The notes below the pieces were generated by a model, which saw only the letters and a list, made by a program, of their open reading frames with translations, searched no databases and was not told where the DNA came from. The translations under genes were made by a program, and so were the position numbers. Shown one piece after another: positions 1 through 64,000 of a stretch of 64,000 nt of DNA (position 1 is its first letter; each line of letters opens with the position of its first letter). Source of the stretch: Alteromonas sp. M12 (lineage in GTDB: Bacteria; Pseudomonadota; Gammaproteobacteria; Enterobacterales; Alteromonadaceae); assembly GCF_037478005.1 (NCBI RefSeq), contig NZ_CP144164.1:2046001-2110000 (forward strand), in the 5' to 3' direction.

Positions 1-2433
1 GCACAATCCTGGGACAATGAGTTTAGATTTTCAGGTAGTAAACACCTAATAAAAGACAAATTAGCTGTAGCTGTTAAAGTTGCTGGCTCAGAACAAAATT
101 TCCGTCGTGATACGGCGAACTGGGACGATCGTGCCTTTGTAAACGAAGATGTCGCAAATGTTGCTGAGTTTATCGAAAGACATGGGTTAGAAGAGAATGC
201 GAGTATTTATGCACCAGTTCGCGCTAGGCAGATTACTGAAAATGCACGCGGAGATAGAATATCTGCTACTGGTAATATCGAGTGGCAGGCAAGCGAGAGT
301 ATTAAACTCGGTGCGAATATTTTGTATACCAAACGTGTTCTTGACGAGAGCAATATGGAAGATGTCAATTTTTCCATTCGTTCTCAACTCGATTCACGTT
401 ATACCAGAGGTCCTAATGCTGGCGAAGTAATGCAATCTGTAGAGTTGCTTGGTAACCCTGTACGTTTAAATGATGCCGAAGATGGTTCGCCAATTTACAC
501 GGTTGATCAAGTTGAATTAACTAACGTTACGTGGGCGCCTGCCAATCGACTGTTTTCTTACACTGAAGAAGCAAAAGGAATTTTTTTATATGGTGATTAC
601 GTAAGCGATGACTGGTTAATCGATAGTACAATCAGCGCATCTAGTTCAAGTAACCAATTTATCAATGAAGGGATTGATATACGTCATCTTACATCGGCAA
701 ATAATAATGGTTTTGAACCCACAGGAATTACAGGTACCATCAACACTGGCAACGGTAACTTAGGCGAAGCATCATCTACCTTACAAGGTTGGGATACGTT
801 TACCTATTCAGGCGATTGGAGCAGTGTTCCGCTTTCAAATTTCGACACTCGTTTAGATAAATCTGTGAATGGTGGAAGAGACGTTCGACTTTATATAAAT
901 GGTCGTGTTGACCGTCCTGAACGAGACTTTAATAGCTTTGAAGCCAACTTTAGACGCTATATCGATTTTGGTACTGATGTCGCTAAACTTTCGTCTGTTA
1001 AATTTGGGGTTCGTCAGTCTAATGAGGAGTTAATAAACGATGACTTCAGAATTGGCGCTGGCGGGATAAATACCGAAGGGCTGTCGGAGGACACCATCTT
1101 TCTAGATTCGCTTACATCAGATAGTCAAGCTGAATATTTTAATGGCGACTTTCCTGGCTATTACGGGATTAACAATGGTTGGCGAGTGCTTGATTCTGAA
1201 AACCTAAGAACTATGCTGCAAACTGATAGGGATATACCAGAAGGGGCTGAGTTTGCAGGTGATACTGGCTGGTTAATTCGTACCGCTAACGGTCTCAACC
1301 AATTTTACACTAACAACTTTTCAGTTGAACAGCAGATTAATGCAGCCTATGTCATGGCAGATTTTGAAGGTGAATTAGCGGGTATCTTTTATTCAGGTAA
1401 TTTGGGCGTTCGACATGTTCAGACGAAAAATGATCTTATAGGTTCAGGCTTTGTTGAGGGAGAGGACGTACCATTCATTACTAGCAATGAATATAAACAT
1501 ACGCTTCCTTCACTCAATATCTCGTTGGAACTTCAAGAAGACCTGATATTAAGAACCGCTTATGCAGAAGGATTGGTACGGCCTAATTTGCGCGCCCAAA
1601 CACCGAGCGGCACTATCAACTCTACACCCAACAGAGTCACCATAGAGAACCCTAGGAGCGATGTAAAACCTTACACATCAAAAAGTTATGACATATCTCT
1701 AGAATGGTACAATCGAGAAGGAAGCGCTATTTCTTTCGGTTACTTTAAAAAAGAAATAACCAATTTGTTTGGTGACAGACAAACTGTTTGCCCTGTTGGA
1801 GCAGAAGCACAATTTGATGGTCTCGTTGGACAACTCGAACGAATAGATCAACCAGATGGTGGCTTTATTTGTCAGGAAGCAGGCTCTTTCACAGATCCCC
1901 AAACAGGCGAAATTACACAAAATCGTGAAGTTGTAATTCAAGAATATCCAAATATTGATGCAACGATTGACGTAAACGGTTATGAATTGGCAATACAACA
2001 AAACCTCGACTTTTTGCCTTATCCTTGGAATGGATTTGGTGGTGTATTTAACTACACTTACGTTAAAACAGATGAGGGTGACGATGCTCCTCCTATGACA
2101 CGCATAGCACCACGTTCGTATAATATCATCACGTATTGGGAAAACGACGGGATTTCAATTCGCTTTTCTTACAATTGGCAAGATGAGAAACTCCTGAGTG
2201 CTGGTGGCGGTGATCCGAATTTTCTTGGTAGTGATGCTCGGTCACAAACATCTGGTGGACGTTTAGATGCAGCTTTAGCCTATAAATGGAGTGAAAACTT
2301 GAAGCTGAACCTGAATGCGTTCAACCTCAACAACCGCCAAGAGTATGACTTTATTGGTGGAAACGAAGATGCGATACATCGAGTTCGTTATTCGGGCCGA
2401 CAGTATCAAATCTTTGCTAGCTATACGTTTTAA
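1..2433 (+). CDS. TonB-dependent receptor, C-terminal part (5' end outside window)
   Basis: The reading frame is open from base 1, so this is the 3' part (about 810 residues) of an outer-membrane TonB-dependent receptor; the plug and TonB box lie outside the window. What is visible is a beta-barrel: alternating aromatic and polar strands, repeated N-L/N-G loop turns, and the terminal strand ending Y-Q-I-F-A-S-Y-T-F, the usual C-terminal aromatic signature of outer-membrane barrels. An internal ATG at 322 is not a real start because coding sense continues upstream of it. By context it imports oligosaccharides released from the sulfated rhamnose/uronate polymer. It converges with the sulfatase operon and ends at a long hairpin. 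Family assignment is firm; the substrate is inferred only from neighbours. Confidence 0.92.
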   Translation, partial: AQSWDNEFRFSGSKHLIKDKLAVAVKVAGSEQNFRRDTANWDDRAFVNEDVANVAEFIERHGLEENASIYAPVRARQITENARGDRISATGNIEWQASESIKLGANILYTKRVLDESNMEDVNFSIRSQLDSRYTRGPNAGEVMQSVELLGNPVRLNDAEDGSPIYTVDQVELTNVTWAPANRLFSYTEEAKGIFLYGDYVSDDWLIDSTISASSSSNQFINEGIDIRHLTSANNNGFEPTGITGTINTGNGNLGEASSTLQGWDTFTYSGDWSSVPLSNFDTRLDKSVNGGRDVRLYINGRVDRPERDFNSFEANFRRYIDFGTDVAKLSSVKFGVRQSNEELINDDFRIGAGGINTEGLSEDTIFLDSLTSDSQAEYFNGDFPGYYGINNGWRVLDSENLRTMLQTDRDIPEGAEFAGDTGWLIRTANGLNQFYTNNFSVEQQINAAYVMADFEGELAGIFYSGNLGVRHVQTKNDLIGSGFVEGEDVPFITSNEYKHTLPSLNISLELQEDLILRTAYAEGLVRPNLRAQTPSGTINSTPNRVTIENPRSDVKPYTSKSYDISLEWYNREGSAISFGYFKKEITNLFGDRQTVCPVGAEAQFDGLVGQLERIDQPDGGFICQEAGSFTDPQTGEITQNREVVIQEYPNIDATIDVNGYELAIQQNLDFLPYPWNGFGGVFNYTYVKTDEGDDAPPMTRIAPRSYNIITYWENDGISIRFSYNWQDEKLLSAGGGDPNFLGSDARSQTSGGRLDAALAYKWSENLKLNLNAFNLNNRQEYDFIGGNEDAIHRVRYSGRQYQIFASYTF

Positions 2434-2455
2434 ATATTCGCGCTAAATTAGAGTT

Positions 2456-2505
2456 AAAAGCTTAATGATAACAAAAAGGCAATTTGCCAAAATCATTAAG
2501 CTTTT
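2456..2505. terminator. Bidirectional terminator hairpin
   Basis: A perfect 14-bp inverted repeat (aaaagcttaatgat at 2456-2469 with its complement at 2492-2505) encloses a loop that holds a small second hairpin. It lies between the convergent receptor and sulfatase genes, and A/T runs flank it on both sides, so it can serve both strands. Confidence 0.8.
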
Positions 2506-2546
2506 CTTTAATTTGATTACCCATCGTTCCCACGTAATTAAAGTTT

Positions 2547-4016
2547 TTAATCGTTTTTTGTCGTAGGCGAAGCAGCATTATTTGCTAACTTTGGCTTATT
2601 ATGAAAAGAGGGCGCATGGGTGGGGAAATTCTCATCTAACAAATTTTTTAAATTCTGTTCCACGAGTTTATATTTTGTTTGTCCCGCAACATTTTCAAAC
2701 GTTACAAGACTATCTTCATGGAGATATAACTCTTTAAACAAAACTTCCTGGCTATCAGCATTTCGCCATTCAGTATATCGCCAGATTCCATCTGTCACAC
2801 TAATACCCATAAGTTTTTTACCGCGTGTAAATAGACTATAAGCAGCCTTATCCCATGACATGCCTGGATTATCTAATAAGGTGGTGAGGCTTTTGCCATC
2901 CGTTTTTGGGGGCGAGAGCCCTGCGACCTCGGCGATGGTTGGGAATATATCAATATTTTCAATTAGCGCGGCAGACGTGACGTTGGCTTTACGATTTTTA
3001 TGTGCGGTTTCGCGACTGATAATTAATGGTACGCGCGTATCTAGTTCCATATTAGTGTGTTTGTTCCAAGCACCATATTCACCAAGTTTGTAACCATGAT
3101 CACTCATAAACACTATCATTGTATTGTCGCGCAGTTTTAGGTCGTCAAGCGCTTGCATTACTTTACCCACTTGCGCATCCATATAACTTACTGACGCGTA
3201 ATAAGCATGGATCAATGTCTTGGTTAATTCGTCACTAACATCACCGTCTTTTGGAATGCCGCCGTACATTCTTAATTCATTCCAATTAGTTAAGGCTAAA
3301 CGGAACATGTTGTCAGGCTTTTTTCGACTAGGTACAGTAAATTCATTTCGGTCGTACAAATCCCAATATTTTTTAGGCGCATTAAAAGGTAAATGCGGTT
3401 TACTAAATCCAACTACCATCAAGAACTTATCGTCTTTTACTTTATTTAACGTCGCAATTGCATCGTTAGCTACTTTGCCATCTTTATAAAAATCATCCTC
3501 GACTTCTCCAGCTTCATAGGCAAATTTCCTTTCTTTATTTCCGTCATTGGCATAAAAGTTATCGAGTTTTTTTATGTGAGTAGTCCAGTTTTCCTGATCG
3601 TCGGTAACACTGTGGTAAACTTTTCCAATACTAATTGTTTGATAGCCGTTTTCTTTAAATAACTGGGGCATCGAGACGATATTCGGCTGATTGGGTCTTA
3701 GACGCCCCGCTTTATCTATACTATATAGACCTGTGGTTTCGGGGCGCAGCCCAGTCATTATGCTAACACGGGAGGGACCGCAAATAGCTTGTTGTGCATA
3801 AGCTCGAGTAAATTTCACTCCTTGCTTTGCTAACTCGTCAATATTAGGACTAATCACATGTTTATTACCGTAAGTACCTAGATCTACACGTAAATCATCG
3901 ATTAAAAAAATGACTACATTAGGTTGTTTTTGTGAGGCATTTACATGAATTGACAGACTCATCGATAGCATTAAAACTGCCATCACAAAAAATATATACT
4001 TAACTTGCTTTGCCAT
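2547..4016 (-). CDS. S1-family sulfatase (iduronate-2-sulfatase-like)
   Basis: Exported type I sulfatase that should remove sulfate esters from the glycan. The metal-binding start P-N-V-V-I-F-L-I-D-D and the formylglycine motif C-G-P-S-R are both intact; an R-P-E-T-T-G stretch follows, as in iduronate-2-sulfatase-like members. A hydrophobic signal peptide precedes the catalytic domain. I chose the start at 4016 (Met-Ala-Lys), because AGGA sits 8 nt upstream of it; a longer frame from 4031 would add five residues but has no ribosome-binding site. It is the last gene of a four-gene minus-strand operon (sulfatase, GH105, GH105, sulfatase) and follows the upstream GH105 by about 27 bp. Activity needs a sulfatase-maturing enzyme, which is not in the window. 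Sulfate position specificity cannot be read from the sequence. Confidence 0.93.
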   Translation of the reverse strand: MAKQVKYIFFVMAVLMLSMSLSIHVNASQKQPNVVIFLIDDLRVDLGTYGNKHVISPNIDELAKQGVKFTRAYAQQAICGPSRVSIMTGLRPETTGLYSIDKAGRLRPNQPNIVSMPQLFKENGYQTISIGKVYHSVTDDQENWTTHIKKLDNFYANDGNKERKFAYEAGEVEDDFYKDGKVANDAIATLNKVKDDKFLMVVGFSKPHLPFNAPKKYWDLYDRNEFTVPSRKKPDNMFRLALTNWNELRMYGGIPKDGDVSDELTKTLIHAYYASVSYMDAQVGKVMQALDDLKLRDNTMIVFMSDHGYKLGEYGAWNKHTNMELDTRVPLIISRETAHKNRKANVTSAALIENIDIFPTIAEVAGLSPPKTDGKSLTTLLDNPGMSWDKAAYSLFTRGKKLMGISVTDGIWRYTEWRNADSQEVLFKELYLHEDSLVTFENVAGQTKYKLVEQNLKNLLDENFPTHAPSFHNKPKLANNAASPTTKND

Positions 4017-4043
4017 GGCAGATTTCCTCATGCTGATTGATAT

Positions 4044-5273
4044 CTATTGCTCTTCTTTCCACTTCGTCATTTCTGATGCGGCAAGCAATACAGCTCCTGC
4101 ACCGTAAAATTGAGTTTCATGCTCTGAAACCGGATCGGGTGACTTACCTACTTGTTGTACCCAATTGACCTTGCCATTGGCTTGGGTCGCTTTTTCTATC
4201 GCTTGCCAGCCTTTTAACACTGATGTTTTGTACTTAGCGTCAGTAAGGATTCCATTATTAACACCCCATGCTAAGCCGAAGATGATAAATGCCGTGCCAC
4301 TCGTTTCCGGAGTTTTCACCTTATTAGGATCAAGTAGTGAAGGCGACCAATAACCATTAGGTTTTTGGATAGCTTGTAAAGCCGCAGCATAACGTTTATA
4401 CAGTTCGATATAGCGTTGGCGAGAAGGGTGTTCTTTGGATAAGTCATCAATAATTAATGGTAAACCTGCAAAAACCCAACCATTTCCTCGACTCCAGAAT
4501 ACTGGTTTGCCATTGTCACTTTTTTTATCGAAATAACGACTATCACGAAAGAATAAGCCGTGTTTTTCTGAAAATAAATAGTCAACTGTGGCCCAATATT
4601 CTTTGTCAGCGTAATCGAAATATCTGTTATCGCCGGTAATATTACTAAGTTTTAACCAAGTCCGTGGCGCCATAAACAAGGCGTCAGACCAACACCATCG
4701 GTCTTGGCATGCTCCTTCAAAGCCCCGACGTCGCGGTTGTTCATCGATCATTTCCAAACTCACTTTGGGAGGGGCGGCCAATATTTTGTCAAACATCTTT
4801 TTGGTCGGTTTGTACGCTTCTTGATTACCTGTTTGTTCTGTTAACCATAAAAACGTTTGACCTATGGCATGGTCATCAGCGTGCATAGGTCGCTTTAACA
4901 ACAATTGATAATCTTGTTCTTGCGCCATTTTTTCAATATGAGCGAAAGCGTTTCTGTCATTCACGGTTTCAACCCAGCGTGTTAAGCCTATATAAAATGC
5001 GGCTTGGATCCATCCCAATGGATTTGACGAACTGTTGTGATATCGCTCAGCTAGATAATCATAATTGTCATCTTCAAGCTGTTTAATTTGCCACTGAGCA
5101 ACTTTCTGCCCAAGTGATTGAGCAGATTGCTGTATTTGTTGTGAGGTTCTGACTATCGTTTGTGGCGTACCAACTATCGTCTGATTGGTGTACGTGTTAG
5201 AAGCAGAACCACATCCGTTGGCAGCCAATGCGATAAGCACCGTTAATCCACATAGCGTTAATTTGCTACGCAC
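4044..5273 (-). CDS. GH105 unsaturated uronyl hydrolase (second of tandem pair)
   Basis: Family GH105 (YteR/YesR-like) alpha/alpha-barrel that hydrates and releases the 4,5-unsaturated uronic acid left at the non-reducing end by polysaccharide lyases. Visible markers are the H-A-D-D-H segment and R-W-C-W-S-D-A-L-F-M-A-P, which contains the expected catalytic Asp. The N-terminus is a lipoprotein-like signal ending A-N-G-C. I place the start at the GTG at 5273, which overlaps the TAG stop of the upstream GH105 as TAGTG and has GGGA just upstream; a TTG at 5285 would extend it by four residues. This overlap implies translational coupling. It is clearly paralogous to its neighbour along its whole length, so the pair arose by duplication and may have diverged in linkage or sulfation tolerance. 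Confidence 0.92.
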   Translation of the reverse strand: MRSKLTLCGLTVLIALAANGCGSASNTYTNQTIVGTPQTIVRTSQQIQQSAQSLGQKVAQWQIKQLEDDNYDYLAERYHNSSSNPLGWIQAAFYIGLTRWVETVNDRNAFAHIEKMAQEQDYQLLLKRPMHADDHAIGQTFLWLTEQTGNQEAYKPTKKMFDKILAAPPKVSLEMIDEQPRRRGFEGACQDRWCWSDALFMAPRTWLKLSNITGDNRYFDYADKEYWATVDYLFSEKHGLFFRDSRYFDKKSDNGKPVFWSRGNGWVFAGLPLIIDDLSKEHPSRQRYIELYKRYAAALQAIQKPNGYWSPSLLDPNKVKTPETSGTAFIIFGLAWGVNNGILTDAKYKTSVLKGWQAIEKATQANGKVNWVQQVGKSPDPVSEHETQFYGAGAVLLAASEMTKWKEEQ

Positions 5274-6502
5274 TATTTTTCCCAATTAATCATTTCAGAT
5301 GCTGCTAGTAATACGGCTCCGACACCATAAAGTTGTGAATCTGTCTCTTTTACCGGATCAGGTGATTTACCTACGTGTTGTACCCAGTTTACTCGGCCAT
5401 TTGCTGCGACCGCTTTTTCTATCGCAGCCCAACCTTTCTCAACGACTTGTTTTGTTTTTTCATCAGTTAAGATGCCATTATTAACCCCCCAGGCTAACCC
5501 AAATGTGATAAACCCAGTGCCACTGACTTCCGGAGTTTTCACCTTGTTCGGATCCATCAACGAAGCCGGCCAATAACCTTCTTTTGTCTGTAACTTAAGT
5601 AACCCCGCTGCATTCTTTTTATATAATTCAATGTAGCGAGGTTTAGATGGGTGATCGTCAGGTAATTCATCAATGATTAACGGAATCGCAGCAAACACCC
5701 AACCATTCCCACGTCCCCAAAAGACCGGTTCGCCATTGTCACTCTTCAAATCAAAATAACGACTATCTCGGAAAAACAATCCGTATTTGTCAGAAAATAA
5801 ATAGTCAGCACTGGCCCAGAATTCTTTATCTGCATATTCAAAATATTTAGGGTCGCCAGTAATATTGGTCATTTGCAACCATGCGCGAGGTGCCATAAAT
5901 AGTGCATCTGCCCAGCACCAGCGAAGTTGACAGTTACCTTCTAAGTGAACTTTTCCTGAGCCAGAAGCGGTTTCGTCTAACATTTCCAAACCTACTTGTG
6001 GCTTGTTGGCCAAAATCATATCGAATACTGCTTGAGTAGGTTTGATTGCATCCATATTATCTGTTTGTTCTGCTAACCATAGGTAGGTTTGGGCTATTGT
6101 ATGGTCATCTGCGTGATAGGGGCGATCTAACAACAATTCATAATCTTCTTGTTTGGCCATATTTTTCATAAACTCTAGAAGCGATTGATTTTTCGTTGTT
6201 TCTGTCCAGCGAGTTAAACCAATATAAAAAGCTGCTTGGATCCAAAATTTTGCATTTTCAGATTTCGCTCTATGTGATTCTGGAATGTAACTTAAGTTAC
6301 CTAATTGCTCGATTTGCCATTGAGCTGCTCGGTCGGCAATATTTTTAGCCGATGCAGGAATAGTTTGAGCGGAAATACTAGTGCTAGTTTGAGATGGTTC
6401 GTCCTTATTTAATCTAGTGGTTGATTGCTCATTGTCGCATCCAGCTAATAACAAACTAACTGTTAAGGGTAATATTGCTAACGTTTTACTGAGGTTTTGC
6501 AT
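5273..6502 (-). CDS. GH105 unsaturated uronyl hydrolase (first of tandem pair)
   Basis: GH105 enzyme removing the terminal unsaturated glucuronyl/galacturonyl residue from lyase products. The protein (409 aa) starts with a textbook lipoprotein signal, L-L-L-A-G-C with the lipidated Cys at residue 22, so it is membrane anchored. Y-H-A-D-D-H-T-I-A-Q-T-Y (129-140) and R-W-C-W-A-D-A-L-F-M-A-P (194-205, putative catalytic Asp199) match the family. It overlaps the next GH105 by one base at the proposed GTG start and lies 115 bp downstream of a sulfatase gene in the same operon. The product is a 5-keto-4-deoxyuronate, which KduI and the RpiB-like protein encoded further right could process. Family confidence is high; ulvanic versus pectic substrate is inferred from the locus. 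Confidence 0.93.
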   Translation of the reverse strand: MQNLSKTLAILPLTVSLLLAGCDNEQSTTRLNKDEPSQTSTSISAQTIPASAKNIADRAAQWQIEQLGNLSYIPESHRAKSENAKFWIQAAFYIGLTRWTETTKNQSLLEFMKNMAKQEDYELLLDRPYHADDHTIAQTYLWLAEQTDNMDAIKPTQAVFDMILANKPQVGLEMLDETASGSGKVHLEGNCQLRWCWADALFMAPRAWLQMTNITGDPKYFEYADKEFWASADYLFSDKYGLFFRDSRYFDLKSDNGEPVFWGRGNGWVFAAIPLIIDELPDDHPSKPRYIELYKKNAAGLLKLQTKEGYWPASLMDPNKVKTPEVSGTGFITFGLAWGVNNGILTDEKTKQVVEKGWAAIEKAVAANGRVNWVQHVGKSPDPVKETDSQLYGVGAVLLAASEMINWEK

Positions 6503-6617
6503 AATATGTCTCGTTGTCGTGTTTCACTTTTATTTGTTTATCGAAATAATTTACTTTGCTTGCATTGCTGCCTATGTCATCAACGTTTTTGTATTAGATA
6601 CTTGTCTAATATTATTG

Positions 6618-8126
6618 CTACTGTCCATATTTAGGCTCGGCTTGATTGCGAATATTGATAAAGTTATTTCTTTGTTTTACTTCTTGAGTTCTTTGCTGTT
6701 CATAGGTTTTGATATATTGGTCAACCTTTTGACTCAGTTCTGTTACCACATCTTTATGTTGTATAGAATCGATAAGGTTGAATTCTTCTTGCGGATCTTT
6801 TTCTAAATCATACAGTTGCTGAAATCCATTTTTATAGAAGTCTATATATTTCCATTTCTCAGTTCGCAAACCAACGGTAGGGGGGATAAAGGTTCTTCTA
6901 GGTTGGTACATGTGTTCAAAGAAGAATTCTTCTCGCCAATCAATTTCATTGGGTTCACTTAACAGTGGAAGCAAACTTTTACCTTGGTAACTTGACGGAG
7001 CATCAAGGCCAGCTAAATCAACAATAGTGGAAGCAATGTCAATATTTAACGCCATTTTTTCCGCTTCAGGAATGTGTTCATTTTTGTTTCTTGGATCATA
7101 GATAATTAGCGGTATTCGTAGATCTTCTTCCCAGCCAAACCACTTACCAGCTAATTGGCGCTCGTTAAGGTTGTAACCGTTATCACCCATATAAATAATT
7201 ACGGTGTTATCGGCCATACCTGTTTCTTCTAATTTTTGATAGATCATGCCCACTGCTTTATCAACCGCGCTAATTGCGCGGTAATAACGTTTCACCATTC
7301 TTTGATATTTTTCAGGCGTATCGTAACGCCACTGCCATCGTTCACGGCCAATGGAGCGTTTCAAAAACTCAGGTAGAGCTTGGAAGGTAGCATCATCTGA
7401 AAACTTCGCAGGTGGTATGGTGACGTCTGCATACATGGTTTCAAATTCTTCTGGGTAATGGTACTGGTCTTCTAAATCTGCATCGTGGGCGTGAGGATTC
7501 CAAAAATTAACTGACATGGTCCAAGGTTTATTTGAGTCTTTTGATTGTTCAATGAAATCCTTCGCCAATTCCGCAATATAATATGTTTGCGGCATGCTTT
7601 TACCCTGATACTGTTCTGTTTTTGATTGCAACAAAGGTTTAAAAAAATCAAACCTATCTTTGTCTTTTCCAGAAAGCCCTATTTCATATTTACCAACAAA
7701 CGCAGAAAGATAACCACCTCGTTTTAACACTGCCGGGTACATATTTGCAGACTCTTCTATACCGGTTTTAGGGCGTCCAAAAGTAAAGTCGTGAGTTCGT
7801 TCAGTTAGCCCCGTCAATATGCTGACTCTACTTGTAGCGCAAATAGGGGTTGTTACAAAAGCATTTTTAAATAGTGTGCCTTTATCAGCTAACTCATCCA
7901 AATTAGGGGTTTTAACGATAGGGTGGTATTTGCCCAACATATCCCACCGATGGTCGTCAGCTAAAATAAACAATATATTAGGTTTTGATGTGGTTAAACT
8001 TTGGGGGACAGTGTTGCTGGTGCAAGCACTGATAATTGTTAAAGTAGTGAGTACGAGCATCACTACCATCAATTGGTATTGTAGAGATGTTTCAAGTTTA
8101 TGATAAATTTTAGTCGATAAATTCAT
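6618..8126 (-). CDS. S1-family sulfatase, lipoprotein, CATSR active site
   Basis: Type I sulfatase (502 aa). N-terminal signal ends I-S-A-C with lipid Cys35, followed by the metal-binding K-P-N-I-L-F-I-L-A-D-D-H-R-W. The formylglycine motif is C96-A-T-S-R100, with Thr instead of the commoner Pro at the third position; this variant is known in some S1 subfamilies and need not mean inactivity. The C-terminal domain has the usual Y-I-D-F-Y and Y-D-L-E-K-D-P-Q-E substrate-side elements. It is the first gene of the four-gene minus operon and its promoter must lie in the 8127-8773 divergent region, where a 10-bp-phased array occurs at 8267-8302. It differs strongly from the other two sulfatases, suggesting a different sulfate position or glycan residue. 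Confidence 0.92.
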   Translation of the reverse strand: MNLSTKIYHKLETSLQYQLMVVMLVLTTLTIISACTSNTVPQSLTTSKPNILFILADDHRWDMLGKYHPIVKTPNLDELADKGTLFKNAFVTTPICATSRVSILTGLTERTHDFTFGRPKTGIEESANMYPAVLKRGGYLSAFVGKYEIGLSGKDKDRFDFFKPLLQSKTEQYQGKSMPQTYYIAELAKDFIEQSKDSNKPWTMSVNFWNPHAHDADLEDQYHYPEEFETMYADVTIPPAKFSDDATFQALPEFLKRSIGRERWQWRYDTPEKYQRMVKRYYRAISAVDKAVGMIYQKLEETGMADNTVIIYMGDNGYNLNERQLAGKWFGWEEDLRIPLIIYDPRNKNEHIPEAEKMALNIDIASTIVDLAGLDAPSSYQGKSLLPLLSEPNEIDWREEFFFEHMYQPRRTFIPPTVGLRTEKWKYIDFYKNGFQQLYDLEKDPQEEFNLIDSIQHKDVVTELSQKVDQYIKTYEQQRTQEVKQRNNFINIRNQAEPKYGQ

Positions 8127-8773
8127 TTTGATGGCTCTTAGGCTTGGCTAAAGATGACGATCTTGGCGCTTAGTTCGCTTATTGAGCATGAAAGCCCTAC
8201 CCAGATACTTAATTCCGATATCCAGTTCAAAGATATTACACCTATTTAACTATCCAATAACAATAGCAGACATTTTAGAGCAAATAAACTCAAAATAAAT
8301 CATTGGTTGTTTCACATTCTTGTTGTGGCTACATATAGGCTTTAAATTTTAGCTTGTCGAAGATTACGAACCATAGGTAATTCACAATAAGTCGATTAGT
8401 TTTCGACTACCTGTTTGGCTAAAAATTTAATCAACACAGGCTGACAATAATCACTCTTCCATATCCAATTTAAGTTGCTAATACGGCAAATTATTAACCC
8501 ATGTGATGACTGATGGCGTTACAAATTTAATTTTTTGACGTAATATGCTTTAAATTAATCTGTTTTGATAATAAGCTGGGGGGTGACAACTTTGTTGCTA
8601 GATTGTTTCTTATTGTTAACGAGTCCGAGTCAAGGGCAACTGGGCATAAGTTGATAATAGTTCAAGACGTAAAAAGAAAATAAGAGCGCAATGGATACCA
8701 TGTTATTAAATAGCAGAAAGAATGCTGGTGAATACGGGTCTGCAAAAGTAGCAATCCGTAAGGCTAAATTATT
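8127..8773. promoter_or_regulatory. Divergent intergenic region (sulfatase/GH105 operon and GH39-like/GH78 operon)
   Basis: This 647-bp AT-rich stretch holds no credible gene. It must carry promoters for both divergent operons. Two weak members of the 10-bp-phased word family are seen: on the minus strand TGATTT, TGAGTT, TGCTCT and TGTCTG (8302 down to 8267), and on the plus strand TGACGT, TGCTTT, TAATCT and TGATAA (8536-8571). They are less regular than the arrays at 29735 or 37528 and need statistical support. Confidence 0.5.
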
Positions 8774-10456
8774 ATGAAACATAAAGTGTTTATTTTTCTA
8801 TTGCTAAGCGTTATTAGCGGTTTTACTCACTGTGAGGGCAGACAAAGCTCAGAGCCGACGGCTATCACATTGCAAGCTGACTTTAGTGATGAAAACAATA
8901 GAATAGGAACAATATACAATTTTTTTGATGTCGCAGTAAGAACCGATAAAGCTTCACCAAACTCCAAACCAGCTGACTTTGGCCAAAAACCACAAGTAAA
9001 TACCGTTAGAATGTTGGGAGGATGGGCGTCCAAAGACATAAACGGTGATGCGTACAAATGGGACGGGCAAAATTTTGTTTATGACTTTGATAAAGTCACC
9101 AATAGAATCGACAACTGGATAAACAATGGATGGGATATCTTTCAGATAGTGTTAGATAATCCACCATGGGCGTTTCAACGAGGCTTAACGTTTGTCGAAA
9201 AGCCTAATGGAAGCGATTATTTACTAAAAGATGCGAACAGTGTTTATGGGAATGGTTTACCGCCAAATGACTCTAAAGCTTGGCATAAATTTATAGTCGA
9301 CTTAAGCAAACACCTAGTAAAAAAATACGGTAAAGAGAAAGTCTTAACATGGCGTTTTCGCGTAGGCTCAGAAATAGATACGCGACCACAACACTGGGTA
9401 GGGACACGGCAACAGTTTTTTGATCATTACCAAAATACCGTGAGTGCGCTACATAGCGTTTTACCCACTGCTAGAGTTGGCGCGCATTTTAGAGAGGCCT
9501 CTTTTAAAGGGCGTTACGTAGATTATACTGGCAATACTGAAGATGCCTATGCTCCGCACTTTATTGCCTGGGCTAAAGCAAATAATGTCCCCTACGATTT
9601 TGTGGCCATATCTTATTATCCACATATTCATAAATCCAAAGAATTAGACATGCAGCATGTTTATAAACACGATTTTGCACCTATACAGCAACATCCTGAT
9701 TGGAATACAAATGCTAGTTTAGAAATTCACGAATTTAAACTCATTTCAGAAATGCAGCGGGCAGGGTTTGTCAGCGTAAGCACATCACATGGTTCAGCAT
9801 TTTTTGCCATGTTAGCTAAGTTGATGCTCAACAAAAATATCAAAGAAATATTCCAATGGGGAACAGGTCGAAATGGTGATTATGCAGCTGAAGCGCTAAC
9901 GCAATACGCCTTATTGCCAATGGTAGGTAACGACTTGTATAATAATACTGTGTCGGGATTACCATCGATTGAAGGTAATCGTATTGATGGGATTTTTAGT
10001 AAGAGGCCAAATTCGTCCGCATTCGATTTGCTTTTATTTAACTTCAATCGTCACAATTTAGCTCATGCCTCACCCGAAAAAACGCGTATTGCCGTCAAGG
10101 TTCCTCAGCCAAAGGCAACTCGATATGAATTTCGTATCGGAATTATAGACAAGCGCAATAATGCTGAAGAAATGTTTATTGCCGCCTATCCCAGAGCCAG
10201 AATATCCACAGCAAACGGAGGTTGGTGGGATAACAGTATTCATCCCACAGCGTCTAGTGTGAAGGGGCTGAATCCTGAAGGAATGAAAGTTTACCTATCT
10301 AATAAACACAAATATCAAGAGTCAAATATGATCATTTGGAGTGACTGGCAAACCGCTAAAATCCTTAGTGAAGACGATAAAACTTCAACTATTCAAATAG
10401 TCTCTGAAATGGGTTCGTTTGCTGTACAAAAAATAGAAATACGCACAATACCATGA
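8774..10456 (+). CDS. GH39-like glycoside hydrolase (clan GH-A)
   Basis: Secreted 560-residue enzyme with an N-terminal signal peptide whose Cys20 could be lipidated. The architecture fits a TIM barrel of the GH39 type: D-N-P-P-W-A-F near residue 128, an acid/base candidate in V-G-S-E-I-D (Glu200), Y-D-F-V-A-I-S-Y-Y-P on the seventh strand and a nucleophile candidate in L-E-I-H-E-F (Glu317 or Glu320), then a C-terminal beta domain. GH39 members include beta-xylosidases and iduronidases, and ulvan loci of other marine bacteria carry GH39 enzymes, so removal of xylose or a uronic acid from ulvan oligomers is plausible. It heads the plus-strand operon with a GH78 rhamnosidase. Specificity is not deducible; another clan GH-A family is possible. 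Confidence 0.72.
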   Translation: MKHKVFIFLLLSVISGFTHCEGRQSSEPTAITLQADFSDENNRIGTIYNFFDVAVRTDKASPNSKPADFGQKPQVNTVRMLGGWASKDINGDAYKWDGQNFVYDFDKVTNRIDNWINNGWDIFQIVLDNPPWAFQRGLTFVEKPNGSDYLLKDANSVYGNGLPPNDSKAWHKFIVDLSKHLVKKYGKEKVLTWRFRVGSEIDTRPQHWVGTRQQFFDHYQNTVSALHSVLPTARVGAHFREASFKGRYVDYTGNTEDAYAPHFIAWAKANNVPYDFVAISYYPHIHKSKELDMQHVYKHDFAPIQQHPDWNTNASLEIHEFKLISEMQRAGFVSVSTSHGSAFFAMLAKLMLNKNIKEIFQWGTGRNGDYAAEALTQYALLPMVGNDLYNNTVSGLPSIEGNRIDGIFSKRPNSSAFDLLLFNFNRHNLAHASPEKTRIAVKVPQPKATRYEFRIGIIDKRNNAEEMFIAAYPRARISTANGGWWDNSIHPTASSVKGLNPEGMKVYLSNKHKYQESNMIIWSDWQTAKILSEDDKTSTIQIVSEMGSFAVQKIEIRTIP

Positions 10457-10512
10457 GCCTTTTAACCCACTATTTATGTGTCTTCAATGATAAAAAATTA
10501 GGTCAAAAATTT

Positions 10513-13368
10513 ATGAAAAAAACAATGTCTATTGCTTTACTTTGCATATTAATGGGGGCGTGCTCAAACGATTTGGCAAGCAATTATTCAGACAAAAAAG
10601 TACCGCCCCCCTCACAATTATTGGTCGAAGGTGTTGATGCGCCGTTTAATGTACATAACTTAACACCAAGATTATCTTGGCATGCAAATGTGGGTGCACA
10701 ACAGGCTTACCAAATACAAGTTGCCAGTTCGAAGGAATTATTAAGTGCCGATAAGCCAGATTTATGGGATAGCACAAAGGTAAAAGCAAGACAATCGCTC
10801 AATATTGCGTATCAAGGAAAAGCACTCAGTAGTGGCCAAACAGTATTTTGGCGAGTAAGAGTTTGGAGCAATAGCAATGAGCAGGCACATGCGTGGAGCG
10901 AGGCTGAAAAGTGGGAAATGGGCTTAATCAATAATAGTGATTGGCAAGCTAAATGGATACAAGTTGAAAAGCCGTTTGTAAGTGAAGTGACAACATCTGT
11001 TACAAACTGGATGTTATTTGCGGCTAATTTACATGAAAGTGTTAGTGATAAACTATCTAAGAGTAAACAGCAAACACAACAAAGAGTATTAGAGCAATTG
11101 GCGGCTCAAGCTAGCGCTAGTTTATTTCATCATACCTTTGTCATTCCAAATGATAAAAAAGTAGTAAAAGCGCGTTTGCATAGCACCGCAGCAGGTTACT
11201 ACGAGATTTTTATTAATGGAAACAAGGTGGATGACCGCTTGGCTGATCCAGGCCAAACCGATTACGACAAGCGCATTTTATACAATACAGATGATGTCGT
11301 ATCACTACTATCTGGTGGCGTAAATCGTATTGGTGTGCATCTTGGTAGTGGTTGGTATGCCGAAAATATTGCATTTAGTAAATGGCCTAACCCAGACGCC
11401 CAACCAAATAATCAGCCTTCTAAATCATTAGCTTATGGACAACCTAAATTTATTGCGCAACTAGAGCTTAGCTTTGAAGACGGCTCCAAACAAGTTGTTG
11501 TGTCAGACAAACATTGGTTAAGTCATCCATCTCCCGTGTTGAAAGAGGGGCTTTTTTCGGGGGAGTTTTTTGACGCAAATAAAATAGTAAAAGCTTGGAA
11601 TAGCAATAGCAAAATGAGCGAAGATGGATCATGGGAACCCGTTAAAGTATTGGATGAGTGGCCAACTAAGGCGCTCGAACCCCAACTCTTACCGCCTATT
11701 AGAGCAAATGTGAAAATGACAGCTAAAAAACTTTATCAACCAAAAGATAAAGTTTGGGTACTCGATTTTGGTCAGAACTTTACTGGAGTGCCCACTTTGC
11801 ATTTAGATAAGCTTGGTTTGCAACAACATCAAACTATTTCTTTACGTTATGCCGAATGGGCTGACATAGATGGAAATATCAGCCAAAAATCAGGCGGGGG
11901 CGCGCCGCTATTAAAACAAGTCGATAGCTATGTTGCTTCGGGTAATGATGCTAAAACGTGGCGTCCTACTTTTACTTGGCACGGTTTTCGGTATATCGAA
12001 ATTACCGGTTTAGACACCGCGCCAGCGCTTGATGCTGTGACCGCGCATTTAGTCAGAAGTGATGTGGCCCAAGTGGGGCAGTTTAAAAGCGCCAGCGCTT
12101 TGATCAATCGTATTCATGATATGGCTTTATGGAGTTATGAAAGTAACTTGATGGCCGTGCCAATGGATTGCCCTATTCGCGAACGAGCAGGTTGGACAGG
12201 TGATGCTCATGCAGCGCTGATCACCGGTAACTACAACTATAATATGCAGAATTTTTGGAATAAGTATTTAGGGGACTTTAAAACATCTGACCATGTTGCA
12301 CCAGCGGTTGTCCCGGGTAAGCGTAGTCATGGTGGTAAGTTTGATTGGGCGGCTGCAGAAGTGATGATAGCGTGGGAGCATTATCGACACTATGGTGACT
12401 TACAGTTATTAGCGTCCCAATATGAAAGTATGATGGAGTATATGACTGCAGGAGAGGCGATTCTGGATAATGCCTTAATACGTGATGATCGTTATAGTTA
12501 TGGTGATTGGTGTGATCCTGTACGTGAGCCCGGTATGGAGCGTAAACGCTGTAACTCAGAATACACGTTACCAGTCAAAACAACCTCAGCACTATTTGCT
12601 CATTCAGCAAATTTAATGGCTAAGATATCTAGGTTATTAAACAAACCTCAACAAGCTAAGCATTTTGGTCAGTTGTTTTCCTCTATTAGCCAGCAATATC
12701 ACAAAGAGTTTTATGACCCCAAAACGGGGAGCTATGGTAGTCAAACAGCAGGCGCTATGGCAATACAATTTGAGCTAACCCCTGTTGAATTGCGTCAAAA
12801 AGTTGCAGACGGCTTGAATCAAGATGTGCTTGAAAATTGGAATGGTCATGGCTCTGTAGGCGCACTAGGGCAGACCTATTTGTATAAGTCATTAAGTGAT
12901 TACGGATATGGTGATACCGCATTTAATATTTTTACCGCAGAGGGTTACCCGGGCTACCAATGGCAATTTGACCATTTAAATGCCACTACCTTGTGGGAAC
13001 GAAAAGGCGTGATTGATCCTAGCTTAGATCTAGAGCGTCGAAATTCCCCCGGCCGCTCTCTAAATCATCCTTTCCACAGCGGTTATGATGGTTGGTTTTA
13101 TGAAGGTTTAGGCGGCATTCGTTTGCAGCAAGACAGCGTAGGGTATCAGGATTTCGAACTTAGACCTGTATTTGCTAAGGGACTAGATTCTGTTGATGTC
13201 TCATATAAAAGCGGTTACGGAACGATTCAAAGTCGTTGGTGGAGGGAAGACAATACCGTGAAATGGGAGTTTGTTGTTCCAAACAATAGTACCGCTGTCG
13301 TCACGTTACCGAATGAAGTTAGCAATTTGTACACTGCCGGAAGCTATTCGTTAACTGTGGAGAAATAA
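10513..13368 (+). CDS. GH78 alpha-L-rhamnosidase, lipoprotein
   Basis: Inverting alpha-L-rhamnosidase. The frame opens at 10453, overlapping the previous stop by ATGA, but I choose the ATG at 10513 because only there does a lipoprotein signal begin (M-K-K-T-M-S-I-A ... M-G-A-C). Mature domains in order: N-terminal fibronectin-like domain, carbohydrate-binding beta-sandwich (T-A-A-G-Y-Y-E-I-F-I-N-G), the GH78 concanavalin-like part (W-V-L-D-F-G-Q-N-F-T-G), then the alpha/alpha barrel with M-D-C-P-I-R-E-R-A-G-W-T-G-D, carrying the conserved acidic residues, and a C-terminal beta domain. A glutamine/serine-rich insertion lies near residue 190 of the longer frame. One of three GH78 proteins in the window; each is quite different, suggesting distinct linkages. 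Confidence 0.93.
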   Translation: MKKTMSIALLCILMGACSNDLASNYSDKKVPPPSQLLVEGVDAPFNVHNLTPRLSWHANVGAQQAYQIQVASSKELLSADKPDLWDSTKVKARQSLNIAYQGKALSSGQTVFWRVRVWSNSNEQAHAWSEAEKWEMGLINNSDWQAKWIQVEKPFVSEVTTSVTNWMLFAANLHESVSDKLSKSKQQTQQRVLEQLAAQASASLFHHTFVIPNDKKVVKARLHSTAAGYYEIFINGNKVDDRLADPGQTDYDKRILYNTDDVVSLLSGGVNRIGVHLGSGWYAENIAFSKWPNPDAQPNNQPSKSLAYGQPKFIAQLELSFEDGSKQVVVSDKHWLSHPSPVLKEGLFSGEFFDANKIVKAWNSNSKMSEDGSWEPVKVLDEWPTKALEPQLLPPIRANVKMTAKKLYQPKDKVWVLDFGQNFTGVPTLHLDKLGLQQHQTISLRYAEWADIDGNISQKSGGGAPLLKQVDSYVASGNDAKTWRPTFTWHGFRYIEITGLDTAPALDAVTAHLVRSDVAQVGQFKSASALINRIHDMALWSYESNLMAVPMDCPIRERAGWTGDAHAALITGNYNYNMQNFWNKYLGDFKTSDHVAPAVVPGKRSHGGKFDWAAAEVMIAWEHYRHYGDLQLLASQYESMMEYMTAGEAILDNALIRDDRYSYGDWCDPVREPGMERKRCNSEYTLPVKTTSALFAHSANLMAKISRLLNKPQQAKHFGQLFSSISQQYHKEFYDPKTGSYGSQTAGAMAIQFELTPVELRQKVADGLNQDVLENWNGHGSVGALGQTYLYKSLSDYGYGDTAFNIFTAEGYPGYQWQFDHLNATTLWERKGVIDPSLDLERRNSPGRSLNHPFHSGYDGWFYEGLGGIRLQQDSVGYQDFELRPVFAKGLDSVDVSYKSGYGTIQSRWWREDNTVKWEFVVPNNSTAVVTLPNEVSNLYTAGSYSLTVEK

Positions 13369-13560
13369 TCGATGAAATGCCAATTAGAAATGTTTACGTA
13401 ATGGTCAGGCTGATTAATAGGGTAGCTGTGAGCTTGTATCGAGCCGGTCCCGTAATAACGGATATCAATGTAAAGCTCTATATGCCTACGACATTTGCAG
13501 GCCGTTTACTAAAAATATAGCAGGAATAAATGCATACTTACTAAAACAATAACGAGAAGA
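13369..13560 (+). other. Short intergenic region with ribosome-binding site and stranded ATG
   Basis: Between the GH78 gene and the next coding frame. It contains AGGA (13522-13525) five bases before an ATG at 13530, an ideal translation start. That ATG reads into a TAA after four codons, while the neighbouring frame reads T-I-T-R-R-V-F-I-G, a Tat-type signal, but has no ATG. A one-base difference near 13533 would join them. Confidence 0.6.
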
Positions 13561-14103
13561 GTGTTTATCGGCGCTACTGCTTATATTGTGTCTGCACCTT
13601 TATTAGCATCTATCTTCAATAAAAAGATAGATATGCATAAAGTGGTTAATAATGGTCAATTTTTTGATGCAGATGCGTTAACAGTGTTGTCGGATGTTGC
13701 TGAAATTATGATCCCAAAAACAGATACGCCTGGCGCGACAGATGCTAATGTTGCTTCTGTGTTAGACGGGTTAATGGTGACATGGGCAGGCTCTAAAACA
13801 AAACAGCAGTACACAAGTATTATCCAACAAATTAAAGTGATCGCTAAAGCAACTTATCAAGGTGCTTATCATCAATTATCTTTGCAACAAAGACAGCAGT
13901 TAATAACTGAGTTGGACAAAACAGCTTTTGTTAATCAGGAAACTGACTTGTCTGCGAGTTACCGTCATCTTAAAGAAATGATTTTTCATGTTTATTATAC
14001 TTCTGAACACGCAAATCCTGATTTTGTTTTAATTCCAGGTGGCTATCGCGGTGATCTCAGCAAAACAGAGTTAGATGCAATTAAAAAGCGAGGTTACTTA
14101 TGA
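13561..14103 (+). CDS. Gluconate 2-dehydrogenase subunit 3-like protein (possibly frameshifted at its start)
   Basis: Small partner subunit of membrane-associated GMC dehydrogenases (Gluconate_2-dh3 family). The conserved part is seen in F-F-D-A-D-A-L-T-V-L-S-D-V-A-E-I-M-I-P-K-T-D-T-P-G-A near residue 35, and L-K-E-M-I-F-H-V-Y-Y-T-S-E toward the end. Such subunits normally begin with a Tat signal that exports the pair. Here the GTG at 13561 is the first usable start in frame, but the codons before it encode T-I-T-R-R, so the twin arginine would be lost. The well-placed ATG at 13530 is one base out of frame. Either a frameshift has damaged the start or a non-standard start is used. The stop overlaps the GMC gene start as ATGA, showing coupling. 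Confidence 0.75.
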   Translation: MFIGATAYIVSAPLLASIFNKKIDMHKVVNNGQFFDADALTVLSDVAEIMIPKTDTPGATDANVASVLDGLMVTWAGSKTKQQYTSIIQQIKVIAKATYQGAYHQLSLQQRQQLITELDKTAFVNQETDLSASYRHLKEMIFHVYYTSEHANPDFVLIPGGYRGDLSKTELDAIKKRGYL

Positions 14104-15866
14104 GTCAAACCGTTAATAAGAGTAGCGAACAAGTTACAACGTCCAACACCGAGCAAATTTTTGATGTGATAGTGGTTGGCTCTGGTATTACTGGCGGTTG
14201 GGCAGCCAAAGAGTTTTGTGAAAAAGGCTTTAAAACCTTGGTTATTGAACGTGGTCGCCATCTTGATCATCCAAGTCCAAAATACAATGACATGAAAGCG
14301 CCTTGGCAGCTTGATAATCTTGGTTTTGCCCCTGAAACCTTAAAAGAGCAAGGGCGATATTCGCAGCTAATCGCAAAGAAAAAAGTGTTACAGTCTGATT
14401 CTATTCAATTTTATTCTGATGACTCTGAATACCCATACTCTTTTCCTAAAGAGCGCCCTTTTATGTGGACGCGCGGTTATCAGCTTGGTGGTCGTTCTTT
14501 GACCTGGGGCAGACAAGTATTACGTTGGGGCAAGAAAGACTTTGAAGCTAATGCTAAAGATGGTCATGGTGTACCTTGGCCAATTGGCTATGATGACTTA
14601 GCCCCTTGGTATGATTATGTTGAAGAATTTATTGGCGTTGCTGGCAATAAAGATGGACTTGACTCAGTACCCGATGGTGTCTTTCAAAAACCTTGGGAAA
14701 TGAGTAGTGCTGAACAATTCATCTCAAATAATATGGCTAAAAAATACAGCGATAGGCACCTGATTATAGGGCGTTCAGCCAATCTGACACAACCATCAAA
14801 AGAACAACATGAGTTAGGAAGAACTCAGTGTCAAGCGCGCGCTTATTGTGCACGAGGTTGTACTTTTGGTGCTTATTTTAGCTCTTTATCAGCAACATTA
14901 CCGGCAGCTAGAAAAACCGGCAACTTGACCATAGTTACTGACGCTATTGCTTCTTCCATTGATTACAACGAAGCAACAGGTAAAGCCAGTGGAGTTACTA
15001 TTGTAGATGCCCACACAAAAGAGAAGCGCAGTTACAAAGCACGCGTGGTTTTTTTATGCGCGTCAGCTTTAGGCTCAGTTCAAATATTATTGAATTCAAA
15101 GTCTAAGACCTTTCCAAATGGGATGGCTAATTCAAGTGGTGCAGTCGGGCATTATATTATGGATCACTTCACAGGCGCGGTTGGTATGGGCGAAGTACCG
15201 GGCTTGGAAGATAAGTTCAGTTACGGACGGCGACCAATTGGTACTTATATTCCTAATTATCGTCAAGACAAGACTGACGATGTCGATTTTACTCGAGGCT
15301 ACGGCTATCAAACCGTTGCCGCAGGTAGACCAAATAGTGGAACAACCGCGAAAAAAATTGGCATCGGCGCAGAAGTAAAAGCTCAAGCTAACCAGCCTAA
15401 GCCTTGGTACTTTAGAGCGTTTATGTATGGTGAGATTTTACCTTACTACGAAAACCAAGCAAGTTTACATCCAACGAAAAAAGACGCTTGGGGCATCCCT
15501 CAACTACATATTGATGCACAGATTCGTGACAATGAACGTAAAATGATCAAACAAGCGGCTAAAGATATTAAGGAAATATTAGAAGTTGGTGGCTGTAATA
15601 AAATTAAAATTATTGAAACGCCTAATGATAAACATATTACAGTAGGAAATAGAACTCATGAAATGGGCGGTGCCTGCATGGGAGCAGATCCTAAAACTTC
15701 AGTATTAAACAAGTGGGCTCAATCTCATGACGTTGCAAACTTATTTGTGACTGACGGTGCGTGTATGTCGTCTTGTGCGACGCAAAACCCTTCATTGACC
15801 TATATGGCAATAACAGCACGTGCGGCGGACTATGCCGTCAAGTTAATGAATGAAGGTATATTATAG
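14100..15866 (+). CDS. GMC-family FAD oxidoreductase (gluconate 2-dehydrogenase/LacA-like large subunit)
   Basis: FAD-dependent alcohol/sugar dehydrogenase of 588 aa. The dinucleotide motif G27-S-G-I-T-G32-G and E-R-G at the end of the second strand mark the FAD fold; the C-terminal GMC_oxred_C part has H-E-M-G-G-A-C-M-G and N-P-S-L-T-Y-M-A. It pairs with the small subunit upstream (ATGA overlap), which supplies the Tat signal in such complexes. Related complexes (LacABC) oxidise C3 of sugars and glycosides to 3-keto forms; no cytochrome c subunit is found next to it. The downstream partner, a sugar-phosphate isomerase/epimerase-like gene, is dead. Function here is therefore inferred as periplasmic sugar or glycoside oxidation; the exact substrate is unknown. 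Confidence 0.85.
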   Translation: MSQTVNKSSEQVTTSNTEQIFDVIVVGSGITGGWAAKEFCEKGFKTLVIERGRHLDHPSPKYNDMKAPWQLDNLGFAPETLKEQGRYSQLIAKKKVLQSDSIQFYSDDSEYPYSFPKERPFMWTRGYQLGGRSLTWGRQVLRWGKKDFEANAKDGHGVPWPIGYDDLAPWYDYVEEFIGVAGNKDGLDSVPDGVFQKPWEMSSAEQFISNNMAKKYSDRHLIIGRSANLTQPSKEQHELGRTQCQARAYCARGCTFGAYFSSLSATLPAARKTGNLTIVTDAIASSIDYNEATGKASGVTIVDAHTKEKRSYKARVVFLCASALGSVQILLNSKSKTFPNGMANSSGAVGHYIMDHFTGAVGMGEVPGLEDKFSYGRRPIGTYIPNYRQDKTDDVDFTRGYGYQTVAAGRPNSGTTAKKIGIGAEVKAQANQPKPWYFRAFMYGEILPYYENQASLHPTKKDAWGIPQLHIDAQIRDNERKMIKQAAKDIKEILEVGGCNKIKIIETPNDKHITVGNRTHEMGGACMGADPKTSVLNKWAQSHDVANLFVTDGACMSSCATQNPSLTYMAITARAADYAVKLMNEGIL

Positions 15867-16374
15867 TGAATAGACGTAAATTTATTAGTCGTTCAATTGT
15901 CGCCGGTATTGCTGGCGCTGGCGTGGTTTCGTGTGCCATGCTCAAAACTAGCAATACAACTGCAGATACAATGGATATTTTATCTTTTGAAGCGTATCAA
16001 TGCTGCTAAAGCCCTTGGCTATACTGGGGTTGAAATGTGGAATCCAGTACAAACTAAGTGTGGCAAGAAGCCTGAATTGATAGTGCAAAGAGCAAAAGAG
16101 CAGGGCATGGGCATTACCAGTTATTCACCTAGCGCCCCCAATCTAGCCGATTCTAAAAATGAATAAGCGGTTAAAGCATGGTTAGAAGTAGCGATTTTTA
16201 CAGGAAAAACCTTAAAAGTGCCTAATTTTACGGGTCACAATTTAGTTGAGGGATTAACACCAGCGCAAATGTGAGCTTACCGTTTAGAAAGTCATCATTA
16301 TATGTCGCTGGCGAATATTCACTCCGGTTTTTAAATTGATGCTCAATGGTTACCTTATTAGAAAAAGAGGCTGG
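15866..16374 (+). pseudogene. Degraded sugar-phosphate isomerase/epimerase-like (xylose-isomerase-like TIM barrel) gene
   Basis: A GTG overlapping the GMC stop (TAGTG) starts a Tat signal, M-N-R-R-K-F-I-S-R-S, followed by a small-residue hydrophobic stretch. The frame stops at TAA near 16007. Coding sense continues in a second frame with R-I-N-A-A-K-A-L-G-Y-T-G-V-E-M-W-N and E-L-I-V-Q-R-A-K-E-Q-G-M-G-I, typical of this TIM-barrel family. It then meets in-frame stops after S-K-N-E, after L-T-P-A-Q-M and again after A-N-I-H-S-G-F, and is much shorter than the roughly 280-300 residues expected. So it carries a frameshift or internal deletion, several stops and lost 3' sequence. In intact loci such proteins accompany GMC oxidoreductases that act on sugars. 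Confidence 0.85.
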
Positions 16375-18960
16375 TTAGAACCTCTTATAAGCGCTGTTGG
16401 TAGGCGGTTTGGCTGTTACTTTGTGTTGTTTATACTGCACGTAGCTGCCGTTACCTAAGTACATCTCTGTTAGTTGCTGCTTATCATCTAGCGTGATAAT
16501 CGCAAAACGACCTGTAAAGTCGATCCCTAGATTTTTATCTTGGTAATGATCATCGTTTTTTTCTTGGACTAAAATGTATTGGGTTAATGCCTTACCACTG
16601 AGCTTAATATCTACTTTTACGCCTTTAAATAAGCCGTCAACCAGAATGCGTTCAACGGATTGTACTGCGTAACTTTCACCTTCAGTAATCGACTCGTAGG
16701 CAACTACATAGGGGTTATCCCAAGCTTCGCCTCGATGGCGTAATAAAAAGGTGGGTAAGGGTTTTTTATTATAAGGCGCTGAACCACCATAAGCTTTTGG
16801 CGCTTTTACTTGGCTAATTTCAATGTCGAGTCCAGCAGGAATTAACGCCCGCATAGAAATGCTTTTATCACCTAACTTACTCGCAGTGAAGGTCGCTTCG
16901 TATTGCTGAGCAGAGCTACTTTTAGTTTTTACATCTTCAAAAAAGTGCCAACCTGGGTGTCTATAGCCTCGTTGTCCTGTGGTTATCCATTCCAATTTAG
17001 CAGAGTCTTGATAGCGATCTTGATCAGGCTCTAAATTAACAGCTTGCTGGTTTGAGGTGATGGTTAGCTCATCGCCAATGTTATGATAAACATAGTCGTG
17101 GTACTGATTTGATGTGTCACTTTTCGCTCTGAAGATATCAAGGTAATAACCTTTGGTTTCATCAAGCTTAATTAACGCTAGGGTTCTTTCATGTTGAGCT
17201 GGCGCTACTAGGTTAAACTCATCAAAAAACGACGATGTTGAAAATGAATGCTTAGGTGATACACCGGCATCTCCTGCTGCTGGCTCCATTAGTTCAGATT
17301 TCACCCGATTAATACCTAGGTTTATCCAGTCGCCTTTTGAGGCAGAAGCACCATTACTAATAACCGTGTTATGGGCCGAAAACAAACGGTAGTAGTTCTC
17401 ATGTATGTCTGTTCGGTAAGTACCTTTACCCCCGTCAACACCCAGAACATGGCCTTGGCCATATAATTCCATATCCATACCCGAGGCATGGCCGTGAATA
17501 TAAGAGCCGCCGGCAACAAAGGCCATTAAGCTATTTTTGATTGGGTTAACATTGCTGATATTACGCTGAATATTCATCCCGGCGTATTCTAAACGCAGGG
17601 TGCGAGGTCGTTCTGGGGTCACGTCAATATCAGTTTCACTTCGAATTTTATTCACCGACCATAATAACTGCAATGGCGTAAAGTAGGGGCTTGCGCCGTA
17701 AGAACGGCTATGAAGATGGCCACGGTCATATAAGCCGCTTTTGATGCTAGATGACAAATAAGTAGTAAAATATTCTTGTTGTTGCTGGTTATTATTTAAC
17801 TTGGCTAACAACAAGGAATTTTCTAAATCGGCATAATCAATTTTATAAGTACGGTGGCCATCACCAATATAAGGGGATTCGTCGTTTGGATACTCTAAAT
17901 TGTAGTACGAGGTAAACGCCCCTGGAATATTCGGGTATTTTGCACCTAATTTTAACGATGGATCGTAACGATCTAATAAGGTCATCAAATAAACGGTAAA
18001 ACCAGCAACATGGCGAGAATATTGGAATGATTCAGGCCAAATATCCCCTTCATTAACGAAGTGCTTAGTGACCGTTTTTAGCGATGCTTGGTTTTTAGTG
18101 TCGATATGGGTGTAGTAAGGAATGTATTTTTTGATTTGTTGCCTATCATCGAGGGCTAAAATATTATGTACTAAGCTTGATGATTCTAATACTGGCCAGT
18201 TTGAGTCCAATAAACCTTTGTTTAACGCCAACCATACATATGTCCCAAACACCTCTTGAGCAGCGCTAAAGTTGAAATCTGTCAGTTTATCTGAGGCTAA
18301 GTCATACACCTGACCGCCTGAGGTTAAGTAAGGGAAAACAAAATCATAAATAATGGGCAACTGAGCGCCAATTACCCGGGCTTCATATAAATGATCGGTA
18401 GGGAACATCCAACCTGAATTCATTGCCCCTTCTTTATGTACTTTCATTTGTTTGAGGGCGTTAATATACGTAAACAAAATGTCCGCGCCACAAGTCGCAT
18501 ATTTTGTTTGTTGAGTTAAATAATACAACACGCCACAATCCACACCGTCTTGCAGGGTTTTAACCACTTGAGTTAATTGTTCTTTGCTCCCGCCTTCTTT
18601 ATGACGAAAGGTGGGTAAGGTAGGTGGCAAAGATTTATTTTTAGACCAAACTAAAGGCAATTCTTGTAGGCTTTTACGGCGTTTTTTATTGCCCTCAACC
18701 GCAACCGAGTCAGCCCGATGTTTAAGCTCTTCAAATAAAGATTGTGCCCATGGCTCGCTTTGTATTTTTTCTAAAATAGCAGCTCGTTCTGAGTTTTTAA
18801 CCCATATTGAAGGTCGTTCAAATTCTGTTGTTTGATTTGGCGATGCAAAACTCAATGTATTGAAACTCAATGAGCATACACTGACCATTAACACATCTTT
18901 TATACTTATAACCGATGTAAGTGAACGCAGCCAAGTTTTTTTATTTTTTGTAATTAACAT
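16375..18960 (-). CDS. Heparinase II/III-like polysaccharide lyase candidate (PL40-type?)
   Basis: Secreted 861-residue protein: basic N-terminus and signal peptide ending near A-S-P-N, an alpha/alpha-toroid in residues about 45-440 (H-L-Y-E-A-R-V-I-G-A-Q-L-P-I, D-I-W-P-E-S-F-Q-Y-S-R-H), and a heparinase II/III-type beta-sandwich starting near residue 455 with Y-I-H-G-H-A-S-G-M-D-M-E-L-Y-G-Q-G (His489, His491). This two-domain layout is shared by several uronate-lyase families, including the ulvan lyase family PL40, so beta-elimination at glucuronate or iduronate is likely. Products would feed the GH105 pair. AGGG 8 nt upstream of the start at 18960 supports it, and the start overlaps a 44-codon ORF. 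The exact PL family cannot be settled by eye. Confidence 0.78.
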   Translation of the reverse strand: MLITKNKKTWLRSLTSVISIKDVLMVSVCSLSFNTLSFASPNQTTEFERPSIWVKNSERAAILEKIQSEPWAQSLFEELKHRADSVAVEGNKKRRKSLQELPLVWSKNKSLPPTLPTFRHKEGGSKEQLTQVVKTLQDGVDCGVLYYLTQQTKYATCGADILFTYINALKQMKVHKEGAMNSGWMFPTDHLYEARVIGAQLPIIYDFVFPYLTSGGQVYDLASDKLTDFNFSAAQEVFGTYVWLALNKGLLDSNWPVLESSSLVHNILALDDRQQIKKYIPYYTHIDTKNQASLKTVTKHFVNEGDIWPESFQYSRHVAGFTVYLMTLLDRYDPSLKLGAKYPNIPGAFTSYYNLEYPNDESPYIGDGHRTYKIDYADLENSLLLAKLNNNQQQQEYFTTYLSSSIKSGLYDRGHLHSRSYGASPYFTPLQLLWSVNKIRSETDIDVTPERPRTLRLEYAGMNIQRNISNVNPIKNSLMAFVAGGSYIHGHASGMDMELYGQGHVLGVDGGKGTYRTDIHENYYRLFSAHNTVISNGASASKGDWINLGINRVKSELMEPAAGDAGVSPKHSFSTSSFFDEFNLVAPAQHERTLALIKLDETKGYYLDIFRAKSDTSNQYHDYVYHNIGDELTITSNQQAVNLEPDQDRYQDSAKLEWITTGQRGYRHPGWHFFEDVKTKSSSAQQYEATFTASKLGDKSISMRALIPAGLDIEISQVKAPKAYGGSAPYNKKPLPTFLLRHRGEAWDNPYVVAYESITEGESYAVQSVERILVDGLFKGVKVDIKLSGKALTQYILVQEKNDDHYQDKNLGIDFTGRFAIITLDDKQQLTEMYLGNGSYVQYKQHKVTAKPPTNSAYKRF

Positions 18961-19088
18961 GCTAATGCCCTTAATAATTGAGCTCCTCTCACCGAAGCAG
19001 ATACCAGACTTGTAAAAACTGTGAGCGTAAATAGTGCTTTTACAATGCCTGCGAGGTTCAAACCTTGAGCGCGGTTGCTAAGTTGCAT
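18954..19088 (-). CDS. Small ORF coupled to the heparinase-like gene (44 aa, signal-like)
   Basis: A 44-codon frame begins at an ATG with AGGA six bases upstream and ends in TAA overlapping the ATG of the heparinase-like gene (ATGTTAA). The peptide begins M-Q-L-S-N-R-A-Q and has a hydrophobic core L-F-T-L-T-V-F-T-S-L-V-S-A, like a signal peptide with an A-S-A-type cleavage site but almost no mature part. It could be a leader peptide that couples translation, a small membrane protein, or the remnant N-terminus of another exported enzyme. I do not recognise it. Confidence 0.45.
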   Translation of the reverse strand: MQLSNRAQGLNLAGIVKALFTLTVFTSLVSASVRGAQLLRALAC

Positions 19089-19224
19089 AAATATTCCTAA
19101 TTTGATGAACCTTCAAAACGTCATGCGAACTATAACTTTTGGCGGCATTTCTAATGTGTTTTCACAAATTTACGTTAGTCATCTATGGCTAGTGACTATC
19201 TCGCGATTATATTTGACAATTACA

Positions 19225-19250
19225 TGATTGCAAATGACTATAGGTGGTTG
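19225..19250 (+). promoter_or_regulatory. 10-bp-phased operator candidate upstream of GH106 operon
   Basis: TGATTG (19225), TGACTA (19235) and TGGTTG (19245) are spaced exactly 10 bp. A TTGACA at 19213-19218 lies directly upstream, so the words would overlap the core promoter of the rhamnosidase operon. Same word family as the arrays at 29735, 37528 and 41781. Confidence 0.55.
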
Positions 19251-19411
19251 TTATTGTTTTGTTGAGTTAGGAAACATTGATATCGAACAACTAGGGATGA
19301 GGTATCAAATTTCCAGAAAAATGGCTGACTCTATGGAACTATTCATGATGAAGTGATGTGGGATTGACACCATTTAAAGATTATAAACCTATATTCTACG
19401 GTAATAAAAAG

Positions 19412-22400
19412 ATGGTAACTAAAATACAAGCTGTTTCAACGGCCTCAATGTTTCTAATAGTCAGCTTGACTAGTGCAAACGCGAATGTAAACGAAAGGGC
19501 AAACGTAGATACTATTTCCCCGCAAAACTTTGAAAACCCAGCAGCAGAGTACTTACCTAAAACCTGGATGCATGCCATGAATGGAAACCTCAGTAAACTA
19601 GGTTTTACTGAAGATTTTAAAGCAATGAAAGAAGCAGGTATTGGTGGAGCTATTTTTTTTCATGTTCATCGTCGCAATATGCCCTACTCATCAAGAGGGC
19701 CCGTTCGATTTAATACCGATGAATTTCTAAACACCTTAGTGCATGCCGCAGCGGAAGCTGAAAAAAACGATATCGAATTTGGTATTCATAATGCTGACGG
19801 TTGGACGTCAAGTGGTGGACCTTGGGTAACACCTGAAATGTCGATGAAACGTATTACTTGGTCAGAGCAAGCAGTGCAAATAAAGCAAGATGGTACTAAG
19901 GTGTTACCGTCACAGCCGGGTTATTATGAGCAGTATTATCGAGACGTGGCGGTTATTGCGCTTCCTGCTAACCAATATAACCAAAGTAACGCCTTTGCTA
20001 ATGCAAAAGTAACGGTTTCAGATCCTAAATTAGATGCAGCCTTACTCAGCGATAATGATTGGGATAGCGTGCTTACATTTAATCCAAATAAAGAAAATGA
20101 CTATTGGGTGCAAGTTGAGCTTGATGAGCCAACCGCACTGCGCAGTTTACACATTGAAACGCCTAATCGACATGGTGACGCCGCGCTACAAATTTCTGAT
20201 GATGGCGTTAATTTTACCACTGTGGTTGAAAAGTTAAGACGTCCTAGGCCAGGTGCCCGGTTATGGGCCTTTAGTCCTCAATTAGTGAATGACAAAACCG
20301 AAGGCTTTAAAGCCAAGTATTTTCGCTTGGTATTTGATAAACCGATAACCCTTAAACGATTTGATTTATGGTCAATTCCAAGATTTGATGATTGGTTTTC
20401 TATGAATGCTATGGAGCGTGGACGTTTAAGTCTCAGCCCGGAAGTGCCTTCGCAAGCCATTACCCAAGCAAAAGATGTTTTGGTGTTAAATCGTGGGCAG
20501 TTGTCTCAAAACGGGATTACATTGCCAAAAGGTGATTGGCGAATTCTGCGTTTTGGCTACACCAGTACAGGGGCTTTTAACGTGCCAGCAACCGTAGAAG
20601 GTGAAGGCTTAGAGGTTGATAAATTTGACGCGAAAGCGCTGCAATTTCACTTTGATCAGTACGTTGGGAAACTCGTTAAAAAAGCCAGAGAACAAGGCAT
20701 TAACTCACTTAAAACCACTGAAATCGACAGTTATGAAGTAGGTGGACAAAACTGGACCAAAGATGTAGATCAAAGTTTTAAAGTAAAATTTGATTATGAT
20801 TTTATACCTTGGCTACCATTATTGACAGGCCGCGTCATCGAATCGCCTGAACATTCAGGCGCCATATTACAAGAGTTTCGCCAGCACTTGTCAGATCTTA
20901 TGGTTGAAAACTATTTTGGTGAATTTACCCGATTAGCCAATAAATATGGTTTAGAGTCTTACATCGAACCGTATGGCTGGGGGCCCTTTGATGAGTTGGC
21001 CTCTGGAGGTAAAGCTGACCGCTTAATGGGTGAGTTTTGGGTTAAATCTAATTTACCCAATAATAGAATTTATCATGGCCGCACCAGTGCTGCTATTTCA
21101 TCGGGTCATATATACGGTAAAAAAATCATTTCCGCCGAATCATTTACCTCAACCGGTTTAGGCTGGAAAGGTCACCCGTATTATTATAAACATCATGGTG
21201 ATCATATGTGGGCACGGGGTATAAACGAAACCATGTTCCACCGATTTGCTCATCAACCCAATAACCATATTAAACCGGGCATGACCATGGACTCGATCGG
21301 CTCACACTTTGATCGTACTCAAACTTGGTGGAATAACGGGGGCTCTGAGTGGTTTAAGTATTTAGCACGGGGCTCGTATTTATTACAACAAGGCGTACCA
21401 GACGCTGATCTTTTAGTGCATTTGGGCGATGTAGCGCCAGTGCGTGGTGGCAGCAATGTTAAAATACCCGCTGGTTTTGGTTATGACTTTACTAACACAG
21501 ATGTATTACTGAATCGACTCAGCGTAAAAGATGGCTGGTTAGTGCTACCCGAGGGTACACGCTATAAAGCCTTGTATTTAACCAGAACGGATTACTTGCA
21601 CGTTAAAACTTTAAAACGTTTACAGGCCTTAGTGGCCGCTGGTGCAACTGTTATTGGTAACAAACCCAAAGAGGTGATTGGATATAGTGAGTGGAAAAAT
21701 AAAACTGAATTTAAACAAATTGCAGATGAGCTTTGGGCTGAAACTCCAAATACCATCAAAGTATACCAAAAAGGGGTTGTGAGTAACGCTAGTCTTGAAG
21801 AAACGATTACGCAGTTGAAACTCCAACCCGCGTTGTTGATAGACGATGAATCGGTGGAAGTGTTTGCTAAACGCCGTGTTGATGGTAACGATTTATATTT
21901 CTTCCATAGTGAAAAGCCTGAGTTTAGACAAATCACAGTCGATATTCGTGATGATGAAAGCGAAAGTGAAAGTAAAGGTATTCCTGAAATTTGGAATAAT
22001 ACCGATGGCACCATTGAGCAAATCCAAAATTATCGTCGAGAAGGCAATCGTATTACCTTTGATTTAGCCCTTGAACCTTACGCGAGTCGTTTTATTTTGC
22101 TCCGTCGTGATAATAAAACACCAATCTACAACGGCACGCACTCAAAACTGGTTAAAGACATATACCAAAACAGTGACAACGAAGCACAGGTAAGTGAATT
22201 AACTGGCCCTTGGAAAGTCGAATTTGATCCAGCGTGGGCAGGGCCTGGAGTTGTCACTTTTAATAACTTACAAGATTGGACCGCTCGCGCTGAAGAGGGT
22301 ATTAAACACTATTCGGGCACTGCCAACTATGCGAAAACCTTTACCATTAGCCAAGCTCAAGTAGCAAGTAATCAACCTATCTATCTAGATTTAGGCGAAG

Positions 22401-22750
22401 TACAGCAAGTAGCCGAAGTCACAGTGAATGGTAAAAAATTAGGTACCTTGTGGAAACCACCTTTTGCTTTAGATGTGAGCAGCGCGCTGGTGGCGGGGGA
22501 TAATCAATTAGAAGTGGCGATTACAAATACTTGGGTGAATCGTTTAATTGGTGACGAAGCACTACCCGACACTAGCGGTTATAGCATGGTGGGCGATACC
22601 GTTGCTTGGTTAAAGGCTAACCAAAAACCACCTAAAAGCGCGCGAGTGACCTTTACTGGATATAACTTCTTTAAAACTGATAAATCAAAAATATTACAAA
22701 CTTCTGGGTTATTAGGTCCGGTGCGCTTAATTAACAGTATTAATAGGTAA
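19412..22750 (+). CDS. GH106 alpha-L-rhamnosidase
   Basis: Large exported rhamnosidase. The frame opens at a GTG at 19358, but the ATG at 19412 begins a normal signal peptide (M-V-T-K-I-Q ... A-N-A-N), so I prefer it, giving about 1112 residues. Family GH106 is shown by the N-terminal W-M-H-A-M-N-G-N-L-S, the barrel segment F-G-I-H-N-A-D-G-W-T-S-S-G-G-P-W (close to residue 150), the central barrel with T-E-I-D-S-Y-E-V-G-G and I-E-P-Y-G-W-G-P-F-D-E, and C-terminal beta-sandwich and galactose-binding-like domains (L-D-L-G-E-V-Q-Q-V-A-E-V-T-V-N-G). GH106 enzymes are calcium-dependent inverting alpha-L-rhamnosidases. First gene of a three-gene rhamnosidase operon; the next gene starts 3 bp after its stop. 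Confidence 0.93.
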   Translation: MVTKIQAVSTASMFLIVSLTSANANVNERANVDTISPQNFENPAAEYLPKTWMHAMNGNLSKLGFTEDFKAMKEAGIGGAIFFHVHRRNMPYSSRGPVRFNTDEFLNTLVHAAAEAEKNDIEFGIHNADGWTSSGGPWVTPEMSMKRITWSEQAVQIKQDGTKVLPSQPGYYEQYYRDVAVIALPANQYNQSNAFANAKVTVSDPKLDAALLSDNDWDSVLTFNPNKENDYWVQVELDEPTALRSLHIETPNRHGDAALQISDDGVNFTTVVEKLRRPRPGARLWAFSPQLVNDKTEGFKAKYFRLVFDKPITLKRFDLWSIPRFDDWFSMNAMERGRLSLSPEVPSQAITQAKDVLVLNRGQLSQNGITLPKGDWRILRFGYTSTGAFNVPATVEGEGLEVDKFDAKALQFHFDQYVGKLVKKAREQGINSLKTTEIDSYEVGGQNWTKDVDQSFKVKFDYDFIPWLPLLTGRVIESPEHSGAILQEFRQHLSDLMVENYFGEFTRLANKYGLESYIEPYGWGPFDELASGGKADRLMGEFWVKSNLPNNRIYHGRTSAAISSGHIYGKKIISAESFTSTGLGWKGHPYYYKHHGDHMWARGINETMFHRFAHQPNNHIKPGMTMDSIGSHFDRTQTWWNNGGSEWFKYLARGSYLLQQGVPDADLLVHLGDVAPVRGGSNVKIPAGFGYDFTNTDVLLNRLSVKDGWLVLPEGTRYKALYLTRTDYLHVKTLKRLQALVAAGATVIGNKPKEVIGYSEWKNKTEFKQIADELWAETPNTIKVYQKGVVSNASLEETITQLKLQPALLIDDESVEVFAKRRVDGNDLYFFHSEKPEFRQITVDIRDDESESESKGIPEIWNNTDGTIEQIQNYRREGNRITFDLALEPYASRFILLRRDNKTPIYNGTHSKLVKDIYQNSDNEAQVSELTGPWKVEFDPAWAGPGVVTFNNLQDWTARAEEGIKHYSGTANYAKTFTISQAQVASNQPIYLDLGEVQQVAEVTVNGKKLGTLWKPPFALDVSSALVAGDNQLEVAITNTWVNRLIGDEALPDTSGYSMVGDTVAWLKANQKPPKSARVTFTGYNFFKTDKSKILQTSGLLGPVRLINSINR

Positions 22751-22753
22751 ACC

Positions 22754-25126
22754 ATGAAAAAAATACAAACCTTATTATTCCTTTTTTTGCCTTTAATTGG
22801 GTTTATACCAATTACTGCTGGTGCTGTTAATTGGCAGGCTGAGTGGATTTGGACACCACAAAAAATTGGTAATCCCAATACGTGGGTGGCGCTGCGAAAA
22901 GAAGTTGAACTTAACGATTTCAACAGCAATGATAATGAGCAAAAGGTCATTGCTTATATCAGTGCCGATACTAAATATTGGTTGTGGATCAATGGTGAGA
23001 TGGTGGTGTTTGAAGGTAGTTATACCGGCGGTCCGTCACCGGTAAAAGCCTCACCTCGAGTGGATTACTTCCCGCTCGCCTCTCATAAATATTATGATAG
23101 CGTCAATATCAGCAAATATTTAAAACCGGGTAAAAACACGATTGCCGCATTAGGTTGGTATTACGGCGCCAATGGCGATAAAGGCACGCATATCTCGGCT
23201 AGAGTCGCAGGTTTTATTTTTCAAGCTAAGGTTGGTGAACAAACCATTATTTCTGACGCATCTTGGAAAGCCAAAGAGCACAATGCTTATCAACCTGTTG
23301 AGAAAGAAAAGCACAGGCGTGTTGCTGCATGGAGTGTTAATTATGATGCTCGAAAAGACATGAACGATTGGAGTGTTGATGCTTGGTATATGCCAGGTTA
23401 TAACGACACTAGCTGGGAAACAGCAAAGAGTTTGCATCGCCCTCCACGCGAGCCTTTTAATCAATTATTTCCAAGTGAAATCCCAATTTTAAATGACTTT
23501 GGATTAGCCAATTGTAGCAATTACCCAGCGTCTAAATTTCCGTTCATCAGTGACGGTAAAATATTCAAATGTAAGTTAGATTTTAATAAGAATGTCACCC
23601 CTTACTTTGATATTGAAGCTGATGCTGGATTAAAGCTTCATGTGAAATCAAATATGCGCTTAAACACTATTCAAACTTATTACACCACCAAACAAGGTCG
23701 ACAGCAGTTTGAATCTTTGTCTTGGATGAACGCTCGTGTTATCGAATATACCATACCAAAAGGGATAAAAGTTCACGGGTTAAAATACCGTTGGACTGGT
23801 GTGGGTTCAACCCCCGGGCATTTTGAGTCTGACGATGAATGGTATTCACGTATCTGGCAAATGGCTGAAAATACTTTGTACATTTGTGCCCGTGATAACT
23901 TCATGGATACACCGGATAGAGAACGTGGTTTGTGGATTGGCGATGTGGCCGACCAAGCCAGCTATTTATTTTACTCAATGGACAAACCCGGTCGTGATTT
24001 ACTCAAAAAAGCCATTAAAGTCACTATGGCCTTTAGTGACACTGAAGATGGTGTGTTTGCTGGTTTAGGACCAGGTCGTTTTCGTGAATTACCCGCGCAA
24101 AGCTTGCAATTTATTGAGCAAGGGGTTTGGCATTATTATTTCAATACCGGTGATCTAGACACAGTTAAATACGCATACCCATTTGTACATAGATATTTAT
24201 CGTTATGGAAAAAACAAGAAAACGGTTTGATCGTACTCAGAAATGGTCACTGGCGTTGGACCGATTGGGGCCCACAGGAAACTGTGGATTATGATGCAAT
24301 TCACAATGCATTATATTACAGCGCGTTAGTAGCCGCTCGTAAAATAGCGGTGGCGATAGGTGACGACACTCACATGGCGTTTTATAACCAACGTATTGAT
24401 GAGCTGAAACAGGCCTACCAAGAAACATTCTGGCAAGATGGTTTTTTCAGCAGTAATCCTAAAAAATTCAAAGACGATCGCGCGAACGCTATCGCGATTT
24501 TATTTGATTTAGCAAAGCCAGAGCAATATCAACAAATCGTCGATAATGTATTAATTCCAAATCAATTTGCCAGTCCCCACTTTGAATGGATGGTGTATAA
24601 CGCAATGGCCAAAGCTGGCCGTTATGATGATGCGTTAACCCGAATGAAATCCCGCTATGGCTTGCAAGTGGATAACCCTGCTTTATCTACCTTGGCTGAA
24701 TATTTACCTAAAGGGGGTACAGAAAATCATGCTTGGAATGCCCCGAGTACTGTATTAAGCCAATATATTGCAGGTATTAAACCCACATCTGTGGCGTGGA
24801 AAACATTCCAAATACTACCCAATATGGCGCACATGAAGCGGGTTAAGCAACTGGTTCCTAGCGTGCAAGGGGATATTGATTTTGAAATTACCCGAACGAA
24901 TAGTGAAATTAACCTAGCGTTATCTTCACCAGTAGGTACAAACGCTGTGGTTGGTATTCCCAAAGAGTACTTTGTCATTAGTTCCGTGAGCCTAAATGGT
25001 GATCTGGTGTACCAAGCAACTGGATCACAAACGGATCAACATGCAGCTATCAAATTTGCCGGTGAAGACGACAAATTTCTGAAGTTTGAAATTATTGGTG
25101 GCGATTGGATGCTTAAAGCTAAATAA
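22754..25126 (+). CDS. GH78 alpha-L-rhamnosidase (short form)
   Basis: Secreted 790-aa GH78 member with signal peptide ending T-A-G-A. It has the carbohydrate-binding beta-sandwich (W-L-W-I-N-G-E-M-V-V-F-E-G), then the (alpha/alpha)6 barrel with F-M-D-T-P-D-R-E-R-G-L-W-I-G-D-V, in which the family motif D-C-P-x-R-x-E-R is altered to D-T-P-D-R-E-R, and H-W-R-W-T-D-W-G. It lacks the N-terminal fibronectin-like domain present in the other two GH78 proteins here, which explains its shorter length. Located 3 bp after the GH106 stop, so co-translated. The altered motif and shorter build suggest a distinct substrate, for example rhamnose attached to a uronic acid, but this is inference. Confidence 0.88.
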   Translation: MKKIQTLLFLFLPLIGFIPITAGAVNWQAEWIWTPQKIGNPNTWVALRKEVELNDFNSNDNEQKVIAYISADTKYWLWINGEMVVFEGSYTGGPSPVKASPRVDYFPLASHKYYDSVNISKYLKPGKNTIAALGWYYGANGDKGTHISARVAGFIFQAKVGEQTIISDASWKAKEHNAYQPVEKEKHRRVAAWSVNYDARKDMNDWSVDAWYMPGYNDTSWETAKSLHRPPREPFNQLFPSEIPILNDFGLANCSNYPASKFPFISDGKIFKCKLDFNKNVTPYFDIEADAGLKLHVKSNMRLNTIQTYYTTKQGRQQFESLSWMNARVIEYTIPKGIKVHGLKYRWTGVGSTPGHFESDDEWYSRIWQMAENTLYICARDNFMDTPDRERGLWIGDVADQASYLFYSMDKPGRDLLKKAIKVTMAFSDTEDGVFAGLGPGRFRELPAQSLQFIEQGVWHYYFNTGDLDTVKYAYPFVHRYLSLWKKQENGLIVLRNGHWRWTDWGPQETVDYDAIHNALYYSALVAARKIAVAIGDDTHMAFYNQRIDELKQAYQETFWQDGFFSSNPKKFKDDRANAIAILFDLAKPEQYQQIVDNVLIPNQFASPHFEWMVYNAMAKAGRYDDALTRMKSRYGLQVDNPALSTLAEYLPKGGTENHAWNAPSTVLSQYIAGIKPTSVAWKTFQILPNMAHMKRVKQLVPSVQGDIDFEITRTNSEINLALSSPVGTNAVVGIPKEYFVISSVSLNGDLVYQATGSQTDQHAAIKFAGEDDKFLKFEIIGGDWMLKAK

Positions 25127-25181
25127 GTAGGCAAGTGTATAAACAAACAACGACAATTCAATCAATTAGTAAAGTGATCCT

Positions 25182-28031
25182 ATGAAAACCGTAATAAAAA
25201 ACTTCGCTTGTTTAGGCGCGGTAATAAGTTTTATGTTAACACTGCAAGCCTGTGGCTTACTTGAAAATGATGGGACTAGTGCCAGTGCTGCACAATCGCT
25301 TCGGTTAAAACCTCATACTTTAAAGATCAACGAAGGTTTTGTTAATCCGCTGGGATTTTATGACGCAAAACCGAATTTTTCATGGCAACTTCCTACTCAT
25401 AACACTGGTAATGGAAAAGTTAATCAACAAAGCCAATACCAAATTGTGGTGGCAACGACACCAGAGTTATTACCCCATAATCCTGACTTATGGGATAGCC
25501 AGACTGTACCCAGTAATCAAAGCACCTTTGTTGACTATCAAGGTGAAGAATTGACTTCAAGACAAAAAGTCTATTGGCAAGTGCGCTTTTGGGATCAGAA
25601 CAATCAAGCATCCAAGTGGAGTGATACTGCCCTTTTTGAACTTGGTTTATTAAACAACAAAGATTGGCAAGCCCAGTGGATTGAGGTTGACTCGGATAAG
25701 CCTATCAAGCTCAATAATTTTGATACTCGTATTCATGTGCCACAACATTTACGTACCGAATTTTTAACTGATAAACCAATTAAACAAGCGCGTTTATACA
25801 TCACCGCTAAGGGGGTTTTTGAAGCCTTTATAAATGGTCATAAAATTGGTGATGATATTTTAACGCCGGGTTATACCCCTTATAAAAAACGTATTGAGAC
25901 CTTAACTTATGATGTAACCGCGCAGCTAGAACAGGGTAACAATGCTTTTGGTATTCAACTGGCTGAAGGTTGGTATGCCGGCCGTTTTGGACCAAAACGT
26001 CATTGGCATAAAAAGTTAGAGCTAACGCCAAAAGTATTGGCTCAACTGGAAATTGAATATACTGATGGCAGCAAACAAACCGTGCTAACCAACGATAATT
26101 GGCAAGCAACACAAAATGGGCCAATACGCACAGCTGGTCTATATGACGGTGAGCGTTATGATGCTAATTACCAGCTAACTAAAGAGGGCAGGGTATGGCA
26201 TCAAGTGGGATACAACAGCTCAAGCTGGTCTGGGGTGAAAACCACTGACTTAGACACAGATGTATTATTACAGCCTAAACGCCACTTTACGGCTAAAAAC
26301 AAACAGTTATTACCCGCCTTATGGGTAAACCAAGTTGACGGTAAAACCATCTTTGATTTAGGTCAAAACATGGTTGGTGTGCCTAAAATCAAAGTCCCTA
26401 TGAAAAAAGGTCAAACACTCAACTTACGTTTTGGTGAAGGGGTAAATGAAGACGGATCGTTATTTACCAAAAACTTAGGCAGTGCCAAACAATTAGATTT
26501 TTATACCGCTAAACAAGATGGTGTGATTGAGTGGCAACCGCAGTTTACTTTTCATGGCTTTCGTTTTGTTGAAATCAGTGGATTTGACTCCGCTTTTGAG
26601 CCACAACTAGATTGGGTTAGCGGAGTGGTACAACATACTGACTTCGCGCTGACCGGCACCTTTACCAGCTCAAACCAAGAGTTAAACCAACTACAATCGA
26701 ATATTGAATGGGGGCTAAAAGGCAACTTTTTTGACGTGCCTCTTGATTGTCCGCAACGCAGCGAACGTTTGGGTTGGACAGGTGATGCCTTAGCCTTTGC
26801 TCCAACTTCTTTATACATAGCTGATGTACACGCTTTGTGGTCAGCTTGGTTGCAATCGATTCGTGAAGAACAATTTGAAAATCATGGTATACCCGTTGTT
26901 GTGCCCAATGAAGTGGGCGACATAGCCCAAGCAGGTTGGTCAGACGCAGCAGTTACTATTCCGTGGGACGTTTATTGGCGCACAGGCGACAAGAATATTC
27001 TTGCTGACAATTATGAAATGATGACCCGTTGGATCAAATATCATCAAACCCAACTGAAAGACGGTGTTAGCGTAATGTGGACCGTGGGTGACTGGCTGCA
27101 ACCTTATTCTACCCGTGAAGACTCACGCCGAGGTGAAACCGACAATAGTTTAATATCCACAGCTTTTTACGCCCGTTCGGTCGAGTTAACCCTCAACAGC
27201 GCCAAAGTATTAGGTAAAGAAGCCGATGTTGCAAAATATACTCAGTTATTGGCTGAAATCAAAGCTAACTTTCAGCAACACTTCTTTGCCGATAATGGCC
27301 GTTTAAAAGTAGGCGAACAAGCTCAGACTGCTTACTTGTTAGCCATTGGTTTTGACTTGTTAGATCCCATGATGACCGAAAAATCTGTGCCTCATTTATT
27401 AGCGACTTTTGATGCCGCTAAAGGTCATTTACGTACCGGTTTTTTAGGTACTCCTTTAATCGCTCCGGTATTAGACAAAATCGGCCGTGCTGATATCGCC
27501 TTTGACCTAGTGTTTAAACAGACCTATCCATCTTGGTTATATTCAGTGTCACAGGGCGCAACCACCATGTGGGAGCGTTGGGATGGTTTTACCTTTGATA
27601 AAGGTTATGCCGACAAAGCAGGATCGCTCAATCATTACGCTTATGGTGCTATTGGCCAGTGGTTATATGATCGCTTAGTTGGGATCAGTCCATTGACTGC
27701 GGGATATAAAACCATTCGTATTGCTCCCTTGGTCACTGAACACTTATCTTATGTTGAAGGTTCTTTTGCATCTGAGCATGGCTTAATTCGCTCAAAATGG
27801 CAACGGACCGAAAATGGTATGGTGTTGGATATTCTTGTACCACCTAATACGCAAGCGCAGGTTGAAATACCCACTGAATTCTTTAAAACGCATACTAATA
27901 AACAGGGAAAAGCGACACAATCGATAGGCGATACTATTTACCTTGACGGTAAACAAATACCTAAACAGCTAGGCCCAATCACGATAGCAATCTTAGCACC
28001 AGGTAAACATGTGATTGAAGTAAAACAATAA
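25182..28031 (+). CDS. GH78 alpha-L-rhamnosidase, lipoprotein
   Basis: Alpha-L-rhamnosidase of 949 aa. Lipoprotein signal with L-Q-A-C, then a fibronectin-like domain (P-N-F-S-W-Q-L), the beta-sandwich domain (Y-I-T-A-K-G-V-F-E-A-F-I-N-G), F-D-L-G-Q-N-M-V-G-V-P, the canonical barrel motif D-C-P-Q-R-S-E-R-L-G-W-T-G-D-A and the C-terminal sandwich. All conserved GH78 acidic positions appear present, making this the most canonical of the three. Third gene of the rhamnosidase operon, 55 bp after the previous stop. The final 40 residues form a compact beta extension ending in a G-K-H-V-I-E-V type strand. Periplasmic, probably releasing terminal rhamnose after desulfation. Confidence 0.95.
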   Translation: MKTVIKNFACLGAVISFMLTLQACGLLENDGTSASAAQSLRLKPHTLKINEGFVNPLGFYDAKPNFSWQLPTHNTGNGKVNQQSQYQIVVATTPELLPHNPDLWDSQTVPSNQSTFVDYQGEELTSRQKVYWQVRFWDQNNQASKWSDTALFELGLLNNKDWQAQWIEVDSDKPIKLNNFDTRIHVPQHLRTEFLTDKPIKQARLYITAKGVFEAFINGHKIGDDILTPGYTPYKKRIETLTYDVTAQLEQGNNAFGIQLAEGWYAGRFGPKRHWHKKLELTPKVLAQLEIEYTDGSKQTVLTNDNWQATQNGPIRTAGLYDGERYDANYQLTKEGRVWHQVGYNSSSWSGVKTTDLDTDVLLQPKRHFTAKNKQLLPALWVNQVDGKTIFDLGQNMVGVPKIKVPMKKGQTLNLRFGEGVNEDGSLFTKNLGSAKQLDFYTAKQDGVIEWQPQFTFHGFRFVEISGFDSAFEPQLDWVSGVVQHTDFALTGTFTSSNQELNQLQSNIEWGLKGNFFDVPLDCPQRSERLGWTGDALAFAPTSLYIADVHALWSAWLQSIREEQFENHGIPVVVPNEVGDIAQAGWSDAAVTIPWDVYWRTGDKNILADNYEMMTRWIKYHQTQLKDGVSVMWTVGDWLQPYSTREDSRRGETDNSLISTAFYARSVELTLNSAKVLGKEADVAKYTQLLAEIKANFQQHFFADNGRLKVGEQAQTAYLLAIGFDLLDPMMTEKSVPHLLATFDAAKGHLRTGFLGTPLIAPVLDKIGRADIAFDLVFKQTYPSWLYSVSQGATTMWERWDGFTFDKGYADKAGSLNHYAYGAIGQWLYDRLVGISPLTAGYKTIRIAPLVTEHLSYVEGSFASEHGLIRSKWQRTENGMVLDILVPPNTQAQVEIPTEFFKTHTNKQGKATQSIGDTIYLDGKQIPKQLGPITIAILAPGKHVIEVKQ

Positions 28032-28332
28032 CGATCTAGTTTAAAATTAAAATAATAGAACGAGTTAATACATCAAAAAATAGCCTGTATAGAGGAACCT
28101 CAGTCTGCAATTGGAATTTAATTGTGCACTAATTCTGTGATTGACGGATACAGACAATAGTGTTGAGGTTTACTATTTATTAAACACCTAGATGGGGCCA
28201 TCTACTATCTACTCAACGCATTGCGCTTTTAAAGATAGTGAAGCAGGCGTAATATCTTCTTTGTTTAAGTCTTTGAAGTAAATTGATAGAGTAATTTTTG
28301 GTTCTAAAACAGAAAAGACAAATTCACAGTTG
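28032..28332. other. Intergenic region between convergent genes, nothing recognised
   Basis: About 300 bp of AT-rich sequence between the last GH78 gene and the oppositely oriented mutarotase gene. I found no gene with a start and ribosome-binding site, and no strong hairpin with a U-tract. Short open stretches exist but without recognisable protein features. Confidence 0.5.
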
Positions 28333-28647
28333 TTAATTTAGATGAAAAACACACGGAATTGAGTTAACTACTGGCGAGTTATCTTCATTGGTTTCCATAA
28401 TGTCAGCCATATATGCCCACCATTTCTTTACGATTGGCTCAAGTGGTAATTCGTCCATTTTGTGATTTGATGTTCGTTTTAGCACAGCAAATAGCTTGTT
28501 CGATTCTTTTTCTAAAAATATCGAGTAGTCTGACACGCCTGCCTCTTTTAAGGCTGTTACCAACTCAGGCCAAATTTCATCATGTCGTTTTTCATATTCA
28601 GCCTCAAATCCTGGTAGTAAGGTCATAACAAATGCGACTTTTTCCAT
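28333..28647 (-). CDS. rhaM: L-rhamnose mutarotase
   Basis: Interconverts alpha and beta anomers of L-rhamnose so that the product of the rhamnosidases can enter catabolism. The 104-residue protein aligns by eye with E. coli RhaM: K-V-A-F-V-M at the start, [12 protein letters not shown] (containing the catalytic His), [17 protein letters not shown] and D-N-S-P-V. I use the internal Met (M-E-K-V-A-F) as start, matching the family's length; the frame could begin five codons earlier at 28662. A GC-rich hairpin with a T-run lies between it and the upstream DUF4861 gene, so its expression probably depends on read-through. Confident assignment. Confidence 0.94.
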
Positions 28648-28667
28648 TTTTTTGCTTCTCATTATTA

Positions 28668-28694
28668 TCTAATAAAACCTGCCCGAGGGCAGGT
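28668..28694 (-). terminator. Intra-operon terminator/attenuator upstream of rhaM
   Basis: On the minus strand ACCTGCC, a CTCG tetraloop and GGCAGGT form a perfect 7-bp GC-rich stem followed by TTTATTA. This is a classic intrinsic terminator. It sits between the DUF4861 gene and rhaM, leaving only about 20 nt before the rhaM start, too little for a separate promoter. Confidence 0.8.
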
Positions 28695-28706
28695 CTGCTA
28701 TACCGT

Positions 28707-29609
28707 TTAATTGTTGACGTTATCTAAATACTTTTGCCAGGCTTGACTGTTCGTAATTTTACCCGCGCCTTCCCAAGCAAATCCTGCTTTGTATGATAAT
28801 CTCCCTTGCTGGTCCGTTGTGGTAAACATCCAAATGTGGCTTTCGTCTTTAACGTCGCTTGGAAGATGTTTAATATCTTCAACCTTAGAAGGATCGAGTA
28901 ACGCGCCTGTACCGACTCCCAAATCATCAATTACCTCCCAAGCAGAAATACGTCCTTTTTCTTTGTTGTAAGACACTTTGGCTTTTTCGTCATGTGTGGC
29001 AACACCAATCGCGATGGGTAGGGCACTAGGTTTACCGTCAAGTGTAAAAACGGAATCGACTTGGAATAATTGCGTCCCCATTGGCAATGAAATCGTTTTT
29101 ATCTCTTTCACTATTCCAAGTGGGGTGTACCATTCATATTCCAGTTCAAAAGCAACTTTGTCATTACCACTTTCTATTACCTTGTAGCGTTTGAAACTGT
29201 GAGCAGTATAGGCTTGTCCATCTAACCAAATAGCTGTACCACCGACACCACGACTAATTCCGGTATGATACGGGTCATAACCCTCACCACGATCTTCATG
29301 GTATGAAATACCATTCACATAGTTTTCGTACCATTTATCGATAATCGAATAGTCTACTTTTTTAAACCAGGCATCTACACCACTTGAATGTCCTTTAAGT
29401 GGAGCCGCGGGGCCGTAAACGCGAAAGGCTACGCGGTCATTTTCCCACGCAAAGTCATCTCGGCGCTCTGGTACAAAGCGAGCATAGGCTTTAACTTCTG
29501 ATTTGTTCGCTGTTAATTGAGCGTCATTGTCAGTTTGCTTGGTAGAACAAGCGATTAATACTGTACTCACGGCTAACGCAAGTAAAGGTAACTTAAATTT
29601 CATTTGCAT
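28707..29609 (-). CDS. DUF4861-family lipoprotein
   Basis: A 300-aa exported lipoprotein (signal ending L-I-A-C) of the DUF4861 family, which recurs in uronate-polysaccharide loci. Visible family features are R-R-D-D-F-A-W-E-N-D-R-V-A-F-R-V-Y-G-P, Y-H-E-D-R-G-E-G-Y-D-P-Y with R-G-V-G-G after it, and a C-terminal F-A-W-E-G-A-G. The fold is probably a beta-sandwich and the conserved His, Asp, Tyr and Arg cluster looks catalytic. A dehydratase acting on saturated uronic acid ends of ulvan oligosaccharides has been described in another ulvan locus; whether it belongs to this family I cannot confirm. Start has AGGA 8 nt upstream. Transcribed from a promoter overlapping a perfect four-word phased array. 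Confidence 0.8.
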   Translation of the reverse strand: MQMKFKLPLLALAVSTVLIACSTKQTDNDAQLTANKSEVKAYARFVPERRDDFAWENDRVAFRVYGPAAPLKGHSSGVDAWFKKVDYSIIDKWYENYVNGISYHEDRGEGYDPYHTGISRGVGGTAIWLDGQAYTAHSFKRYKVIESGNDKVAFELEYEWYTPLGIVKEIKTISLPMGTQLFQVDSVFTLDGKPSALPIAIGVATHDEKAKVSYNKEKGRISAWEVIDDLGVGTGALLDPSKVEDIKHLPSDVKDESHIWMFTTTDQQGRLSYKAGFAWEGAGKITNSQAWQKYLDNVNN

Positions 29610-29722
29610 GAATACTTTCCTGTTCTAGATATTTTGGCGACTTCTCTTGAATATGTGACACTGATTAAAATCGTTCACACAGTTTATTTTCTTAACTCAG
29701 TGCTTACATAAATAACACAAGC

Positions 29723-29770
29723 ATAACACCATTAAAGTCATTAAAAGTCAAGGTCAGTCATCTTGAATCA
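29723..29770 (-). promoter_or_regulatory. Promoter with perfect four-word 10-bp-phased operator (DUF4861-rhaM)
   Basis: Read on the minus strand, TGATTC, TGACTG, TGACTT and TGACTT occur at exactly 10-bp steps (plus-strand TCA ends at 29770, 29760, 29750, 29740). The third word lies inside a -35 box TTGACT (29746-29751), with 17 bp to a -10 TGTTAT (29723-29728). A protein bound here would block the polymerase. Confidence 0.75.
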
Positions 29771-30031
29771 TTTTGGTTGAAAAGGCGCTTGTCGGCTACT
29801 GAACAAAGCTAGCTGTTTAATTAATATTCTAATTGCTTGATTTGAGTGACTGGGTGCCGTTAACCCAGTTATTTTAGAGAATCAAATGATTATGTAAGTA
29901 TAAATAAAATTGCGTTTTTAAACTTTAAACTGTGCCTGTTTACAACATCCAGGCAACGATTTTTCTGCCAACGCTAGCATATAATCGTAGCCCCTTTTGA
30001 TGTCATGCAACCTCAATTTAAGCATTGTGTG

Positions 30032-30074
30032 TGACTATAAATGATTGACAAAGATTTAAATTGGAGTGTATTGT
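30032..30074 (+). promoter_or_regulatory. Promoter and phased words upstream of lldD operon
   Basis: TGACTA (30032), TGATTG (30042) and AGATTT (30052) keep the 10-bp phase. The second word overlaps a consensus -35 TTGACA (30045-30050) that is followed after 18 bp by TATTGT (30069-30074). The remaining 29771-30253 sequence holds no gene. Confidence 0.6.
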
Positions 30075-30253
30075 GAGCGGAATTACTAAAAGTTCATAAT
30101 TATTTAACAATTGACTGTCTGTAACTTAGCACTTTTAAAAGGCGTTTAAGACGATGATTACAAGTGTGTTAATTATCTTGAATGGATAAGGAAGTAACGG
30201 GTAATAGAACAAGCATATTTTTAAATAAGAACTAAATACAAAAAATGAGATAA

Positions 30254-31405
30254 ATGCATATGATGTTACGCAACTGCCACAACTACCATGACTTAAGGAA
30301 GTTAGCGAAAAGTCGGCTGCCAGGACCGATATTTAATTATATTGATGGTGGCGCTGACGACGAAGTTACAATGCGTCGCAACTCTGAAGCTTTTCAGACT
30401 TGTGACCTTATTCCGCGGGTTTTGAAAGGTGTAAAAGATATTGACTTAAGTGTTAAAGTCATGGGGCAGCATCTTGACTTGCCAGTGTATTTATCCCCGA
30501 CCGCGCTACAGCGTTTATTTCATCATCAGGGCGAGCGCGCCACCGCTGCTGCAGCGGAAAAATTCGGCACTATGTTCGGTGTATCATCGCTTGGCACAGT
30601 GAGCATGGAAGAAATTTCGCAACAAAACAACAGCCCTCAAATATATCAATTTTATTTCCACAAAGATCGCGGTCTTAACAATGCCATGATGCAAAGAGCC
30701 AAAGAATCAAACGTCAACGTGATGATGTTAACCGTAGATTCTATTACTGGTGGAAACAGGGAGCGGGATTTACGTACAGGGTTTTCCATTCCATTTAGGC
30801 TTAACTTAAGCGGGCTTTGGCAATTTGCGAGTAGGCCTATGTGGGGAATTAACTATTTAACACATGAAAAGTTCTCGTTACCGCAACTTGATGCTCACAT
30901 AGATATGAGCGGGGGAGTGAGCTCAATTGGCGACTATTTTACTAATATGTTGGACCCATCTATGAACTGGAAAGATGTAGAGGAAATGGTGAAGTTCTGG
31001 GATGGTGAATTTTGTTTGAAAGGTGTAATGAGTGTGGAAGATGCTAGGCGCGCCGTCGATATTGGTTGTACCGGTATCGTTATTTCAAACCACGGGGGGC
31101 GTCAACTCGATGGCTCTCGCAGTTCTTTTGACCACTTAGCCGAAATAGTTGATGCAGTTGGTGACAAGATTGATGTTGTTTTTGATAGTGGCGTCCAACG
31201 AGGTACACACGTGCTCAAAGCGTTAGCATTAGGTGCTAAAGCAGTGGGCTTAGGACGTTACTACCTTTTTGCGCTCGCCGCAGCAGGCCAAGCAGGTGTA
31301 GAACGCGCCATGACGTTACTTGTAGCTGAAATTGAGCGTGATATGCGGCTAATGGGCTGTTCTAAAATAAGCGATTTAAATCGGGACCACGTTAGGTTTA
31401 GGTAG
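30254..31405 (+). CDS. lldD: FMN-dependent L-lactate dehydrogenase / 2-hydroxyacid oxidase
   Basis: Oxidises an L-2-hydroxyacid, most likely L-lactate to pyruvate, at the membrane. The 383-aa alpha/beta barrel shows Y-I-D-G-G-A-D-D-E near residue 29, the FMN-binding L-S-P-T-A-L, and the active-site S-N-H-G-G-R-Q-L-D with catalytic His280, then D-S-G-V-Q-R-G and G-L-G-R for the FMN phosphate. L-rhamnose breakdown yields L-lactaldehyde, which is oxidised to L-lactate, so its placement in a rhamnose locus makes sense. It heads an operon with a GH5-like enzyme and a sulfatase. ATGs at 30260 and 30263 are alternative starts. Other hydroxyacids such as glycolate or mandelate are less likely but not excluded. 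Confidence 0.9.
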   Translation: MHMMLRNCHNYHDLRKLAKSRLPGPIFNYIDGGADDEVTMRRNSEAFQTCDLIPRVLKGVKDIDLSVKVMGQHLDLPVYLSPTALQRLFHHQGERATAAAAEKFGTMFGVSSLGTVSMEEISQQNNSPQIYQFYFHKDRGLNNAMMQRAKESNVNVMMLTVDSITGGNRERDLRTGFSIPFRLNLSGLWQFASRPMWGINYLTHEKFSLPQLDAHIDMSGGVSSIGDYFTNMLDPSMNWKDVEEMVKFWDGEFCLKGVMSVEDARRAVDIGCTGIVISNHGGRQLDGSRSSFDHLAEIVDAVGDKIDVVFDSGVQRGTHVLKALALGAKAVGLGRYYLFALAAAGQAGVERAMTLLVAEIERDMRLMGCSKISDLNRDHVRFR

Positions 31406-31516
31406 TGAGATTCAGTTTTACGCAATTAGCACATCTTCCAGATGCTCAAAATTAACCAAAATAATAAGCCTTTCGTACAGCGCATTGCAGGCAATATCAA
31501 TAAGATAAGGAAAAAT

Positions 31517-32932
31517 ATGTACATTAACCTTTTGGGATTTTTAATCGTATTGTTGTTACAAATTGTTAGCTTTAGCACCAGTGCAACTATTAAGCATGGA
31601 CTTAGAGACGCTCAAGATCGCCATATGATTCCACGGGGCTTTGTTGCAAATACAAATGACCATGCAGGTGCTGTAGATTTTCAGCCACAAGACTATTTAA
31701 GAATGTCGCGTATGGGAGCGAATGTTCAAGTTATTCGACTTGAGATGGGGCGATTAAGTCGCTTCGGGAATGGTAGTTTTGAGCCAGCTTATATGGAGCG
31801 ATTAAAAAGAGGCACTAAACTCGCTAGAGAAGCCGGCATAAAAACTGTCTTTAAATTAACTGTTTATGGCACGGGTGGTTTTAGTTGGGAAGCGCTTTGG
31901 CGGAATAAGAATAACGAACAAGAAATTTATATCGATGCATGGCGTCATGTTTGGGAAGCATTTAAAGACGACGAGTATGTAATAGGATATGACCTGGTCA
32001 ATGAGCCTAGAAAACTCGAAATGGACATTAGTTATGATGATTTAACCAATAAGTACTTGCTGCCATTCTACGAGAAAATAATAGACGCTGCATTACCTTA
32101 TAGTGATCAAAAAAAATTCCTAATTCAAACTGTATTTATGAATAAGGGAGACGCGATTAACCGTAATCAATATCACGAAATAAAACAAAAAATAAACCGT
32201 AAAAATATTGTATTTGCGCCACATATCTATCAAGAAAATATCGATTATATCGGCCCGACTATGCAGCGTTTTGATAAAGAGGCGGATATGTTAGAAGCGC
32301 CAATTTTGGTCGGGGAATGGGGCTTCCCTACTTTTGTTACCACCGACGGCTCTGTAAAGGAACAGCTTAACTATATTGAGTTTTACATTAAAACGGCGGA
32401 AATTTTCGATGAAATGGGAATAGGAGCGATAAAAGCATGGTTTCTAGGAAATCGAAGCTATCAGAATTTTTTACCTGGTGGAGAATCTACCTGGGCCATT
32501 TTTTCAGATAAACAGGCAGTAGGTACCGTTGAAAGAAAATATATCACCGACATAATCGCAAGACCTTATCCACAATTAATTGCAGGTGATATCCAAAGTT
32601 TCATGTTTCATTTTGCAACACGCACGCTTGATTTAAATATACGGACCGACAATAAACGTGGCGCTTCAAAAATATTTATAGCCGCAGACCGTCATTATCC
32701 GGATGGTTTTTCGGTGCATGTAGGTGATGATTTGATTTTGAGTAAGAGTCCTCTTGCACTTGGATTTACGGTGCATCACTCTTCGTCAAACACTGATGTA
32801 AGCAACTTTATTTGGGATGAAAGTAAACAGCAACTGGTTGTACTCGCCTGGCCTAAAGATAATGCAGAAATAAACGTAAAGGTCAGCCCCGGGATATTTG
32901 AATTTGAAGATCCTAAAGCTAAAAACAATTAA
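31517..32932 (+). CDS. GH5-like glycoside hydrolase (clan GH-A)
   Basis: Secreted retaining glycosidase candidate. The frame opens at 31442, but the ATG at 31517 has AGGA five bases upstream and begins a clean signal peptide (M-Y-I-N-L-L-G-F-L-I-V-L), so I use it (471 aa). The barrel shows the GH5 features: acid/base in Y-D-L-V-N-E-P, A-P-H-I-Y on strand 6, and nucleophile in I-L-V-G-E-W-G-F-P. The layout with a C-terminal beta domain of about 110 residues recalls endoglycoceramidase-like GH5 members. It lies between lldD and a sulfatase, an unusual partner set. Substrate unknown; a beta-linked glucuronate or glucose side chain is a guess. Confidence 0.8.
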   Translation: MYINLLGFLIVLLLQIVSFSTSATIKHGLRDAQDRHMIPRGFVANTNDHAGAVDFQPQDYLRMSRMGANVQVIRLEMGRLSRFGNGSFEPAYMERLKRGTKLAREAGIKTVFKLTVYGTGGFSWEALWRNKNNEQEIYIDAWRHVWEAFKDDEYVIGYDLVNEPRKLEMDISYDDLTNKYLLPFYEKIIDAALPYSDQKKFLIQTVFMNKGDAINRNQYHEIKQKINRKNIVFAPHIYQENIDYIGPTMQRFDKEADMLEAPILVGEWGFPTFVTTDGSVKEQLNYIEFYIKTAEIFDEMGIGAIKAWFLGNRSYQNFLPGGESTWAIFSDKQAVGTVERKYITDIIARPYPQLIAGDIQSFMFHFATRTLDLNIRTDNKRGASKIFIAADRHYPDGFSVHVGDDLILSKSPLALGFTVHHSSSNTDVSNFIWDESKQQLVVLAWPKDNAEINVKVSPGIFEFEDPKAKNN

Positions 32933-33010
32933 TTTTTACCATTGATTTAAACAATGAAGCGCTATTTAACACTGCATGTAGGCTGAATATATGACACCTG
33001 GTAAAGTTTT

Positions 33011-34483
33011 ATGATAAACAGACGAAAATTTATACTAGGTGCAGCCGTCTGTTCAACCGCGACGATGACGCCTTTTCATGTATGTAGCCAATTAAAAAAA
33101 GAATACCCTAATGTTTTAATGCTCATTGTAGATGATTTAAATGATTGGGTTGGCGCGATGGGAGGGCACCCCAATGCCAAAACTCCTAACATAGATAAAT
33201 TGGCTGACAAAGGAACTTTGTTTACCAATGCACATGCCCCAGCGCCATTATGTGGTCCATCTCGTGCCAGTATTATGAGTGGTCTTGCGCCTTCAACAAC
33301 GGGTATTTACGGTCATATACGTGATAACGATATTCGTAAAGTGAATGACAAAACAGCTCATTCCATTTTTTTAAGTGAATATTTTAGAAAGCATGGTTAT
33401 TACACGGCCGCGGTTGGTAAGATCTTTCATGAAGCAATTGCAGATGGCAGCTTCGATGATTTTGGTGGACGCTACAAAGGCTTTGGGCCATCACCAGAGA
33501 AGAACTTTAAGTGGGATAATCCGAAAACCAACACTGATTGGGGGGCTTTCCCTGAGCGTGATGAGCAAATGCCAGATTATGACTCTGCCCATTGGATCGC
33601 TAATAAACTAAAAGAACAACACAACAAACCCTTTTTTATGGCATGTGGATTTTTGCGCCCTCATGTTCCTTGGCATGTGCCTCAAAAATGGTTCGATATG
33701 CATCCGTCAAAAGACTTATATCTTCCGCCTTATATGAAAGATGACCTCTTAGACACGCCAGAGATAGCTCGCTTAATTACTGACCATCCAATGATGCCAA
33801 CCACTAAGTGGGCTTTAAAGAATGGCGAATTCCGAAATATTGTACAGGCCTATTTAGCCAGTGTGTCGTTTGTTGATTCTATGGTTGGTATTGTTTTGGA
33901 GGCTTTAGAAAACAGCCAATATGCCAATAATACAGCTGTCGTGTTGTGGGGTGATCATGGTTATCATTTAGGTGAAAAAGAAAAATTTGCGAAAATGACT
34001 TTATGGGAGCGCGCAACCCGCACTCCGCTAATTATTAAGCCGCCAAAATCAATCGGTAAACAAGTCAGCAACAAACCCGTTAGCCTATTAGATTTATATC
34101 CAACTTTAGTAAAAATGAGTGGCTTGCCAGCTAATCCGCAAAATGAAGGCAATGATTTAACTCCCTTACTGAACAATCCAAATACAAAGTGGCAGCATGT
34201 CGCAATCACCACTTACGGTGAAAATAACCATGCAATTAAAACCGAACGTTTTCGTTATATTCGTTACGAAGATGGCTCAGAAGAGCTTTATGATCATCAA
34301 GTAGATAAAGAAGAATGGCGTAATGTCATTGATGAACCGGCGTATCAAAATGTAAAGATCGAACTTGCCAAACGATTACCCAAAGTTAATGAAAAGTGGA
34401 CTAAGTACTCAACCTATACAAGTAATGACTATTTTAGCCAGAAGACCAAAGAAGCAGGCTGGCAAGAAACCGCTCATGATTAA
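33011..34483 (+). CDS. S1-family sulfatase with Tat signal (iduronate-2-sulfatase-like)
   Basis: Type I sulfatase of 490 aa. The N-terminus M-I-N-R-R-K-F-I-L-G-A-A is a twin-arginine signal, so it is folded before export. The metal site Y-P-N-V-L-M-L-I-V-D-D-L-N-D-W and the formylglycine motif C81-G-P-S-R85 are canonical, followed by L-A-P-S-T-T-G-I-Y-G. V-V-L-W-G-D-H-G-Y-H-L-G-E and the C-terminal F-R-Y-I-R-Y-E-D-G-S-E-E-L-Y-D complete the alkaline-phosphatase-type fold. It resembles the sulfatase at 2547-4016 but not the CATSR enzyme at 6618. Last gene of the lldD operon, 78 bp after the GH5-like gene. Likely acts on rhamnose or iduronate sulfate in the periplasm. Confidence 0.93.
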   Translation: MINRRKFILGAAVCSTATMTPFHVCSQLKKEYPNVLMLIVDDLNDWVGAMGGHPNAKTPNIDKLADKGTLFTNAHAPAPLCGPSRASIMSGLAPSTTGIYGHIRDNDIRKVNDKTAHSIFLSEYFRKHGYYTAAVGKIFHEAIADGSFDDFGGRYKGFGPSPEKNFKWDNPKTNTDWGAFPERDEQMPDYDSAHWIANKLKEQHNKPFFMACGFLRPHVPWHVPQKWFDMHPSKDLYLPPYMKDDLLDTPEIARLITDHPMMPTTKWALKNGEFRNIVQAYLASVSFVDSMVGIVLEALENSQYANNTAVVLWGDHGYHLGEKEKFAKMTLWERATRTPLIIKPPKSIGKQVSNKPVSLLDLYPTLVKMSGLPANPQNEGNDLTPLLNNPNTKWQHVAITTYGENNHAIKTERFRYIRYEDGSEELYDHQVDKEEWRNVIDEPAYQNVKIELAKRLPKVNEKWTKYSTYTSNDYFSQKTKEAGWQETAHD

Positions 34484-34562
34484 ATTTTATTGAACATCAT
34501 TCGGTTCCGATAGTCATTAACCTTTGTGCGATTCGTTAGGTACAACAACATGGTTACTTTAA

Positions 34563-35060
34563 CTACGCTAGCTTAGAGTTTTTGATTCTATGTATTGTTG
34601 TAATGTTTGTTGTTATCACAAAAACCTCCATCAAGGTACCACCGATACTACCAATCAACATATTATTGATTAGCCACAGAGATGCGCCTGCTATGATGCC
34701 TAATCGCATATTTACACCATGCAAACAGAACAAAGAATATACGCCAATCACATTAGCTAGTATGACAAGAAAATCCAAATAAGATTGATAGTTGTATAAA
34801 CCAACGACTATCGTAATAAAAATAAATGCGAATGCAGTGGTATAAGAGCGGGTATAAATTGCAACAATAGATCTTACCATGCTCAGTAAACAAAGGAGCG
34901 CAGGAACTGTAGCGTCCAATAAATAAAAGTGGGAAGCATGTACCAAAAAGAACATCGCTAATAATGCTTTTAACGTAACATCTTTTTTCTGATAATAAGC
35001 AAGGATTGCTAACAGAAAGCTTATCCCGCCAATTAGTTGTCCTACTATATGCGTGTCCAA
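34563..35060 (-). CDS. YgjV-family inner-membrane protein
   Basis: A 165-aa polytopic membrane protein with about five to six hydrophobic helices, matching the YgjV (Imp-YgjV) family: G-Q-L-I-G-G-I-S-F-L near the start, Y-Y-Q-K-K near residue 22, a central M-V-R-S-I-V-A motif, and a last helix with N-N-M-L-I-G-S-I-G-G-T. The function of the family is unknown. It is a single gene with no obvious functional tie to glycan use, set between convergent and co-oriented operons of the locus. Confidence 0.8.
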   Translation of the reverse strand: MDTHIVGQLIGGISFLLAILAYYQKKDVTLKALLAMFFLVHASHFYLLDATVPALLCLLSMVRSIVAIYTRSYTTAFAFIFITIVVGLYNYQSYLDFLVILANVIGVYSLFCLHGVNMRLGIIAGASLWLINNMLIGSIGGTLMEVFVITTNITTIHRIKNSKLA

Positions 35061-35248
35061 ATTTCACATGACCTTAATGAAGGGATTAACCAGTGTGTTC
35101 GACGGGATAATGTAGTCGGACCATTTTTCTGTAGAATTTTTTACGCTTTAACATATCGTAAAAACGCAGTATACAAATTGATAAGTAATGTGAAAATAAT
35201 TTGACCTCAGCTTACTGTAATTAGGGCATTCTAGGTCAACATATTTTA

Positions 35249-36418
35249 CTAATCATCTCTGTTTATCACTAAAGCGCGCCATCTGCCCCTAGCGAAAGCC
35301 GTACCGCCATTTTCTGGTATTTTTCCATTTGTTACGGCTTTAGAAGATACTCTTATTGTATCGCCTTTTTGTAGCTCTACTCCATCCATATCGAAGTAGA
35401 TTTCTTGATAATCTTCTTCCGTTTCGGGGTTGGTAAACTGGCCTATTACTTTATTATTTATTGAAACAGAATAGGATGATTCTCCGTCTGTTTCGGCAAG
35501 TGTCACTAAGGTAAGTGTATACTTGCCATCCTCTTTAGCTTGCACCTTATATTCGGCATGAGCGAATTTATTGCGAAAAGCCGCATTAACCGCATTTATC
35601 GCTAACGCATTTTCTGCCTTATGTCGGTAGTAGGGAATTTCTCCCGTGTTTTCTATTGTGAAGTCGTCTTTGGCATACAGAATTCGTGTATATTCTTTGA
35701 TCTCCAATAGCTCCGTTTTTTCTGGCAATGAGCTGTAAAAGGCAAGCGTTTCCGCTTTATCTTTGCCATTAGGTTGATAGTTTTTATCTTGTGTCAGGAG
35801 TAGCTTGTCGAGTTCAAACCCATCTTCGCGCATAGATACCATTAGGGTATGCACACCTTTATGCGGTACTTCGATGATAATTGTATTTGGAGTACCGCAA
35901 TGATTTGTGTCTCTTCTTTGAGCAGACGACCATGTCCAAGCATGTTTTCCTTGGCATAATTGCAATCGCTGTGACGATTCTGGCCATGAGCCATTTAAAC
36001 CGATATGTATACCATTGTCTTCGCTACCTGTGCTATATGCTCTTGCCCAAACATAATATTTTCCGGGTGTTTCAAAATAAACTGGATAACTAAGCACAGC
36101 CATAGTGCCGGCTTGGTTCGTGAAATTTTCGTTCCTAATTAGTTCTTCGTGATGATTACTCCGTGTGTCAGGGAGCAATTCAATATAACTACCATTGCTA
36201 GCATCATGATAATGAGTTTGGTCAGCATCGGAATAGTTATGCGTTGGAGTGTTTTTGGAGAACACAATCCATCGTCTTTTGCTATCTAAGTGTTGAGACG
36301 CAAAGTTTTCTGCTTCCACAATTAACAAGCCTGAATGCTCGCGATGAGATTGTGCTGCATTGATGCCTGTTGCAAAAATAGCATTAACTATAAATAGGTA
36401 AAAAAGTCTTAATTTCAT
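35249..36418 (-). CDS. Secreted carbohydrate-binding-like protein (two beta modules)
   Basis: A 389-aa secreted protein with signal peptide ending N-A-A-Q. The first module (about 25-210) begins G-L-L-I-V-E-A-E-N-F-A-S-Q, the usual opening of CBM35-like beta-sandwiches, and has Y-Y-V-W-A-R-A-Y-S-T-G followed by H-I-G-L-N-G, then L-D-K-L-L-L-T near its end. The second (about 270-385) has G-K-Y-T-L-T-L-V-T-L-A-E-T-D-G and Y-S-V-S-I-N-N-K-V-I-G-Q-F, again a galactose-binding-like sandwich. No catalytic module is visible. It lies 24 bp after the nucleoside-hydrolase-like gene, so the two are co-transcribed and may form a functional pair at the cell surface or in the periplasm. Binding specificity unknown. 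Confidence 0.7.
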   Translation of the reverse strand: MKLRLFYLFIVNAIFATGINAAQSHREHSGLLIVEAENFASQHLDSKRRWIVFSKNTPTHNYSDADQTHYHDASNGSYIELLPDTRSNHHEELIRNENFTNQAGTMAVLSYPVYFETPGKYYVWARAYSTGSEDNGIHIGLNGSWPESSQRLQLCQGKHAWTWSSAQRRDTNHCGTPNTIIIEVPHKGVHTLMVSMREDGFELDKLLLTQDKNYQPNGKDKAETLAFYSSLPEKTELLEIKEYTRILYAKDDFTIENTGEIPYYRHKAENALAINAVNAAFRNKFAHAEYKVQAKEDGKYTLTLVTLAETDGESSYSVSINNKVIGQFTNPETEEDYQEIYFDMDGVELQKGDTIRVSSKAVTNGKIPENGGTAFARGRWRALVINRDD

Positions 36419-36442
36419 TTTCAGTAAATGACCTAAGTGCTA

Positions 36443-37372
36443 CTAATCTTTATTCATCGTGTCTATTTGTAGAATGTCTTTTATTTCAGCTGGAGTGGCG
36501 TGTTTATTGCCGCCTTTGTTCGCTCCAGTTATCCACCAATAAATCATTCCTGCATCAGAGCAATCGAATTTATTACTTTGAAAGGGAACAACGCCGTCTT
36601 TTTCAGCATAGGCCATCATTTCCCAAATAAAATCAATACCTTCATCTGAATGATTTTTAGCCCAATCCCAGTCTGTAGTAGGTCCCTGTAAACCAACATT
36701 TTGATCACCTATTTGATGCTCGCGGACGCCAAAATCCAAAATTTGCTGCCAAGTAAAATAATCGCCACTATTATCATTTGCAGGGTGGTGAGAAACCACG
36801 TGAACATATTGCCGCTTGCTTGCTTGCGCAGATTCAAGCGCATAGCCAATGAGGTCAGGTTCTCCTGCTTCAACGATCCATAGCGGATCATTTTGGGATG
36901 ACGAATTGATTGCATCAACTAGGTCTTGGGTTGCCCCAACTTGATCTTGACGACAATTATAAACATTCCGCAAATTTGTAAATGGCCCAAATAATTCCAG
37001 ACCTTTTTTACTAAGTTCATCTAGCTTATTTTGCCGGCGAAGCTCGTTTTTAGAATCAATCTGAAATCGAGCTTTATTTCTAAAGGGGTCCAAGTCACAA
37101 GAGTGAGATAAGTGAACTAAGTTAGATGACAATCCCGTTTTCTGAAGTAATGCCAACATAACGGGAGTCGCTCCGATATCGTCCGGATCGGGAGAATTGC
37201 CATCAATGACTATGGCTAAACGGCCACTCGGAGGATTGATATTTTTAAGTTGATTTTCAAACTGGTTTACAGATAAATCTTTTGAATCACCACCAAGCTT
37301 AGGGTCAGCTTGACCACAAGAGACGCTTAATAATGCGCATAGCAGAATAATAGGCATCAAAATTTGTTTCAT
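36443..37372 (-). CDS. Nucleoside-hydrolase-like lipoprotein of unknown substrate
   Basis: A 309-aa lipoprotein (L-L-S-V-S-C-G lipobox). The core begins L-A-I-V-I-D-G-N-S-P-D-P-D-D-I-G-A-T-P, similar to the calcium-binding Asp cluster D-x-D-x-x-x-D-D of inosine-uridine nucleoside hydrolases and DUF1593 proteins, and W-I-V-E-A-G-E-P later matches the strand that supports the ligand. Such folds hydrolyse N-glycosidic bonds, but exported members within glycan loci have no agreed function. It is the first gene of a two-gene operon with a carbohydrate-binding-like protein and is divergent from the ulvan-lyase candidate, sharing the 37528 phased array. I infer a role on glycans rather than on nucleosides. 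Confidence 0.65.
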   Translation of the reverse strand: MKQILMPIILLCALLSVSCGQADPKLGGDSKDLSVNQFENQLKNINPPSGRLAIVIDGNSPDPDDIGATPVMLALLQKTGLSSNLVHLSHSCDLDPFRNKARFQIDSKNELRRQNKLDELSKKGLELFGPFTNLRNVYNCRQDQVGATQDLVDAINSSSQNDPLWIVEAGEPDLIGYALESAQASKRQYVHVVSHHPANDNSGDYFTWQQILDFGVREHQIGDQNVGLQGPTTDWDWAKNHSDEGIDFIWEMMAYAEKDGVVPFQSNKFDCSDAGMIYWWITGANKGGNKHATPAEIKDILQIDTMNKD

Positions 37373-37527
37373 AATACTTTTCTCAATCTTAAAAAATTAA
37401 ATGCTAACTCTTCTAACTATTAGTTAACGCAATTGCATGGACATGGCGCAGTAAACCAAGTGTTTTGCCCTTTTTAATCCACTTATTTAGGCTAATAGAA
37501 AACCGATTGATAAAAATGATATTTATC

Positions 37528-37563
37528 TGACCTAAAATGAATTAATATGATTGTAAATGAGTT
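37528..37563 (+). promoter_or_regulatory. Perfect four-word 10-bp-phased operator candidate
   Basis: TGACCT, TGAATT, TGATTG and TGAGTT begin at 37528, 37538, 37548 and 37558, exactly 10 bp apart. The array lies in the divergent region between the nucleoside-hydrolase-like operon and the beta-propeller lyase gene. A weak promoter for the latter (TTAACA 37564-37569, 17 bp, TAAATT 37587-37592) abuts its right end, so binding could control both directions. Confidence 0.75.
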
Positions 37564-37611
37564 TTAACAATTTAACAAATCATCACTAAATTTTTTAAGA
37601 GATTAAAATAA

Positions 37612-38982
37612 ATGAACGCATTAATTCCTTTCAAGACTCTTCGAACTGCATTTTTGATTTGCCTATTACTAATAATCAATGCATTTAAATCCCACGCATC
37701 TGATGAGGTAATACATTCTGAAGCCATAGATACAGTATGGTCTGCACACCGAATTAAACCCTTTCTATTGACTCGAGGTGAGCATCAATTTGTTGCGTAT
37801 TTTGACGCAAATCGGCAAATGACGGTAGCCCATCGAATGCTCGGGAAACCCTGGCGATTCTACAAAGTAGATAGTTATTTAGGTTGGGATAGCCATAACT
37901 ACGTTACGATGGAATTAGACAAGTCGGGTCATTTGCATGTAATGGGAAATATGCATGGTGACCCAATCGAATATTTTCGAACCTCAAAACCTTTTCAAGT
38001 GAGAAGTTTGCAACGTATCAACGTAATGGTAGATAGAGTTGTAGAGGAGCGCATGACTTACCCTATTTTTTTGCTAAACAAGGAAGGCGAACTAATTGTT
38101 AAATATCGAGATGGCGGAAGTGGTAATGGTAACGAAATTTACAATATATATGATACTGAATCGAAAAAATGGTCAAAGCTTCATCAAAACCAATTTTTAG
38201 ATGGTGAAGGTAAAATGAGCGGTTATTTCGAGGGCCCAGTTAGAGGACCAGACGGTGACTTTCATCTAATTTGGGTGTGGCGAAATACACCTAATGCTGC
38301 AACAAATCACAGTTTATCTTACGCGAAAAGCAAAGACTTAATTAGCTGGACTGATTCAAATGATGAATCCTTAGCATTACCAATAACGCTTGATAAGACC
38401 GAAATAATAGCGCCGGTTCCACCATTCGGCGGAATGATCAACGGAAACGTAAAAATCGGTTTTGACCAGAACCAAAACCCTATTGTGACTTACCATAAAT
38501 ACGATGAAAAAGGTAATACTCAAATTTACGTAACACGTAAACAGGGGAGGGAATGGAAAAGCCAACAAATAAGCAGTTGGACAGATTTTCGTTGGGAGTT
38601 TGGGGGCTCAGGATCACTCGGCAAGTTCTTAATCGAACCTTTTGCTGCAGAAGTGTTAGATGAAAATTTACTTGCCGTGAAAGTTCGCAAAAATGACGAT
38701 ATATTCCGATTTATTTTAGATAGCAAAACCCTTAATACTATTCGCGTTGAAAAGTCGCATATGCATCCACCTCAGATAGATGGAATTAGCCAAGCTTCTA
38801 ATCGCTTACTTGAAAACTCAACAAGTCTTCCACTGGAACAACACGTTTTTGAAGGTAAGGGCGATGGAAGCCCGTCTGGCGGAAGTTATTATTTGTCTTG
38901 GATTAGTCAGCCAGGAAATAGAGACCGTGCGCACGTAATCATATCAGCTCCAAGTGTTTTGATGCTTCATGAGACCAAATAA
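37612..38982 (+). CDS. BNR-repeat beta-propeller polysaccharide lyase candidate (PL24/PL25 ulvan-lyase-like)
   Basis: Secreted 456-aa protein with signal peptide ending S-H-A-S. It belongs to the BNR_4-type seven-bladed propellers: G-W-D-S-H-N-Y-V-T-M-E-L-D, then G-H-L-H-V-M-G-N-M-H-G-D-P, Y-F-E-G-P-V-R-G-P-D-G-D-F-H-L-I-W-V-W, and several Asp-box-like turns. The spaced His, Tyr and Arg residues match the catalytic pattern known for ulvan lyases PL24 and PL25, which cut Rha3S-GlcA or IdoA linkages by beta-elimination. Related propellers also include PL27 and the GH145 rhamnosidases, so this is an alternative. It is monocistronic, ends at a perfect hairpin, and is preceded by the cleanest phased operator in the window. 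Confidence 0.8.
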   Translation: MNALIPFKTLRTAFLICLLLIINAFKSHASDEVIHSEAIDTVWSAHRIKPFLLTRGEHQFVAYFDANRQMTVAHRMLGKPWRFYKVDSYLGWDSHNYVTMELDKSGHLHVMGNMHGDPIEYFRTSKPFQVRSLQRINVMVDRVVEERMTYPIFLLNKEGELIVKYRDGGSGNGNEIYNIYDTESKKWSKLHQNQFLDGEGKMSGYFEGPVRGPDGDFHLIWVWRNTPNAATNHSLSYAKSKDLISWTDSNDESLALPITLDKTEIIAPVPPFGGMINGNVKIGFDQNQNPIVTYHKYDEKGNTQIYVTRKQGREWKSQQISSWTDFRWEFGGSGSLGKFLIEPFAAEVLDENLLAVKVRKNDDIFRFILDSKTLNTIRVEKSHMHPPQIDGISQASNRLLENSTSLPLEQHVFEGKGDGSPSGGSYYLSWISQPGNRDRAHVIISAPSVLMLHETK

Positions 38983-39006
38983 GTAGCGCTTCGCATAATT
39001 ACAGTG

Positions 39007-39034
39007 ACTTACGCCAATATTGTTTGGCGTAAGT
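39007..39034 (+). terminator. Hairpin after the propeller lyase gene
   Basis: ACTTACGCCAA (39007-39017) pairs perfectly with TTGGCGTAAGT (39024-39034) around a six-base loop, 25 bp after the stop codon. No U-tract follows, so the hairpin may act as an mRNA 3' stabiliser or a weak terminator. Confidence 0.65.
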
Positions 39035-39141
39035 ACAACTAACCAGTTGCTAACAATAAATTCAAATTTCAGGCCTGTTGTCGATTATTTAGTTTAAGAA
39101 ATTATCTATACAGTAGATTCTTGCTCGGCTTCTGCCATAAG

Positions 39142-39167
39142 AAATCAATTTAGTTCAAAGTTAATCA
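39142..39167. promoter_or_regulatory. 10-bp-phased words upstream of the RpiB-like gene
   Basis: AAATCA, AGTTCA and TAATCA (plus strand 39142, 39152, 39162) put TCA at exact 10-bp steps, equivalent to TGATTA, TGAACT and TGATTT on the minus strand. They lie 50-75 bp before the RpiB-like gene start. Confidence 0.5.
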
Positions 39168-39218
39168 ATGTTAGTATTCTGTATCAATATTTATTCTAAC
39201 TAATTTCAGGATATCCAC

Positions 39219-39857
39219 ATGAAAATTGCGTTATTGATGGAAAATAGTCAAGCAGGTAAAAACCCTGTTGTTTTAAACGAGTTAAAAACAGTAGCTGATC
39301 CTTTGGGGCATGAAGTATTCAACGTGGGTATGGATAGCGAAAATGACCACCACCTTACCTATATTCACTTAGGAATAATGGCAAGTCTATTAATTAATTC
39401 AAAAGCTGTCGACTTTGTAGTCGCGGGTTGTGGCACCGGTCAAGGTGCGATGATGTCGCTTAACTTACATCCAGGTGTTTATTGCGGTTACTGTTTAGAT
39501 CCATCAGATGCTTTCCTATTTAATCAAATCAATAATGGTAACGCCCTTGCGCTTGCTTTTGCTAAAGGATTTGGTTGGGGGGCAGAACTGAACTTACGTT
39601 ATATGTTTGAAAAGGCGCTAACAGGTGAACGTGGAGCTGGTTATCCAAAAGAAAGAAAAGAACCGCAAGTGAAAAATGCTGGGATTCTAGCAGAAGTGAA
39701 AGCCGCTGTTTTAAAATCTGACTTTTTAGAAACACTTAAAAGTATTGACCAGTCATTAATGAAAACAGCTGTTTCGGGTGAACGTTTTCAGAAATGCTTT
39801 TTCGAGAACTGTAAAAAGCAAGAATTATCTGACTACGTAAAATCACTTATTAATTAA
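39219..39857 (+). CDS. RpiB/LacAB-family sugar isomerase, possible DhuI-type uronate isomerase
   Basis: A 212-aa cytoplasmic isomerase of the RpiB family: V-V-A-G-C-G-T-G-Q-G-A-M-M carries the catalytic Cys, and Y-C-L-D-P-S-D-A-F-L-F and N-N-G-N-A-L-A-L-A follow as in RpiB. It is longer than typical RpiB (about 150 aa) by a C-terminal helical part. RpiB-fold isomerases of this length include DhuI, which converts the 4-deoxy-5-keto-uronate released by unsaturated uronyl hydrolases to 3-deoxy-2,5-diketo-gluconate. That fits the two GH105 enzymes here. KduI, encoded at 55197, does the same chemistry, so the two are either redundant or specific for different uronates. ATG start follows CAGGA at good spacing. 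Confidence 0.75.
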   Translation: MKIALLMENSQAGKNPVVLNELKTVADPLGHEVFNVGMDSENDHHLTYIHLGIMASLLINSKAVDFVVAGCGTGQGAMMSLNLHPGVYCGYCLDPSDAFLFNQINNGNALALAFAKGFGWGAELNLRYMFEKALTGERGAGYPKERKEPQVKNAGILAEVKAAVLKSDFLETLKSIDQSLMKTAVSGERFQKCFFENCKKQELSDYVKSLIN

Positions 39858-39869
39858 TTCTAACGATGA

Positions 39870-39908
39870 CGTAGGTAAGTAAGTTTAATAATGGCTTACT
39901 TGCCTACG
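39870..39908. terminator. Bidirectional terminator hairpin
   Basis: CGTAGGTAAGTAAG (39870-39883) pairs with CTTACTTGCCTACG (39895-39908), with one mismatch or wobble in 14 bp, between the convergent RpiB-like and beta-helix genes. Confidence 0.7.
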
Positions 39909-39937
39909 AAACATCTAATCGTTACATATTTGAGAGG

Positions 39938-41608
39938 TTACTTTCTCTTTTTTCGCTGTGTAAGCTGAAAAGTATATAGCGAGGGGATAGAGTCGATGCG
40001 TTTATTTAAACTTTCTACATAGGGCGTTGGCACATATTCAAGGGTAATTGGCCGATTACCGGAAAGACCCACTATTCGAGCATCAGGACCTTCTTCTAAT
40101 CCTTCAACATGCAGTGTTTGCATGCCAGGCGCACCACTTTCAACCACAATTTTAAGGTTCCACGTGGTATTAAACCTACCATGTCCAGGTTGCCAGTATC
40201 CTGCACCAGAACCATCATATACTGGATATGATGCATGCTTTTCTCCGGGAATAGCATTGATATGCATCGTAATATTATCAAACAAGTTCTGGTGGTTAGC
40301 ACCGGCATGTTGATCTAAATTTGGTTGTACAAATACCTCAGAATCCTTATATACACAACGTGTAGATTGCGTATTAAAGGTTAACGAGTGAGTTACCGGA
40401 TTAAATATTTGAATGTTTTGGGCGAGAACATTATGTACGTTACCCATATGCACAGCATAGTGAGCTTGGCGCTTTCCTGAAGTAACTATATCACTGATCG
40501 TTAAATTAGCACTATCGTAGGTTATAACCGCACTATCGGCATTAATAAAGCGTATATTACGTGCCCAACTGTCAGCTAACCCTACTAAATATATGCCGTT
40601 GTATCCTTGTTCAACATGATGGCCAAAATACGGCGCATTCGGAAATTCAAATTTAAAATCTTCAATCCCAATATTTTCAAGTGGTGACCAAGCAGCTATA
40701 TTTGTGGGTAATGTTGAGTTGATATTGTGTAACAAGGTATCGGCTATAGTAATTAAGTTTCCATTTACGTGTTCGATAACAGTTCGCTGCTGTACCAGCG
40801 GATATTCTGACCTCGTCCAATGACGAGAGCCAATTTTAACTTTTGTATCTTTGTATAAAGACTTAATAAGCGCGCCATCTTTACCTTGACGGTTATGCCA
40901 AAGGACTTGAATACGTTGTCCAACCTTAAATTGTTTACCGTCTTCTACTCTTATTTCGCGTTGTCCTTGTTGTCCTTCAAGTCCAGCCGACAATGAAACC
41001 GGTGGTTTTTCACTATACTCGTCTAAATAGTTGAATCCTAATCTGTTTTTTTCACCCACCCAAATGAAGCCAGCTGTCCATGAATATTCTGAATATAATA
41101 CGTTGAGGTTATGTTTTTTTTCGATTTGACGTTTGTTATTTTTGACAAGGTATTCTCGAATTTCATTCAGTCTACCGCCATCATCTACCATTTTTAGAGG
41201 TCTTGGAAAATAAAGAATGGTTCCAGAATCTCCTCGCCCAGCTCCTTGTAATACAAAGTCACTACGCGTTATTTCGATAATTTCAGTGATGATAAATTTT
41301 CCTTTAGGGAACCGCACGGTTACTGGGCTCTCAATATTATTTGCTGCCTCAATGGCCTTTATTATTGCGTGGGTATCGTCCAATTCGTCGTCTGCTATCG
41401 CTCCATAGTCAGTAACATGGATTACCACTGGTGTGGTGTTTGGAATTTCTTCCATACCAAATTTATAACCAGCATAAGAAAAATCAGGTAAAAAATGTTC
41501 AGAGTTATTCAATATTTCAGGAATAGTCTGAGCGGTTACTATATTTGAAAAGATAAGTAACACAGTCGCCATAATCATTGGCGAAATCTTATTAATATAA
41601 ACTTTCAT
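39938..41608 (-). CDS. Pectate-lyase-like right-handed beta-helix protein
   Basis: Secreted protein of about 556 aa. The frame can open at 41662, but the ATG at 41608 has AGGA 8 nt upstream and begins a proper signal peptide ending V-T-A-Q, so I use it. The fold is marked by V-T-D-Y-G-A-I-A-D-D-E-L-D-D-T-H-A-I near residue 65, the usual entry of Pectate_lyase_3 (GH55-like) beta-helices, then R-F-P-K-G-K-F-I-I-T, D-F-V-L-Q-G-A-G-R-G-D-S-G-T, and many short coil repeats. I do not recognise a CAZy family. By context it is a lyase, hydrolase or epimerase for the same polymer. It has its own promoter with a perfect TATAAT inside a phased array. Confidence 0.72.
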   Translation of the reverse strand: MKVYINKISPMIMATVLLIFSNIVTAQTIPEILNNSEHFLPDFSYAGYKFGMEEIPNTTPVVIHVTDYGAIADDELDDTHAIIKAIEAANNIESPVTVRFPKGKFIITEIIEITRSDFVLQGAGRGDSGTILYFPRPLKMVDDGGRLNEIREYLVKNNKRQIEKKHNLNVLYSEYSWTAGFIWVGEKNRLGFNYLDEYSEKPPVSLSAGLEGQQGQREIRVEDGKQFKVGQRIQVLWHNRQGKDGALIKSLYKDTKVKIGSRHWTRSEYPLVQQRTVIEHVNGNLITIADTLLHNINSTLPTNIAAWSPLENIGIEDFKFEFPNAPYFGHHVEQGYNGIYLVGLADSWARNIRFINADSAVITYDSANLTISDIVTSGKRQAHYAVHMGNVHNVLAQNIQIFNPVTHSLTFNTQSTRCVYKDSEVFVQPNLDQHAGANHQNLFDNITMHINAIPGEKHASYPVYDGSGAGYWQPGHGRFNTTWNLKIVVESGAPGMQTLHVEGLEEGPDARIVGLSGNRPITLEYVPTPYVESLNKRIDSIPSLYTFQLTQRKKRK

Positions 41609-41780
41609 TGTATCGTTCCTTTTCATCAGCCTATTCATTAAGTAAAGCGATAAAACATTCACATTTTCGGACTTGTACTGCCAACTACTTATGAAACTGC
41701 TTTGCAGCGATATTTTTTGGTGAAAGATAGTTAGGAGTAGAGAACATTAATCTATAAACATCTTGTTAACGTAATGTTCA

Positions 41781-41816
41781 CAATAGATTATAGTCAATAG
41801 TAGTCAATAACAATCT
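41781..41816 (-). promoter_or_regulatory. Promoter with 10-bp-phased operator (beta-helix gene)
   Basis: On the minus strand AGATTG, TGACTA, TGACTA and CTATTG occur at exact 10-bp steps (41816 down to 41781). A perfect -10 TATAAT (41787-41792) is embedded at the right end, with TTGTTA 15 bp upstream as a weak -35. Occupancy of the words would cover the core promoter. Confidence 0.7.
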
Positions 41817-42315
41817 TTTATTCGCTTTGAATAGTATGAAGAAGGGGGGGAGGGACTAATTTAACTAATTCAAACTTTGAAAAACTCTCTGCTTTATTCC
41901 TATTAAATTTTATTTTCCACTAAGTTAACCGTTAAATTCTATGCAAATCTAATGGTCTTCTCTACTTTTTGATTAACTTATCAGCAATATTCTTGTTATA
42001 GATTTCCAAAACTGAGTGAGAAAATTAGAATATGTTAATCTATCATATTCAGTCAAAATATTGCATTTCGAGTCATTTAGGTTTATTGTCTAATGCTTGA
42101 AAGATGACAGTAGAGCTTGAGTGTCAACTTTTACTTAAAGTTTTCAGCAAGCAGTTGCTTGAAAATTAACAATGACTAATAACAAAAGAAATAAATAAAA
42201 TTTCTAACAACTAAATACTCCGACAGAGAATCTTGGCTACGGTCAGGAGGTCGGCTCGTGCCTGTAAAGCGAGTAAACATATAAATTACAGTTAATAGTT
42301 AACTAAGGAGACGCG
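41817..42315. promoter_or_regulatory. Upstream region of the pnt operon with phased words
   Basis: No gene is seen here. CTATCA, CAGTCA, ATTGCA and GAGTCA lie at 42040, 42050, 42060 and 42070, so three of four words keep TCA at 10-bp phase, as in the other arrays. Closer to the gene, a short GC-richer block (about 42235-42282) stands out from the AT-rich background and could be a structured leader; I could not identify it. Confidence 0.45.
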
Positions 42316-43464
42316 ATGAGCACGGTAGTGTTTGTTAAAGAACAGGTAGATAACGAGAAGCGATGTAGTTGTTTACCCAGTAATGTTAAAGCGTTTGTAA
42401 AGCTCGGTATGAATGTTTGTGTTGAGAGCGGAATTGGTGAAAAACTCCATATTTCTGATGCTGAATACGCTGAGGTTGGAGCAAAAGTTGAGACTGATAG
42501 AGCACGGCTTTTTAACGATGCTGATTTTATACTTTCGATACATCCTTTAATGAAGGAAGAGTTGGAGCTAAGTAAAACTAGTGCATGCTGTATTAGCTTT
42601 CTAGATCCCTTTAACGCCTTGGATCATATCACTTGGCTACAAAAATCGGGACGCTCAGCGCTGAGTATGGAGCTTATACCTAGAAGTAGTCGGTGTCAGA
42701 AAATGGATGCATTGAGCTCACAAGCCAGTTTAGCTGGTTATGTAATGGTTGCCCAAGCAATGTTTGCTTTACCTAAAGTCTTTCCTATGATGATGACACC
42801 CTCAGGCACGATTAAACCTACAAAAGTATTTGTTATTGGCGCTGGAGTTGCAGGCTTACAAGCCATTGCTACAGCAAAAAGATTGGGTGCGTCTGTTATT
42901 GCTTATGATACTCGTGAAACTGTTGCAGAACAGGTTCGTTCATTAGGTGCCAAATTTCTAGAAATAGATTTAGGTGAAACTGGCCAGAACGAACAAGGTT
43001 ATGCAAATGCCCTAAGCCAACAGCAGATTGAATTACAACAAAAAGCACAAGCCGACTGCATTAAAGACGCCGATGTCGTTATCACTACCGCACAGCTATT
43101 TGGACGAAAACCGCCTTTACTAATTAAAAAAGACGTTATTCGTCAAATGAGAGCCGGTAGTGTCATTGTTGATATGGCTGCGGAATCTGGCGGAAACGTT
43201 GAGGGAACTGTCGCAGGAGAAAACGTTGTTTATGAGGGGGTTACTATAATTGGTATGGGGAACTGGAGTAGCAACGTAGCCTTCCATGCGAGTCAAATGT
43301 ATGCCAATAACTTACAAGCGCTATTGATGGAATTCTGGAACGAGGAGGAAAAACGGCCAGTACTCGACTTAAGTGATGAGATTCTGCAAACAGCACTAAT
43401 CACTCATAAAGGCCAATTAATTAATCCAAGTATAAAAGCCTTACTTACACAGGAGTGCAACTAA
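42316..43464 (+). CDS. pntAA: NAD(P) transhydrogenase alpha subunit, part 1 (NAD-binding domain I)
   Basis: Soluble NAD(H)-binding domain of proton-translocating transhydrogenase, 382 aa. It has the alanine-dehydrogenase/PNT N-terminal domain and the Rossmann motif V-I-G-A-G-V-A-G-L-Q-A-I-A-T-A-K-R-L-G-A, then D-M-A-A-E-S-G-G-N for hydride transfer. The split into three genes (pntAA, pntAB, pntB) is the alphaproteobacterial-type arrangement; E. coli has the two halves of PntA fused. Start ATG follows AAGGAG at five bases. Its stop overlaps the next start as TAATG. Inside a glycan locus it may supply NADPH or rebalance NADH formed by KduD and lactaldehyde oxidation. Weak phased words lie 240 bp upstream. 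Confidence 0.92.
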   Translation: MSTVVFVKEQVDNEKRCSCLPSNVKAFVKLGMNVCVESGIGEKLHISDAEYAEVGAKVETDRARLFNDADFILSIHPLMKEELELSKTSACCISFLDPFNALDHITWLQKSGRSALSMELIPRSSRCQKMDALSSQASLAGYVMVAQAMFALPKVFPMMMTPSGTIKPTKVFVIGAGVAGLQAIATAKRLGASVIAYDTRETVAEQVRSLGAKFLEIDLGETGQNEQGYANALSQQQIELQQKAQADCIKDADVVITTAQLFGRKPPLLIKKDVIRQMRAGSVIVDMAAESGGNVEGTVAGENVVYEGVTIIGMGNWSSNVAFHASQMYANNLQALLMEFWNEEEKRPVLDLSDEILQTALITHKGQLINPSIKALLTQECN

Positions 43465-43739
43465 TGTCACTTATATATTTATCGACCATTTTAGTACTCG
43501 CCATATTTTTAGGATTTGAGCTTATTCGTAAAGTTCCAGCAACTTTACATACCCCTTTAATGTCAGGCGCTAACGCAATTTCAGGTATTACTTTAGTGGG
43601 GGCATTAGCATATGCCGGAGGTGAGTTTACGATTGTTACTAAAGTTTTCGCGTGTGTATCAGTAATGCTGGCAACAATTAATGTTGTTGGCGGTTATATG
43701 GTAACAGACCGTATGTTAGCAATGTTTAAAGGTAAATAA
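43464..43739 (+). CDS. pntAB: NAD(P) transhydrogenase alpha subunit, part 2 (membrane domain)
   Basis: A 91-aa membrane subunit with three hydrophobic helices: the segment after M-S-L-I-Y-L-S-T-I-L-V-L-A, then T-P-L-M-S-G-A-N-A-I-S-G-I, the conserved PNT motif, and the final V-N-V-V-G-G-Y-M-V-T-D-R-M-L. The frame can begin at GTG 43455, but AGGAG spans that position and the ATG at 43464, overlapping the pntAA stop, is 8 nt after it, so I choose it. Forms half of the proton channel with PntB. Confidence 0.92.
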   Translation: MSLIYLSTILVLAIFLGFELIRKVPATLHTPLMSGANAISGITLVGALAYAGGEFTIVTKVFACVSVMLATINVVGGYMVTDRMLAMFKGK

Positions 43740-43748
43740 GGACGCATC

Positions 43749-45131
43749 GTGGAAAGTATGGAATTTATGATAAACGCAATCTACATTGCTTGTGTGGTCT
43801 TATTTGTATTTGGCCTAAAACTATTAAGTCATCCTTCGTCGGCAAGAAAAGGGAATACATTGTCAGCTTTAGGAATGTTAGTTGCTATTGTTGCGACTCT
43901 ATTGGATCAGCAAATTATCTCCTACGAGTGGATAGCAGTATCGCTCATTTTAGGAAGTTTAATTGGTGCAGTTATGGCAAAGCGCGTTGAAATGACCAAA
44001 ATGCCGGAAATGGTATCAATACTCAATGGAGTGGGGGGGATGGCTAGTTTATTAGTCGCATTAGCCGTTTTTTGGGCTGGAGAAAAGATAGAAACCTATA
44101 TTTTGGCCATTATGTTAATAGCAGTCGCGATTGGCAGTATTACCTTTAGCGGAAGTATTATCGCTTGGGCAAAGCTAAGTGGTGAAATACCTAAGCTTGT
44201 AAGCAGTGGTGCTACTGTTTTCAAAGGACAAGCAATTATTAATGTTCTTATTTTAGTCAGTATATGTGCATTGGCAGGCGTAGTTGTGGTCGCGCCAGAA
44301 AACATTGAGTTTGTTATCTGCTTTTCAATTCTTTGTCTCGTACTCGGAGTAATGTTGGTGTTGCCAATTGGTGGCGCTGATATGCCAGTAGTTATTTCTT
44401 TACTCAATAGTTATTCAGGGTTGGCTGCATGTGCAGCTGGATTGGCAATTAATAACAACTTACTCATTGTTGCTGGGGCGTTGGTTGGTGCAAGTGGTAT
44501 AATTTTGACAAGTATAATGTGTAAAGCAATGAATAGGTCTTTAAGCAATGTTTTATTCTCTGGTTTTAAAAACAACGCATCAAATAAAATTGAAATTGAA
44601 GGTGAAGTGACCCCCATTGTGGCCGAAGATGCATTCTTCGTGTTGGAGGCTGCACAGTCAATTTTGGTTATACCTGGATATGGTATGGCGGTTGCTCAAG
44701 CTCAACATGCTATGAAAGAACTTCAGGTATTGTTAGAAGAAAACGATGCTGAAGTTGTATATGGCATTCACCCCGTTGCCGGACGCATGCCTGGGCACAT
44801 GAATGTATTACTCGCCGAGGCCGATGTGCCTTACGAAGTGTTATTGGAAATGGATGAAGTAAACGCTCGTATGGAAAACTTTGATGTCGCTATTGTTATT
44901 GGCGCGAATGATGTAGTTAATCCTGCAGCAAGAGATATGGAAGGGAGCCCTATTTACGGAATGCCTGTAATAAATGCAGATTTAGCAAAAAATGTTTTTA
45001 TCCTGAAACGAGGAATGTCTTCGGGTTTTGCTGGTGTAGATAATCCATTATTCTTCAAATCCAATGCACGTATGATATTTGGTGATGCAAAAGATACTAT
45101 TAATACGATTATCAGACAGTTTTCCGACTAG
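43749..45131 (+). CDS. pntB: NAD(P) transhydrogenase beta subunit
   Basis: A 460-aa subunit: about nine transmembrane helices in the first 260 residues, then the soluble NADP(H)-binding domain III with V-I-P-G-Y-G-M-A-V-A-Q-A-Q-H, G-I-H-P-V-A-G-R-M-P-G-H-M-N-V-L-L-A-E and I-G-A-N-D-V-V-N-P-A-A. These motifs are family diagnostic. The GTG at 43749 has AAGGA six bases upstream and is preferred over the ATG at 43758. Last gene of the pnt operon, followed by a hairpin at 45216. Membrane-bound; couples proton entry to NADPH formation. Confidence 0.95.
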   Translation: MESMEFMINAIYIACVVLFVFGLKLLSHPSSARKGNTLSALGMLVAIVATLLDQQIISYEWIAVSLILGSLIGAVMAKRVEMTKMPEMVSILNGVGGMASLLVALAVFWAGEKIETYILAIMLIAVAIGSITFSGSIIAWAKLSGEIPKLVSSGATVFKGQAIINVLILVSICALAGVVVVAPENIEFVICFSILCLVLGVMLVLPIGGADMPVVISLLNSYSGLAACAAGLAINNNLLIVAGALVGASGIILTSIMCKAMNRSLSNVLFSGFKNNASNKIEIEGEVTPIVAEDAFFVLEAAQSILVIPGYGMAVAQAQHAMKELQVLLEENDAEVVYGIHPVAGRMPGHMNVLLAEADVPYEVLLEMDEVNARMENFDVAIVIGANDVVNPAARDMEGSPIYGMPVINADLAKNVFILKRGMSSGFAGVDNPLFFKSNARMIFGDAKDTINTIIRQFSD

Positions 45132-45215
45132 GCGTCACGACTATGTATTTATGTTTTGTGACATATGAATGGATATTAATAATAAAAAAATTAGTAACCA
45201 CGCGCTGAGGAGATT

Positions 45216-45239
45216 AGGGTATAACGTTGCTTATACCCT
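45216..45239. terminator. Bidirectional terminator hairpin
   Basis: AGGGTATAA (45216-45224) pairs perfectly with TTATACCCT (45231-45239) around a six-base loop; GAGG and CCTC just outside can extend the stem. It lies between the convergent pntB and kinase genes. Confidence 0.7.
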
Positions 45240-45295
45240 TTACCTCATAATTATTAAATGGTTAAGGTAGACTTACTAAAATGAAGGTTAGTCTG

Positions 45296-46693
45296 TTAAC
45301 TATTTTGAACTCGCTCTCGCCAAAGATCTCTATAGTTTTTCAAATTCGTCAATCGTGTTGGAACTGCCGGTTTTAGGTCTATTTTTAACGGTGAGTTGCT
45401 GGATATTTTCTGCCAGTCAATTAATGAAGCACAACCTTGCACGGTTCCGGTGTTATCTGCAGAAAGCCAAACAGGTTGTCCTGGGCGCAACTGCGCTATT
45501 ATCGAGCACAGCAATGGGTTTTGTAGAAAGGCTCCTTCAATATAAATATCGCTTTTTGATTGCAATAAGTCTAATTGAAAATCGATCATTAGTGCACAAT
45601 ATAACGTAGCCGTTTCGGTTCCTTGCTTTGGTTCAATTTCACCTATAAAGGCCGGGGTATGCCCACCAAATGGACCGCTTCCTCCACTAAAGTCAGGAAT
45701 TGCCATAACTTCTTTATTGATTAGCTCTTGCAACACCGAAGACTCTACAGGATCACCAAAAGCGCCACCTAACATGGCGCAGATTTTTTCAAACTCTCGT
45801 CCACCCATAAATCGAGCACATGGAATAGGGGACGACATTGCATCCACATTACCAAGCATATCGCGTTTTGCGGATAAACAAGAGGTAGAGGTTCCTGAGC
45901 TCATCAACACTGTCCACGTGCCGGTTGATATAACCGTGAAAGGTTTATCGTTTTGACGTATTTTGTAGCGTAAAAAGCTTGCGTTACTATCATGGATACC
46001 TGCGAAAACTTCACAGGATGTACTAAGACCTGTTAGTTTTGCTGCGGAAGGGCTAACTTTTCCGATATTTTGCCAGGCTGGAACAATCTCAGGAAAGAGC
46101 GTTTGCCACTTCATTTTTTTCACTAAACTTGAATAGTCGTTGGCTAATGGTGCCCATAAATCGGTATGGCAACCCAAGGATGTAACTTCAGTGCATCGCT
46201 GCCCGGTTAATCTCCAAACCCAATATTGTGGATACATTAAAATATCAGTGCATTTGCTAAATGCATCTGGGTATCTTTTTTGTAGCCAAAATAATTGTTT
46301 ACCTAGATTTAAACCTGCAGGGAGTTTTGGCGATAAACTTTCAGAAAATTCAGGTCTTAAATCATCGTATTCAGCATAACCAATACCTGAATATTCGTAA
46401 TCAAGAACAGGTAAAACTAAACCATTAGATGATGCCTCGCTATTTCTATCAATCAGTGCAGCTGTTGCTCCATGTGTAGTGACTGAGAATGCGGTAATTT
46501 CGAATTGGGCTGTCAATCGCTGACAAACTGACGCCATCCAATCAAAAATACCATCAACATCTGCATGCGGAAACTTACCTTTTGACAATATATTATTAGC
46601 TCTAGATTCACTAAATACGGATTTTCGGTTCTCATCGAGAAGGTGCAATTTAACGTTTGTCTTCCCAATGTCGAGAATTAAGCTGTAATACAT
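45296..46693 (-). CDS. FGGY-family carbohydrate kinase (rhamnulokinase-like candidate)
   Basis: Cytoplasmic sugar kinase of 465 aa. It has the phosphate-1 motif L-I-L-D-I-G-K-T-N-V-K, the second-domain A-G-I-H-D-S-N-A, and the ATP-binding V-I-S-T-G-T-W near residue 255. Domain order and length match FGGY kinases. In context it may phosphorylate L-rhamnulose or a related deoxy sugar; it is not close enough by eye to RhaB to name it. Neither a rhamnose isomerase nor a rhamnulose-phosphate aldolase is in the window, so the remaining steps lie elsewhere or a non-phosphorylative route is used. Single gene on the minus strand, with a promoter-like TTGACC at 46741-46746 on that strand. Confidence 0.82.
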   Translation of the reverse strand: MYYSLILDIGKTNVKLHLLDENRKSVFSESRANNILSKGKFPHADVDGIFDWMASVCQRLTAQFEITAFSVTTHGATAALIDRNSEASSNGLVLPVLDYEYSGIGYAEYDDLRPEFSESLSPKLPAGLNLGKQLFWLQKRYPDAFSKCTDILMYPQYWVWRLTGQRCTEVTSLGCHTDLWAPLANDYSSLVKKMKWQTLFPEIVPAWQNIGKVSPSAAKLTGLSTSCEVFAGIHDSNASFLRYKIRQNDKPFTVISTGTWTVLMSSGTSTSCLSAKRDMLGNVDAMSSPIPCARFMGGREFEKICAMLGGAFGDPVESSVLQELINKEVMAIPDFSGGSGPFGGHTPAFIGEIEPKQGTETATLYCALMIDFQLDLLQSKSDIYIEGAFLQNPLLCSIIAQLRPGQPVWLSADNTGTVQGCASLIDWQKISSNSPLKIDLKPAVPTRLTNLKNYRDLWRERVQNS

Positions 46694-47003
46694 ATCAATT
46701 TTCCGTTTCTATTTTACTTGTTATATATAAGCGATTTTATGGTCAATTATTAATTTTTAACAATTGTGTAATACTTAATAGCGAAATCACTCATTCAATT
46801 GTACAACATGTTAACTCTAGGTGATTTGTTTTGCAATAATTTGATTGTTTTTGGAGGTGTTGGAGTGGCAAAATGCGATGGCGTTTGTGTAGCCTCAATA
46901 TATAAACAGTGGTTAAGGTAGTGGAGTAAGATTAGCGTATTGATTACTTAGTTAACTTTATAAATCACTTTAAGTTAATATTGATTTGTCGTTTTAAATA
47001 CAA
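46694..47003. promoter_or_regulatory. Intergenic region upstream of the kinase gene
   Basis: AT-rich, no gene seen. On the minus strand TTGACC (46746-46741) could be the -35 box of the kinase promoter. Only one word of the phased family is present, so this promoter looks different from the arrays elsewhere. Confidence 0.4.
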
Positions 47004-47039
47004 AAAAGACTTAAGAGCCATTAAGCAATTAAGTCTTTT
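47004..47039 (-). terminator. Terminator of the TonB-dependent receptor gene
   Basis: AAAAGACTTAA (47004-47014) and TTAAGTCTTTT (47029-47039) form a perfect 11-bp stem with T-rich ends on both strands, 29 bp past the receptor stop codon. Confidence 0.85.
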
Positions 47040-47067
47040 ATTACAACGGATGATCTAACGTTGGTGT

Positions 47068-50000
47068 TTAGAGTTTTACCGTCATCCCGAGAGTAACTCG
47101 GCGGTCGGTTAAGCTTTGTTCGCACAATAAGGTATCTTCGTTAAAACACCATTTTGTACGATCCTCGCGAGTTAAATTGACCCCTTCAACACCCACAGAG
47201 ATCATTTCGTTGATATCGTAATTGACACTCATATTAAGTTGACCTCGAGCACCTATTACCGGAGGAAGGTTAAATCGCATGACATTTTCAGACTGCGTAA
47301 ATGCATCTCTCCAAGTATACCGCATACGTACATTTAAACCGTATTTGTCATAAAATGCTGTAATGTTGTACGCATTTTCAGATAAATTATCTAAAGTAAT
47401 GCGCTCTGTCACTACGTCATCAGCTAATGTTGCAGTGCTGTTATTGGTATCGGTTCTACCTAATAATTGGTTGATCGGATTGGTTGCATCACGGAACTCA
47501 TCAAGAGCTTCACCTGATTTCTGATACGTATAGTTGGCGATTATACCAAAACCCGAAGCCCATCCTAATTCATCTTCATATCCGCTCAAATCAAATTGAC
47601 CGGCAATTTCAATTCCAGATTGTGTCTCTGTGCCACTAGCATTAATTTGGCTACGCTTGATTACACAAATACCGGTTGTGTCGGTTCGACTGGAAAATAC
47701 GTTATAGTTTTCAGCCGGTACGTTTGGATTGAAAATTCCGCCTCCTTCACAAGGAGCAGTTACATCACGTTCAATTTGTCCAGTTTCCCCTATCGGTTCT
47801 GCAGGCTGATCTTGAATACTGGTAATTAGGTTTTCACGCTCTTTATGAAATGCACCAATACTTACAAAACTAGAATTTGTAAAATAATACTCCATAGATA
47901 AGTCGTATGACCAAATTTGTTCAGGCTCCAGTGCTGGGTTGCCTACGTTAACAATCCCAGATGCACTTGTGCCAAAAGTAGTAGATGTTGATAATGAATC
48001 AAAGTCTGGTCGACGTATATCTTTACCTATTCCAGCTCGTACAACGAGTTGCTCAGTTAATTCAGCTGCTAGGTTTATTCTTGGAAGTAGAAAGTTGTAG
48101 CTCGTCGATTCAGTACTAGGCACTACTTCACCATTTATTTCACTTGTTCCACGTGATTCAATATCAGTAGTTACATAGCGCAAACCAACATTCCCTCTTA
48201 AAATAGTGTCACCTAATTCAAGGTTGTAGTTGCCTTGAGCATATAAAGCTGTCGTTGTTTCCTCTATATCAAAAAATGACGATATCTGTATTTGTGGTGT
48301 GGCTAATTGCGGGTTAACTTCCTCACCATATAATGCGTTATTGGCAGTAATCGCTTGGTTTATAGTATCGAGTACTAATTGAGGATTATTAAACGATACA
48401 TCGTTATCTATAATTAAGTAATCAGGTATAAATAGGGTTCGACCATCTGCATCATTAAAGTTATTTGCGCCTGGAAGCACAATATCTGCAAACAAATCAG
48501 CTCTTGGACGATTCCAGTTACCGAAGCTGTTACTTGACGATATGCTATTATTCGAGTTGGAAGTTTTGTTCCAGCGAACTCCCAAATCAACATCATAAAA
48601 AAATGAATTTATTTCAGATACATCGTAAGTGAAATCAATTCGAGCAGCCCCTTCACTTCCTTTACGTCCGCCCAAACCTTGGCCAATGCTGCGTATTGCG
48701 TAATTACTAGGATCTAGTAGTTCGGCGCTTGAAGGCGTTTCGGCTAAACCTGGTGCAATGCCGAATTCAAAGGTATTGTTAGCAATATTAAATATTGCAG
48801 GTGTACCATTATCGTTAAAGGTATCAGGTCCAGGCTGGGTGCTATGTGGGTTAATAAAATCGAGCTCAGAATTGAGCGAAGGACTATGTGTTTCTGAATC
48901 TGAATATGATACTTCTGCGACAAGTGTATACATGTCTCCGGTCCACTCACTTCCCAATGCAAACACAGTGCTTTCTGTAAGACGAGTAGAATTCTGGTTA
49001 CTCGTGCGCAAATTTGGATCTATTCGCTCTAAACCGCCGACTTGTTCAGAGCCTACACCCAAAATCCCACTGGTAACCACCTGTACTGTACCAAGATCTA
49101 AAGTGCCGTAACGGCCATCAACGCTACCTAAATCTATACTCTCGAAACCAGTATTTGTAGTTGCATTAATAACTGGATTACCACCCGTACCTGAAAAGAA
49201 AGCGCGCGAGTTCTTTTGTGCACGTTCTTGGTCGTTTAGGGTTGCATCAAAATAAAATTTTAAGTTAGATGATTTTTCAAGCTCAAAGGATGCGGTTAAG
49301 TTTTTGGTTTCATAATCAGCCGCATTAAGTGGCTGGTCTAGGAACTGGGTTCTTAAAAATGGAAATGATTCAGCACTTGCTAATCCTGAATCTGATAATA
49401 CTACTCTGTCGCGGTCAAATCGTGGGTTTGCGGAAGCAACATCTTGCTCGGCATAGCTACCAGTTAGAACAATACCCACTTTACCAAAATCGGTCTCCCA
49501 ATTGTTGCCAAATGTTCCGGAAATTCTGGGTACCGTGCTATCTGCCAAATCACTATTTTCTGCTTGTATTCTAAATTGCATTAAGCGTTTTTTTAGGCTG
49601 TTCCCTCTTAATGTGCGTAAGTTAATAGTCCCGCCCACTGAGCCTTCAACTGTTTTCGCTGTTGACGCTTTAGTTACTTCTAAAGACGCGATAAGTGCGG
49701 CAGGTAAATCATCAAAACTAATACCCGTTCGTCCACTGCCTGAAGTAACCGTAGATACGCCATTAATTTCTACACGGTTTGCGTTAGTTCCGCGTATCTG
49801 TACTCCCGTACCAACACCATTTGTTCTATCAATTTGCACACCTGTAATATTTTCAAGTACTTCAGCAAGATTATTATCTGGGAGTTTGCCTATATCATCA
49901 GCCTGAATCACTTCTTTTAGGTTAGCGGCATTTCTTTTCTCGTAAAGCGCACTCGCCAATGCGCTTCTGATACCAGAAACTTCTATTATTTCAGTCTCTG

Positions 50001-50124
50001 AGTCATCTGATTTTTCTGTTTCTGTGCCAGTAGTTTGTGCTATCGATGTTATCGACGTTCCATATAGTGCTGATGCGACAGCAAGTGCAATACCCAATTT
50101 CTTTTTGTGCGTGTTTGCTTCCAT
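47068..50124 (-). CDS. TonB-dependent receptor
   Basis: Complete outer-membrane active transporter of about 1018 aa. The frame opens at 50196, but the ATG at 50124 has GGAG six bases upstream and begins the signal peptide (M-E-A-N-T-H-K-K-K-L-G ... S-I-A-Q), so I use it. Next come the TonB-box-like E-I-I-E-V-S-G-I-R-S, the plug domain with L-P-D-N-N-L-A-E-V-L-E-N-I-T-G-V-Q-I-D-R and G-V-Q-I-R-G, and a 22-strand-type barrel ending in M-T-V-K-L. The form matches marine polysaccharide receptors of the CirA/IroN type. Situated next to the DeoR gene at 50256 in the same orientation and likely controlled by it. It complements the receptor at the left window edge, giving two uptake gates. Confidence 0.94.
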   Translation of the reverse strand: MEANTHKKKLGIALAVASALYGTSITSIAQTTGTETEKSDDSETEIIEVSGIRSALASALYEKRNAANLKEVIQADDIGKLPDNNLAEVLENITGVQIDRTNGVGTGVQIRGTNANRVEINGVSTVTSGSGRTGISFDDLPAALIASLEVTKASTAKTVEGSVGGTINLRTLRGNSLKKRLMQFRIQAENSDLADSTVPRISGTFGNNWETDFGKVGIVLTGSYAEQDVASANPRFDRDRVVLSDSGLASAESFPFLRTQFLDQPLNAADYETKNLTASFELEKSSNLKFYFDATLNDQERAQKNSRAFFSGTGGNPVINATTNTGFESIDLGSVDGRYGTLDLGTVQVVTSGILGVGSEQVGGLERIDPNLRTSNQNSTRLTESTVFALGSEWTGDMYTLVAEVSYSDSETHSPSLNSELDFINPHSTQPGPDTFNDNGTPAIFNIANNTFEFGIAPGLAETPSSAELLDPSNYAIRSIGQGLGGRKGSEGAARIDFTYDVSEINSFFYDVDLGVRWNKTSNSNNSISSSNSFGNWNRPRADLFADIVLPGANNFNDADGRTLFIPDYLIIDNDVSFNNPQLVLDTINQAITANNALYGEEVNPQLATPQIQISSFFDIEETTTALYAQGNYNLELGDTILRGNVGLRYVTTDIESRGTSEINGEVVPSTESTSYNFLLPRINLAAELTEQLVVRAGIGKDIRRPDFDSLSTSTTFGTSASGIVNVGNPALEPEQIWSYDLSMEYYFTNSSFVSIGAFHKERENLITSIQDQPAEPIGETGQIERDVTAPCEGGGIFNPNVPAENYNVFSSRTDTTGICVIKRSQINASGTETQSGIEIAGQFDLSGYEDELGWASGFGIIANYTYQKSGEALDEFRDATNPINQLLGRTDTNNSTATLADDVVTERITLDNLSENAYNITAFYDKYGLNVRMRYTWRDAFTQSENVMRFNLPPVIGARGQLNMSVNYDINEMISVGVEGVNLTREDRTKWCFNEDTLLCEQSLTDRRVTLGMTVKL

Positions 50125-50255
50125 TTTTCGCTCCGTTTTAGCATTAACGTTGGTGGAGCAATAAATATATGCACAAAAATAACAAATAACAAACAAATTA
50201 AATACAATTAGATCATATTAGGTCGTCATTTGTTGCTTACGGTTATTTGAAGTTA

Positions 50256-51053
50256 CTAACCTTTTACGTTCTTATTAGTGCTTTCAGCAATGAGTACTTC
50301 AATTCCAAAGGATTCAAAAAAGGAAATTAGTTCTTTATCGATACCAGAATCTGTTATCAAAATATCTACTTCTGTTAATGGGCATAAAATATATTTTGAT
50401 CTTTTACCTATTTTATCACTGTCGGCAAGCACAATGAGCTTTTCAGTACGCTTTTTTAATTTTTGCTCAGACCTGATTAATAAGGGATCAGATTCCATCA
50501 CGCCGTATTTTCCTATGCCCGATGTACCCATAAACATCATACTGCCGTGATAATATTCAGACCCATCATTCTCGTACGAGCTTAATAAAATTCCTTGCTC
50601 TCTATATATTTCCCCACTTGGTAGGGAAATTCGGCTTTCACTATTTGTAGTCAGGTAATTAGCCAATTCTAATGAATTCGTTAATATGTTGAGTCTCAAA
50701 TCAATAAGAAACTCAGCCATCATGTGTGTTGAGAGACCGCCACTAATTATTAATGAGTCGCCATTTTTACACAGTTGCGCTGCTTTTTTTGCTATCTGTT
50801 TTTTTGCTAAGGTTCTTTTCTCTTTAGCGGCTGAAAAGCTGGACGGTCCTAATACTTGTTTGTCATATAAGTGCTCTATGGATTCCACACCTCCCTGAAT
50901 CTTTTTTACTACTCCGGTTTTAGATAGCTTATTTATATCTCTCCTGATAGTTGCCTCTGAAACCTGTAATTGTTGCGTTAGGTTTTTTACACTCACAAAT
51001 TGTTGTTTTGCTAAAACCTCTTTTATGAGTTGCTGCCTGTGTTTTTCTAACAT
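50256..51053 (-). CDS. DeoR-family transcriptional regulator (paralogue 1)
   Basis: A 265-aa regulator. Residues 1-57 form the DeoR winged helix-turn-helix: M-L-E-K-H-R-Q-Q, V-S-V-K-N-L-T-Q-Q-L and the recognition helix S-E-A-T-I-R-R-D-I-N-K-L-S-K, then K-I-Q-G-G. The C-terminal part (L-I-I-S-G-G-L-S-T, L-T-N-S-L-E-L-A, L-P-S-G-E) is the DeoR sugar-phosphate-binding domain, so the effector is likely a phosphorylated or acidic sugar intermediate. The paralogue at 56339 shares the recognition helix almost exactly. A long phased array at 51171-51226 lies upstream, consistent with autoregulation. It and the TRAP operon are divergent. Likely a repressor. Confidence 0.9.
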   Translation of the reverse strand: MLEKHRQQLIKEVLAKQQFVSVKNLTQQLQVSEATIRRDINKLSKTGVVKKIQGGVESIEHLYDKQVLGPSSFSAAKEKRTLAKKQIAKKAAQLCKNGDSLIISGGLSTHMMAEFLIDLRLNILTNSLELANYLTTNSESRISLPSGEIYREQGILLSSYENDGSEYYHGSMMFMGTSGIGKYGVMESDPLLIRSEQKLKKRTEKLIVLADSDKIGKRSKYILCPLTEVDILITDSGIDKELISFFESFGIEVLIAESTNKNVKG

Positions 51054-51170
51054 TCGTCTAATATCCCACTGTGTCCCAACATCGGTTAATTATTAAGTTT
51101 AAAAATAGCGCTTAACGTCTAATTACAACGTGTAATCCGTCAGTAACGTTAAGGAAAATCTCACCTATTA

Positions 51171-51226
51171 AAATCAAATATAGTCAAACTAATTCAAATA
51201 TGGAAGTAACAAGTCATTTACAATCG
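51171..51226 (-). promoter_or_regulatory. Long 10-bp-phased operator candidate (DeoR/TRAP divergent region)
   Basis: In six consecutive 10-bp steps the plus strand reads AAATCA, TAGTCA, AATTCA, TGGAAG, AAGTCA and CAATCG (51171, 51181, 51191, 51201, 51211, 51221). Four keep TCA and a fifth keeps TC. In minus orientation they are TGATTT, TGACTA, TGAATT, (CTTCCA), TGACTT and CGATTG. It sits between the regulator gene and the TRAP operon and could control both. Confidence 0.7.
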
Positions 51227-51362
51227 TGTATTTTGTCATTAAACTAATATTAACCATCATTTTGACCAATGATTTTAATGAAATTAGTTGATTGATTTGC
51301 AACCTAATCAATATGAAGTTGCAGACAATACCATTTGAGTTATCTGTATGAAGGGGTATTAC

Positions 51363-52367
51363 ATGCCTAGAAAAAGGGCAATTAATTACAAATGTTTTAG
51401 TTTGTTGGTGCCTGTGTTGCTGATGATTTCGTCGTGTTCAAAACTATACGATTCCACAACAGTCATTCCTCTTGCTCATACATTAGATGTTAATCATCCA
51501 GTTCATCTTGCGCTTATCCATATGGATGAAAGGTTGCAGGAGTTATCTTCAGGTGAAATGAAACTCAAAATTTTTCCTTCCGGCCAATTAGGTACAGAGA
51601 GAGAAATACTTGAGTTGGTTCAAATTGGAAGTTTGGGCATGACAAAAGTATCGGCCAGTCCTCTCGAAGCATTTGTACCTAAAATGAAGGTTTTTAGCTT
51701 ACCGTATCTGTTTAATGATAATAAACATTATTGGGATACTTTAAATAGTGAAGTAGGCAAACGTTTATTAAATGAAGGTACAGCGTTCCGCATTAAAGGC
51801 CTGGGATATTTTGATGCTGGAAGCAGGAGTTTCTATTCTTCTGATAAATTAATAAAAACGCCAACTGACCTGAATGGTATGAAAATTAGAGTAATGAACA
51901 GTCAATCTGCAGTAGATATGGTGAATACGATTGGTGGTTCGGCAACTCCGGTCAGTTTCGGTGAATTATACACCGCGCTTCAACAAGGGGTTGTGGATGG
52001 TGCAGAAAATAATCCGCCTAGCTTTTACTTTTCAAAACATTTCGAAGTCAGTAAATACTATTTATTGGACGAACATACCTCCATACCGGATGTAATTATT
52101 ATTGGTACTCACATTTGGAATAACTTAAATAGCCAACAACAGGGATGGTTGTCCCAAGCAATGAGTGAAGCAACGGATTATCAACGGGTTTTATGGAAGG
52201 AATCTACGGAACAATCGTTGAAAGCGGTAAAAGATGCTGGGGTAGAAATTATTGTCGCTGATAAGAAGCCTTTTCAAGAGAGTGTTAAACCCATCTACGA
52301 TAACTTAAAAGATGTAGAAATAATTAAATTAGTAGATGAAATCAAGTTGATAGGGGAACTGCCATGA
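51363..52367 (+). CDS. TRAP transporter solute-binding subunit (DctP family)
   Basis: Extracytoplasmic receptor of a tripartite TRAP transporter, about 334 aa. The ATG at 51363 has AGGGG six bases upstream and is preferred over that at 51348. The N-terminus has a lipoprotein box M-I-S-S-C, so it is anchored. DctP hallmarks: K-I-F-P-S-G-Q-L-G-T-E-R-E, L-N-G-M-K-I-R-V-M with the carboxylate-binding Arg, and Q-Q-G-V-V-D-G-A-E-N-N. TRAP systems carry organic and sugar acids, so the ligand is probably unsaturated or free glucuronate/iduronate. The stop overlaps the next start (ATGA). Confidence 0.92.
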   Translation: MPRKRAINYKCFSLLVPVLLMISSCSKLYDSTTVIPLAHTLDVNHPVHLALIHMDERLQELSSGEMKLKIFPSGQLGTEREILELVQIGSLGMTKVSASPLEAFVPKMKVFSLPYLFNDNKHYWDTLNSEVGKRLLNEGTAFRIKGLGYFDAGSRSFYSSDKLIKTPTDLNGMKIRVMNSQSAVDMVNTIGGSATPVSFGELYTALQQGVVDGAENNPPSFYFSKHFEVSKYYLLDEHTSIPDVIIIGTHIWNNLNSQQQGWLSQAMSEATDYQRVLWKESTEQSLKAVKDAGVEIIVADKKPFQESVKPIYDNLKDVEIIKLVDEIKLIGELP

Positions 52368-52861
52368 TGCAAGTAAATTTTGTGCTTGAAAAGCTTGATT
52401 ATTTACTAAGCAGGTTATTGGCTTTTATTATGGTGATATTGGTTGTCGATGTCGCATGGCAGGTAATTACTCGTTTTATATTGCCAAAACCGAGTTCTTT
52501 TACCGAAGAGGTTGCAAGGTTTTTACTTATTTGGCTCAGTTTATTGGGGGCGGCCTATGCCTATAAACTGCACGCGCATTTAGGGCTCGATATTCTGGTT
52601 CGCAAGTTATCTGCAAAGAACGCGTTAAGAGTTTTTCGCTTTAACTGTTTTTTGGTGGCTATATTCTCCGTTGTGATCTTAATTTGTGGTGGAAGTCACT
52701 TGGTTTGGCTGACTTGGGTGTTAGGTCAGCAATCGCCAGTGTTGAACATGCCAATGGCCTATGTCTACGTCGCAATCCCTCTCAGTGGGCTGATATTTTT
52801 TATTTACAGTATCTCTTTTATTTTTGCACCAACTGATACCAAAGTTGATGATGCGCAATAA
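52364..52861 (+). CDS. TRAP transporter small membrane subunit (DctQ family)
   Basis: A 165-aa membrane protein with four hydrophobic helices and the conserved E-E-V-A-R-F-L-L-I-W-L-S-L-L-G-A-A-Y-A-Y, characteristic of DctQ. Start ATG overlaps the DctP stop codon; AGGGG lies seven bases upstream. It links the solute-binding protein to the large subunit. Confidence 0.92.
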   Translation: MMQVNFVLEKLDYLLSRLLAFIMVILVVDVAWQVITRFILPKPSSFTEEVARFLLIWLSLLGAAYAYKLHAHLGLDILVRKLSAKNALRVFRFNCFLVAIFSVVILICGGSHLVWLTWVLGQQSPVLNMPMAYVYVAIPLSGLIFFIYSISFIFAPTDTKVDDAQ

Positions 52862-52890
52862 TAATTTGATCGTTTTTAGGGAAAACCAAA

Positions 52891-54183
52891 GTGATTAGCT
52901 TAATTTTATTCTTAGTATTTACGATTCTACTTATTATCAATCTACCGATTGCTCTGGCGATTATTTTTGCGACGCTCGTCACTATGCTGTTTACAATCGA
53001 TACATTACCCGCCATTACTACAATAGCTCAGCGTTTGGCTGTGGGCATTGACAGTTTTGCATTGCTTGCAATTCCATATTTTATCTTATCCGGATATTTG
53101 ATGGGGCAGGGGGGGATTGCAGCTAGGTTAGTTAACTTTGCCAAAACCTTAGTAGGTAGATTGCCTGGTGGACTTGCCTATGTAAACGTTATTTCTTGTG
53201 CCTTATTTGGTTCTATTTCGGGATCTTCTGTTGCTGCGACTTCAGCCGTAGGAGGTTTTATGATCCCGGCAATGGAAAAGGAGGGCTATAACCGCCCATT
53301 TAGTGCTGCCGTCACTGTTACTGCGGCCACCACGGGTATGTTAATCCCGCCAAGTAATATATTGATTATATACTCATTAGCCAGTGGTGGAGTTTCAATT
53401 GCTGCTTTGTTCATCGCCGGATATTTACCCGGAATACTTGTCGCCTTATTGCTAATGCTGGCGTGTGCACTCTATGTTAAACGTAACAAAATTAAGCCAT
53501 TAGAAAAAGAAGCAATTGATCCTTTTTGGCCATCTTTTATGGGGGCATTGCCCAGTTTGTTGCTTGTTTTTGTGATTATTGGTGGAATTATTGGAGGGGT
53601 ATTTACGCCAACCGAAGCAGGTGTCGTCGCAGTTCTATATTCGTTGATTTTGTCTGTGGTTATTTATCGGGAACTAAAGATAAGTGATTTATATCCTATT
53701 TTGATTAAGTCGGTAATTACCACTTCAATTGTCATGCTACTAATTGGCTCATCGTCGGCAATGTCTTGGTTAATGACCTATGAATCCATTCCCCAAAATA
53801 TAAGCCAATTATTGTTAACTTTGTCAGATAATCCTTTAATCGTTTTGTTGATCATTAACTTAATTCTTCTCGTTATTGGTACTTTTATGGACATGACTCC
53901 TGCGGTACTAATATTCACACCTATTTTACTGCCCGTTGTTGAAAACCTCGGGATATCACCATTGCATTTTGGCATTATGATGATATTAAACTTATCAATT
54001 GGATTATGCTCTCCGCCGGTGGGTAGTGTTTTATTTATCGGTTGTAGTATTGCCAAAGTGAACATCACCGAAATAATACGGCCTATTATTCCTCTTTATT
54101 TGGCTATGATTGCAGCACTTGTGCTTGTGACTATCTTCCCATCCATTAGTGAATTCTTACCTAAACTTCTTGGCCTAATTTAG
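52891..54183 (+). CDS. TRAP transporter large membrane subunit (DctM family)
   Basis: A 430-aa protein with 12 predicted helices that forms the transport pathway with sodium coupling. Marker segments are A-I-P-Y-F-I-L-S-G-Y-L-M-G-Q-G-G, G-S-I-S-G-S-S-V-A-A-T-S-A-V-G, P-P-S-N-I-L-I-I-Y and T-P-T-E-A-G. GTG start at 52891 follows AGGG. It ends 177 bp before a 16-bp perfect hairpin that faces the kdu operon. Confidence 0.93.
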   Translation: MISLILFLVFTILLIINLPIALAIIFATLVTMLFTIDTLPAITTIAQRLAVGIDSFALLAIPYFILSGYLMGQGGIAARLVNFAKTLVGRLPGGLAYVNVISCALFGSISGSSVAATSAVGGFMIPAMEKEGYNRPFSAAVTVTAATTGMLIPPSNILIIYSLASGGVSIAALFIAGYLPGILVALLLMLACALYVKRNKIKPLEKEAIDPFWPSFMGALPSLLLVFVIIGGIIGGVFTPTEAGVVAVLYSLILSVVIYRELKISDLYPILIKSVITTSIVMLLIGSSSAMSWLMTYESIPQNISQLLLTLSDNPLIVLLIINLILLVIGTFMDMTPAVLIFTPILLPVVENLGISPLHFGIMMILNLSIGLCSPPVGSVLFIGCSIAKVNITEIIRPIIPLYLAMIAALVLVTIFPSISEFLPKLLGLI

Positions 54184-54359
54184 AACAATCAACTGATTAT
54201 TTAATCATTGATGGGTAACAGACACTGAATTAATTACATATGAAAGTGCATTAGTTCAGTTTTTCAATCCGCTTCATAAGGGGTTATTTCGCAATGACTT
54301 AAGGTTAGGTAACTAAGTTTACGGGTTGGGAAGTTTAAACACATAGGGAAGGTCATAGC

Positions 54360-54396
54360 GCTTTGTATGTTTGTTTTGGTAACAAACATACAAAGC
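54360..54396. terminator. 16-bp perfect inverted repeat between convergent TRAP and kdu operons
   Basis: gctttgtatgtttgtt (54360-54375) and its exact complement (54381-54396) enclose a five-base loop. A U-tract is lacking on both sides, so it may be a Rho-assisted or stabilising hairpin, or a protein-binding palindrome. Confidence 0.65.
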
Positions 54397-54417
54397 TAAA
54401 CATTAGCAGATGATCTT

Positions 54418-55185
54418 TTACCGAGCCATCCAACCGCCATCGACTAACAGTGTATGACCATTTACGTAATCCGATGCAGACGAGGCTAAAAATATTGCTG
54501 CACCTGCTAAATCTTCAGGCTCTCCCCATCGTCCTGCAGGGATCCTAGCTGATATTGCTTCATTACGCTCTTTGTCAGCTCTTAAAGCGGAGGTATTGTC
54601 TGTTGCAAAATACCCAGGGGCTATAGCATTCACGTTAAGTCCTTTTGCGGCCCATTCATTTGCCAGCGCTTTAGTCAGTTGCATTACCGCTCCTTTAGAG
54701 GCGCTATATGCCGGGACCGTAATGCCGCCAGAAAAACTGAGTAAAGATGCAATATTGATGATTTTTCCACTACCATTTGCCAACATATGTTTGCCTATGC
54801 CTCTAGAAAGTCTAAACACACCGTTAATGTTTGCTTCCATTACCAAATCCCAATCCTCATCTGAAAAATCTTCTGCTGGTGCTCGTCTTATCGTGCCAGC
54901 ATTATTGACTAAAATGTCAACTTTACCAAAAGCAGCGATAGCATCATCTACAAGTTTTTTAACTTGCTCTGGTTTATCTTGTTCACATCCCAATGCAACG
55001 ACTTTGCAGGTACCTAGCTTTTCGATTTCAGCTAATGTGTCTGCTACATTTTCTTTTTTTGAGGCTACCGCAATAATATCAGCACCGGCTTTTGCTAAGC
55101 CAAGTGCAATAGCCTGTCCTAAACCTCTACTAGCTCCAGTAACCAATGCAACCTTGCCGCTTAAATCAAACATATTACTCATCAA
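54418..55185 (-). CDS. kduD: 2-deoxy-D-gluconate 3-dehydrogenase / 2,5-diketo-3-deoxygluconate reductase
   Basis: Short-chain dehydrogenase of 255 aa that reduces 2,5-diketo-3-deoxygluconate to 2-keto-3-deoxygluconate with NADH, after KduI or DhuI. Motifs: V-T-G-A-S-R-G-L-G-Q (cofactor), N-N-A-G, I-N-I-A-S and Y-S-A-S-K (catalytic Ser-Tyr-Lys). It is 11 bp downstream of kduI in the same operon. This gives the link from uronate end products to KDG. A KDG kinase and KDPG aldolase are not found in this window. Confidence 0.9.
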   Translation of the reverse strand: MMSNMFDLSGKVALVTGASRGLGQAIALGLAKAGADIIAVASKKENVADTLAEIEKLGTCKVVALGCEQDKPEQVKKLVDDAIAAFGKVDILVNNAGTIRRAPAEDFSDEDWDLVMEANINGVFRLSRGIGKHMLANGSGKIINIASLLSFSGGITVPAYSASKGAVMQLTKALANEWAAKGLNVNAIAPGYFATDNTSALRADKERNEAISARIPAGRWGEPEDLAGAAIFLASSASDYVNGHTLLVDGGWMAR

Positions 55186-55196
55186 ACTAACTCCAA

Positions 55197-56027
55197 TTAA
55201 AAAATTTCATTCACAGTGAGGTGATCCATGTCGGTAAACTCTTGGTTCTCTCCTCCCATCGACCAACAAAATGTATATGCATTTGTTCCACAACCACTAT
55301 GAATTGACCAGCTCGGAGATAAAGCTACTTGCTCGTTTCGCATGACCAAAGGACGCACATTATCAGCCTCGCCCATAAAGTGGAAAACGATACTTTCTGG
55401 GCTCAGTGTATAGTACATGTAATATTCGCTTCTTCTTCTGTGTGTGTGCGGAGCCATAGTATTCCATACACTACCGGGATCCAGACTCGTAAAGCCCATC
55501 ACAATTTGGCAAGTGTCAACGTTGTCAGGGCTAATCGCCTGATAAATTGTGCGTTTATTTGATTCTTCGAGAGATCCCATATCGATTTTTTTTGCCATGG
55601 ACTTGGTAATAAGTTTAGTCGGATAAGCCTTGTGTGCTGGGTAACTGACAATATAGAATTTTGCAGGTTGACTACTATCTTCACTTTCAAACGTGATGTT
55701 CTCATTCCCTCGACCAATATATAAACTATCCTCAAATGCTAGTTTATATTCTTTTTCATTGATGATTATTTTTCCTGCACCACCAATATTTAAAACGCCA
55801 ATCTCTCTTCTTTGTGTGAAGTAGCTGCACGCCAGCTCTTTATGCACAGGGAGCTCTAGCTTCTTGTTAACTGGCACGGCTGATGCCACAACACCTCTGT
55901 CAATGTCTGAGTAAGTCATTGGGACTTCATCAATTTTAAATAAGTTGTCGACTAAAAAACTACTTCTTAGTTCACTACTAGTCATCCGTTTATATCTGAT
56001 ATTGTCTGCTGAAACTCTTAAGTCCAT
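55197..56027 (-). CDS. kduI: 5-keto-4-deoxyuronate isomerase
   Basis: KduI, a 276-aa cupin that converts 4-deoxy-L-threo-5-hexosulose uronate to 3-deoxy-D-glycero-2,5-hexodiulosonate. The zinc-binding set is visible: T-M-A-P-H-T-H-R-R-R-S-E-Y-Y-M-Y-Y (two His and Glu) and the fourth ligand His in W-S-I-H-S-G-C-G-T. Length and N-terminus (M-D-L-R-V ... D-N-I-R-Y) are typical. First gene of the kduI-kduD operon. It overlaps in function with the RpiB-like protein at 39219. Confidence 0.94.
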   Translation of the reverse strand: MDLRVSADNIRYKRMTSSELRSSFLVDNLFKIDEVPMTYSDIDRGVVASAVPVNKKLELPVHKELACSYFTQRREIGVLNIGGAGKIIINEKEYKLAFEDSLYIGRGNENITFESEDSSQPAKFYIVSYPAHKAYPTKLITKSMAKKIDMGSLEESNKRTIYQAISPDNVDTCQIVMGFTSLDPGSVWNTMAPHTHRRRSEYYMYYTLSPESIVFHFMGEADNVRPLVMRNEQVALSPSWSIHSGCGTNAYTFCWSMGGENQEFTDMDHLTVNEIF

Positions 56028-56338
56028 ATCAACTCCTCGTATATTTAAAGCATTTAAAATAGTGGAAATTCGTGTTGCTCTTTTACAATTAGCTAATATT
56101 GGCTAGTCAATATTCAATCTCAAAGTAACACGGTTGCACCTAGGTCAATACTGTTAATATACAGTCATATGTGATTAATTTAAAGCAAAGTGTGTCATTT
56201 GAGGTGGTGAGGATATTAAATCCTTGAAAGTGCTACTTAAAGCACTATTGGTGAGAGCTGTTAACTAAGCTTTTGGATGATCAAAACTGTAATCATCAAA
56301 ACAACGTGTAGAGGATTGGTTTGAACAGTCAAATGCTA
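56028..56338. promoter_or_regulatory. Upstream region of the kduI-kduD operon
   Basis: No gene seen. On the minus strand, phased words TGACTG and TGACCT stand 20 bp apart (plus 56162-56167 and 56142-56147), with a TTAACA between at the 10-bp step, so two of three fit. Another TGACTA (56104-56109 region) is off phase. Support is weak. Confidence 0.4.
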
Positions 56339-57136
56339 CTATTTGTTCTTTGGCACAGAAACTGTAATTACTTGAATTTCATGCTTTTCAAATAACTCTA
56401 AGAATCGAGGTTCAACGTTGCTATCCGTAATAAGAACATCAACTTTATCAAGAGAACATAAAATCAAAGAACTTCGTTTACCAATCTTAGAACTATCCGC
56501 TAAAACAATCAGTTGATCGGCTTGCTTTAATAGCTTCTGTTCTGAAAGCACTAGCATGGGGTCTGTTTCCATCAAGCCAAACTCACCTATAGCAGGCGTA
56601 CCCATGAACATTTTACTACCGTGATAATTAGAAATTCCATCGTTCTCAAACGAACTTAAAATGATACTTTGTTTTCTATATAACTCACCACCAGGCAGGG
56701 TTACTTGGTTGTCAGAATTTTCGGCTAACTCATGAGCTAAAGCAAAAGAGTTCGTCAGAATATTTAAATGGCGCGTAGCAAGCGCATTTTTCATCATGAA
56801 GGTGCTACTTCCACCATTAATTATGATCGATTCACCTTCTTCACACAATGATACTGCCTTATCAGCAATAAGCGCTTTAATTTCTTTGTTTTGCTCAGTG
56901 TCTGCGAGAAATACAGAGCCCTTAAGGTGCCTACGCTCATGGGAATGTGACGAAACATTATTCGACTGAGCACCACCTCTGATTTTAGTTAATGCTTTTC
57001 TTTTTGAAAGTTTGGTTATATCGCGACGGATAGTTGCTTCAGAGGCTTTTAATTTACTAGATAGAACAGGAACAGATGCGTAGCCCATTTCAGCTAGCAA
57101 TTCAATGAGCAAATGATGTCTTTGTTTTTCAAGCAT
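56339..57136 (-). CDS. DeoR-family transcriptional regulator (paralogue 2)
   Basis: A 265-aa DeoR regulator, the same length as the protein at 50256 and alike throughout. N-terminus M-L-E-K-Q-R-H-H, recognition helix S-E-A-T-I-R-R-D-I-T-K-L-S-K, then K-I-R-G-G; effector domain with S-I-I-I-N-G-G-S-S-T, I-L-T-N-S-F-A-L-A, L-P-G-G-E and G-T-P-A-I-G. Because the recognition helices match, both probably see the same or overlapping operators while their C-termini could sense different inducers, one from rhamnose and one from uronate breakdown (inference). Separate transcript, AAGG eight bases before the start; last gene of the locus. Confidence 0.9.
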   Translation of the reverse strand: MLEKQRHHLLIELLAEMGYASVPVLSSKLKASEATIRRDITKLSKRKALTKIRGGAQSNNVSSHSHERRHLKGSVFLADTEQNKEIKALIADKAVSLCEEGESIIINGGSSTFMMKNALATRHLNILTNSFALAHELAENSDNQVTLPGGELYRKQSIILSSFENDGISNYHGSKMFMGTPAIGEFGLMETDPMLVLSEQKLLKQADQLIVLADSSKIGKRSSLILCSLDKVDVLITDSNVEPRFLELFEKHEIQVITVSVPKNK

Positions 57137-58070
57137 TTTGTTAACCTTTGTATCTAAATATCCATATGTTAACCTAGTTTGACAGTTAATGACATAAAGT
57201 GAAAATATTTTTTATATATGCGAACAAACTTTCTAAAATTATGATAATTATTTGTTTGGTTGCTATTTGTTACTTTTGATATAAGTACGATTTAAACAAA
57301 TAACCATCATCCGTATTCAAATTTTTGAGAGAATTTAAACAAGCTCTGTTCAAATTCTTTTGTATTTGCTTTGCCTTTACTTATCCTCCTCTTTTTTTTA
57401 GTTACATTTTAACCATTCACAGTGACTAGCAAAGACAATGAGCCCAATATATTATCCTTTGATATGGCTGGGGGAGTTTGAGTCTATGCGGGCGCACCTT
57501 TGTAATTGAGGTTGTTTATCGATTAGTCGTTTTCTAGATCTGCGCGGGATTACGCTGTTAGCCTGTTTTTTTTCACTTCCTTCAGCTACAAATTTACAAT
57601 TTAGATAAGGTCAAAATTGCGCATACAATGGCCTGCTGTTTTGGATTAGTTAGAATATCAAATATAAAGCTTCGGTATTAATTTTGGTTAATTACTGCCA
57701 CCCCAAATGATATTTAGCTTTACATAGCATAAACCGCTTTAATAATTAGTTTTCTATAACATCTGGATGTGATGGGTAGTGAGCAATTCCGATACTTACT
57801 TCTGATGTTATCGGAAAGGTTAGAAATTATGATTGACTGATGACATGTACTAACGAGTTGTTTAGCTGAGCTTTGAGCTTTGTTGATGCTAAGTGAGGGG
57901 CTCAAAATACAAGTCGAAACTACTTTTAAATCTAATGTATTTATTATGCCTTTAATTTTTTAAAATTATTATTCTCAAAAAAAATCAATTTGTTAAGTGA
58001 GTTTACTTACTGAAAAGTTGGTTTTTTGCTGATTGACGTTGACTGCTTCCTATAAATACCTTAACCTAAA
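57137..58070. other. Gene-free boundary of the polysaccharide locus
   Basis: About 930 bp of AT-rich DNA between the second DeoR gene and the Fur box. I saw no credible coding frame, tRNA or mobile-element end. A 61-codon frame on the minus strand (57720-57905) lacks a ribosome-binding site and protein-like composition. Confidence 0.5.
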
Positions 58071-58085
58071 TGATAATGATTATCA
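58071..58085. promoter_or_regulatory. Perfect Fur box
   Basis: TGATAATGATTATCA matches the 7-1-7 Fur consensus (TGATAAT-N-ATTATCA) at every position and ends 15 bp before the start of the next gene, so the following genes are likely derepressed under iron limitation. Confidence 0.85.
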
Positions 58086-58100
58086 ATAAGGTTTGTGGGT

Positions 58101-58505
58101 ATGTATTGTTTTACTTTTTCGTGTTTAGAAATGGCAGTGACAAAACCTTCTGAAGATGCTGAGTTTGAAATTATAAATCGATATGTTCATGCAGGATTGG
58201 AAAGGGCGAAAGCAATGTCTGATAGCAAGGAGACTAAAGCTGCGCATTTACGCATTGTTGATACTTTATTAAATGTGGTTTGTGATACTTTGCTAAGCAT
58301 AGCATGGCGTAAATATTGTTTTCGTATGATCCAACGTCTCAAACCTTTGTTATTCGAATTATTAGAAAAGCAGCAATATCAGCGAAAAATGGCGGATATT
58401 TCTACGCTTTATCATTATTTTATTGAGTATACGCACAACACTGACCCAAGCATTTCGAAAGCCAGTGGTTCTCAAATCTTTTCTTTTAATCCATCACGAA
58501 AATAA
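58101..58505 (+). CDS. Uncharacterised protein under Fur control
   Basis: A mostly helical, soluble protein (134 aa from the ATG at 58101; GTG at 58095 is the alternative). AAGG lies nine bases upstream of the ATG. Features: a charged start, E-D-A-E-F-E-I-I-N-R-Y-V-H-A-G-L-E-R-A near residue 20, a helical middle and a tail rich in Ser and Lys. I do not recognise a domain. The Fur box directly upstream and the next gene 23 bp downstream indicate a small iron-regulated operon. Role unknown. Confidence 0.7.
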   Translation: MYCFTFSCLEMAVTKPSEDAEFEIINRYVHAGLERAKAMSDSKETKAAHLRIVDTLLNVVCDTLLSIAWRKYCFRMIQRLKPLLFELLEKQQYQRKMADISTLYHYFIEYTHNTDPSISKASGSQIFSFNPSRK

Positions 58506-58528
58506 GCAAAATCCAGAGGGGTTTTAGT

Positions 58529-58984
58529 ATGTCAAATTTCCAATTTGTTTGTCCGAGTCACCAAATATGGGTGGAAGATCATCCTAAAGAAGCGTTTCAA
58601 AAGGTGAATGAATTAACCGATTACGCGGAGAGTCTATTTCACCGAGGACAATATCAGAACGTGATTCCATTTTTAGGCACAGCCCTAGAAACAACGGAAA
58701 TTATTTTTGATAGCCGATTAGAGTCTCCACAATTGACTACAAAAATGACCGCTATTGCCATTATGTTAGCTTCTTCATATTCCGCTTTAGGGGAAACCGA
58801 TAAGGCTTGTGTATTTTTACGTAAAATTCGACAAAAGCTCAATCGAGCAATTGCTTGTGCAGAAGGTTACGGGGCAAAAGTGGCCTTTTTCAAACATTGT
58901 GAAACGGCATTATTAGAGGCCAACTCGAACTTAGTCGAGAATCATAGTTATTTTTCAAGTATGTCAGCTTCTCAATTACATTAA
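58529..58984 (+). CDS. Uncharacterised helical protein, second gene of Fur operon
   Basis: A 151-aa soluble protein of helical hairpins: A-F-Q-K-V-N-E-L-T-D-Y-A-E-S-L-F-H-R-G-Q-Y (residues about 22-42) and A-I-M-L-A-S-S-Y-S-A-L-G-E-T-D-K-A have the spacing of TPR-like repeats. No catalytic motif is visible. A ribosome-binding site (AGAGGGG) precedes the ATG. Co-transcribed with the 134-aa protein and presumably iron regulated. I do not recognise the family; a protein-protein adaptor is a guess. Confidence 0.7.
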   Translation: MSNFQFVCPSHQIWVEDHPKEAFQKVNELTDYAESLFHRGQYQNVIPFLGTALETTEIIFDSRLESPQLTTKMTAIAIMLASSYSALGETDKACVFLRKIRQKLNRAIACAEGYGAKVAFFKHCETALLEANSNLVENHSYFSSMSASQLH

Positions 58985-59280
58985 TTTAATAACCTTTTAG
59001 GTTTCAACGTGTTGAAGATAAATAATGTGCTTTCAATGAATTTTGCAGGCACTTTTATTCACTAAAACGCAATTCTTCTATTCTACATAACACTTTGCTT
59101 TGTTTAAATTTTATCTAGATTTTCAACTCTAAAGGATATCCTTTTGTCATTGATAGTGACTGCTGCATTATGCTCTGTGGGATTGCTATTCTGACTCATG
59201 CGGGTTCTAATACTCGGCTATCGATATTGTACTAAAATTGAATATTCAGTTTAGGTTGAAGTTATATCTAGGACACTTTT

Positions 59281-60390
59281 TTGAAAACATTTACATGCCA
59301 ATGTGGTAATACTTTGCATTTCGCGAACGTTCAGTGCGTATCGTGCGGGTTAATGCTAGGTTTTATTCCACAAGACAACAGACTTAGCGCTTTTACAACT
59401 AACCAGTATGGTAATTTGCAGGCTTCCAGTAATGGTTTGTTATTTAAAAAGTGTAAAAATTATTCAGAGCACAATGTTTGCAACTGGATGGTTCCCCTTG
59501 AAGATTCGCATGATTATTGTGTTTCATGCCGACTTAATGAAGTGATTCCAGATCTGGATGATGTAGAAAATAGAGTGCTATGGGCAAAAATGGAGCTCGC
59601 AAAAAGGCGTTTGTTATATACCTTGCTGAAACTTAATTTACCCCTCGTTGATCGTACAAAAGACCCAATAAATGGATTGGGGTTTGCGTTTTTGCGTGAT
59701 AAAACTCAAGATTCATTTGGCAATGAACTAACCGTAAAGAGTTTTGTTACTACAGGTCATGCCAATGGTTTGATTACGATTAATCTTAATGAAGCCGATG
59801 ATAGTGCGCGCGTTGATATGCGTGAAAAAATGAATGAACGCTATCGCACTTTGCTTGGTCACTTCCGACATGAATCAGGCCATTATTATTGGGATAGGTT
59901 AATATCTGACAGCGATAAAATAGATGAATTTCGAAGATTATTTGGTGATGAACGTCTAGATTACGTGAAGTCGATGGAAACCTATTATGCAAAGGGGCCT
60001 AACGAAAACTGGCAAAATGTTTGGATAAGTGCTTATGCAAGTATGCACCCTTGGGAAGATTGGGCTGAAACATGGGCGCACTATTTACATATGCTAGATA
60101 CGTTAGAAACCGCTAACGATTATGACTTCTCAATTTCTGGCAATAAAATTGCCAGTCCAATTCCAAACATGGATAGCGTGATTGATCAAATTTATACTTC
60201 TACCTCATTCACCCATCTTTTCAACGATTGGTGTCAATTGACCAAGGTATTAAACGCCTTGAATAGAAGCATGGGTCTTGATGATGCTTATCCTTTTGTG
60301 ATTTCCATTTCGGCATTGGATAAATTACGCTTCATCCATGAAGTCGTATTAGATTCTGAGATGACCAGTTTGAGCAAGGGTGCTGCGTAA
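59281..60390 (+). CDS. Zinc-ribbon metallopeptidase (putative zinc-binding metallopeptidase family)
   Basis: A 369-aa cytoplasmic protein. Start is TTG, with AGGA eight bases upstream. N-terminal zinc ribbon: Cys6, Cys8, Cys19 and Cys22, then Cys58, Cys67, Cys80 and Cys83. The peptidase part carries H197-E-S-G-H-Y-Y-W-D205, an H-E-x-x-H-type zinc site, and a downstream W-E-D-W-A-E-T-W-A-H that can give the third ligand. This family recurs in gene clusters with alpha-E, circularly permuted ATP-grasp, transglutaminase-like and Anbu proteins, exactly the neighbours here, so it probably acts in the same, still poorly defined, peptide-modification or amidation system. Confidence 0.85.
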   Translation: MKTFTCQCGNTLHFANVQCVSCGLMLGFIPQDNRLSAFTTNQYGNLQASSNGLLFKKCKNYSEHNVCNWMVPLEDSHDYCVSCRLNEVIPDLDDVENRVLWAKMELAKRRLLYTLLKLNLPLVDRTKDPINGLGFAFLRDKTQDSFGNELTVKSFVTTGHANGLITINLNEADDSARVDMREKMNERYRTLLGHFRHESGHYYWDRLISDSDKIDEFRRLFGDERLDYVKSMETYYAKGPNENWQNVWISAYASMHPWEDWAETWAHYLHMLDTLETANDYDFSISGNKIASPIPNMDSVIDQIYTSTSFTHLFNDWCQLTKVLNALNRSMGLDDAYPFVISISALDKLRFIHEVVLDSEMTSLSKGAA

Positions 60391-60477
60391 TCAATCGTGG
60401 TCTGTCTCTTAGTTGGTTAAAAGCCTAGTTAAACGCAGTTAACCTTCGCTTGAAAGATTAATTGAGCCTTTTGATGG

Positions 60478-61212
60478 TTATTTTTCCCAGTCGAAGCGAG
60501 GAAGATTTTCGAACGCTCTTTTTAAACCTTCATTCCACTGCTTTTGTACTGATCTGTACATGTTACTATTTGTCGTCAATACGTTGTGATAAGGCTCTTC
60601 TATCTGGTCTGTTCGATGAATCGCTAATTCAATTGGTGGTCCAACGGATATGTTACTGCGAATCGTTGAATCTAGTGAAACGATAGCGCATCTAGCGGCA
60701 TCTTCTAATGATGTTGAGGGCGTAATAATACGATCTAATATTGGCTTCCCATATTTATTCTCGCCAATTTGTAAAAAGGGGGTTTCGTCAGATGCCGAAA
60801 TATAATTGCCTTGGGGATATATCAAAAATATTTCACTCTTTTTACCTTTGATTTGACCACCGAGTAAAAAGCTTGATTCATTACTGGTTTTTGACTTTTC
60901 CATGGCATCAGCATGTCGTTTTTGTTCTTGTTGACTTAAATCTCCAATGTACTGAGCTACTTCATGGAGGTAGTTCCCTTGACTGATATCAAAATCAGCG
61001 TTGGGATCTGATAAGTCACGTTTTATGGCATTTATTACCGCTTGAGATGTGGCTAAGCTACCTGAAGTTAATAGTACGATTGTTCGATTGTCAGGAAATA
61101 CGAAGCTGGACATCTTACTGTAAGTGGCAACATAATCGACGCCAGCATTGGTACGGGAGTCCGAGGCGAATACTAAACCTTTATTCAGGGCAATAGCTAA
61201 ACAGTAAGTCAA
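60478..61212 (-). CDS. Anbu proteasome-type protease
   Basis: Ancestral beta-subunit (Anbu) of the HslV/20S protease superfamily, 244 aa. N-terminal Thr2 (M-T-Y-C-L-A-I-A) is the expected nucleophile after Met removal, followed by F-A-S-D-S-R-T-N-A-G-V-D-Y, which holds the conserved Asp, and Y-S-K-M with the active-site Lys. Anbu proteins form open helical rings. Divergently transcribed from the ATP-grasp/alpha-E operon across a 194-bp region, as in many bacteria. Substrate unknown; the genomic link to ATP-grasp and alpha-E proteins is established by comparative genomics. Confidence 0.92.
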   Translation of the reverse strand: MTYCLAIALNKGLVFASDSRTNAGVDYVATYSKMSSFVFPDNRTIVLLTSGSLATSQAVINAIKRDLSDPNADFDISQGNYLHEVAQYIGDLSQQEQKRHADAMEKSKTSNESSFLLGGQIKGKKSEIFLIYPQGNYISASDETPFLQIGENKYGKPILDRIITPSTSLEDAARCAIVSLDSTIRSNISVGPPIELAIHRTDQIEEPYHNVLTTNSNMYRSVQKQWNEGLKRAFENLPRFDWEK

Positions 61213-61406
61213 TTGGCTTCTCTTTGATTTATTTAACGTTAAAACATCTTGTTATTGAGAAAAAACTTGCTCATATAATGCAGCGCAGTTATTTTGAACT
61301 GTGGCGAATTTAAAAACAATAAAATTTTAAATTTACACCTGACAAAAGCTTAACTATGTGAGTAAACTAAGATTAAACAACAATAATAAGTAAGTCTGGA
61401 GGATCT

Positions 61407-62861
61407 ATGGCGATTAGATGGGGAAACTATGCAATAGGTCAATTTTATGACGAGCTGATTCAGGGGCGATCTAAACCGAGAGAGTATGCGAAAGATTTGT
61501 GTGACTACCTCAAGGGGTTGTCTGATAACGAACTAAAAGAATATAAAGCCGCATCCGATTCTGCCATTCAGGTTATGGGCATAACGTTTAGAATCTATAA
61601 CGATGAAGAGGGTTCCATAGACCGCGCATGGCCTTTCGACATTATACCTCGCCTAATTGAACTCAAAGAATGGCAGCAAATTGAACTAGGCCTTAAACAA
61701 CGTGTAAAAGCACTGAATATGTTTATTGATGACTTATACAATGATCAAAACATTATCAAAGACGGTGTTTTTCCGGCGAACTTATTAAAAAAATCTAAAA
61801 ACTTTTTGAAAGATTGTATTGGTGTGAAGCCACCGCAGGGCATTTGGGCGCATATTTGTGGCTCAGACCTGGTGCGAGATCACAACGGAACCGTATATGT
61901 GTTAGAAGACAACCTTCGTGTTCCCTCTGGTGTTTCCTATATGTTGGAAAATCGACAAGTTATGAAGCGCGTTTTTCCAGAAATGTTCGAAAAATACAAT
62001 ATTCTTCCCATTGATAATTACCCTTCAGATTTATATGACATGTTGGCCAGTCTGTCACCACGAGATGTGAAAGAGCCGGAAATAGTGGTGTTAACTCCCG
62101 GTATATATAATTCAGCCTATTTTGAACATGCTTATTTGGCGCAACAAATGGGTGCTGAATTGGTAACGGGTGATGATTTAGTTGTGAAAGAAGATGATTG
62201 CGTCTACATGCGAACCATCAATGGATTAAATCGTGTGGACGTAATATATCGCCGAATTGACGACTGGTATATTGACCCAGAAGTATTCCATCCTGACTCA
62301 ACGTTAGGTATTCCTGGGATTATGCGAGCTTGGAAAAAAGGCAATGTTGGTTTGGCCAACGCACCGGGTTCAGGGGTCGCTGATGATAAAGTTGTCTACA
62401 GTTATGTACCTGAAATTATTAAATATTATCTTAATGAAGACGCTCTGCTACCGAATGTGCCAACCTATCGTTGCGTTAATCCAGAAGAACGTGAATATGT
62501 GTTAGAAAATATTGAAAAAATGGTTGTAAAACCGGCCAATGAATCTGGTGGATATGGTATGTTGATTGGTCCACATGCATCTAAACGAGAGCATCAAAAA
62601 TTCCGACAATTAATCAAAAAAGATCCGCGTAATTATGTAGCTCAGCCAATGCTGTTGTTATCCACTGCGCCTACTTTGATAGATAACAAAGCTGAAGGAC
62701 GTCATTTAGATTTAAGACCCTTTATATTAAGTGGGCAAGATATCAAAGTAACCATGGGGGGCTTGACCAGAGTCGCCATGATTAAAGGCTCTACTGTGGT
62801 GAACTCATCACAAGGTGGTGGTAGTAAAGATACATGGATTGTTGATATGGAGGGCAATTAA
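61407..62861 (+). CDS. Circularly permuted ATP-grasp protein (CP_ATPgrasp family)
   Basis: A 484-aa enzyme of the circularly permuted ATP-grasp family (formerly DUF404/DUF407). Visible: D-D-L-Y-N-D-Q-N-I-I-K-D-G-V, E-D-N-L-R-V-P-S-G-V-S-Y-M-L-E-N-R, V-K-P-A-N-E-S-G-G-Y-G-M-L-I-G-P near the ATP site and R-H-L-D-L-R-P-F. ATP-grasp enzymes link a carboxylate to an amine, so a peptide or amide ligation is expected, probably as a pair with the alpha-E protein. GGAGG precedes the ATG. Ends 1 bp before the alpha-E start. Confidence 0.93.
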   Translation: MAIRWGNYAIGQFYDELIQGRSKPREYAKDLCDYLKGLSDNELKEYKAASDSAIQVMGITFRIYNDEEGSIDRAWPFDIIPRLIELKEWQQIELGLKQRVKALNMFIDDLYNDQNIIKDGVFPANLLKKSKNFLKDCIGVKPPQGIWAHICGSDLVRDHNGTVYVLEDNLRVPSGVSYMLENRQVMKRVFPEMFEKYNILPIDNYPSDLYDMLASLSPRDVKEPEIVVLTPGIYNSAYFEHAYLAQQMGAELVTGDDLVVKEDDCVYMRTINGLNRVDVIYRRIDDWYIDPEVFHPDSTLGIPGIMRAWKKGNVGLANAPGSGVADDKVVYSYVPEIIKYYLNEDALLPNVPTYRCVNPEEREYVLENIEKMVVKPANESGGYGMLIGPHASKREHQKFRQLIKKDPRNYVAQPMLLLSTAPTLIDNKAEGRHLDLRPFILSGQDIKVTMGGLTRVAMIKGSTVVNSSQGGGSKDTWIVDMEGN

Positions 62862-62862
62862 T

Positions 62863-63783
62863 ATGTTGTCACGTGTCGCGAGTAATTTATGCTGGATGGG
62901 GCGTTATCTGGAGCGAGCAGAAAACACCGCACGATTAATTAATGTTAATTTTAACCTACTTTTAGATCTTCCCAAAAGCATTGTTTTAGGCTGGGAACCG
63001 CTTGTTGATATTGTCTCGAACCGAGAAGAGTTTTACGCAAAGTACCAAGAAGCGAACGAACGAAACGTTTTGAACTTTATGGTAGGTGATAGCAAAAATT
63101 TGGGCTCAATTGTAAACTCGTTAAGTGCCGCCAGAGAGAATGCAAGAACGATTCGTGAAATTATTCCTAGAGAGGCTTGGGAGCAGATTAACGAACTTTA
63201 CTTGTTCGCCTATGCTAATCGTCAAAAAGCCATAGCTCGACGCTCTCGATATGAGTATTTAACGGAAATAATTGAATCCAATCAAAAGATCACGGGGATT
63301 CTTGTTAGTACGATGACACGAGATGAGGCATATCAATTTTTACGTATTGGACGTAATTTGGAGCGAGCTGATATGACCACTCGAATTATTGATGTTCGTT
63401 CTGCGTCTTTAGTTCAGGATATGGAAACTGAGCAATCAGCACTGGAGAATTTACAGTGGATGAGTGTATTAAAGTCGCTTACTGCTTATCAAATGTATCG
63501 TCGAGAGGTTCGACTCAAAATTCGACGACCTGATGTGCTGAAATTCCTGATGTTGGAAAATCGTTTCCCCAGAGCCTTGATTCATACCTTAAATCAAGTC
63601 GAATATTGTTTGCGAGAATTACCTAATTACGAGCAATGTGTGGAGATGATATCCAAGGTTGAAAAGCAATTATTGGAAGCTAATCCGCAATTGTTAATTC
63701 AGGATAAATTACATGAATTTATTGATGAAATGCAATTAGGCTTGATTAATGTGTATAACAAAATTGATGAAACTTATTTTTAA
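62863..63783 (+). CDS. Alpha-E domain protein
   Basis: A helical protein of the alpha-E superfamily (DUF403). The frame opens at GTG 62815 within the ATP-grasp gene, but the ATG at 62863 begins the family consensus M-L-S-R-V-A-S-N-L-C-W-M-G-R-Y-L-E-R-A-E and follows GAGGG, so I use it (306 aa). R-I-G-R-N-L-E-R-A-D-M and L-I-H-T-L-N-Q-V repeat the pattern. Function unknown; always linked to the ATP-grasp partner. A transglutaminase-like gene, frequent as third member, is not found here because the next gene is in the opposite orientation. Confidence 0.92.
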   Translation: MLSRVASNLCWMGRYLERAENTARLINVNFNLLLDLPKSIVLGWEPLVDIVSNREEFYAKYQEANERNVLNFMVGDSKNLGSIVNSLSAARENARTIREIIPREAWEQINELYLFAYANRQKAIARRSRYEYLTEIIESNQKITGILVSTMTRDEAYQFLRIGRNLERADMTTRIIDVRSASLVQDMETEQSALENLQWMSVLKSLTAYQMYRREVRLKIRRPDVLKFLMLENRFPRALIHTLNQVEYCLRELPNYEQCVEMISKVEKQLLEANPQLLIQDKLHEFIDEMQLGLINVYNKIDETYF

Positions 63784-63835
63784 GCATTGAAGTTAAAGCA
63801 CTACTGCATTAGTGATGTTGCAAGGTTAGATTTAA

Positions 63836-63870
63836 AAACGGCTCAACATTGATAAAATGTTGAGCCGTTT
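63836..63870. terminator. Bidirectional terminator hairpin
   Basis: aaacggctcaacatt (63836-63850) and its exact complement (63856-63870) form a 15-bp perfect stem with a five-base loop between the convergent alpha-E and entericidin-like genes. The A/T ends provide short U-runs for both strands. Confidence 0.8.
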
Positions 63871-63882
63871 GTCTCGGTAATT

Positions 63883-64000
63883 TTAATTGGCGGCCTCTTG
63901 TATGGCATCACCCGCACTTTCTATATCTTTGCCTGCACCTTCAACAGTTGCACAACCTGTTAGCATCACTAGCATTAACGTCAAGGTAAGAATAATTTTA
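63883..64000 (-). CDS. Entericidin-like small lipoprotein (5' end outside window)
   Basis: Last 39 codons of a very small lipoprotein read on the minus strand: hydrophobic K-I-I-L-T-L-T-L-M-L-V-M, lipobox L-T-G-C, then A-T-V-E-G-A-G-K-D-I-E-S-A-G-D-A-I-Q-E-A, ending at TAA. The G-x-G-K-D-I and G-D-A-I pattern is that of entericidin A/B, whose members are about 40-50 aa. Only the first codon or two should be missing beyond the window. Its role is probably envelope stress or stationary phase; family similarity is by eye. Confidence 0.8.
   Translation of the reverse strand, partial: KIILTLTLMLVMLTGCATVEGAGKDIESAGDAIQEAAN

Follow-up and report, generated by a model that had tools for sequence, protein, structure and literature searches.

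Predicted motifs of DeoR-family RhaR regulators in four lineages consist of two imperfect direct repeats with a periodicity of 10-11 bp, and in EMSA the RhaR of Chloroflexus aurantiacus binds 38 bp of DNA carrying four tandem sites, from which L-rhamnulose frees it (Rodionova et al. 2013, PMC3870299). Since these RhaR operators are known, an array architecture of this kind, four tandem copies included, is not new, and a preliminary description of the locus studied here was mistaken in seeing no counterpart for it among rhamnose operators. Other predicted RhaR regulons (e.g. Rhizobiales, Thermotogales) have the same direct repeats and 10-11-bp periodicity, with sequences unique to each lineage; Alteromonadales were not found by a word search of the text of that paper (PMC3870299). 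Direct-repeat operators at rhamnose genes are also a feature of AraC-type regulators, with a periodicity of 21 bp (PMC3870299). The main texts of two papers on ulvan loci of Pseudomonadota (PMC13050008, PMC7953866) did not contain operator, promoter or DeoR in a word search. No title on such an operator in Alteromonadales was found in the literature searched, which lies mostly outside subscription journals, and literature on ulvan together with DeoR concerned only other subjects.

The locus lies in a 64,000-nucleotide stretch of Alteromonas sp. M12 DNA (the window) and holds four TGAYT words in 10-bp steps before the DUF4861-rhaM operon. It is like the Chloroflexus RhaR system in combining a DeoR-family regulator, rhamnose genes and short-word tandem repeats of 10-11-bp periodicity, and unlike it in word (TCGAAA in Chloroflexus) and phylum; Chloroflexus RhaR has L-rhamnulose as its inducer and binding shown by EMSA, whereas here it is architecture that is compared (PMC3870299). 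New at this locus are the TGAYT word, its occurrence in Alteromonadales and a reach that spans the locus. The four words very probably serve as operator for a sugar repressor of the DeoR family, the likeliest candidates being DeoR1 and/or its paralog DeoR2, and the operator word is most likely common to many rhamnose and uronic-acid operons of marine bacteria. For marine Alteromonadales this provides an operator word that can be tested and a candidate regulon in which rhamnose use and unsaturated-uronate use come together. The graded arrays of this one locus also offer a natural series for how repeat number sets repression.

Direct reading of the minus strand from 29770 to 29736 gives TGATT-N5-TGACT-N5-TGACT-N5-TGACT with the spacers CAAGA, GACCT and TTTAA, which bears out the exact 10-bp spacing first reported; the further claim that every word faces the same side of the helix holds nearly, not exactly, after three 10-bp steps. 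The array lies 127 bp upstream of the DUF4861 start. A candidate -35 element, TTGACT (29751-29746), is followed after 17 bp by a candidate -10 element, TGTTAT (29728-29723), preceded by TG, so that the array would overlap the -35 box of the promoter we infer. A consensus promoter scanner omits TTGACT-17-TGTTAT from its list because it requires A at -10 position 2, and its promoter-like sites there (7 versus 7.3 in shuffles) show no excess. The earlier placement of the words over a -35 box is plausible for the two hexamers, at a putative promoter for which the scanner does no better than chance. The features of the window are collected in Table 1.

Table 1. Regulatory features and relevant genes of the window, by position (G003, nearest relative used; ranks are those in a scan with a matrix from other species)
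Feature	Position	Strand	Basis
Array before sulfatase-GH88 operon: TGATT, TGAGT, TGCTC, TGTCT	8268..8302	-	Matrix rank 3
Array before GH106 gene: TGATT, TGACT, TGGTT, TGTTT	19225..19259	+	Matrix rank 2; no ortholog in G003 stretches compared
rhaM, L-rhamnose mutarotase, next in operon after DUF4861	28333..28662	-	Pfam PF05336
DUF4861 protein gene, first gene of operon	28707..29609	-	Pfam PF16153
Putative promoter of DUF4861-rhaM operon, TTGACT-17-TGTTAT	29723..29751	-	Sequence reading; TTGACA-17-TGTTAT at corresponding place in G003
Proposed operator, four TGAYT words in 10-bp steps: TGATT, TGACT, TGACT, TGACT	29736..29770	-	Sequence; words 2-4 kept in G003
Array before lldD-like gene: TGACT, TGATT, AGATT, TGGAG	30032..30066	+	G003 comparison; matrix rank 1
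Array before BNR_4 gene: TGACC, TGAAT, TGATT, TGAGT, CAATT	37528..37572	+	Matrix ranks 8, 16
Array before rpiB-like gene (opposite strand): TGATT, TGAAC, TGATT, TGGCA	39133..39167	-	G003 comparison; matrix rank 28
Array before pectate-lyase-like gene: AGATT, TGACT, TGACT, CTATT	41782..41816	-	G003 comparison; matrix rank 6
Second array, between lyase-like gene and pntA: TGACT, TGCAA, TGACT, TGATA	42041..42075	-	G003 comparison; matrix rank 18
Array before FGGY kinase gene (opposite strand): TGATT, TGCAA, TGATT, TGGAG	46822..46856	+	G003 comparison; matrix ranks 7, 9
Weak array at start of second TonB-receptor gene, overlapping called TTG start	50181..50225	-	Matrix ranks 12, 20; partly genic
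DeoR1, DeoR-family regulator, proposed binder	50256..51053	-	Pfam DeoRC + HTH_DeoR; nearest NCBIfam UlaR, below cut-off
Array before DeoR1: TGACT, CTTCC, TGAAT, TGACT, TGATT	51172..51216	-	G003 comparison; matrix ranks 4, 13, 14
Weak array before kduI-kduD: TGCTT, TAATC, TGACT, TTAAC	56153..56187	-	Matrix rank 24
DeoR2, paralog of DeoR1 (52% identity), proposed binder	56339..57136	-	Profile match; nearest NCBIfam UlaR, below cut-off

Within the 5.0-Mb genome, three or more exact TGAYT words at 10-bp steps occur at this array alone (two overlapping matches), and the reversed pattern used as control has 0 matches. It is also the sole four-copy array of the window when any 5-mer with one two-letter position allowed is scanned at periods 6-15. 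By the same measure, 42 of 200 dinucleotide-shuffled windows hold some four-copy array, and 3 of 200 hold one of some word at period 10; because of these counts and the post hoc choice of the array, the four-fold array alone is only moderately improbable. The chance odds of a lone array are therefore unimpressive, and it is recurrence elsewhere that makes the array real. That it is a chance regularity of AT-rich intergenic DNA with no binding role, as the shuffled windows taken by themselves would allow, is hardly credible, being already contradicted by recurrence, conservation and independent prediction. The phased array is real and conserved, in an architecture already known.

Eight TGAYT pairs at a spacing of 10 bp occur in the window, all eight in intergenic DNA (8283 of 62861 annotated bases by the gene list used), and they form six separate sites. 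At 20 bp, six of seven pairs are intergenic; the remaining spacings from 5 to 30 bp have 0-3 pairs each, those at 21 bp being three, all genic. Comparison with G003, whose intergenic identity to the window is 43-67%, gave 83% identity in words versus 63% in spacers for 29 words at seven sites (Fisher p 1e-4, positions not independent; the 58030 pair and the GH106 site stand outside this comparison and counting them would alter the figures), and the G of the word was conserved in 29 of 29. The DUF4861 array of G003 reads TGATT/TGACA/TGATT at words 2-4, has lost word 1 and retains TTAATGGTGTTATG downstream. Conservation of the perfect four-fold repetition was accordingly rejected, and the form first singled out is not a unit kept across promoters, as the sister promoters have 2-5 words with mismatches. 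A further TGAYT pair, at 58030-58044, was rejected as an array member, being unconserved in G003 and outside the 30 best matrix placements.

That matrix was made from 30 sites of other species alone (L033 dropped) and scanned over the window. Its 21 best placements were 19 wholly and 2 partly intergenic, and its best 30 comprised 26 intergenic, 2 partly intergenic and 2 genic; the DUF4861 array ranked fifth. The scan added sites at the sulfatase-GH88 operon, the BNR_4 gene, the second TonB receptor and, weakly, kduI. Genome-wide, TGAYT pairs at 10 bp number 94 versus 58 for the reversed pattern, about background outside the locus; the window has 8 of them and the 27 kb immediately to its left another 6, one of these six within a called ORF (L096 16100). 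The pattern TGAYT-N5-TG-N8-TGAYT has 5 of its 10 genome matches in the window (control 3). Across 21 genomes, the loose pattern was close to its control and did not separate genomes by presence of DeoR1/2, with whole-genome matches of 6 in each of G002 and G004, both without DeoR1/2, and 3 in G003, which has it. The preliminary description had named similar arrays at unrelated promoters, or at the frequency given by base composition, as what would speak against the operator; the genome-wide scan did not come out that way, with arrays clustering at the locus, its left flank and rhaEW, though pairs elsewhere stay near background.

A Pfam scan of 39 of the 51 window ORFs of at least 100 aa (the rest being ten overlapping ORFs, one of 165 aa at 34563 and one at 62815) recognized no transcription factors other than DeoR1 and DeoR2. 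At the protein level their nearest named family is UlaR (NF010034), with full-length DeoR-type similarity of 189.7 and 198 bits, respectively, although unlike UlaR proper both fall below the curated equivalog cut-off of 244 bits. The best-matching models were UlaR, SrlR and AgaR, all sugar-operon regulators. PDB sequences gave no match to DeoR1 at E 1e-3, and an Rfam scan of the window gave none. The SEATIRRD helix is common to 24 of 24 aligned relatives and is widespread in the wider DeoR family, and so does not discriminate between DeoR1 and DeoR2. The array before DeoR1 is a possible case of autoregulation. Upstream of DeoR2, at 57160-57205 on the plus strand, TGACA-N5-TGACA-N5-TGAAA repeats at a 10-bp step (TGACA, AGACA, TGAAA in G003), a variant word at this regulator's own promoter. 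The locus gene set comprises rhamnosidases, GH88, sulfatases, BNR_4, KduI/KduD and TRAP, which, against the background of such gene sets, suggests that it serves ulvan; the match of the BNR_4 protein to a rhamnosidase model is far below cut-off.

In the genome collection, proteins related to DeoR1 at 61-81% identity turned up in 18 places, with FGGY kinase (15/18), KduD (14), KduI (12), TRAP DctM (11) and pntA/B (9) genes nearby. Of these 18 loci (L016-L033), 16 have one or more exact TGAYT pairs at 10 bp, the two in which none was found being L025 and L030. Since most compared loci were picked via DeoR1, DeoR2 or DUF4861, the linkage to DeoR is partly built in. The held-out set comprised the intergenic DNA of 26 loci (210 regions, 63 kb), without L019 and L056, duplicates of G003 and L023; L029 and L033 were both counted despite a partial overlap, which holds no 10-bp pair. 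This DNA contains 33 TGAYT pairs at 10 bp versus 1.0+-0.9 in 60 shuffles, followed by 17 at 20 bp and 12 at 30 bp. Spacings of 14 (12 pairs) and 24 (11 pairs) are also raised, which fits a TTGACT at a fixed place after the words in several sites. In the 30 sites, T and G recur at the non-selected positions +20/+21 (19 and 19 of 30) and +30/+31 (20 and 17 of 30).

Arrays precede a DUF4861-containing operon in G000, G003, G006 and G055, the array of G006 and G055 lying before a GH88 gene that itself stands before DUF4861. No exact 10-bp pair was found before such an operon in G046, G054 and G059, where a relaxed scan, run without a null, gave single matches in each stretch. G059 (52%) and G046 (55%) have a DeoR1/2-type protein, yet no exact 10-bp pair in the 20-kb DUF4861 stretch; array presence set against DeoR1 presence at DUF4861 operons is weak evidence, on which nothing here rests. 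The DeoR1/2-type homolog L118 (G046:C13:12319-13101) has a stop inside the match, and the corresponding DUF4861 stretch, L058, has no exact 10-bp TGAYT pair.

Several genes for 730-aa proteins have a site 86-94 bp upstream, and one of these proteins is RhaEW, the bifunctional rhamnulose-1-phosphate aldolase/dehydrogenase; the one in L018 was named by profile and the others by length and place, rhaEW being afterwards found by profile. A profile search of 246 genomes of the family, blind to motif and regulator, gave 26 rhaEW copies in 25 genomes. When three-word periods of 7-13 bp were compared in the 250 bp upstream, 10 bp came out best in 24 of 26 copies (L115 has 7 and L127 has 11), whereas in 40 rounds of shuffled promoters it was best in 3.8 copies on average and in 9 at most; the count was the same with crude and with better start codons. 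As four of the 26 promoters are DNA in L018, L026, L027 and L032, this count and those of the held-out set and the 30 sites are not wholly independent. In the window's own genome, rhaEW is found 32 kb beyond the left edge of the window, at a distance of about 62 kb from the DUF4861 array, and has TGAGT/TGATT/TGCTT/TGTTT phased over TTGACT-16-TAAAAT. Phased repeats therefore precede rhamnose catabolic genes at the rhaM operon, at this distant rhaEW and at nearly all copies searched, and period 10 dominates in the window, in the held-out loci and at rhaEW promoters. A DeoR1/2-type protein is encoded in 25 of 25 rhaEW genomes (best E 8e-83 or lower) versus 7 of 60 relatives at large (E 1e-40), and a DeoR-type gene adjoins rhaEW in several, e.g. 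G007, G029 and G059; near the targets in the window stand DeoR1 and DeoR2. G224, of the same species as the window's genome, has no rhaEW match at E 1e-200, so that rhamnose genes may vary within the species.

The arrays could also be occupied by a different kind of protein that reads direct repeats of about 10-11 bp, for instance a response regulator of OmpR type or an activator of AraC type whose gene lies elsewhere. OmpR- and AraC-type proteins use short direct repeats, and some relatives have another regulator beside the array (LysR, L028:8064-8969). The rhamnose regulators of AraC type have a 21-bp repeat (PMC3870299), a spacing at which the held-out DNA has 7 pairs against 33 at 10 bp and 17 at 20 bp, the signal having periods of 10, 20 and 30 bp. 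With no such gene among the 39 scanned ORFs, and with DeoR-type proteins throughout the rhaEW genomes and next to rhaEW in several, a reader of another class is unlikely. The arrays, their recurrence at functionally linked promoters, their conservation and their company with a regulator gene, all computed directly, argue instead for the phased direct-repeat operator first proposed, most likely bound by DeoR-family proteins.

The identity of the binder, repression over activation, cooperativity and an inducer are inferred. A repressor oligomer would touch the TG of one word after another with its HTH domains, at roughly one word for each turn of the helix. Lying on nearly one helix face, it would cover the -35 box and shut off the DUF4861-rhaM promoter until an intermediate of rhamnose or uronate breakdown released the protein. 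The same phased word would control many operons of the locus and the distant rhaEW. The same protein and operator could instead serve activation, as the weaker NCBIfam matches include one DeoR-family activator, that of the L-fucose operon; this is quite improbable, given that the words overlap a probable -35 box at both DUF4861 and rhaEW, that SrlR and AgaR among the best models are named repressors, and that Chloroflexus RhaR acts as a repressor (PMC3870299). For repression by DeoR1 and DeoR2, we further offer the speculative and rather doubtful idea that both share one word and read it from 2-5 phased copies; how firmly each operon of the polysaccharide locus is repressed would follow from how many words it has and how good they are, with the perfect DUF4861-rhaM array among the tightest, as a copy-number code for the ordered induction of rhamnose and uronate use.

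Several neighbors of the arrays are observations in their own right. The NAD(P) transhydrogenase genes pntA/pntB (42316-45131) accompany the DeoR1/kduD cluster in the window and at the nine loci L017, L018, L019, L020, L022, L023, L027, L029 and L033, an association that may have to do with the cofactors that the uronate pathway requires. In Pseudoalteromonas, an array lies between a regulator-sized gene (LysR in L028) and an MCP with a Cache domain (L028:9086-9110 and L029:13917-13931), and chemotaxis may be part of the regulon. At 59281-62861, zinc metallopeptidase-like, proteasome-subunit-like and circularly permuted ATP-grasp genes are adjacent to one another, beside but apart from the sugar locus.
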